Source: Bacteroidota bacterium (GTDB taxonomy: Bacteria > Bacteroidota > Ignavibacteria > Kapaibacteriales > UBA2268). Taken from it: a stretch of DNA of 32,664 bases. The stretch is taken from assembly GCA_022707965.1 (NCBI GenBank), contig JAKIZO010000006.1, positions 309 to 32,972 of the forward strand. The letters are read 5' to 3'. The first letter of the stretch is position 1; every line of letters starts with the position of its first letter. The notes beneath the pieces were generated by a model. The model saw nothing but the letters and a program-made list of their open reading frames with translations, made no database searches and was not told where the DNA came from. Of the stretch, positions 1 through 32,664 are shown piece after piece. Both the position numbers and the translations under genes were made by a program.

Positions 1-2
1 TT

Positions 3-338
3 CAGGTATATGACTATTTCGATAACAATCACAAGCTTCTGACAAAAGAACAGATTTTCGAACTATCTGAGACTGCAAAAGCAACAAGTAGTATTATTAC
101 TTCTATTGCAAATTCTATTATGAATAGAGAATATTTCAATCAAAACATTGATGATAGATTTGAATCAATTCGTACTCGTCTTGATCAATTTAAGTCTGAA
201 CAAGCAAAAAGAATGAACCAAGGAACTTCGACTACCTGGCAAAACCTTCTATATTTAAGTTTTATCGATTATTGCGAGAGGTTAGCTCTTAACTCGCTTA
301 AAGTTGGTAAAGCTATGCGTAAGTTCTTTGTTGATTAA
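3..338 (+). CDS. C-terminal fragment of a helical protein, possibly PhoU-like tail of a Na/Pi cotransporter
   Basis: The reading frame is open from the left edge to a TAA at 336-338, so this is the last ~111 codons of a gene that begins outside the window. The Met at 120 is internal and not a convincing start. The visible protein is all helix-forming, hydrophilic and charged. It ends in a segment (LLYLSFIDYCERLALNSL...) that resembles the closing helices of PhoU-type domains, which are fused to the end of Na/Pi-cotransporter II-like proteins. That resemblance is a by-eye inference, and the membrane part that would settle it is missing. A strong hairpin followed by five T lies about 65 bases after the stop and could end its transcript. 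Confidence 0.6.
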   Translation, partial: QVYDYFDNNHKLLTKEQIFELSETAKATSSIITSIANSIMNREYFNQNIDDRFESIRTRLDQFKSEQAKRMNQGTSTTWQNLLYLSFIDYCERLALNSLKVGKAMRKFFVD

Positions 339-403
339 TATCAAGTTACTTAAAAGAAAGATATTGTTTCCAGTTTATAACGGTCTCAAACGCACATTTT
401 TGT

Positions 404-436
404 AACCTTCGGAAGGTTTGGAACCTTCCGAAGGTT
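404..436. terminator. Double-palindrome repeat, copy 1, terminator-like
   Basis: Two 15-base arms, AACCTTCGGAAGGTT (404-418) and AACCTTCCGAAGGTT (422-436), are perfect reverse complements around a 3-base loop. Each arm is also a palindrome around its central base. On the plus strand the stem runs into TTTTT, which fits an intrinsic terminator for the truncated gene ending at 338. On the minus strand no T tract follows. It lies between convergent genes. Related copies lie at 6247, 11258 and 21707. Confidence 0.7.
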
Positions 437-450
437 TTTAATAAAGAATT

Positions 451-478
451 GTAGGGACAAGGTAAGCCACGCCCCTAC
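451..478. repeat. Imperfect inverted repeat, GTAGGG...CCCTAC type
   Basis: The outer 6 bases (GTAGGG at 451-456, CCCTAC at 473-478) pair perfectly. The 12-base arms 451-462 and 467-478 agree at 9 positions around a TAAG loop. The local base composition is much richer in G+C than the flanks. Elements bounded by GTAGGG(A/G)C and its complement are recurrent intergenic repeats in many bacterial genomes, so this is probably one copy of a REP- or MITE-like family. No other copy occurs in this window, so the family assignment is inference. Confidence 0.5.
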
Positions 479-562
479 ATAATTACATATATTAAATTCT
501 CTTAAATATATTCTCTTTTAGAAATTTATGCAAAATCGAGAATCAAATTTGTTATTAATCCA

Positions 563-1765
563 TCAAATTGTTTTATGGTCAAATCCTTCAATATATTGCG
601 TTACAAAGTCCTTTGGCAGTTTGCGTTTTTTGATTTTATTGACCCTGAAATAAAACAAAGTACTGTATAGAATTGTTTGAACTATCATTATTGTTAGTTC
701 ATTTATTGCAAAATATAATGAATTTTGCATTTGTGTAACTTTCATTATCGCTTGCAAAAACGGAACGAGTGGAAATAGATAAGAGAAGTATTTGATAGCT
801 TCTAACAATTGATTTTGTGGCCAGGCAAATCCCGTGAGCATAAAAAACGGATAGCTTGTAAAACCAAGAATTACAAAAACTGTAATTCTATGCTTGAAAA
901 ATGTCCCGACAAATAATCCAAATGAAGCAGATGCCGCTATTCCAAGTGTGGCAATTAATAGTTTGCTTGCAAGAGTGCTCTGGTATCCTATGTGATAAAA
1001 TGGAGCAAGAAATATAAAATAAATAAGTGCATAAATAATAAAAAATAAGATATAAGAAATCAGTTTACCCGCCGTAATCAAGCTAATGTTTCTTGAAACA
1101 AGAAATTGGTCGCGCCAATTATTCATTCCCCATTCCTTCGCTTGGGAAGCGGCAACGCCGATAAAAATAATCTGAGAAATAATAATTATCAAGAGACCAG
1201 GAAGTATTAAATCTCCATAGGTTAAATAAGGATTAAAGAGATATTGGAAATTAATTTTAACGGGCTGCGCATATCCAATCTCTTGAAGAACAGGTGTCCC
1301 CTTTTTCATAAGAGCGGAAGCTGTAACCTTAGCGCCATAGGTTGTAACAATTTGCGAAATAGGCAGACCAATATCGCTCAGTACCAACAACCTTCCTGGA
1401 TTAATCAGAAGCTGGACAGATGTCTTTCTACCATATTTCAGATTTTCAGAAAAATTCTGCGGGATAATAATAGCTCCGTGAATGTTTTCTTTTGCCATCT
1501 CTTTTATTATTTCATCTTCGGAGTGCAATATTTGTGTTACAGCAATGTTTTGGTGAGCATCAATTTCACGGACCAAACTGCGGGATAAATTCGTGTTGTC
1601 TCTATCAAGAACTGCTATTGGGACGTTTTCTTCTGCTTTGTGCAAATATATTGCCCCATAAAGTAGAGGATAAGCAATTGGCGCAACAAAGAAAATTAAT
1701 GCAAGATTTCTGTCCAGAAAGACTTTTCTTAATTCTCTTTTTATGATAGATAATAACTCTTTCAT
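563..1765 (-). CDS. ABC-2 type transporter permease (second of pair)
   Basis: A 400-residue inner-membrane protein with the YhhJ/YbhS/YbhR layout. One membrane helix (about 21-41) is followed by a long extracytoplasmic domain (about 42-180) ending in a FNPYLTY stretch, then about five more helices (roughly 185-207, 232-256, 268-290, 294-312, 355-376). Proteins of this family form the membrane channel of tripartite exporters for drugs or other small molecules. The start is fixed by tight coupling: the ATG follows the stop of the upstream permease with one base between. It is the last gene of the tetR-tolC-hlyD-permease-permease operon. The pair is not a duplication in tandem at the sequence level but shares the same architecture. 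No nucleotide-binding domain is fused to it. The substrate cannot be told from sequence. Confidence 0.9.
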   Translation of the reverse strand: MKELLSIIKRELRKVFLDRNLALIFFVAPIAYPLLYGAIYLHKAEENVPIAVLDRDNTNLSRSLVREIDAHQNIAVTQILHSEDEIIKEMAKENIHGAIIIPQNFSENLKYGRKTSVQLLINPGRLLVLSDIGLPISQIVTTYGAKVTASALMKKGTPVLQEIGYAQPVKINFQYLFNPYLTYGDLILPGLLIIIISQIIFIGVAASQAKEWGMNNWRDQFLVSRNISLITAGKLISYILFFIIYALIYFIFLAPFYHIGYQSTLASKLLIATLGIAASASFGLFVGTFFKHRITVFVILGFTSYPFFMLTGFAWPQNQLLEAIKYFSYLFPLVPFLQAIMKVTQMQNSLYFAINELTIMIVQTILYSTLFYFRVNKIKKRKLPKDFVTQYIEGFDHKTI

Positions 1766-1766
1766 A

Positions 1767-2972
1767 TTATTTAGTAACCGAATTTATTTCACGTCTTTGA
1801 AATACTTCACGGAACCAATCTCTCATTTTGCTTCCGACTGAACCCATCAAAATAATAATCAATGCCCAAATGACTAATGCAATGATTGTTAATTGAACGT
1901 AGCCGCGTTCGGGGTTGGAGCCAAAAAGAAATAATGGGAAGAAAGCTTCAAGATAATGAGTAAGTGGTATCAACTCGGCGAATTTGCTAATTGCTTCTGG
2001 CATAGCCCAACGTGGAAATGTATAACCACTGAATACAAAAGATGGTGCGTTTATTACTAAAAGTGCTTGGGCAGCAGTAACCAAATTCGATAAAATAAGC
2101 GATAGAAATGAGCCCATTCCAATTGAAGCAATGATATATAAATTCGTAAGCAAAATTATTTTGCCATATCCAGTGTTGATTGGTATTCCGAGAAGCGGGA
2201 AAAATACAGAGAATAAAATTACAGCAGCCATCAAAGAGAGCAAATAAATTGGTGTTAATCGTGCTAATAACCAAGGTGTTTTATAACCTTTTCGAGGTGT
2301 TATTCGACCTGGTGCTGTTTCTTTTTCCTCGCGAAATACCCATATTGCCGCAAAACTGCAAGACATTTGCAATATAGATAATAGCATTCCCGGAAGCAAA
2401 TAAATCGCGTAATTAAAATAAGGATTGCCAGGAGCGAAAATATCGGTAATTATAGGCGTTGCACGAAGAGAGGCTTCTTTCTTGCTAAATCCTTTATCGA
2501 CAAGTCTTCTAATCTGAATGTTTTTTGATTCGTCGAGCAAAACTTGTGCTATTGCTTTATATAGCACTTTACTATATATCATATTAAATCCATTTACGAC
2601 AATATCAGTGCTACCACCTTTTCCTTGTTTGATTTTTTTAGTAAAGTCAGGTTCGAAAATAATTGTCGCAAATGATTTGTTGCTTTTGATTAAACTATCT
2701 GCTATAGACTTATCGTTTGTAACGAGAGCAACACAGACAGATTCGACCGCATCTAATTTATTAGTAATTGCACGTGTAAGTTCAGAACCATCATAATCAA
2801 CTACCACAACGGGAACCTCCACTACATCCCCATTGACAAATGCTATGCTCAACACACTCCAAGCAAGCAGCGGCATAAGAAAAGCAATTACGGCAACGTG
2901 CGGTCGCCTCTTCAATTTCCGAGTTTCATTAATCAAAAAATAATTATATAGAAACCAAAAATTTCTTCTCAT
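1767..2972 (-). CDS. ABC-2 type transporter permease (first of pair)
   Basis: A 401-residue membrane protein with the same plan as its downstream neighbour. A basic N-terminus is followed by a helix (about 26-46), a periplasmic domain (about 47-185) with the family's NPYFNY motif near 183-188, and a C-terminal block of five or so helices. The domain after helix 1 begins with a VPVVVVDYDGS strand, as in YbhR-like permeases. The ATG overlaps the hlyD stop in an ATGA tetramer, so the two are translationally coupled. Expected to pair with the next permease as a heterodimer. Such permeases normally need an ABC ATPase (YbhF type), and none is encoded between or beside these genes, so the ATPase must come from elsewhere or the complex works differently. 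Confidence 0.9.
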   Translation of the reverse strand: MRRNFWFLYNYFLINETRKLKRRPHVAVIAFLMPLLAWSVLSIAFVNGDVVEVPVVVVDYDGSELTRAITNKLDAVESVCVALVTNDKSIADSLIKSNKSFATIIFEPDFTKKIKQGKGGSTDIVVNGFNMIYSKVLYKAIAQVLLDESKNIQIRRLVDKGFSKKEASLRATPIITDIFAPGNPYFNYAIYLLPGMLLSILQMSCSFAAIWVFREEKETAPGRITPRKGYKTPWLLARLTPIYLLSLMAAVILFSVFFPLLGIPINTGYGKIILLTNLYIIASIGMGSFLSLILSNLVTAAQALLVINAPSFVFSGYTFPRWAMPEAISKFAELIPLTHYLEAFFPLFLFGSNPERGYVQLTIIALVIWALIIILMGSVGSKMRDWFREVFQRREINSVTK

Positions 2973-3967
2973 TTTTTATTTTTCTTTGGAATAGTGAAAC
3001 GAACTGTCATTCCGGGGCGGAGCGATTGAATTTTGTTTTCAACTGGCTTCAACTTAACAGTAAATGAGCGAGTTTCGAAAGTTGCTTTATCCGCACTAAT
3101 TCTCCAATTAGCATAATCAGCCATAGCGGAGAAATTTACAACTTTGAATTTTGTATTAATTCCCAGTCCGTCAATCCTTCCAGCCAACACGTCGCCAATT
3201 TTAATATTTTCAAGTTCAAGTGCAGGCAGGTTCAGTTCGACCCACACATCTTTTGGGTCAATAATTGTAATTCCGGGATAACCAGTTGCAACAAGTTCCC
3301 CTGCGTCAACGAACCTCTTTGAAACAATACCTGAAATTGGACTTGTAATAATCGATTCATCAAGGTATGCTGCAACTTCTTCAAGCGATTCAACTGCTCG
3401 ACGCAGCTGACCACGAGCCATATCTTTTTGCTCACTTCGCGAACCGGTAATTGCCATATCGAGTTGGGCGCGAGCAGCTTCTTTTTGAGCGCGAGCGGCA
3501 TCGTATTTTTGTTTTGCTACGTCAAAGTCCTGTGCAGATAATAATTTATCTTCAAAAAGTGCTTTCATTCTCTGAAAAGTTTTTTCTGCGAGTTCAAATT
3601 GGCTCGAAGCTGCATCAAATTGGCGACGCGCCATTTCGATTTCTTCTTTTCTTGCACCTGCAATTAACATATTCAACTGCGCGCGAGCACTTTCGACAGC
3701 ACCTTCCGCTTGAAAATACTTTGCTTTGAGTTCCCGGTCTGTGAGCTTTGCAATAGTATCGCCTACGCTAATTGCATCACCTTCGTCTACTTTAATCCAG
3801 TCAATTCTACCAGGAATTTTGGGCGAAACGTCATATTCGCGCATTTCTACTTGCCCAACACGAACGAAAGTTTTTTCCTCTTTCCCAAATGATAAAATTA
3901 CTATAATTCCAACGATAATCACTGCAATAGCAATAAAAAGCAATGTTAGAGCAGTTTTCTTTTTCAT
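2969..3967 (-). CDS. HlyD/EmrA-family periplasmic adaptor (membrane fusion protein)
   Basis: A 332-residue adaptor that would link the inner-membrane permeases to the TolC-like outer-membrane channel. It has an N-terminal membrane anchor (about 7-27), a first half lipoyl-like domain (SPKIPGRIDWIKVDEGD), and a long alpha-hairpin rich in Ala, Arg, Glu and Gln (about 75-200). The returning lipoyl half (SPISGIVSKRFVDAGE) and a beta-barrel domain follow. The hairpin carries an internal repeat: ARAQLNMLIAG...MARRQF and ARAQLDMAITG...MARGQL. A clear AAAGGAG lies 6 bases before the ATG. The gene starts 15 bases after tolC and overlaps the next permease by 4 bases. Confidence 0.93.
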   Translation of the reverse strand: MKKKTALTLLFIAIAVIIVGIIVILSFGKEEKTFVRVGQVEMREYDVSPKIPGRIDWIKVDEGDAISVGDTIAKLTDRELKAKYFQAEGAVESARAQLNMLIAGARKEEIEMARRQFDAASSQFELAEKTFQRMKALFEDKLLSAQDFDVAKQKYDAARAQKEAARAQLDMAITGSRSEQKDMARGQLRRAVESLEEVAAYLDESIITSPISGIVSKRFVDAGELVATGYPGITIIDPKDVWVELNLPALELENIKIGDVLAGRIDGLGINTKFKVVNFSAMADYANWRISADKATFETRSFTVKLKPVENKIQSLRPGMTVRFTIPKKNKK

Positions 3968-3982
3968 TTTATCTCCTTTATA

Positions 3983-5431
3983 TTAATTATTCTTTTCCCA
4001 AATATTTAGAAAATAATCGTTATTATTAATTATCTTACAGATTTGAACAAGATTGGAGTAATAGTCTTTCAAAGCGTTATTCCTTTTAAGCTTAATTGCT
4101 TCAAGAGAAAGTTCGGCATCGAGCACCTCAATAGATGTTCCCAGACCAGTTTCATAACGTTTTTCGTTAAGTCGTAAATTTTCAGTTGCTTGTTGAATTG
4201 CATCTTCAAGCATAAGGTAGCTATTTTCGGCAAGTTTCATTTCCATATAGTAATTTCTGACGCCAAGTTCGATTTTTCTCTCTATTTCTGCTGCTAATGC
4301 GTTGTAGCTTTCGCTTTCTGCTTTTGCAGCCTGGTAGTCGTTAGTACGGCGCATTCCGTTGAAAATAGTGAAGCTTGCGCCAATACCGACTGCCCATTTT
4401 GGGTCTATTGCCGAGCGGTAATGGTCGAATACATCATACATCCCAAAACCATAGATAGTTGGGAAATAGTTTGCCATTTCTGCTTTTGCTTTTGCATCTA
4501 ATGCTTTAGCACCATAACGAATTTGTTCGAGAAGCGGATTGTTGTTTTTTGCAATTTCAATGAAATATTCAGCATTTTGCTCAACTGTTTTGTATTGAAT
4601 TTTTTCAGCCAACTGTGAGATTTCATTATTATTCAGCAACGACGAAAGTGCAATTTTTGCAATTTTTAGTTTTTCTTCTGCTTCAAACACGTTTCTCTTT
4701 GCCTCAGATAATGCAACATCAGCGCGAAGTTTGTCGTGAGGTGCAATTAGCCCCTGTTTTAGCATTCCCTGGGCGCGTTCGTTGTGCTTTTCAATAGTTT
4801 TTAGAGCATCATATCGCACTTGCAGATTTTCTTCAGCAATTAATACATTGATATAAGCATTAATTACCTGACTGACAATTTCAGCAGTTTCAGCATCTAA
4901 TTTTTTCAGTTCAAGCTCTTTTTGTGCTCTGGAGGCATCAACCCCCGCAGAAATTTTTCCACCAGTAAAAATAGGTTGGTTAATGGTAAAAGTCGCCTTA
5001 GGAAACGCTCTTTCTTTCAGTGTTTTTTCGAATTCGGGGATAGAGTTGTTAAGTTTTTCAGTTGCACCTTGTTTGATTGCTTGTTGCTGTTCGGCTGTTA
5101 GCGGTGCACCTGTTTTCAGTAAAGCCTCTAAGTTAGAAAATCCGACTTGATTATTTGCTTGCAGGGAAATCATAGCAGAACGGATTGGGGACAAATCAAT
5201 GACAATATCCCTATCGATATAATTGTACGTGATATCAAAATTAATGTTCGGTAAGTACCGACCGTAAGCCGATTGAACATTATTGGTTTTTGCTTCTACG
5301 TTTTTCTTCGCCGCTTCAATGCCTTTGTTTGTAGAAATTGAGCGATTAATTGCTTCTTTCAATGTAAGTTGAGCATTTGCATTATTAAAAAATAGGAGCA
5401 AACCAATCAAACATAAAATTTTGTTTTTCAT
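3983..5431 (-). CDS. TolC-family outer-membrane efflux protein
   Basis: The outer-membrane channel of the export system. I start it at the ATG at 5431 (482 residues) because the protein then opens with a textbook signal peptide, MKNKILCLIGLLLFFNNANA, cleaved before QLT. The in-frame ATG at 5464 would add 11 residues and lies inside a sequence that looks like a regulator binding site. The two OEP repeats are visible: long helices rich in Ala, Glu, Lys and Asn, with the ALLKTGAPLTAEQQQ insert near the start. The second half contains NYFPTIYGFGMYDVF and ETGLGTSIEVLDAELSLEAIKLKRNNALKDYYSNLVQICKI-like features typical of the family. It is followed 15 bases later by hlyD. Confidence 0.92.
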   Translation of the reverse strand: MKNKILCLIGLLLFFNNANAQLTLKEAINRSISTNKGIEAAKKNVEAKTNNVQSAYGRYLPNINFDITYNYIDRDIVIDLSPIRSAMISLQANNQVGFSNLEALLKTGAPLTAEQQQAIKQGATEKLNNSIPEFEKTLKERAFPKATFTINQPIFTGGKISAGVDASRAQKELELKKLDAETAEIVSQVINAYINVLIAEENLQVRYDALKTIEKHNERAQGMLKQGLIAPHDKLRADVALSEAKRNVFEAEEKLKIAKIALSSLLNNNEISQLAEKIQYKTVEQNAEYFIEIAKNNNPLLEQIRYGAKALDAKAKAEMANYFPTIYGFGMYDVFDHYRSAIDPKWAVGIGASFTIFNGMRRTNDYQAAKAESESYNALAAEIERKIELGVRNYYMEMKLAENSYLMLEDAIQQATENLRLNEKRYETGLGTSIEVLDAELSLEAIKLKRNNALKDYYSNLVQICKIINNNDYFLNIWEKNN

Positions 5432-5447
5432 ATTTTTATTTCTGAAT

Positions 5448-5465
5448 AATGAACCATAATTCACT
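5448..5465. promoter_or_regulatory. Candidate TetR operator upstream of tolC
   Basis: AATGAACCATAATTCACT lies 16 bases before the preferred tolC start. Its first 16 bases are identical to the site at 6062-6077 in front of tetR. The site is an inverted repeat (AATGAA / TTCACT) with a 6-base centre and one mismatch in the arms. Position and duplication suggest a binding site for the adjacent TetR-family repressor. The assignment is inference. Confidence 0.5.
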
Positions 5466-5470
5466 TTTTT

Positions 5471-6046
5471 TTATTTAAGTCCGTAGATAATATAATTAAA
5501 CAAAGTATCGGTTAGTTCTTCTTTTGAGTAGGACAACAGATCATCTGATTTTGAAGCAATCCAGAACCAAACTCCACCAATAATAAACATAGTTGCATCC
5601 TTGGGGTTCATATCTTTTCTGAAAATATTCGCTTTTATTCCATCAGTAATTAATTCTTCGATTAATTTCTGTGAGTTCTCGACAGTTTTGGATAATTTTT
5701 CTTTTTTGTTAGAATTCCAGAAGCTATATTCATAAAGCAAGATTTTAGCGACTGATACATTTGAATAGATAAGTTCAATTATTTCACCCGTTATTTCTGC
5801 AATTTTTTGCAATGGTGTCATATTTTTTATCTTTTTCATTTCGAGAAGTTTGCTTTCAATCCGAGACCACGAACGGAGAAAAATTTCTTCGAGTATTGCT
5901 TCTTTGTTTTTGAAATACAAATAAATTGTTCCTGCTCCAATACCCGCAATTTCAGCAATTTTGCTAATTTTTGCTTTGTGAAAACCTTCACAAGCAAACA
6001 CCTGCGAAGCAGCATCCAGAATAATATCGTACTTATTATCAATCAT
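5471..6046 (-). CDS. TetR/AcrR-family transcriptional repressor
   Basis: A 191-residue regulator. The N-terminal helix-turn-helix is clear (IILDAASQVFACEGFHKAKISKIAEIAGIGAGTIYLYF-type sequence), including the GAGTIYLYFKNKE recognition helix and tail that define the family. The C-terminal ligand domain is all helical and too variable to name a ligand. I start it at the ATG at 6046, not 6088. The extra 14 residues would be read through a palindromic site, and the candidate -7 box (6086-6093) overlaps the upstream ATG, so the upstream ATG would not be in the transcript. The gene heads the efflux operon, and its stop lies 39 bases before the tolC start. It probably represses itself and the exporter until an exported compound binds. 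Confidence 0.92.
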   Translation of the reverse strand: MIDNKYDIILDAASQVFACEGFHKAKISKIAEIAGIGAGTIYLYFKNKEAILEEIFLRSWSRIESKLLEMKKIKNMTPLQKIAEITGEIIELIYSNVSVAKILLYEYSFWNSNKKEKLSKTVENSQKLIEELITDGIKANIFRKDMNPKDATMFIIGGVWFWIASKSDDLLSYSKEELTDTLFNYIIYGLK

Positions 6047-6061
6047 AAACACCAAATGAAC

Positions 6062-6079
6062 AATGAACCATAATTCATT
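6062..6079. promoter_or_regulatory. Candidate TetR operator upstream of tetR
   Basis: AATGAACCATAATTCATT is an inverted repeat with perfect 6-base arms (AATGAA / TTCATT) around CCATAA. It ends 15 bases before the tetR start and would cover the expected transcription start. A further half-site, AATGAAC, lies just beside it at 6055-6061. The same 16-base core recurs at 5448-5463. Confidence 0.55.
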
Positions 6080-6085
6080 AACGTG

Positions 6086-6093
6086 CAAAATTA
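6086..6093 (-). promoter_or_regulatory. Candidate -7 box for tetR
   Basis: On the minus strand this reads TAATTTTG, a match to the Bacteroidota TAnnTTTG -7 element. Transcription would start near 6080, at the edge of the candidate operator and upstream of the ATG at 6046. No good TTTG -33 element is seen at the usual distance, so the call is weak. Confidence 0.35.
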
Positions 6094-6246
6094 AATATTA
6101 TTTTCAGAATAAAAAAAATTTTTTCATACTTTTTGTTCTATCAGGTTCAATGGGTTCTCTTTACAAACTCGTAATCTAATCAAAAAACTATATTTATGTA
6201 ATGATACCCAAATTTTATTACGGCAATCTGATTAATAAGAATAAAA

Positions 6247-6278
6247 AACCTTCGGAAGTATGGATACTTCCGAAGGTT
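6247..6278 (-). terminator. Double-palindrome repeat, copy 2; intrinsic terminator of gcvH
   Basis: Arms AACCTTCGGAAGTAT (6247-6261) and ATACTTCCGAAGGTT (6264-6278) pair perfectly over 15 bases. On the minus strand the stem is followed by a TTTTTTATTCTTATT tract, a convincing Rho-independent terminator 35 bases after the gcvH stop. Compared with copy 1, both inner arm ends have changed together (GTT/AAC to TAT/ATA), so pairing is kept. Confidence 0.75.
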
Positions 6279-6313
6279 AGGAATTCTTTATTTGATTATT
6301 ACAGTAAAAGCGA

Positions 6314-6694
6314 TTATTTTCCAAGCATAGCTTTGTATGTTTCAACATCCATCAAAGAATCTAATTCTGCGGGATTACTCATTTCAATTTTAATCATCCA
6401 ACCTTCGCCGTAGGGGTCTTTGTTAACTATTTCGGGGTTGTCGTTGAGTGAACGATTAACTTCAACAACCTTTCCACTAACAGGTGCGAACAAATCAGCA
6501 ACAGTCTTAACTGCTTCGATAGTACCAAAGGACTGACCTGCTGATACTTCTGAAATATCATCAGGAATATCGACATAGACAACATCGCCCAATTCACCTT
6601 GTGCGTGGTCAGAAATTCCAATAGTTGCAATATTACCATCAACTTTAACCCACTCATGATCCTGAGTGTATTTTAATTCTGCGGGAAAATTCAT
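6314..6694 (-). CDS. gcvH: Glycine cleavage system H protein
   Basis: A 126-residue lipoyl carrier that shuttles the aminomethyl group between the P, T and L proteins of the glycine cleavage system. It may also serve as the entry point for lipoate. The sequence spans the full family length: KYTQDHEWVKVDGNIATIGIS at the start, a GDVVYVDIP strand, and the lipoylation loop GTIEAVKTVADLFAPVSGKV with the acceptor at Lys63. The loop reads EAVK where many homologues have ESVK. The C-terminal NPEIVNKDPYGEGWMIKIE block is intact. I chose the ATG at 6694 because TGGAG sits upstream of it; a longer frame to 6742 runs through the promoter. The gene is monocistronic here, and gcvP and gcvT are not in the window. 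Confidence 0.95.
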   Translation of the reverse strand: MNFPAELKYTQDHEWVKVDGNIATIGISDHAQGELGDVVYVDIPDDISEVSAGQSFGTIEAVKTVADLFAPVSGKVVEVNRSLNDNPEIVNKDPYGEGWMIKIEMSNPAELDSLMDVETYKAMLGK

Positions 6695-6715
6695 ATTTAT
6701 CTCCAAAAAATGTGA

Positions 6716-6727
6716 TGTAAATTTACA
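6716..6727. promoter_or_regulatory. Palindrome TGTAAATTTACA next to gcvH promoter
   Basis: A perfect 12-base palindrome directly abutting the -7 box of gcvH, so it would cover the transcription start. A near copy, TGTAAATTAACA, lies at 6747-6758, centre to centre 31 bases away (about three helical turns). The pair could be an operator for a dimeric regulator. The sequence is AT-rich, so chance is not excluded. Confidence 0.35.
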
Positions 6728-6760
6728 CAAAAATACAAACAAAAAATGTAAATTAACAAA
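6728..6760 (-). promoter_or_regulatory. Bacteroidota-type promoter for gcvH
   Basis: Read on the minus strand this is TTTG (6760-6757), 21 bases, then TATTTTTG (6735-6728). This matches the TTTG / TAnnTTTG arrangement of the primary sigma factor in Bacteroidota. Transcription would begin near 6722, about 28 bases before the ATG at 6694. Confidence 0.5.
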
Positions 6761-6868
6761 TAATTAGTTAAAATAATTAATCGCAGTCCTCTATACTGAT
6801 TAAAAGAAATTTTTATCGAGAAAACAGTATTTAATTACTATTAATTATGTAAATTAAAAAAAATATTA

Positions 6869-6876
6869 TAATTTTG
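6869..6876 (+). promoter_or_regulatory. Possible -7 box for mutA
   Basis: TAATTTTG matches TAnnTTTG and lies 67 bases before the mutA ATG. No TTTG is found at the expected -33 position, and the surrounding 200 bases are nearly pure A+T, so this could be chance. Confidence 0.25.
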
Positions 6877-6943
6877 AATAATTTATGTAGCAAAATTGTT
6901 TTTGCATTAATAATTGAATTATTAACAAATCAAGTGTAAAGCT

Positions 6944-9052
6944 ATGTCACAAAACAGTTTGAACTTGTCGGAATTATTCCCTTATCCAAGCTATGAAGAA
7001 TGGAAAGCGGCAGCAGTTGAGGCACTCAAAGGCGCTCCCTTCGAAAAAAAGATGATTACAAGCACTTACGAAGGTATCGAACTTCAACCGATTTATTCAA
7101 AAAATGATGTCGAAGAATTAGAAAACCTTTTGCATAATTTACCTGGCGAACAGCCTTTTTTGCGACACACTGAGCGATTAGGCTTTAAGATTACACCGTG
7201 GGAAATTGCCCAAGAAATCAACATCCCTTTGCCAAATATTTTCAATGAAGCACTGATTGGAGCACTCGAACGTGGTCAAACTCGCGTTGTATTGAAGTTC
7301 AACGAGAATTTTGCTATTAATCCTCAATCTCAAATTTCTGGCAAAGATTTGCTCGTAGCTGATTATCGAGATTTTCAGGATGCTGTTAAAAACGTTCATT
7401 TTGAATGTGCATCATTGAAAGTCAAACCCAATAGCCTTGGTATTGAATTAGCTGCTATGATAATTGCCTACATTGAGAAAAATAAATTCGACAAATCTAA
7501 AATTAATCTAAGTTTTGGTATTTCACCACTTGCACAACTTAAAAATTACGGTAAATCGCTTGTCTCGATTTCCAAGCTAATTGATGATGCTGAACAACTT
7601 ATACGCTGGAAGAAAGCAAACAATATTAATGCAAAAGTTATAGCAATAGATGGCGAAACATACCTTAATGGTGGTTCGAGCTCAGTTCAGGACATTGCTT
7701 TTTCTCTTGCCGAAGCTGCATTTATTATCCGTGAGCTTATTCAGCGCGGTCTATCAATAGATGATATTGCACAGAGCATTGAATTTGATTTTGCTATTGG
7801 TCCAAAATTCTTTACAGAAATTGCTAAATTCAGAGCTGCTCGTATTCTCTGGGCAAAAATTATTGAAGCATTTGGTGGGAACGAAGAATCACAAAAAATG
7901 TATATTCACGCTTCCACTTCAAAAATCAACAAAACAGTATTCGACCCTAATGTTAATATGTTGAGGGTTACCACAGAAGCTCTATCAGCAGTTTTAGGCG
8001 GCTGTCAGTCAATAAGTGTTGGTGCATACGACGAAGCAATTGGCATCTCGGGCGACTTCTCTCACAGAATAGCACGTAATGTTCAGAATATTCTCTATCA
8101 CGAAACTCACCTTATCGATACGATTGACCCCGCAAGTGGTTCCTGGTATCTCGAAGTGCTTACTCAGCAAATTGCTAATAAAGTGTGGGATTTATTCCGC
8201 GAAGTCGAGAGAAAAGGTGGTATTCTGGAAGCATTGAAAGCAGGATTTATTCAGGAAGAAATTAGAAAAACAGCTGAAAGCCGCAAAGCCAATATTGCTT
8301 CGCGTCGTGAAACACTATTAGGAACAAATAAATATCCTAATCTTAGAGAAAAAGCCGTAACAAGCTTACTTGAAATTCCTCAATCTGAAATTGATAGACA
8401 TCTGAAAAAATATGCAGAAAAATGCACTAATCCTGCTTGCGAAGCTGCAACGAATGAATATCGCAAAACAATATATAATGAAAGAAATAAATCATTAGAA
8501 AAAGCTATTGCTGCTTACAACGAATGCACTACTATTGGGCAGCTTATCGAAGCAACCGGGGCTCTCAATGCTGATGATATCCAGGTTGAAGCGATTGCTC
8601 CATACCGAATGGGCACAATTTTCGAAGAATTGCGCAAAGCGTCTGCACAGGCTGACCCACAAATGATTAAGATTTGTCTTGTAAACTTCGGTTTATTAAA
8701 AGAATACAAAATCAGAAATGATTTCTCGACAGACTTTTTCCAGGTTGCGGGTCTGGATATTGTAAACACAGATGGTGCGATGAACCCAGATGAAGCAATC
8801 GAGCAGGTAAAATCAACTGATTATAAAGTATATGTGATTTGCTCTACTGACGAACGCTATGCTGAGTTTGTAGAAGATTTTGCGAGGAAGTTCAAACAGA
8901 TTAAGCCGACTGCTAAACTTATTTTAGCAGGATATCCTGCTGAGCTTGTTGAGAATTTCCGTTCGGCAGGCGTTGATGATTTTATTCATATAAAGACAAA
9001 TATTTATGAATTTCTTTCAGCTTTGATGAAAGAAATTGGAATTTTGAATTAA
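6944..9052 (+). CDS. mutA: Methylmalonyl-CoA mutase, small (beta) subunit
   Basis: A 702-residue non-catalytic partner of MutB in adenosylcobalamin-dependent succinyl-CoA/(R)-methylmalonyl-CoA interconversion. It has the mutase barrel with recognisable landmarks (FPYPSYEEWKAAAVEALKG, ISISGDF-like GISGDFSHRIARNVQNILYHE, IDPASGSWYLE). It has a C-terminal flavodoxin-like domain (about 580-702) in which the B12-binding DxHxxG motif is absent, as is normal for this subunit. The start has no clear ribosome site but fits the family N-terminus. mutB follows after 15 bases, so the two form an operon. Their 1:1 complex acts in the cytoplasm, in propionate formation or breakdown. The B12 domain remnant is somewhat long compared with characterised beta subunits of about 640 residues. 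Confidence 0.93.
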   Translation: MSQNSLNLSELFPYPSYEEWKAAAVEALKGAPFEKKMITSTYEGIELQPIYSKNDVEELENLLHNLPGEQPFLRHTERLGFKITPWEIAQEINIPLPNIFNEALIGALERGQTRVVLKFNENFAINPQSQISGKDLLVADYRDFQDAVKNVHFECASLKVKPNSLGIELAAMIIAYIEKNKFDKSKINLSFGISPLAQLKNYGKSLVSISKLIDDAEQLIRWKKANNINAKVIAIDGETYLNGGSSSVQDIAFSLAEAAFIIRELIQRGLSIDDIAQSIEFDFAIGPKFFTEIAKFRAARILWAKIIEAFGGNEESQKMYIHASTSKINKTVFDPNVNMLRVTTEALSAVLGGCQSISVGAYDEAIGISGDFSHRIARNVQNILYHETHLIDTIDPASGSWYLEVLTQQIANKVWDLFREVERKGGILEALKAGFIQEEIRKTAESRKANIASRRETLLGTNKYPNLREKAVTSLLEIPQSEIDRHLKKYAEKCTNPACEAATNEYRKTIYNERNKSLEKAIAAYNECTTIGQLIEATGALNADDIQVEAIAPYRMGTIFEELRKASAQADPQMIKICLVNFGLLKEYKIRNDFSTDFFQVAGLDIVNTDGAMNPDEAIEQVKSTDYKVYVICSTDERYAEFVEDFARKFKQIKPTAKLILAGYPAELVENFRSAGVDDFIHIKTNIYEFLSALMKEIGILN

Positions 9053-9067
9053 TTTGGAGTGTGAAAT

Positions 9068-11245
9068 ATGAGAACACCTGATTTTTCAAATATGGAACTT
9101 AATCTGAATGCAAACCAGATTAGCTTCGATGCCTGGCGTCAGAAATCAGAGACAGAATCTGGGAAATCGTTGAATGATTTGATTGTTAATACGCTCGAAA
9201 ATATAGATATTTATCCTATTTATACTTTAAATGATATTAAAGAGTTTGAACATCTGAATTACACTGCTGGAATTCCTCCATATTTACGCGGTCCATATCC
9301 GACAATGTATGTTGCACGTCCCTGGACAATTCGTCAATATGCGGGTTTTTCAACAGCAGAGGAAAGTAATGCATTTTACCGTAGAAATTTAGCAGCAGGA
9401 CAGAAAGGTTTGTCCGTTGCTTTCGACCTTGCTACACATCGTGGCTACGATTCGGACCACGAACGCGTTGTCGGCGACGTTGGCAAGGCTGGGGTTGCGG
9501 TTGATAGCATTCTTGATATGAAAATTTTGTTCGACGGTATTCCACTTGATAAAATTTCTGTTTCTATGACTATGAATGGTGCCGTTATTCCTGTAATGGC
9601 TTTCTATATTGTTGCTGCTTTGGAACAAGGTGCAAAGCTTGAACAACTATCGGGCACTATTCAGAATGATATTTTGAAGGAATATATGGTTCGCAACACT
9701 TATATCTATCCACCAGAGACATCAATGCGAATTATAGCCGATATATTTGAATTTACATCGAAATTTATGCCCAAATTCAATAGCATCTCCATATCTGGGT
9801 ATCATATGCAAGAAGCTGGTGCTACTGCTGACCTTGAAATGGGCTACACACTTGCCGACGGTCTCGAATATGTTCGCACTGGACTTAAAGCAGGAATAGA
9901 CATTGATGCTTTTGCTCCACGTCTTTCGTTCTTCTGGGCTATCGGAATGAACTATTTTATGGAAATTGCTAAAATGCGTGCTGCACGTGTTCTCTGGGCA
10001 AAAATCATTAAACAATTCAACCCGAAAAATCCGAAGTCGCTTGCTTTGAGAACACACTCGCAAACTTCGGGTTGGAGTTTGACCGAACAAGACCCATTCA
10101 ACAACGTAGCTCGCACCTGTATCGAAGCAATGGCTGCTGCACTTGGGCACACTCAATCTCTTCACACCAACGCTTTGGACGAAGCTATTGCCCTTCCTAC
10201 TGATTTTTCGGCTCGTATCGCTCGCAACACTCAAATTTATCTTCAAGAAGAAACAGGTATTTGTAACGTTATTGACCCCTGGGGCGGTTCTTATTATGTC
10301 GAAATGCTTACCAAGCAACTTATGGATAAAGCCTGGGGACATATTCAGGAAATTGAATCGCTCGGTGGTATGGCTAAAGCAATCGAATCTGGTATTCCCA
10401 AAATGCGAATCGAGGAGGCAGCTGCTCGTCGTCAGGCTCGTATCGATAGTGGTCGTGAAGTAATTATCGGCGTCAATCGTTATAGACTGGAAAAAGAAGA
10501 ACCAATCGAAATACTTGATATTGATAATTCAGCTGTGCGTGAACAGCAAATTAAGAGGTTGCAAGAACTTAAAGCAAATCGCAATCAAGCAGAAGTCGAT
10601 GAAATTCTGGATAAAATCACCGAAGCTACTGCAACGGGCAAAGGCAACCTGCTCGAACTTGCTATTGAAGCTGCAAAACGCCGTGCTACTCTTGGCGAAA
10701 TTTCTTACGCTATCGAGAAGGTTTGCGGTCGGCACGTTGCAACTACTCGCACAATTTCGGGCGTGTATAGTTCTGAATATGCTGAAAAATCAGCAATTGA
10801 AGAAGTTCGTCGAATGACAGACGAATTTGAACGTCGTGAGGGACGTCGCCCAAGAATATTAGTGGCAAAGATGGGACAGGACGGTCACGACCGTGGGGCA
10901 AAAGTAGTATCTACTGCTTATGCCGATATGGGATTTGACGTCGATGTGGGTCCTCTATTCCAAACTCCACAAGAGACAGCAAAGCAAGCAGTGGAAAACG
11001 ACGTTCACGTTGTTGGGGCGTCTTCGCTTGCTGCGGGGCATAAAACTTTAATTCCTCAATTGATTGAAGAATTGAAGAAATATGGTCGCGAAGATATAAT
11101 TGTTATCGCTGGTGGAGTAATTCCACAACAAGATTATGAGTTTTTATACAAAGCTGGTGTGGCTGAAATATTTGGTCCAGGAACAAATATACCTTATGCA
11201 GCAAAGAAAATTATGGAACATCTCTTCGAGAGATTTAACGATTAG
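9068..11245 (+). CDS. mutB: Methylmalonyl-CoA mutase, large (alpha) subunit
   Basis: The catalytic, cobalamin-binding subunit, 725 residues. The substrate barrel shows [25 protein letters not shown] and [13 protein letters not shown], both hallmarks of this family. It also has the [29 protein letters not shown] segment carrying the catalytic His region. The C-terminal B12 domain contains DGHDRG at 605-610, with His607 as the expected lower axial ligand of cobalt, followed by [10 protein letters not shown] and the GGVIPQQDY loop. A TTTGGAG site precedes the ATG. It follows mutA by 15 bases. Epimerase and the MeaB-type chaperone are not in the window. A double-palindrome repeat lies just after the stop. 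Confidence 0.97.
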
Positions 11246-11257
11246 AAATTGCAATAT

Positions 11258-11293
11258 TAACCTTCGGAAGGGACGAAAACCTTCCGAAGGTTA
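11258..11293. repeat. Double-palindrome repeat, copy 3
   Basis: Arms 11258-11271 (TAACCTTCGGAAGG) and 11280-11293 pair perfectly over 14 bases around an 8-base loop, GACGAAAA. It lies 13 bases after mutB and 95 bases after the convergent symporter gene. Neither side has a good T tract, so it may act as an mRNA end stabiliser or a weak bidirectional terminator. It belongs to the same family as copies at 404, 6247 and 21707. Confidence 0.6.
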
Positions 11294-11387
11294 CTCTAAA
11301 TCATTTTCGAGATTGTTTTTGCACAGCCGATACGGATTTCATTCAATTTCTATTTAGTTTTTTGCTTTATGAGATATTACTTTCGAT

Positions 11388-12665
11388 TTATATTTTATTT
11401 TCATTTTTGTCAATAATGACAGCAATCATGGCATCACCAGTTACATTTATTACGGTCCGCATCATATCGAGAGGTCTATCTATCGCTAATATTAATGCTA
11501 AACCTTCGACAGGTATTCCCACAGCATTCAGCACTATGACAAGCATCACTACTCCTGCACCAGGGACTGCTGCTGTTCCAATCGAGGCAAGTGTTGCGGT
11601 AAAAAGTATTGTAAGAAAGTGAATAAATGTCAGTTCAATACCAAACACCTGAGCAATAAATACAGCTGCAATTGATTGATAAAGGCTTGTACCGTCCATA
11701 TTAATTGTTACACCGACAGGCAGGACAAAACTCGCCACTTCATTACGAACCCCAAGCCCATTTTCCACCTGTTCCATAGTAACCGGCAGTGTAGCTGCGC
11801 TTGAACTTGTCGAAAATGCCACAAGATGCACGGGGAACATTTCTTTGTAAAATGTTTTAAATGGCACTCGGGCAAAAACTCTCAAAAAGATTGGATATAA
11901 TACAAAACCTATTAGTAATAGCCCGGAAATTACCACCAAAGCATAATAGCCTAATGTTTCAAATAGTTGAAGCGATTGGGCAGGATTATCTCCGGAATAA
12001 TCTACTATTAGAGCAGCTAACAAAGCCATAACTCCAATTGGAGCAAAATTCATTATAAAGTCGATAATTTTAAGAATAATATCATTCAAACCTGAAATAA
12101 ACTCTCTGACAAGTTCTACCTTTGAATTTTTAAGTAAAACAATCGCAACTCCAAACAAAATTGCAAAAAATATCACCTGCAACATATTGGAATTGCTTGA
12201 CGCAGAAGCAACAATGTTATCAGGGACAATATCAACTATAAATTTCAATGGTCCATCGGATTTTGTGCTTTCAGCGATATTTGCTTTTGTCTCTAAATCC
12301 TGCGAATATTTACTCAGCAGCTCAATTCTTTTCTCCTCGGGGAATGAATTACCGGGTTTGAATAAAGTTACAAGCATTAAGCCGATTGATACAGCCAGAA
12401 TTGTAGTGAATATATAGAAAGCAATAGTTTTAAGTCCTATACGAGATAGTTTGGTAATATCTGATAATCCCGAAATTCCTGTAACAAGCGAGGCAAAAAT
12501 AAGCGGGATTGCAACAAGTTTCAACAATTTAAGAAAAATCACTCCAAATGGCTTCACCCAATCATCTATTATCCAACCGGTATTTGTAGAAACTGCTATT
12601 ACGCCGATGATGGCACCAATAAGCATCCCGATTAGTATGCGAGCATACAAGGGTATCTTTTTCAT
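11388..12665 (-). CDS. Dicarboxylate/amino acid:cation symporter (DAACS, GltP-like)
   Basis: A 425-residue secondary transporter that would import glutamate, aspartate or C4-dicarboxylates with Na+ or H+. Signature elements are all present. Hairpin 1 has SSSAATLP, TM7 has NMDGT, hairpin 2 has GTAAVPGAGVVML, and TM8 has IDRPLDMMRTVINVTGD. Relative to the archaeal GltPh structure this keeps the Asp, Asp, Arg, Asn and Asp residues that bind Na+ and the substrate side-chain carboxylate, so an acidic substrate is favoured. The region between TM3 and TM4 has a hydrophilic insert of about 45 residues (PEEKRIELLSKYSQDLETKANI...). It lies 67 bases after purN and could be transcribed with it. Confidence 0.93.
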   Translation of the reverse strand: MKKIPLYARILIGMLIGAIIGVIAVSTNTGWIIDDWVKPFGVIFLKLLKLVAIPLIFASLVTGISGLSDITKLSRIGLKTIAFYIFTTILAVSIGLMLVTLFKPGNSFPEEKRIELLSKYSQDLETKANIAESTKSDGPLKFIVDIVPDNIVASASSNSNMLQVIFFAILFGVAIVLLKNSKVELVREFISGLNDIILKIIDFIMNFAPIGVMALLAALIVDYSGDNPAQSLQLFETLGYYALVVISGLLLIGFVLYPIFLRVFARVPFKTFYKEMFPVHLVAFSTSSSAATLPVTMEQVENGLGVRNEVASFVLPVGVTINMDGTSLYQSIAAVFIAQVFGIELTFIHFLTILFTATLASIGTAAVPGAGVVMLVIVLNAVGIPVEGLALILAIDRPLDMMRTVINVTGDAMIAVIIDKNENKI

Positions 12666-12732
12666 TCTGAATGTTAGAAGTTCGACAACTGGGATGTAAT
12701 ATAAGAATATTTATGTATGAAAAAAAGAAAAA

Positions 12733-13329
12733 CTACGGAATAATTATTTCACCAAGAGATATTTTTTTTAGGACTTCGGGATATAATTTATGTTCAATTT
12801 TCAGCACTTTTTCGGCTAAACTTTCGGGTGTATCATCGGGCAAAACTTCAACTTCCATTTGCATAAGAATTCTGCCTCTGTCGTAGTCTGCATTGACTAA
12901 ATGAACAGTAGCACCGCTGACTTTTTCACCAGCCTCGATAACTGCCTTGTGAACATTAATCCCATACATACCTTCACCACCAAATTTGGGAAGCAATGCG
13001 GGATGAATATTAAGCACACGTCCGTTGAAATGGTCAATGACGAAAGGCTCTAATTTTTTCATATATCCAGCTAAAACAACTGTATTCACCTGGTATTTGT
13101 CAAAAATTTCAATAACCTGCTGATCAACTTTTCCGGGATGAGTTTTCTCGCTTACGTGAAAGGCAGGAATTCCCTCTTTTCGGGCTCTTTCGAGCGCCCC
13201 CGATTGGGAATTGTTCGATATGGCGGCGCATAGATGTGCTTTGAAATAACCGTTTTTTACGCTATCGATAATTGCTTGCATATTTGTGCCACTATGCGAG
13301 GCGAGAAAACCAAGGCGAAGTTCTGTCAT
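12733..13329 (-). CDS. purN: Phosphoribosylglycinamide formyltransferase
   Basis: GAR transformylase, step three of de novo purine synthesis: transfers formyl from 10-formyl-tetrahydrofolate to glycinamide ribonucleotide. At 198 residues it is family length. The phosphate loop SHSGTNMQAI is near the start, and the catalytic trio corresponds to Asn107 and His109 (NIHPALLPKFGG) and Asp150 (DYDRGRIL). The GGEGMYGINVH stretch is also characteristic. Its ATG overlaps the stop of the rhomboid-like gene in ATGA. It is the last gene of the kinase-hpnC-hpnD-nuoE-rhomboid-like-purN cluster, an unusual setting for a purine gene. Confidence 0.95.
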   Translation of the reverse strand: MTELRLGFLASHSGTNMQAIIDSVKNGYFKAHLCAAISNNSQSGALERARKEGIPAFHVSEKTHPGKVDQQVIEIFDKYQVNTVVLAGYMKKLEPFVIDHFNGRVLNIHPALLPKFGGEGMYGINVHKAVIEAGEKVSGATVHLVNADYDRGRILMQMEVEVLPDDTPESLAEKVLKIEHKLYPEVLKKISLGEIIIP

Positions 13330-14189
13330 TTTATTCTTTTAGAATATTCGTTTAAAAATTTCTTTTCATAATACGAAAGTGATTCTTTTCCTTTTTCGTT
13401 AATTTTATCAAGTATTTGATTTAATTTTTCCTCGTTTTCTTCTTCGTTATCGGAAAGTTCGCAGTAATCTTCTTCATATTTGTGATAAATCTGGGAAATA
13501 TTCACGTTTGATATTTTTCTGGCGGCAACAATTTCTTCGGGTTCTGGAATATTAATTTTAACCTGTCTTTGCTTTGAAGAATTTATCTCAAATTCCCTTT
13601 TTTCAATATATTTTCTCATATTTCTAATTGGAATATAGACAAGAAAACCTGAAAGCACACCGAACATTATTGGAAAAGTATTATACAATTGTTGAGGATG
13701 AGCAACATAGTTTATCATTATCCACAAGCTGGCAATTAGAATTGCAAATGTTGATACAGTGAGAGGATTTTTTCTTGAAAGCCTTTCTTTGGGCATAATC
13801 AGAGTAACAAGTGTAAGAATGAAAAAACCAACAGTTTCGCTACCGCTAATGTTAATATCTTTATTCCAGAGAGATAATGTAATAAGCAAACCATTTAAGA
13901 TGGAAACCATAAATAAAAATATGGGATAAAGATATTTATTCAAGTAGTTTTCTAATTTAGTAGATAACAAAATTAATATTGGTGCAAGAATAAAGATAAA
14001 CAAATTGTCTTTTAACACAAACGGGTAGGTTATGAGTTGCCAGAAGTAATAATTATGCGAAATTTCCTTTGGATTAAGAAGAAATATATTGCCTAAATTC
14101 AGATTTAGAGCTGAATTAAGCAGATTAGCAAAAACAAACACAAGCAATAAAATAAAAGAAAAAGATTTTATGTTCCGCATTTTCAACAT
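13326..14189 (-). CDS. Rhomboid-like membrane protein lacking catalytic residues
   Basis: A 287-residue protein with about six membrane helices in residues 10-190 and a charged cytoplasmic tail. The stretch WQLITYPFVLKDNLFIFILAP (50-70) matches the rhomboid loop-1/TM2 pattern WQLxTYxF. Residues 116-135 (GSETVGFFILTLVTLIMPKE) occupy the place of GASG...P, and 173-186 that of the AHxxG helix. The nucleophilic Ser is replaced (GSET instead of GxSG), and the His helix reads PIMFGVLSG. The usual HGxxxH and Asn of TM2 are also missing. The tail ends EEKLNQILDKINEKGKESL..., a motif common after rhomboid domains in Bacteroidota. I infer a pseudoprotease, perhaps a membrane-protein binding or quality-control factor. 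It is coupled to nuoE by a TAATG overlap. Confidence 0.65.
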   Translation of the reverse strand: MLKMRNIKSFSFILLLVFVFANLLNSALNLNLGNIFLLNPKEISHNYYFWQLITYPFVLKDNLFIFILAPILILLSTKLENYLNKYLYPIFLFMVSILNGLLITLSLWNKDINISGSETVGFFILTLVTLIMPKERLSRKNPLTVSTFAILIASLWIMINYVAHPQQLYNTFPIMFGVLSGFLVYIPIRNMRKYIEKREFEINSSKQRQVKINIPEPEEIVAARKISNVNISQIYHKYEEDYCELSDNEEENEEKLNQILDKINEKGKESLSYYEKKFLNEYSKRIK

Positions 14190-14662
14190 TATTTTAAGCT
14201 ATCCAAAATTTCATCAACTTTTTCTATTGTTAGGTTTTCATAGAAATCTTCATTTATTGCAATCATCGGAGCACCACCACAAGCACCCATACATTCTACT
14301 TCTTCCAGTGAGAATTTGCCATCGCTCGAAGTTTCATTATTGTTTAATTGGAGCTTATTAGAAATATGTTCGTATATTTCCTGACCGCCACGAAGCATAC
14401 ACGAAACATTTGTGCATACCTGCACGTGATATTTCCCTGGCTGCTTTTTGTGATACATTGTGTAGAACGAGACGACACCTTCAACTGTTGAAAGTGGAAC
14501 ATCGAGCAATTCTGACACATATTTCATCACATCAGCGGAAATCCATCCAAATTTATTTTGGGCAAGCCACAGCACACCCATCAATGCTGCTTGTTGGTGC
14601 GGATACTTCTTCTTTAAGTTTTCTACTTTTGCTAATTCCTCGTCATTAAATTTTATTTCCAT
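14189..14662 (-). CDS. nuoE: NADH:quinone oxidoreductase subunit E (NuoE, 24 kDa type)
   Basis: A 157-residue thioredoxin-like [2Fe-2S] protein. The four cluster ligands are Cys83 and Cys88 (VCTNVSC) and Cys124 and Cys128 (ECMGACGGAP), the exact NuoE spacing. The N-terminal helical part (YPHQQAALMGVLWLAQNKFGWIS, STVEGVVSFYTMYH) is also standard. In complex I it passes electrons beside NuoF; homologous subunits serve NAD-linked hydrogenases and formate dehydrogenases. No other nuo gene is nearby, so the partner cannot be read from context. GGGTAAT precedes the ATG, 6 bases after hpnD. Confidence 0.93.
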   Translation of the reverse strand: MEIKFNDEELAKVENLKKKYPHQQAALMGVLWLAQNKFGWISADVMKYVSELLDVPLSTVEGVVSFYTMYHKKQPGKYHVQVCTNVSCMLRGGQEIYEHISNKLQLNNNETSSDGKFSLEEVECMGACGGAPMIAINEDFYENLTIEKVDEILDSLK

Positions 14663-14668
14663 TTAATA

Positions 14669-15568
14669 TTACCCTTTTTTTATTCTACGAATAAAGAGTT
14701 TGACAGATAACCAATGTTTTAATGCAGTCATAATTTTATGAACATTCGATACTCTAATTCGTTTAGAGAAGACATCGAATTCGTTCAGTTCAATTTTTTC
14801 GAGCAAACGGTAGTAAATTGCATCCATAATTTCAGCTGAAACAATTGTTGGTTTTTCATCGGGACGCAAAAATTGCCTTGCACGATGGAAATATTCTCTT
14901 GCTCGCATCGCTTCAAAGTTCATAAGTTCAATAAAGTTTTCATTATACACTTCGTTAATCAAATCGTCTTCCGAATAATTAAACCGCCTTAAATCTTCCT
15001 GTGGTAAATATATATATCCTCTATCTTTATCAACCTTGACATCTCTTAAAATGTTTGTCAGTTGCAGTGCGTATCCTAAATTTATCGCATAGTTCTTAGT
15101 TTCTTCGTATTTATAACCAAAAATTTCAATACTTATTAGCCCGACTACACTTGCAACACCATATAAATACTCTTTAAGTTCTTCAAAAGTTTCATATCTT
15201 TTTTTGAACAAGTCTCGACGGCAACCATCAATTAAAGTCAAAAAATACTGCTTTGGAATTGCAAATCTATCAATAGTCTTGATAAAAGGGGCAAGCAGCG
15301 GAGTAGTGATTGAATTATTATATAGTTTCTCTATTTCATTTTCCCACCAATTCAATCTTTCCAGTTTCTTTTGTATTTCCTTCGGATTGGTGTTCGGTGA
15401 GCTATCGACAATTTCATCGATATAGCTACAAAAGGCATATATTGTATTAATGGCGTTTCTCTCGTCTTTGGGCAAAATGGAAAAAGAATAGAGGAAGCTC
15501 GACTTTTCCTTCCTGGGAACTTCTGCATTTTCGTGATTTGCCAATATTTCCGGTGTTATTATTTCCAT
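14669..15568 (-). CDS. hpnD: Squalene/phytoene synthase family protein, HpnD-like
   Basis: A 299-residue head-to-head prenyl synthase. The two metal-binding aspartate motifs are visible: IDEIVD (Asp51-Asp55) and LTNILRDVKVDKDRGYIYLP (Asp176-Asp180). In the HpnC-HpnD-HpnE route HpnD makes presqualene diphosphate from two farnesyl diphosphates. I call it HpnD because it sits directly after an HpnC-like paralogue, overlapping it by 10 bases, and because its second motif matches HpnD and CrtB more closely. A carotenoid phytoene-type synthase is the alternative. HpnE is not in the window. The product would be squalene for hopanoids or other triterpenoids. Confidence 0.8.
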   Translation of the reverse strand: MEIITPEILANHENAEVPRKEKSSFLYSFSILPKDERNAINTIYAFCSYIDEIVDSSPNTNPKEIQKKLERLNWWENEIEKLYNNSITTPLLAPFIKTIDRFAIPKQYFLTLIDGCRRDLFKKRYETFEELKEYLYGVASVVGLISIEIFGYKYEETKNYAINLGYALQLTNILRDVKVDKDRGYIYLPQEDLRRFNYSEDDLINEVYNENFIELMNFEAMRAREYFHRARQFLRPDEKPTIVSAEIMDAIYYRLLEKIELNEFDVFSKRIRVSNVHKIMTALKHWLSVKLFIRRIKKG

Positions 15569-16479
15569 TTCTTCAATGCGTTTAAAAAGATTTTTATCTT
15601 ATCTTTTCCATTTAGCTTAGGACGATTGAACAAAACATCAGTTTTAAGACGAACAACTTTTTCAAGAATTATTGTTCCGCCTGAAATAATCATAGCGAGT
15701 TCAAATCTCAGTTTTTTCGAGTGTATTAATTTTAATAATTTTTCTCCTTCTTTGAATAAATTACCAGTTAGTAAATATAATTCATTCAAAGAATTAAACA
15801 AAATAAATTTATTTTTATGTTTTGCGAAATTATCAATTGTTATATTTGGAATTAAACTTTTTGGAATATAAATTCTTCCAATTTCAATATCAACCGACAC
15901 ATCCTGCAAAAAATTGACAAGTTGCAAACCAGTGCAAATACAATCAGAATATACTTTGGTTGCTTGATTGTATTCACCAAAAAGTCGAAGGACTAACTCA
16001 CCGACTGGATTAGCAGAATACTGGCAATAATCAAGCAAATCCTCGATGCTTTCGGGCTGGGAAAAATTAATATCTTTTTTGAATGCAACGGTTAACTTAA
16101 CAAAGGGTTCTGCGGGAAGTTTCAATTCATCGACAGTATTGGACAAAGCAAGAAATAAAGGATTTAAATTATCACATTTGAATTTATTATTTGCACATTC
16201 AGCTAAATAATCGAGTAAGTTTAATCCTAATTGTTTATTCTTCGCCCCGACTATATCGCCAAGGTCATCAGCAATCCTACAATACGAATAAATAGAATAG
16301 AAATGCTTTCTAATCGAGGAGGGAATTGCAACCGAAGCTACGGGAAAATTTTCATAGTGCCCAAGTGCTACCTTTTTACAAAAATTGTATGCATGATCGA
16401 GATTATTGACCCGAAACTTACCTCCATTTTCTGTTAGCAACTCGATAATATCATTTTCGCTTAGCTTCATCTTATTCAT
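15559..16479 (-). CDS. hpnC: Squalene synthase family protein, HpnC-like
   Basis: A 306-residue paralogue of the next gene. Its N-terminal block YNFCKKVALGHYENFPVASVAIPSS is the HpnC signature region, followed by YCRIADDLGDIVG (Asp71, Asp72, Asp75) and a second motif QLVNFLQDVSVDIEIGRIYIP. HpnC converts presqualene diphosphate to hydroxysqualene, which HpnE reduces to squalene. The ATG at 16479 overlaps the kinase stop by 8 bases. A second ATG at 16470 lies just after that stop and is an equally plausible start, giving 303 residues. Confidence 0.82.
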   Translation of the reverse strand: MNKMKLSENDIIELLTENGGKFRVNNLDHAYNFCKKVALGHYENFPVASVAIPSSIRKHFYSIYSYCRIADDLGDIVGAKNKQLGLNLLDYLAECANNKFKCDNLNPLFLALSNTVDELKLPAEPFVKLTVAFKKDINFSQPESIEDLLDYCQYSANPVGELVLRLFGEYNQATKVYSDCICTGLQLVNFLQDVSVDIEIGRIYIPKSLIPNITIDNFAKHKNKFILFNSLNELYLLTGNLFKEGEKLLKLIHSKKLRFELAMIISGGTIILEKVVRLKTDVLFNRPKLNGKDKIKIFLNALKKWK

Positions 16480-18460
16480 TTACAAATTTGGGTAAGGTAA
16501 CGAAGAACTTTGTTCCAACTCCGACCTGACTTTCGACCGATATTCTACCATTTGATTTATCAAGAAGCTCTTTGCATAGTATTAATCCAAGTCCTGTTCC
16601 TTTTTCGTTCTGCGTTCCAAGAGTTGTATAATGCTTATCTATTCTGAAAAGAGATTTAATTGCGTTTTCGTCCATTCCAATACCATTGTCTTCAACACAA
16701 AATGTTACGGCATCACTGAATACTTCTTTTATATACAGTTTCACATAACCATCAGTGTTAGTAAATTTAATTGCATTTGAAATTAGATTTCTAAGAAGTG
16801 TTTGAAGCATATTTTTATCAGCTAACACATATATTTTTTCGTCAATCTCGTTTATCAACTTTATGCCTTTCCTGCTTGCCTGATGAGAAGCCAAATTCAA
16901 ATTGACTTCAACATTTCTTTTTAGATTTAATGGCTCGATATTAATTTCTGACAAACCGCCTTGTAATCTTGACCATTCAAGCAAATTTATAAGCAGTTCA
17001 TATATATTTTTCGCAGAAGCATTCAAAGCATCAGCCATAATAACTATTTCTTCTTTTGTCAAATCATCAATATCTTTGCTTATTAATTCAGTAAGTCCCA
17101 TAAATCCAGTGAAAGGACTTTTTAAATCGTGAGCTATAATTGAAAAGAGCTTATCTTTGCTTTGATTGATATTTTTCAGCTGTTCAGCGGACACAATAAG
17201 TTCATAATTCAGGTCCATAATTTCATTTGCAAGCTGTTCGATTTTAGCTTTCGATGATTTGAGCTCAGCAATTAATTTTTCTCTTTCTTGTTCGTATTCT
17301 TTTTTTTCTGTGATGTCTTTCAGCACACCTTCGTAAAACAGCACTTTGCCTGATAAATCACGCACTGCTCTTGCACTATCCTGCACCCAGATTACTTTGC
17401 CCGATGGAGTTATCATCTGCATTTCTGAATAGACAACGTTGTTTTTTTCAATTGATTGCAGCCATCTGTCTCTATCGTCAGGATTTAGATACAATTCTCT
17501 ACCATTAATGTTATTAAGTTCTTCTTTTGAGGAGATACCAAGCATTTTAAGCAGTTCTTGATTGCCATCAATAAATTTTCCATCAGGTGTAGTAATATAA
17601 AGTCCTAAGGGAATTCGCTCAAACAAGCTTCTATATTTCGCTTCACTTTCTGCAAGTTTGATTTCTGCTTTTTTTCTTGCGGTGATGTCGTGAATAATAC
17701 CTTCGTAGCCGATTTTTTTATTTGCAGAGTTATAGCGTAAATTACATACAATTAAGCAGCTTAATATTTCGCCATTTTTATTTAATAATTGAGCTTCGAA
17801 ATTATCCACAAAACCATTCGTCTCAATTTCATTTATGAAGCTCATTCTATCGGTGTAATTTGCAAATAAATCTCTGATATTTATTGTTTCAATCTCTTGT
17901 TTTTCGTAGCCCAATAATTTAAGCATTGATTTGTTGCATCCTTGAATAACACCGTCAGTATTTGTATAGAATATTGCATCGAGGGAATTTTCAAATAGTT
18001 CGTAATATCTTTCTTGTGCTTGTTTGAGAGCCCTTTGGGACTCTTCTAATTTACTCTCAACTTGAATTCTATTGACTGTATTGAGAACGACTGATGGAAG
18101 GAAATCTAAAAAGTTCATATCTTTTACAATGTAATCTCTTGCGCCTCGTTTCATCATTTCCACTGCAACGTGCTCATTTCCAAAAGCAGTCATAGTAATG
18201 AATTCTACGTTGTAACCTTCTCGACGAAGTTCATCAATTACATCGAAGCCATTCATATCTGGAAGATTGTAATCAAGGAGAATCAAAGGATTGTTCAGGC
18301 TTTTGAACATTTCTATTCCTTCCTTGCCAAGCATTGTGGAATGAACTTCAAATCCCAATTTTCTTAATGACTCTTGAATTATTATCAGTTGATTATCATC
18401 ATCCTCGATTACTAATATTTTTATTTCTTGATTAACCAGATTATTGCTATTGTTTTTCAT
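16472..18460 (-). CDS. Sensor histidine kinase with N-terminal receiver and two PAS domains
   Basis: A 662-residue soluble signalling protein. Residues about 12-130 form a receiver domain with acidic Asp20/Asp21, phospho-acceptor Asp63 (LLDYNLPDMNG) and the Lys of YIVKD. PAS domains follow at about 150-265 and 272-388, each ending in a DIT(A/E)(R/K)K motif. A coiled coil leads into HisKA with His444 (IIAHDLKSPF). The ATPase domain has N box NLISNAIKF, DNGIGM and GTGLGLILCKELL. No membrane segment is seen, so it senses a cytoplasmic cue or takes phosphate from another kinase. It is the first gene of the cluster with hpnC, hpnD, nuoE and purN. A possible -7 box, TATATTTG, lies at 18514-18507. 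Confidence 0.92.
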   Translation of the reverse strand: MKNNSNNLVNQEIKILVIEDDDNQLIIIQESLRKLGFEVHSTMLGKEGIEMFKSLNNPLILLDYNLPDMNGFDVIDELRREGYNVEFITMTAFGNEHVAVEMMKRGARDYIVKDMNFLDFLPSVVLNTVNRIQVESKLEESQRALKQAQERYYELFENSLDAIFYTNTDGVIQGCNKSMLKLLGYEKQEIETINIRDLFANYTDRMSFINEIETNGFVDNFEAQLLNKNGEILSCLIVCNLRYNSANKKIGYEGIIHDITARKKAEIKLAESEAKYRSLFERIPLGLYITTPDGKFIDGNQELLKMLGISSKEELNNINGRELYLNPDDRDRWLQSIEKNNVVYSEMQMITPSGKVIWVQDSARAVRDLSGKVLFYEGVLKDITEKKEYEQEREKLIAELKSSKAKIEQLANEIMDLNYELIVSAEQLKNINQSKDKLFSIIAHDLKSPFTGFMGLTELISKDIDDLTKEEIVIMADALNASAKNIYELLINLLEWSRLQGGLSEINIEPLNLKRNVEVNLNLASHQASRKGIKLINEIDEKIYVLADKNMLQTLLRNLISNAIKFTNTDGYVKLYIKEVFSDAVTFCVEDNGIGMDENAIKSLFRIDKHYTTLGTQNEKGTGLGLILCKELLDKSNGRISVESQVGVGTKFFVTLPKFVNE

Positions 18461-18506
18461 AATAAGATAAAATAAATCATTAATAATAAAATAAACTTAA
18501 ATTATT

Positions 18507-18514
18507 CAAATATA
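18507..18514 (-). promoter_or_regulatory. Possible -7 box for the kinase-led cluster
   Basis: On the minus strand this reads TATATTTG, matching TAnnTTTG, 46 bases before the kinase ATG. No TTTG -33 element is apparent and the region is AT-rich. Confidence 0.25.
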
Positions 18515-18596
18515 ATAAAAAAACAATACTGAAATATTAGATTTTTCTTTTTTTGGAACAAATTTTGTTAATAGTAAATAGATATAAGGAGAAATT

Positions 18597-19715
18597 ATGA
18601 AAAACGAGAGAATAAACGTAACAAAGCCATTTCTTCCACCACTGAACGAATTTATACCATTTTTAGAGGATATCTGGGAAGAAAAATGGCTTACTAATAA
18701 TGGCAAATATCATCAACTTTTAGAAGAAGAATTAGCTCGGTTTCTTGGGGTAAAGTATATTTCACTTTTTTCGAATGGGACTCTGGCATTGATAACAGCT
18801 TTGCAGGCACTTCGAATTAGTGGAGAAGTGATAACAACACCATTTAGCTTCGTTGCAACAACCCATTCATTGTGGTGGAATAATATTAAACCAGTATTTG
18901 TTGATATAGAGCCAAACTCTTTCAATATAGACCCGCACAAAATTGAAGCTGCAATTACGCCGAAGACTTCCGCTATTTTGCCTGTGCACGTATATGGCAA
19001 TCCTGCGTATGTCTATTCAATTCAGACTATTGCGGATAATTACGGTCTTCAGGTTATCTACGATGCGGCTCACGCCTTCGGTGTGAAAATCGACGGCAAC
19101 TCTATATTGAACTTTGGCACACTTTCAATTCTAAGTTTTCACGCAACCAAAGTATTTACAACTTTCGAGGGTGGTGCTATTATTTCGCACGACATCGCAA
19201 TGAAAAAACGCATAGACAATTTGAAAAATTTTGGATTTGCAGGCGAAACAACTATTGTCGCGCCGGGAATTAACGCAAAAATGAATGAATTTCAAGCTGC
19301 ATTGGGTCTGCTGCAACTTAAATATGTTCCCGAAGCAATAGAAAAACGCCGTATTGCCACAAATCGTTATCGCGATTTTTTAGAAAAAGTTGCGGGTGTT
19401 TCATTTCTTAGAGATTTTCCAAATGTAGAGCATTGCTATTCGTATTTTCCTATTTTAATAAACACTGAAATTTGTGGGAAGACAAGAGATGAAGTATATG
19501 AAAAATTAAAGGAATTTAATATTTATTCACGCCGATATTTCTATCCTTTAATTAGCAATATACCAACATATCGCGGGCTCGAATCAGCAAAACCAGAAAA
19601 TCTCCCAATTGCAAATATTGTTGCAAATCAAGTATTATGCTTACCTCTATACTCAGAAATTGGGGATAAAGTTGAATACATTGTTGAAAAATTAATTGAA
19701 ATATTAGAGAAATAA
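18597..19715 (+). CDS. DegT/DnrJ/EryC1/StrS-family PLP aminotransferase
   Basis: A 372-residue fold-type I aminotransferase of the nucleotide-sugar branch (VioA/FdtB/DesI-like). The Schiff-base Lys is Lys185 in SFHATKVFTTFEGGA, and Asp156 in YDAAHAFG would hold the pyridine nitrogen. The SNGTLAL phosphate-binding stretch and FSFVATTHSL are standard. Such enzymes add an amino group to a keto-deoxy sugar bound to dTDP or UDP, for surface glycans. No other sugar-nucleotide gene is adjacent, so the substrate is open. A strong AAGGAG precedes the ATG. It is the first of three co-directional genes, divergent from the kinase cluster. Confidence 0.9.
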   Translation: MKNERINVTKPFLPPLNEFIPFLEDIWEEKWLTNNGKYHQLLEEELARFLGVKYISLFSNGTLALITALQALRISGEVITTPFSFVATTHSLWWNNIKPVFVDIEPNSFNIDPHKIEAAITPKTSAILPVHVYGNPAYVYSIQTIADNYGLQVIYDAAHAFGVKIDGNSILNFGTLSILSFHATKVFTTFEGGAIISHDIAMKKRIDNLKNFGFAGETTIVAPGINAKMNEFQAALGLLQLKYVPEAIEKRRIATNRYRDFLEKVAGVSFLRDFPNVEHCYSYFPILINTEICGKTRDEVYEKLKEFNIYSRRYFYPLISNIPTYRGLESAKPENLPIANIVANQVLCLPLYSEIGDKVEYIVEKLIEILEK

Positions 19716-19789
19716 TGAACATTTTTTAAAATATTTCTTTTATAAATACTTCTAAAAATTGCTGTTTAGATTTTCTTCGGAGGTATATT

Positions 19790-20473
19790 ATGCTAAAACT
19801 CACTTATGTTAGCCATTCCACTTTTATTCTGGAAGATGGTCAAAATACGCTTATTATTGACCCGTTCTTCACTGGAAATCCAACCGCAACTATATCTATC
19901 GACAGTGTCAAACCAAACTTCATTGTCCTAACGCACGCTCACGGGGACCATCTGGGAGATGCATTGTCATTAGCCAAAAAGCACGATGCTCTGATTATTG
20001 CGGTAAACGAATTAGCGAATTATTGCGCAGCCAACGGTTGCAAAGCGCATAATATGCATATTGGTGGTGCTTATAACTTCCCATTTGGTCGGCTGAAATT
20101 TACAATTGCTCATCACGGTTCTTCCACAAATGACGGGCAATATATGGGCGAACCTGCGGGTGTACTAATAAATATGGGTGGTAATTTAGTATATCATACT
20201 GGTGATACAGGTTTGTTTTATGATATGAAGCTAATTGGCGAACTCAATCCTATTGATATATTATTAGCTCCAATTGGCGATAATTTCACTATGGGTATTG
20301 ACGATGCGGTTCAGGCAACAAAATTTGTCGACCCCAAATTAGTAATTCCAATGCACTACAATACATTCCCTGTAATTGAAGCTGACCCGAACGAATTTAA
20401 ATCGAAAGTTGAAAAAATTGGGAAAAAATGCGTCGTGATGCAATATGGAGAAACAATTGTATTTGATGAATAA
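19790..20473 (+). CDS. UPF0173-family metal-dependent hydrolase (metallo-beta-lactamase fold)
   Basis: A 227-residue protein of the YtkL type. The metal-binding motif THAHGDHLGD is at 48-57, with later ligands in AHHGSS, HTGDTGLF and PMHYNTFP, so the dinuclear site looks complete. The fold is known; the physiological substrate of this family is not established. TCGGAGG precedes the ATG at good spacing. The M24 peptidase gene starts 13 bases after its stop, suggesting joint transcription. Confidence 0.93.
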   Translation: MLKLTYVSHSTFILEDGQNTLIIDPFFTGNPTATISIDSVKPNFIVLTHAHGDHLGDALSLAKKHDALIIAVNELANYCAANGCKAHNMHIGGAYNFPFGRLKFTIAHHGSSTNDGQYMGEPAGVLINMGGNLVYHTGDTGLFYDMKLIGELNPIDILLAPIGDNFTMGIDDAVQATKFVDPKLVIPMHYNTFPVIEADPNEFKSKVEKIGKKCVVMQYGETIVFDE

Positions 20474-20486
20474 ATAGGAGTATTTG

Positions 20487-21674
20487 ATGCAAATTGAGGC
20501 AATTCAAAACGCTTTGAAAGAAGCAAATATTGATGGATGGCTTTTCTATGATTTTCATAATCGTGATGCAATTGCTCACAGAATATTGAAAATAGACACA
20601 AATCGTTTCACATCCCGCAGGTGGTTTTATTATATTCCAGCAGAAGGGACCCCCAAGAAATTAGTTCATAGTATCGAGACTTATAAGCTTGCTCACCTTC
20701 CAGGCGAACAATTTGTATATTTACCCTGGGAGCAGCAGCACGAATATTTGCGGAAAATTTTAGCAGGTGCTCGGAAAGTTGCGATGCAATATTCGCCAAT
20801 GAACGCTATCCCCTATGTTTCGATAGTTGATGGTGGAACTATTGATCTTATTCGTAGTTTTGGTGTGGAAATTGTATCCAGTGCTGATCTTGTTTCTTTG
20901 TTTGAATCTCATCTTTCCAATGAAGATTTTGAATCTCACAGCAAAGCAGGAATTATTATGCAGCTAATTAAAGACGCTGCATTTAAAGAAATAGCCAATA
21001 GAATCAAATCCGGGAACCCACCAAAAGAATATGAAATTCAGCATTTTATGCATAATATGATGCGAGAATACAATCTTATTTGGGGCGATGGTCCAGTTGT
21101 AGCAATAAATGAACACGCTGCCGACCCACATTTCGAACCAACCCCGGAAAATAGTTACTCAATGCAGGTGGGAGATTTAGTTCTAATTGATTTATGGGCT
21201 AAATTTAACAAACCTGGTAGCATATATTATGATATTACCTGGATGGGCTATATTGGAGAAACAGTTCCCGAGAGAATTCAGCAAATATTCTCGATTATTG
21301 CTAATGCCCGCGATACAGCCTATAATTTAGTAAAAGAGCGATTCGCAAGCAACACTGCTGTTTATGGCTGGGAAGTTGATAAAGCCTGCCGTGAAGTTGT
21401 CGAAAACGCCGGTTATGGCAAATACTTCATCCACAGAACCGGTCATAATATCGGTGAAGAAGTGCACGGGAACGGCACTCATATAGATAATTTAGAAACA
21501 AAAGATTTACGCCGTATTATTCCAGGTTCTTGTTTCTCAATTGAACCAGGGATTTATATGCCTGACGAGAAAATTGGTTTCCGAACAGAAATCGATGTCT
21601 TCGTTACAGATGACGGAAAAGTAGAAGTAGTGGGCGACATCCAACAAAAGGTAATTCCTATTATGACATTATGA
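20487..21674 (+). CDS. M24-family metallopeptidase (Xaa-Pro aminopeptidase-like)
   Basis: A 395-residue enzyme with a creatinase-type N-terminal domain (about 1-155) and a pita-bread catalytic domain. All five metal ligands are identifiable: Asp in LIDLWAK, Asp in YYDITW, His in TGHNIG, Glu in SIEPGIY and Glu in RTEIDV. The likely reaction is removal of an N-terminal residue before proline or cleavage of a related dipeptide; the specificity is not readable. I use the ATG at 20487 with AGGAG 6 bases upstream rather than the in-frame TTG at 20484. A degenerate double-palindrome repeat lies about 33 bases after the stop. Confidence 0.9.
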   Translation: MQIEAIQNALKEANIDGWLFYDFHNRDAIAHRILKIDTNRFTSRRWFYYIPAEGTPKKLVHSIETYKLAHLPGEQFVYLPWEQQHEYLRKILAGARKVAMQYSPMNAIPYVSIVDGGTIDLIRSFGVEIVSSADLVSLFESHLSNEDFESHSKAGIIMQLIKDAAFKEIANRIKSGNPPKEYEIQHFMHNMMREYNLIWGDGPVVAINEHAADPHFEPTPENSYSMQVGDLVLIDLWAKFNKPGSIYYDITWMGYIGETVPERIQQIFSIIANARDTAYNLVKERFASNTAVYGWEVDKACREVVENAGYGKYFIHRTGHNIGEEVHGNGTHIDNLETKDLRRIIPGSCFSIEPGIYMPDEKIGFRTEIDVFVTDDGKVEVVGDIQQKVIPIMTL

Positions 21675-21706
21675 TTTGCTCGTGCTATCGCAAAGTCTCT
21701 ATTTTG

Positions 21707-21737
21707 AACCTTCGGAAGGTCCCAAGCCTTTCGAAGG
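21707..21737. repeat. Double-palindrome repeat, copy 4 (degenerate)
   Basis: The left part, AACCTTCGGAAGG, matches the other copies. The right part, CCTTTCGAAGG (21727-21737), pairs with 21709-21719 at 10 of 11 positions around a TCCCAAG-like loop. It sits between the convergent M24 peptidase and glutamine synthetase genes. The T tract after it on the plus strand is broken, so terminator activity is uncertain. Confidence 0.5.
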
Positions 21738-21860
21738 CTTTCTATTATTTTACGCAAATATGTTCAACAAGTTTTAACAAAATATTTATTGAAATCGGAT
21801 TATAAGATAGCTCAAAGCTTTGGTAAAGAAACTGTCGTGGCTATGCTATGTGTAACACTA

Positions 21861-21893
21861 TAAAAAAGAAAAAGGCTGCCTGTTTGGCAGCCT
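21861..21893 (-). terminator. Intrinsic terminator of the glutamine synthetase gene
   Basis: AGGCTGCC (21873-21880) and GGCAGCCT (21886-21893) form a perfect 8-bp GC-rich stem with a TGTTT loop. On the minus strand it is followed by TTTTTCTTTTTTA. It lies 8 bases after the gene's stop, a classical Rho-independent terminator. Confidence 0.9.
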
Positions 21894-21901
21894 CACTTCT
21901 A

Positions 21902-23446
21902 TTAGTTTTTGTGAATATCTCTATGCATAATACGGCGAGATTCTTTGAGTTTTTCGTCGTCGGGAAGAGACAACAGACGTTGATTTAAGTCTTTGTCGTT
22001 TTCATTTTGCAGTTGAGCTGCGACATACGAAATAACCTGCGGTGGGAAAACATCGTCGCGCTCGTAAAGTTCGCGATGTTGGAGCAATTTTTCGCTTGAT
22101 TCGACGCAGCTAGTAGCAAGTTCGGGTAGTTCGTTTTCGATTGAGGATTTATGAATATTAGTGCTGACGTAGCTATTTTTAGCAATATCGAGAGATTTTT
22201 CTTTGTTAGAAAGCCCCCATTCAGCAGCCATAGTAATACCAGAAAGCAACAGATGAGCGTTTGCGCTGCCATCAGGGCTACGAATTTCAACAGTTTGGCG
22301 ATAGAGGCGTTTTTCAAGCGGCTCGACGGGACAATCATTAACAACCGAAGCAAGATTTGAAAGGTTATTCCAGCCGAGTGGGACGCGGATAAGTGCGCTT
22401 CTGTTCATTTCACTCCAACAGACACGAGTAGGTGCTTCCTGATGTGGAACAAGCCTTAGATAAGAAGCAGTAACCATATTACCAAATCCAGTTAGGCTTG
22501 GAGCGTAATTGCATAATCCGCCAATGAGCATTTTAGCGTGTTCGGTAAGTGCCCCGTTTTCGTCTGTCATAATATTTTTGCCATCTTTCATAAGTTGAAG
22601 ATGGAAGTGCATTCCATTACCAGCGTGACCAATTTCCAATTTTGGAACAAAGGTAGCAGTAAAGTTATTTCTATAAGCAACATTTCTAATAATCCAGCGT
22701 GATAGAACAATAATATCGCCTGTGTCTTCAATAGGAGTAGGCAAAAATTCAACTTCAACTTGTTCGGCACTCTTTCTATTCAGTTCAGGATAGTCGCTTT
22801 CGATGCGTTCAAGGTAGCCAACTTCGAAGTGAGCATATTTAACGTTACCGGAAATTTGAGCGATATAGCGAACCATTTCGTTCAGCACGGAAGCACTTTT
22901 GACGAAGGGTTCCGAAGCGTGATAGCCGCGTTGCTTGGGCATCGGGAAAAGTTGATTATTAGTATGCCCGATAAGGTAGAATTCCAGTTCGCCAAGAGCC
23001 CATAGTTCCAAGCCTGTTCGTTCTTTAAGCAAAGAATGAGCTCTATGGAGAATATTATCGGGAGCAAATGCGGCGCGTTCGCCATTTTTGTTCAAGAAGC
23101 GGCAAACAAAATCAATACTCTTATTGTCGAAAGGATTAAGAAAAGCAGTTTTGTAAACGGGGAGGACATACATATCGGAAGAACCCGCATCAACAATACC
23201 TTTGAAAAGGGACGAACCATCGACACGTTCACCTTCGGTAAGTATCATTTCAGCCTGACGAGTGCTGCAAATTGGAATTCTGAGCTCTTTGATTTTTCCA
23301 TCGATACCGGTATAGTGGAAGGTAATACGTTCTAACTCTTTTTCTTTAATAATTCTAACCAAATCATCACGAGTAAAATCCTTTGGTTCCTTGCCTAAAA
23401 TCACAGAAATGGGGTTACTTAAAGCAAAATTTTCAAGTTTAGTCAT
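21902..23446 (-). CDS. Glutamine synthetase family protein, divergent type
   Basis: A 514-residue protein with the beta-grasp domain (LERITFHYTGIDGKIKELRIP, GERVDGSSLF) and catalytic domain of class I glutamine synthetases. Recognisable sites are the LGELEFYL metal-ligand strand, the ATP/Glu-site motif HAGNGMHFHLQL, RLVPHQEAPTRVCWSEMNRSALIRVP, and EIRSPDGSANAHLLLSG. In the last, the usual R-x-PD..NPYL is altered. The NLYxLP adenylylation loop is absent, so AMP control by GlnE is unlikely. About 65 residues extend beyond the usual end. Ammonia assimilation is the default role. A gamma-glutamyl ligase for another amine is possible. It stands alone with its own terminator; GGTGAT lies before the ATG. 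Confidence 0.85.
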   Translation of the reverse strand: MTKLENFALSNPISVILGKEPKDFTRDDLVRIIKEKELERITFHYTGIDGKIKELRIPICSTRQAEMILTEGERVDGSSLFKGIVDAGSSDMYVLPVYKTAFLNPFDNKSIDFVCRFLNKNGERAAFAPDNILHRAHSLLKERTGLELWALGELEFYLIGHTNNQLFPMPKQRGYHASEPFVKSASVLNEMVRYIAQISGNVKYAHFEVGYLERIESDYPELNRKSAEQVEVEFLPTPIEDTGDIIVLSRWIIRNVAYRNNFTATFVPKLEIGHAGNGMHFHLQLMKDGKNIMTDENGALTEHAKMLIGGLCNYAPSLTGFGNMVTASYLRLVPHQEAPTRVCWSEMNRSALIRVPLGWNNLSNLASVVNDCPVEPLEKRLYRQTVEIRSPDGSANAHLLLSGITMAAEWGLSNKEKSLDIAKNSYVSTNIHKSSIENELPELATSCVESSEKLLQHRELYERDDVFPPQVISYVAAQLQNENDKDLNQRLLSLPDDEKLKESRRIMHRDIHKN

Positions 23447-23566
23447 AAATCACCATCAAAAAAATTATAAAATATATAGTATCAGAAATTTAATATAATA
23501 AATGTTCATAAATTTTTCATATTTTTATTTTGTTAAAAAGTGAAATTACAATAAAAAGTAATATAA

Positions 23567-24304
23567 ATGGAAGAAATAGTATATCATACCAATTATAGAT
23601 TAGAGAATGAATATTGGTGGTTTGTTGCAAGAAATGAAATAGTTAAAACTTTAATATTGCAAAAAACTGACATACCACAAGGAAGCTACATAATAGATAT
23701 TGGTTGTGGAACTGGTGGTTTTTCAGAAAAAATATCGCATCTGTATAATCCAGTTTGCCTGGACACCTCGAATTTGGCGATTGAATATTGTCAGAAGCGT
23801 GGATTGAAGTATGCTTTTCAATCGACTGTGGAAGAATTTGATTTCGCTCAGTTTCCTATTAAAGCAGCAATTATGCTTGATGTAATAGAGCATATTGAAG
23901 ACGACATTGGAATAATGAAGCAAGTGTATGATAAATTGCCCAACGGTGCGTGGTTTATTACCACTGTTCCTGCATATCAATCGCTATGGAGCCGACACGA
24001 TGAAATTCACCAGCACTATCGCCGATATAACAGGCTCGATTTTAACAACTTACTTCGGCAGGTGGGTTTCAATATAGTATATTCATCTTATTTTAACACA
24101 TTGCTGTTCGCGCCGGCGGTGCTAAAAAGGTATATCGACAAACTCACAGGAGCGGAGAAAAAGCAAAATGAACCTGTCGAGAATGTTCCTCCAATTGTGA
24201 ATAAAGTATTTAAAAACGTGTTTTTACTGGAAAAATTTTTGTTAGGGAAGATAATTTTCCCATTTGGGTTATCAATAATAACAATTGCAAGAAAGTATAA
24301 ATAA
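23567..24304 (+). CDS. Class I SAM-dependent methyltransferase
   Basis: A 245-residue Rossmann methyltransferase. Motif I is IIDIGCGTGGFSE (42-54), the acidic motif II is CLDTSN, and DVIEHIEDD forms the motif around strand 4. The N-terminal NEYWWFVARNEIV element is typical of the Methyltransf_23-like group often found with surface-glycan or quinone genes. The substrate is not determined. A basic, hydrophobic C-terminal segment (FLLEKFLLGKIIFPFGLSIITIA) may contact the membrane. It starts a five-gene run with the phosphorylase; its TAA overlaps the next ATG as TAATG. Confidence 0.88.
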   Translation: MEEIVYHTNYRLENEYWWFVARNEIVKTLILQKTDIPQGSYIIDIGCGTGGFSEKISHLYNPVCLDTSNLAIEYCQKRGLKYAFQSTVEEFDFAQFPIKAAIMLDVIEHIEDDIGIMKQVYDKLPNGAWFITTVPAYQSLWSRHDEIHQHYRRYNRLDFNNLLRQVGFNIVYSSYFNTLLFAPAVLKRYIDKLTGAEKKQNEPVENVPPIVNKVFKNVFLLEKFLLGKIIFPFGLSIITIARKYK

Positions 24305-25158
24305 TGTTCAAAAATGAGAAAAATAATATGGAGAAAAAACAATTATTTGACAAAGTTCAAGAAAGCGTAAGCTACTTAAAGCAAAGATTAGACATAACCC
24401 CAAAAACAGGGATAATATTAGGGACAGGCTTGGGCGAATTAGCTACGAAAATTCAAATCAACAGAGTATTTGATTATACAGATATTCCGCACTTCCCTAC
24501 TTCAACGGTGGAAAGCCATAAAGGAAAATTAATTTTTGGGAAGCTGGAAGGCAAGGAACTCGTTGCAATGCAAGGACGTTTTCATTATTACGAAGGCTAC
24601 TCGATGGAACAGATAACTTTTCCCGTTAGAGTAATGAAATATTTGGGTGTAGAAAGATTGATTATTACAAATGCTTGTGGCTCATTAAATCCGTATATTC
24701 CTGTAACAAGTATCGTTGTAATTGACGACCACATTAATTTGATTGGGGATAACCCACTAATTGGTGAATACGACCCAAGATTTGGGGTTCGCTTTGTTGA
24801 TATGAGTGAACCATACAGCAAACAAATGATAAAATTGGCAGAAGAATTAGCGCTGGAATTAGGAATAAAATTACACAAAGGTGTATATGCTGCAATGAGC
24901 GGACCGAGCCTGGAAACACGTGCTGAATATCGCTTCTTGCGGATAATTGGGGCGGATTTGATTGGAATGAGCACAATTCCCGAGTGTATTGTTGCTAATC
25001 AAATGGGAATGAAAGTGCTGGGATTTTCTATTGTAACAGATGAATGCTACCCTGATGCACTGAAACCAGTATCACTGGACGAAATAATCAAAGCTGCACA
25101 AATAGCCGAGCCAAAATTAACCAGATTAGTAATGGAAATAATTAGTAAATTAGATTAA
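24304..25158 (+). CDS. punA: Purine nucleoside phosphorylase, trimeric (PunA) type
   Basis: Phosphorolysis of purine nucleosides to base and (deoxy)ribose 1-phosphate, in purine salvage. 284 residues. Family landmarks are ILGTGLGELA, the phosphate-site SHKGKL and GRFHYYEGY, and ITNACGSLNP. MSGPSLETRAEYR follows, with the purine-binding Glu, then GADLIGMSTIPE. The position matching Asn243 of the human enzyme is Asp246 here (SIVTDEC instead of SLITN). The Asn helps select 6-oxopurines, so adenosine or a related 6-amino nucleoside may be accepted. The ATG overlaps the methyltransferase stop. A second ATG at 24328 gives a start closer to most homologues. Confidence 0.93.
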   Translation: MFKNEKNNMEKKQLFDKVQESVSYLKQRLDITPKTGIILGTGLGELATKIQINRVFDYTDIPHFPTSTVESHKGKLIFGKLEGKELVAMQGRFHYYEGYSMEQITFPVRVMKYLGVERLIITNACGSLNPYIPVTSIVVIDDHINLIGDNPLIGEYDPRFGVRFVDMSEPYSKQMIKLAEELALELGIKLHKGVYAAMSGPSLETRAEYRFLRIIGADLIGMSTIPECIVANQMGMKVLGFSIVTDECYPDALKPVSLDEIIKAAQIAEPKLTRLVMEIISKLD

Positions 25159-25174
25159 TCATTTTGGGAAAAGA

Positions 25175-25576
25175 ATGATTATTCCAGATGAAATATTGAA
25201 CTTTACTTATAAGGATATGTATTATGGGTTCGCTGAGTGTTATGGGAATTTGGTCGTGGATGATAATTTTGTAATGATAGAGTATTTTGTGAAAGATAGC
25301 ATAATTGGAGTATTAAAATCGAACATTAAGAGAGTAAAAATAAATTACTCTGAGATTATCAATACAGAAATAAAGAAAAAGTTTTATAAGAGATACTTTT
25401 TAATTATTCGGATAAAATCACTTAGGAACTTAATCGAACTTCCATTTATTGATGAGAACGCTGAGTTGAAAATAAAGATTAACAAATCGTCGTTGCTGAC
25501 AGCGGAGGCAATATCATCATTCATTAATTACAGAATTGCCGAAAATAATCTTTCTAAAATTGATAATAATTATTAA
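25175..25576 (+). CDS. Hypothetical protein, 133 residues
   Basis: I do not recognise this protein. It is soluble, rich in Ile, Lys and Asn, and predicted mainly as beta strands (residues about 15-90) followed by one helix near the end (LLTAEAISSFINYRI). That order recalls bacterial PH-like domains, which share a seven-strand sheet with a closing helix, but no motif proves it. GGGAAAAG precedes the ATG. It sits 16 bases after the phosphorylase and 38 before a response regulator, all in the same direction, so it is very probably expressed with them. Confidence 0.7.
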   Translation: MIIPDEILNFTYKDMYYGFAECYGNLVVDDNFVMIEYFVKDSIIGVLKSNIKRVKINYSEIINTEIKKKFYKRYFLIIRIKSLRNLIELPFIDENAELKIKINKSSLLTAEAISSFINYRIAENNLSKIDNNY

Positions 25577-25614
25577 ATTGGAATAATATATATCGAATTT
25601 CGTGAAAGTGAGAT

Positions 25615-27051
25615 ATGGAAAACAAGGGGAAATTATTAATAGTTGATGATGAAACGGCATTTTTGAAAATACTGAGTATAATGTTTTCGAAGTATTACGA
25701 TGTAAGAATTGCAGAAAGTGGCGAAGAAGCTTTGGAAATATTGAAAAATGGTTTTAAAGCAGAGGTAATATTATCAGACCAGAGAATGCCGGGGATGAGT
25801 GGTGCAGAATTTTTAGAAAAAAGTATGAGTATAGTACCAGATGCAACGCGGGTAATACTGACAGGATATACAACACCCAAAGATATAATCCCAGCGATAA
25901 ACCAGGCACACGCTTATATGTATTTGATAAAACCAGCCGATGAATTATCATTAGTACAATCTATTAAAATTGCTTTTGATAATTACAACAAAAACAAGAA
26001 AGTTAAACAACAAGCCGCTGAACTTAAGAAAACAATTGAACAACTGAAAGAGAAAAACGAGGAACTTCAGCGCTCTATCAGTGAAAATACAGAATTACTA
26101 AATCAAACTATACAGGCAATTTCGGGGATTGCAAGTTACGCCGAACGGTTCTACTTCACTAATCACACGAAATTTGTAGCTGTTACAGCAAAATTATTTG
26201 CGGAAGAATTGGGATTATCAAAAGAAAGGATTAATAATATTGTATTAGCTTCTCTTCTTCATTCAAGCGTATTAAATGGAATGCCAATAAATTACATATT
26301 GACAGACCCGCACGATTTGACTGACGAAAAAAAAATGGAATATCTAAAATATTTCAGAACTGCGTTGGACACAATTTTAAAAGTAAAGAAGCTCAAAAAA
26401 TATGCAGATATTATTGCCAATATATGGGAACACCACGATGGAAGTGGATTTCCGGCTATGCTATCGGGACCAGCAATTTCCTATGAATCACAGATAATAG
26501 CAATAGTCAATTTTTACCATAACAACGTTTATCGAATGCAGTTGCACGAACTACCGCACTTTTTTGAAATTGGGTATGTGTTGCAGGGACCGGAACGCAC
26601 AAAAAAAAGACACGAAGAAGCAATAAAATCGCTTTATCGGCACGCAACCTGGTTCGACTACGATTTGTTTCATCATTTTCAGGATGTTGTTAGAAAAAAA
26701 TCAATACCAACATTAGTTCCAGAACAAGGAGAATTGAGAATAGTAAATATTGATGCCTCTGTTGCTAATTTAATTCAACCTAAAATTCAACCAAAAGAAG
26801 AAGCAAAAGATGAACAAGAAGAACAAATTGAAGCAATTGAAACTTCGACCGGACAAAAAATGCGAGAAAAGAATGTTTTTGTATCCCAGCTCGAACCTGG
26901 AATGATGATGGGACAAACTTTATTTACCAAAAATGGGATGCTTGTTGTAAAAAATGAGACTGTTCTTGACGAAGCAACAATAAAGAATATCAAACAGCTT
27001 GAAAGCACTGAAATGATACCTTCGAAAGTAACTATTTTGGTCCCACTGTAA
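25615..27051 (+). CDS. Response regulator with receiver and degenerate HD-GYP-like domain
   Basis: 478 residues. The receiver domain (about 5-122) is intact: Asp11/Asp12, phospho-acceptor Asp55 (LSDQRMPGMSG), Thr83 and Lys106 (LIKPAD). A coiled coil (125-165) leads to a helical domain laid out like HD-GYP phosphodiesterases: NHTKFVAVTAKLFAEELGL, LASLLHSSVLNGMP, WEHHDGSGFP, IIAIVNFYHNN. The HD dyad is His216-Ser217, and the second metal Asp of the DxYDA motif is replaced by Asn299. Cyclic-di-GMP hydrolysis is therefore unlikely. A Glu-rich linker (390-412) precedes a C-terminal domain (VSQLEPGMMMGQTLFTKNGMLVV) often seen after HD-GYP modules. lysC starts 3 bases later. Confidence 0.85.
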   Translation: MENKGKLLIVDDETAFLKILSIMFSKYYDVRIAESGEEALEILKNGFKAEVILSDQRMPGMSGAEFLEKSMSIVPDATRVILTGYTTPKDIIPAINQAHAYMYLIKPADELSLVQSIKIAFDNYNKNKKVKQQAAELKKTIEQLKEKNEELQRSISENTELLNQTIQAISGIASYAERFYFTNHTKFVAVTAKLFAEELGLSKERINNIVLASLLHSSVLNGMPINYILTDPHDLTDEKKMEYLKYFRTALDTILKVKKLKKYADIIANIWEHHDGSGFPAMLSGPAISYESQIIAIVNFYHNNVYRMQLHELPHFFEIGYVLQGPERTKKRHEEAIKSLYRHATWFDYDLFHHFQDVVRKKSIPTLVPEQGELRIVNIDASVANLIQPKIQPKEEAKDEQEEQIEAIETSTGQKMREKNVFVSQLEPGMMMGQTLFTKNGMLVVKNETVLDEATIKNIKQLESTEMIPSKVTILVPL

Positions 27052-27054
27052 TTT

Positions 27055-28401
27055 ATGGATAATATCATTGTTATGAAATTTGGCGGAAGTTCGGTAGCAA
27101 ATGCTTCCGCAATGCTAAATGTTTTTAATATTATTACCTCGCAGAAGTGTAATAAACTGGTTGTGCTTTCTGCTTGCAAAGGAGTAACCGACTTATTAAT
27201 TGAAGCGGCTAACTTTTCTTTACAAAATATTACGAAATCGATTGAAATTATCAATGAAATTTCAGAACATCATAAGAAAATTATTGAGAATACAATAAAT
27301 AGTGAATTAAAATGGAAGGCATTAGAAAAAATTGACGTATATATCAGGCAAATCAGAGAGTTTAGCGAAGGAATACATTTACTGCAAGAACTAACAGCAA
27401 AGATGATGGATTTTTTTGTTTCGTTTGGGGAAAAACTATCGACGACGGTTTTTTATTATATTTTGCTTGAAAATAAAATAAATGCTGTTTTAATTAATTC
27501 TGAGAATTATATCATAACAAACAGCAAATTTGGTGAAGCAGAACCAAATTATTCGATTATTAAATTGAAAGTACAAAATGAGTTGAAACCAGAATTTGAC
27601 AAATACGATACAATAATAGCACAGGGGTTCATAGGTTCAGATTTAGAGGGAAGAACAACTACATTAGGAAGGGGCGGTTCGGATTTTAGTGCCTCGATTT
27701 ATGGGCTGGCTCTTGGTGCAAGCGAAATTCAGATATGGACAGATGTTTCGGGAGTGAAATCGGCAGACCCACGTATTGTTGAGCAAGCGATTACAATAGA
27801 TGAAATGACAATAGATGATATTCGCGAGCTTTCATTTTATGGAGCAAAAGTTCTGCATCCCGACACTATAAAGCCGGCTATCGAAGCAGGTATCCCTATC
27901 AAAGTATTAAATACTTTCTCACCATCCGAACAAGGAACGATAATCAAAGAAAATAATCAAGGCAGCGAGCCCAAATTGCATTCGATAAGCGTATTGAGCG
28001 AAGTTACAAAATTGCATTTCTATCTTGATACCAAGCGAAATAGTAGTTTGCAAATAGTTGATATACTGAATTATTTAATCAGAAGAAATATAAAAATCTT
28101 ATCTTCATCGCAATCAGAAACATCATTTGTATTATTTGCAAAACTGGACAATCAGCAAATCAATAATATCACAGCAACATATACGGATTATCAAGTCGAA
28201 GCAGTTGAAGGAGATTTGATTTGCTTAGTTGGGAATAATATTTTACTTGATAAAGAATTATTATCCAAATTAACAAAGCAAATAGAAAATTATCAAATTG
28301 ATTATATACAATTTGGAATAAATAAACAATTATCTCTCTTGTTTTCGAAGGACAATACAAGAGAGATAATTGAGAGAATACACTCAGTAATAGGCAGTTA
28401 G
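27055..28401 (+). CDS. lysC: Aspartate kinase
   Basis: Phosphorylates aspartate at the head of the lysine, threonine, methionine and diaminopimelate pathways. 448 residues. The catalytic domain has KFGGSSVA (8-15), SFGEKLST and the nucleotide/aspartate region TTTLGRGGSDFSAS and IWTDVSGVKSADPRIV. The C-terminal 140 residues form two ACT regulatory modules (ISVLSEVTKLHFYLD..., LICLVGNN...), so feedback inhibition by an end-product amino acid is likely. It is monofunctional, without a homoserine dehydrogenase part. Its stop overlaps the convergent DUF4175 gene by 4 bases, and a 16-bp perfect inverted repeat lies within its last 75 bases. Confidence 0.95.
   Translation: MDNIIVMKFGGSSVANASAMLNVFNIITSQKCNKLVVLSACKGVTDLLIEAANFSLQNITKSIEIINEISEHHKKIIENTINSELKWKALEKIDVYIRQIREFSEGIHLLQELTAKMMDFFVSFGEKLSTTVFYYILLENKINAVLINSENYIITNSKFGEAEPNYSIIKLKVQNELKPEFDKYDTIIAQGFIGSDLEGRTTTLGRGGSDFSASIYGLALGASEIQIWTDVSGVKSADPRIVEQAITIDEMTIDDIRELSFYGAKVLHPDTIKPAIEAGIPIKVLNTFSPSEQGTIIKENNQGSEPKLHSISVLSEVTKLHFYLDTKRNSSLQIVDILNYLIRRNIKILSSSQSETSFVLFAKLDNQQINNITATYTDYQVEAVEGDLICLVGNNILLDKELLSKLTKQIENYQIDYIQFGINKQLSLLFSKDNTREIIERIHSVIGS
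28327..28372. repeat. 16-bp perfect inverted repeat inside the 3' end of lysC
   Basis: CAATTATCTCTCTTGT (28327-28342) and ACAAGAGAGATAATTG (28357-28372) are exact reverse complements around a 14-base loop. It lies in coding sequence (for SLLFSKDNTREII), 27 bases before the lysC stop. Since lysC and the opposing gene overlap at their ends, this stem may stand in for an intergenic terminator in both directions. No strong T tract follows on the plus strand; on the minus strand TTTATT comes after a G. Confidence 0.6.
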
Positions 28402-31400
28402 TTTTTAATTTCTTTTAAGTTTTCAAAGTATTTTCGAATAAGTTGCTCATAATCTTTGGTATATGTGCGTCGAGCATTATTTATCATTTCTTGGATATAC
28501 TGGTTTTGGCGGATAAATTGCTCGAAATCGGCAGAATTAGGGCTATCGCGGTAGATGTCCTGGGCGGTGCGACCCTGGCGACGTTCTTCGAAGTCTCTAT
28601 CATAGATAGATTTAGTAGCGTCGAGCAGACGTGAGAGAATTCTTTCTTGCTTGCGACGTGTTTCGGGGGTGATATTTCCGCTTTGAATGTCGCGAGCAAC
28701 TTCTTCCATTTCGCGGGCAATTCTATTTAAATCGCCCAAGGCTAATTTATTACCATCGGGTGCATTTCTTTGTTCTTCTGCAAGTTCTTGAAGAGATTTT
28801 TGAGCTCTACCCTGGCGGTCAGCAAGGCGTGCCATTTGAGCTCGTTGTTCCTGGGAAAGGGCGCCGGGGTTGTTGCCTTCGCCGAGTTGTTGCATAGCCT
28901 GGTTAATAGCTTGCTGTTCGGCAGCTAGTTGTTGCAAGCGTTGCTGGAAAGCCATTCCCTGTCCCCCACTTTTGCTTTGTCCCTGTCCCATACCACCGCC
29001 GGCATCACAGGAACTTTGCTTGTTTTGCATCTGGCTGAGCATAGATTGCATTTGTCCGATTGTAGAGTTCAGCGATTTCATTGCTTCAATTTGAGATTTC
29101 GCTGCCTGGGACATCTGACGATTGGCAAGATATTCGACAGTTGCACGCATCTGAATAAGAGCATTTGTAATTTCATTACCCATTTGAGGGGTAACAGCGA
29201 ATGATTTTTCAGCAAGTTGAGCCATAGAATTGGCAACATTGGAGACACTTTCAAATAAATCTGCCTGTTCTTTGGCAAATTCGGGGATTTTGGTAGAGTT
29301 GAAATCAGATTTTTGAGTTTTATCTCTTAATTTTTCTTGTTTGTTTGAAGTTGTGAGCAAATCTTGAAGTGCTTTTTGCATTTGGCGTTGAGCTTCGCGA
29401 TTGACTTTATCGTTCATTTTGTCTTTAAGTTCATTCATTTTTTGAGAGAAGTTCTTAATTTTTTGGGAAGCTTTTTGTTGTTTAGAAGCAGACTTTTTGA
29501 AATTACCTTTTTCAATGGAAGAAGCTGCTTCCTGCATATCCTGAGAAGTTTCTTCGTAGTTGAGTTCATCGGCGGCTTCGTTAAGTTCGGAGAGAGGCAT
29601 TTCGTTTTCGCCAATTTCTTTCATAAGATTACGGAGTTCGTCGAGTTCTTTATTGACAGATTTGAGCTCGTCGCGAAGTTCCTGCTGTTTGCGAGCAAGT
29701 TCTTTTCTTTTGTCTTCGTCGTTAGGATTAGTATTTTTCAGTTGATTTTCAAGTTGATTTTGTTGATTATTAAGTTCTTCGGCACGTTTAGCAATAGCAT
29801 CGGCTTTTTGTTCAGCCTGAACGCGTTTCAGTATTTTCATAGTGCGTTCGATACTGCGGCGGAATTTTTCTTCATCAAATTGAATTGACTGCATTGCTTT
29901 TTGTAATTGGTCGGGGGTCATATTTTGAAGTGCCTGTTCCATTTGCCTTTGCAAACGTTCAAGTTCGGGTGAACGCACTTCTTGCATTAATTTTTGAAGT
30001 TCAAGATATTTTTGCAATGTTTCGGGGGAAAGCAAATTATTCTGTTGGAGTTTATCTGTTGTTTGAGACAACTCTTGCGATAAATTCTCAACTTTCTTTT
30101 GAAGTTCTGACTGTTTTTTTAGAATATCTTCGACTTTTTTCTTTTCTTCCCAGGTTAGTTCCTTTTTGTCTTTTTTGAGCAATTCGCGGTTAATTGCTTC
30201 CATTTCTTTTTTTAAGTTATCAGATTCTTTGGCAATTTTTTGAAGTTCTTTTTCGACTTTTTCGTGAACTAAATCTGTGCGTTTCATTAATTCTTCGGGG
30301 GAAGGAAGCCTAACGGTAATTGTTTGAGTGCGTGCGGATTTGGGACCATTGACGATGTCGTTATCGAAGACTTCAACAAAGAATTCGTATTTATCTTCGG
30401 GAGTAATACTCAGTTTCTTCAAGTCCCAGACATAGGGCAAATCTTGAACGGTAGAATTGCTTGCAGAAAGTGGAATAGAAATCTGTTTGTAATTTTTTTC
30501 AGGCGAGGAGTATTTCGATTCGATAAGTTTATAATGCAATTTGACAGAGCTAAAACCATAATCATCGCTAATTGCAATGCGAATAGGAAGAATAGCATTT
30601 TTATCGAGTTCGACATTCATAGTTGGAGATTGAAGAGAGATTGTTGGGTATTCATCTTTTCCGGAGACAACAGAATAGCGAATTGGTTCGGGATTAGTCT
30701 GCCCATCGATGTCGATAATTTGAATTTGGTAGAAACCGTTAAAATTGCAGGTAAATTTGCCTGATGCAACGTTGTCTTTGACCGACATTTGAATATAGGT
30801 TGTGTCGAGATTAGCGATTGTATCTTTTTCACTAAATCTATTTTTTTCAATTACTATTTGAGCAGATTTGATATGCTTATTGGAAAGCACAGAGATATTA
30901 ACAGTAGAACCGTTAAGAGCAGAAATATCGGCATTTTGCTCATCGAAATCTTTTGGGGCAAGCCCCGTATAGGCTGGATAGATAACTCTACCACTTAAAG
31001 AACGGATTTGGGGCAAATCTACAACTTGAATAGAACCCAATTTTGTGATGACATTGGTGGTGAGCCATTCGGCAGAAGCGTAGAATTGTAGATTGGATTT
31101 GACGGCAGCGATTGAGTAGATATAAACATCGCCTGTATCGAGACGAAGAATGTATTCATCATAATTTTTTTGTTTTTCTTCTTTAATAAGCAATTTTATA
31201 GTTTCAGGAGCTTGACCGCTCGCTTTAATTACAATTTGGGCGGGTTTACCACGCAAAATTGTTTGTTGCTCATCGGCTAACGATAGGCTAAAAGGTGGAG
31301 GTGGAAGATAGGATTTATTCCAGTTCATTATTCGTTCGAAAGCAAAACCGAATGAAGATTGAAAGACAAAGAATGAAAAAAGAAAAATCATCAAAGAAAC

Positions 31401-31892
31401 TGCAAATCTAAGAGCTGAATTTTTAAGCTTTTTTGTATCTAAAATAACGTTATAGTCTTTGTCTTTGGAATAAGAAGTAATTTGGTCGAATGCAGCTTCG
31501 ATAAGTTCGGCAGACATACCGTTGGGTTTGTTTCGTTCTTGATAAATCTGAACTGCATTGCTTAATCTATCTTTAACATCAGGGTAATGAGAGCCAACTC
31601 TGAGTGCTATCAGATGCAATGGAGGACGACTTTTGGGCATAAGAAACCGCGCCAGGCCATCTTTCAAAAAGAAAGACAGAATCATTATTGAGGAAAAGAC
31701 TATAAAACCGAACAAAATGCCGCGGAAGAAAACGTCGCCCTGGGCGAAAAGTTCGATTAAGGTAACAGTAAAGAGGACTGAAACAATAAAAGTAAGGGCA
31801 TTGAAAAGCCCTGAAAACAAAATGATGAAGCTTTCTTTTCTGCGGGTAGTGCGAAGCTTCTGAATTATCTCTTTATATGTATCTCTTTTCAT
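28398..31892 (-). CDS. DUF4175-family large membrane-anchored coiled-coil protein
   Basis: 1164 residues from the ATG at 31892; an in-frame TTG at 31901 overlaps the upstream stop but is less likely. Two helices (about 21-50 and 55-77) and a third (about 160-182) anchor it in the inner membrane. A beta-rich region follows (about 195-530). Parts such as GRVIYPAYTGLAP and SYKLIES-like strands suggest Ig-like folding. The last 600 residues are a long coiled coil rich in Gln, Glu, Lys and Met, broken near 960 by a Gly/Ser/Gln-rich stretch containing CDAGGGMGQGQ. The layout matches DUF4175 proteins of FCB bacteria, whose function is unknown. A structural or envelope-assembly role is a guess. It follows DUF4159 by 5 bases. 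Confidence 0.82.
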   Translation of the reverse strand: MKRDTYKEIIQKLRTTRRKESFIILFSGLFNALTFIVSVLFTVTLIELFAQGDVFFRGILFGFIVFSSIMILSFFLKDGLARFLMPKSRPPLHLIALRVGSHYPDVKDRLSNAVQIYQERNKPNGMSAELIEAAFDQITSYSKDKDYNVILDTKKLKNSALRFAVSLMIFLFSFFVFQSSFGFAFERIMNWNKSYLPPPPFSLSLADEQQTILRGKPAQIVIKASGQAPETIKLLIKEEKQKNYDEYILRLDTGDVYIYSIAAVKSNLQFYASAEWLTTNVITKLGSIQVVDLPQIRSLSGRVIYPAYTGLAPKDFDEQNADISALNGSTVNISVLSNKHIKSAQIVIEKNRFSEKDTIANLDTTYIQMSVKDNVASGKFTCNFNGFYQIQIIDIDGQTNPEPIRYSVVSGKDEYPTISLQSPTMNVELDKNAILPIRIAISDDYGFSSVKLHYKLIESKYSSPEKNYKQISIPLSASNSTVQDLPYVWDLKKLSITPEDKYEFFVEVFDNDIVNGPKSARTQTITVRLPSPEELMKRTDLVHEKVEKELQKIAKESDNLKKEMEAINRELLKKDKKELTWEEKKKVEDILKKQSELQKKVENLSQELSQTTDKLQQNNLLSPETLQKYLELQKLMQEVRSPELERLQRQMEQALQNMTPDQLQKAMQSIQFDEEKFRRSIERTMKILKRVQAEQKADAIAKRAEELNNQQNQLENQLKNTNPNDEDKRKELARKQQELRDELKSVNKELDELRNLMKEIGENEMPLSELNEAADELNYEETSQDMQEAASSIEKGNFKKSASKQQKASQKIKNFSQKMNELKDKMNDKVNREAQRQMQKALQDLLTTSNKQEKLRDKTQKSDFNSTKIPEFAKEQADLFESVSNVANSMAQLAEKSFAVTPQMGNEITNALIQMRATVEYLANRQMSQAAKSQIEAMKSLNSTIGQMQSMLSQMQNKQSSCDAGGGMGQGQSKSGGQGMAFQQRLQQLAAEQQAINQAMQQLGEGNNPGALSQEQRAQMARLADRQGRAQKSLQELAEEQRNAPDGNKLALGDLNRIAREMEEVARDIQSGNITPETRRKQERILSRLLDATKSIYDRDFEERRQGRTAQDIYRDSPNSADFEQFIRQNQYIQEMINNARRTYTKDYEQLIRKYFENLKEIKN

Positions 31893-31897
31893 ATCAA

Positions 31898-32587
31898 TCA
31901 ATTGGTTAGTGCATAAACAATAATATTAGTACCAATTTTCAAAGCAGCTTCCCTTTTTTCAGGTGGGTTGTTATGAACTTCCGGGTCAGCCCAGCCGTCC
32001 GTTGGATTTGATTCATAAGTATAGAAAACGCACATTCGACCATTATGGAACATACCAAAGCCCTGTGGGGGTTTGTTGTCGTGTTCGTGAATTTTAGGAA
32101 GACCGTTTGGAAAAACAAAATGACAGTTATAAATTTTATGATTAAAAGGCAGTTCGACAAATTCTTTATCGGGGAACACTTTTTTCATTTCTCTGCGAAT
32201 ATGTTCATCTAAACCGTAATCATCATCAATATAGAGAAATCCACCATTTTCTAAGTATGCACGTAAATTTCTGGCTTCTCTTTCAGTAAAATTAACATTC
32301 CCGTGACCAGTGAGAAAAATCACGGGATAAAGAAACAAGTTGTCGTTAGCCAAATCAACGTAGAAGAAAGTAGGATTAACATTTAAGTTGGTATTTTCAC
32401 GAACGAATTTGAGCAAATTCACTTCGGCGGACTGGTCGTTGTACCAATCTCCCCCACCTGAATATTTTACACGTGCAATTTTGAATGCACTTTTTTCTTG
32501 CGAAAGTGCAATAGAATGGATTGATAATGCTAATATTATCGATATAAGAATTAGTTCTATATTTATTTTTAACATACTGTATTTCAT
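31898..32587 (-). CDS. DUF4159-family exported protein
   Basis: 229 residues with an N-terminal signal or anchor segment (about 8-30, ILISIILALSIHSIALSQ). The domain after it begins FKIARVKYSGGGDWYNDQ and contains PVIFLTGHGNVNFTEREARNLRAYLENGGFLYIDDDYG, the characteristic DUF4159 core. The fold is expected to be like class I glutamine amidotransferase but without its catalytic Cys. Function is unknown. In other FCB genomes it is found near DUF4175, MoxR-type ATPases and von Willebrand A proteins. Here the DUF4175 gene follows after 5 bases, so the two probably act together in the envelope. Any further genes of the operon would lie to the right, before it. Confidence 0.85.
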   Translation of the reverse strand: MKYSMLKINIELILISIILALSIHSIALSQEKSAFKIARVKYSGGGDWYNDQSAEVNLLKFVRENTNLNVNPTFFYVDLANDNLFLYPVIFLTGHGNVNFTEREARNLRAYLENGGFLYIDDDYGLDEHIRREMKKVFPDKEFVELPFNHKIYNCHFVFPNGLPKIHEHDNKPPQGFGMFHNGRMCVFYTYESNPTDGWADPEVHNNPPEKREAALKIGTNIIVYALTN

Positions 32588-32640
32588 AAATTGACTAATA
32601 TACTTTAATAAAAAAAGACGTTTTAATGACAGAAATGTTA

Positions 32641-32648
32641 CAAAGTTA
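32641..32648 (-). promoter_or_regulatory. Possible -7 box for the DUF4159-DUF4175 operon
   Basis: On the minus strand this reads TAACTTTG, matching TAnnTTTG, 53 bases before the DUF4159 ATG. The expected -33 element would fall past the right edge, so it cannot be checked here. Confidence 0.35.
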
Positions 32649-32664
32649 AAAAATAATCCTGATG

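Follow-up and report, generated by a model that had tools for sequence, protein, structure and literature searches.

Two candidate operators of a FadR-like TetR-family repressor, before its own gene and before a TolC-HlyD-ABC2 exporter, in an uncultured bacterial lineage

A 21-bp element stands twice in the 32,664-nucleotide stretch of DNA analysed here (the window), once in the leader of a TetR-family regulator gene (tetR) and once between the stop of that gene and the start of tolC, and both copies are conserved in relatives together with the two genes that they precede. The copies are very probably operators, O1 and O2, for the product of the TetR-family gene that they enclose, a repressor that would thereby gate its own synthesis and that of a TolC-HlyD-ABC2-ABC2 exporter.

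The locus reads tetR, tolC, hlyD and two ABC-2 permeases on the minus strand. The first gene, tetR (5471–6046), encodes a FadR-like TetR-family repressor of 191 aa that presumably reads O1 as well as O2 and whose DNA-binding domain is recognized by Pfam TetR_N (PF00440) at 58.9 bits against a cut-off of 24. It is followed by tolC (3983–5431; Pfam OEP, 185.8 bits), the outer membrane efflux protein and first pump gene behind O2, by the periplasmic adaptor hlyD (2969–3967; Pfam HlyD_D23) and by ABC-2 type permeases a (1767–2972) and b (563–1765), which match ABC2_membrane_3 at 114.9 and 135.2 bits. TolC, HlyD adaptor and ABC-2 permeases, as assigned by Pfam, are the parts of a tripartite exporter of the YbhGFSR/MacAB-like kind. 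The best NCBIfam model of the adaptor is PRK03598, which we take to be YbhG, with a score of 145.5 bits that lies below the cut-off of 393. In Escherichia coli, the TetR-family regulator CecR (YbiH) lies beside the HlyD-ABC exporter ybhGFSR, whereas the present cluster contains tolC and no ATPase gene was seen in it. A simple, imperfect pattern for the ABC ATPase signature found none downstream of the exporter cassette (563–3967) or of 20 related loci (21 of 21); the pattern caught one ATPase in a control locus (L131) and missed a partial one in another (L125).

Upstream, gcvH is parted from tetR by a terminator-like hairpin (6247–6278, minus strand), one of two found by a pattern scan against 0.4 expected. 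This hairpin is formed by a variant of AACCTTCCGAAGGTT, a sequence also present in the window at 405–435, 11260–11291 and 21708–21720 and represented by 192 exact copies in the 2.1 Mb genome (104 forward and 88 reverse; none for the reversed control). Many of the listed copies lie in clustered pairs 18 bp apart, in the manner of a REP-like dispersed palindrome.

The 16-mer AATGAACCATAATTCA occurs on the plus strand at 5448–5463 and 6062–6077, as the first-pass annotation had reported, and its distances to the start codons on the minus strand were also confirmed, at 16 nt to the tolC ATG (5431–5429) and 15 nt to the tetR ATG (6046–6044). The tetR copy is indeed a perfect 6-6-6 inverted repeat, AATGAA-CCATAA-TTCATT. 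An additional half-site had been ascribed to the tetR copy alone; the TGAA is present there (6057–6060), and a TGAA at 5443–5446 occupies the same place beside the tolC copy. Each 16-mer thus forms the core of a 21-bp element, TGAA-N6-TTCA-N3-TTCA on the minus strand (5443–5463 and 6057–6077), and the extra half-site is offset from the core by seven bases in both, giving a shared unit with one mismatch, TGAATTATGGTTCATT[G/A]TTCA. O1, TGAATTATGGTTCATTGTTCA, spans 6057–6077 on the minus strand, with the TGAA-N6-TTCA core at 6064–6077 and the extra TTCA (TGAA on the plus strand) at 6057–6060; O2, TGAATTATGGTTCATTATTCA, spans 5443–5463 on the same strand, with its core at 5450–5463 and its extra half-site at 5443–5446. 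With the extra TTCA set seven bases further down, the whole becomes an imperfect palindrome of 21 bp that can be read in two overlapping registers, so that a second dimer may be accommodated. The consensus of relatives in the class is close to TGAATAnTGATTCATTATTCA, and an exact 21-bp palindrome, TGAATAATGATTCATTATTCA, occurs at one related locus (L138/L195); O1 and O2 are imperfect forms of it. Among 90 sites, the extra TTCA stands on the start-codon side in 20 and the mirror-side TGAA in one.

The exactness of the repeat had been offered as hard to explain except by a regulator site, and on this point the argument is weak. Among 100 copies of the window simulated with a second-order Markov model, repeated 16-mers arose by chance at a mean of 2.1 per copy and at least once in 87% of them, and the real window holds five direct and four inverted ones; the crude expectation falls to ~0.002 if ~30 leaders of 60 bases are considered, a region picked after the fact. 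With about two chance repeats expected per window, we rejected exactness as proof; the repeat alone carries little weight, and it is the relatives that decide. Within the window, no further copy of AATGAACCATAATTCA was found at up to three mismatches, and the 14-base core TGAACCATAATTCA occurs at two places only in the 2.1 Mb genome, both at this locus. At up to three mismatches, AATGAACCATAATTCATT matches 14 places in the genome (control, 2), none of them beyond O1 and O2 better than two mismatches; at one such place (C71), no homologues of the window's genes were found among the open reading frames of the longer stretch (L132).

Conservation within the genus and order bears directly on whether the repeat is a product of chance or the relic of a local duplication. 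The commonness of repeated 16-mers in such a window speaks for that origin, yet the flanks of the two copies are unrelated, and the copies persist as their flanks diverge: when four genomes of the same genus are compared, all 21 positions are invariant in the tolC copy and 18 of 21 in the tetR copy, as opposed to 14 and 15 of 21, respectively, in the left flanks. Both sites are kept in all four species examined of the window's genus and in a second genus (G034), whose TetR and TolC are 51% and 49% identical to those of the window. In this second genus, both copies bear the same changes, to TGAACGGTGATTCA.. and TGAACGTTGATTCA.., and their spacers agree at five of six positions. We assign chance or duplication a very small probability. 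The 21-bp pattern TGAANNNTGNTTCANNNTTCA has exactly two matches in each of five genomes (G000, G024, G025, G026 and G034), one at tetR and one at tolC each time, a single match in G006, which lies elsewhere than this locus, and none in G002. This tolC (E ≤ 1e-30) is present in six of the 123 genomes of the order, and five of the six carry both sites, so that the proposed check, whether relatives that have this operon keep the site, did not refute the regulator site. The sixth, G006, has the same gene order and keeps the tetR core, and O2 is absent from it.

The association extends across the class. Among 391 genomes searched, 57 encode a relative of TetR at E ≤ 1e-18; the loci of this search and further family hits gave 64 tetR loci, including both places of G366 and both of G277, in which the core was sought within 120 bp upstream of tetR. 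The weaker family hits L022–L040 stand outside these counts, and L022, the one looked at, is without the exact core. TGAA-N6-TTCA was found upstream of tetR in 54 of the 64 loci, and it heads the ranking of the 256 four-base palindromes at spacers of 0–14, both upstream of tetR and at the tolC junction; in the rest of the 64 loci, 20 cores occur in 457,682 bp. Counted over a fixed interval, the core is present at the tetR-tolC junction of 25 of the 33 loci that have tolC as the next gene, against six of 31 without a detected tolC (Fisher p 7e-6, a test that takes related genomes as independent). Where other genes lie behind tetR, the upstream site is kept and the junction site is mostly missing. 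Exceptions occur on both sides, the exact upstream core being missing in ten of the 64 loci and the junction site in eight of the 33 tolC-linked ones. A search from tolC gave a concordant picture, with the site in 22 of 30 loci that have a TetR upstream; tolC loci without a detected TetR number three of 33, and one of those three, too few for a test, carries the site. At a locus of another family (L188, in G198), the exact 21-mer of the window stands at that locus's own tolC junction. These counts, together with the five of six order genomes that carry both sites, bear out the earlier reading of the repeat as a regulator site, and a palindromic site in the promoter or leader of the regulator's own gene, kept with it in 54 of 64 loci, is what an autoregulatory site would look like.

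Several observations concern individual lineages. Family f12 (L134, L137, L139, L140 and L151) has a FadR-like tetR with the upstream site and without the junction site; the next gene, 166–199 bases on, is not tolC and its product starts MNTLRNLF or similar (preceded by MGCT in L151). In genus g9 (L128, L129 and L130), a different gene, of ~610 aa and PAS-like by eye, stands behind tetR, and L129 and L130 have no exact core upstream of tetR. In 27 loci, the spacers of the two sites of one locus differ less than those of permuted pairs (2.26 versus 2.81, p 0.0018); this similarity was set aside as evidence, as common ancestry of the lineages can yield the same.

The same counts weigh on whether the operators, though real, are read by some other regulator, such as a global factor or the second TetR of this genome (G000:C32). 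The genome does encode such a second protein, TetR_N matches at E ≤ 0.001 being two in all. In 54 of 64 loci from many genera, however, some of them without tolC, the site stands beside a tetR of this particular lineage, and in five genomes the 21-bp pattern occurs at this locus alone, which makes another reader very unlikely.

The position of O1 relative to transcription can be estimated from its flank. A putative −7 box of tetR, TAATTTTG, lies at 6086–6093 on the minus strand, 8 bp upstream of O1; it is of the Bacteroidota TANNTTTG type, and the −7 consensus and a G at −5 are described in the accessible text of PMC6847099. TANNTTTG is kept at tetR in three relatives of the same genus. Transcription of tetR is predicted to start near 6081, which would place O1 at about +5 to +25; in relatives across the class, the tetR core adjoins a TTGACA/TATTTT promoter. 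With the start region covered in the window and in these relatives alike, repression would follow. A sigma-70 scan was uninformative, with five promoter-like matches against 5.5 expected.

The situation at O2 is less uniform. In the window's genus, O2 lies seven bases from the tetR stop, and neither a −7 or −10 box before O2 nor a terminator between tetR and O2 is recognizable; there, O2 may act as a roadblock or may mask a promoter located in the last part of tetR. In several relatives with a gap of 40–50 bases, terminator-like hairpins lie between tetR and the tolC site (for example L193, −18.6; L156, −14.1; L194, −12.8; L165, −11.6; L180, −8.8 kcal/mol), so that tolC is probably transcribed separately in them and would need a promoter of its own. 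The suggestion that tolC has its own control inside the operon thus stands as regards an operator of its own, whereas a promoter of its own is indicated by hairpins in some relatives and is invisible in the window's genus.

The preference for the shorter starts of both proteins was also upheld. Among same-genus relatives, the reading-frame phase through the element varies, being 1 or 0 at tetR and 2 or 0 at tolC; the elements are therefore non-coding, and the likely starts are the ATGs at 6046 (tetR) and 5431 (tolC), the latter opening what is by eye a typical signal peptide, MKNKILCLIGLLLFFNNANA.

Proximity to these starts is compatible with an element that acts in RNA, as a short leader hairpin (AAUGAA..UUCAUU) controlling translation of both genes. 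Both copies do lie 15–16 nt before a start codon and can be folded, at −4.7 and −3.9 kcal/mol, but these stems are weak, and the core at tetR in class relatives adjoins the −10 box and would there lie at or just before the transcript start. Pairing, moreover, needs no fixed arm sequence, yet TGAA/TTCA tops every other palindrome, and an Rfam search of 5300–6400 gave two sub-threshold matches, neither at the sites. We consider control by an RNA hairpin extremely unlikely.

A DNA-binding repressor, the preferred reading, could work as follows. A dimer would read TGAA-N6-TTCA; bound at O1, just downstream of the tetR promoter, it would close tetR (autorepression), and bound at O2, in the tetR-tolC gap, it would shut off transcription of tolC-hlyD-abc2-abc2, whether through occlusion of a tolC promoter or as an obstacle to polymerase arriving by read-through from tetR. 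Two-dimer operators are known from QacR, and a second dimer may dock at the 21-bp element here as in QacR and archaeal FadR. A ligand would free the dimer, and the levels of repressor and exporter would then increase in step, that of the exporter by way of a gate of its own. The operators of FadR_Sa are overlapping inverted repeats that take one or two dimers, according to the available part of PMC6449355; O1 and O2 are likewise overlapping inverted repeats, although the full extra TTCA is present in only 20 of 90 sites.

Comparison with characterized proteins places the repressor near FadR. Its best solved relatives are Bacillus subtilis FadR (3whb, E 1.5e-18) and 5gp9 (E 3e-18), and its best NCBIfam match is the Bacillus-type FadR (NF053878) at 95.9 bits, under the equivalog cut-off of 200. 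The recognition helix of Bacillus FadR (YsiA) is nearly the same (ADGTIYLYFKNKE against GAGTIYLYFKNKE), and G..Y.Y in this helix is invariant in 64 of 64 TetR homologues; in FadR_Sa, DNA binding suffers when the matching residues Gly48, Tyr51 and Tyr53 are mutated (PMC6449355, in part). The operator core is also that presumed for FadR, TGAA-N6-TTCA occurring upstream of the homologue in 57 of 78 loci (L043–L120), mostly from Firmicutes with a few others. From the position of these sites, we infer that Bacillus FadR reads them; many Firmicutes sites have the form TGAATGA..TTCATTCA, with the extra half-site adjacent, whereas it lies 3 bp away in the window. The window TetR differs further from Bacillus FadR in its link to an exporter. 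In place of DXR, the motif through which FadR contacts CoA (PMC4155686, in part), the window TetR has NPK, so that an acyl-CoA ligand cannot be assumed for it; among the 33 aligned tolC-linked homologues, the position reads D-x-R in three and D-x-K in 12. Efflux genes under a FadR-like autorepressor have a precedent in the mycobacterial RaaS (Rv1219c), a TetR-family autorepressor of FadR-like fold whose operon includes genes of ATP-dependent efflux pumps under its control and which responds to oleoyl-CoA; the accessible part of the source (PMC4155686) describes no two-operator layout such as that proposed for the window locus.

Arrangements with a TetR operator before both the regulator's own gene and its efflux genes are known, and the switch is a fairly ordinary one for bacteria; no description of the TetR sites of this lineage was found in the open-access literature. 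It is conceivable, if somewhat doubtful, that a FadR-like lineage in Ignavibacteria and Kapabacteria has exchanged the control of fatty acids for that of a TolC-HlyD-ABC2 exporter without an ATPase, through two conserved gates, one operator for the repressor and another, separately promoted, for the pump, with a terminator between the gates in some genera. If this were true, the pump could answer at another threshold than the repressor, perhaps to a lipid-like metabolite. For an uncultured lineage with few known regulators, the analysis provides a testable candidate operator and a predicted two-site local regulon, and the annotation gains in that the likely start codons of tetR and tolC are fixed. 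More broadly, the TGAA-N6-TTCA core is common to FadR-like regulators from Firmicutes to Ignavibacteria, though the genes under their control differ.
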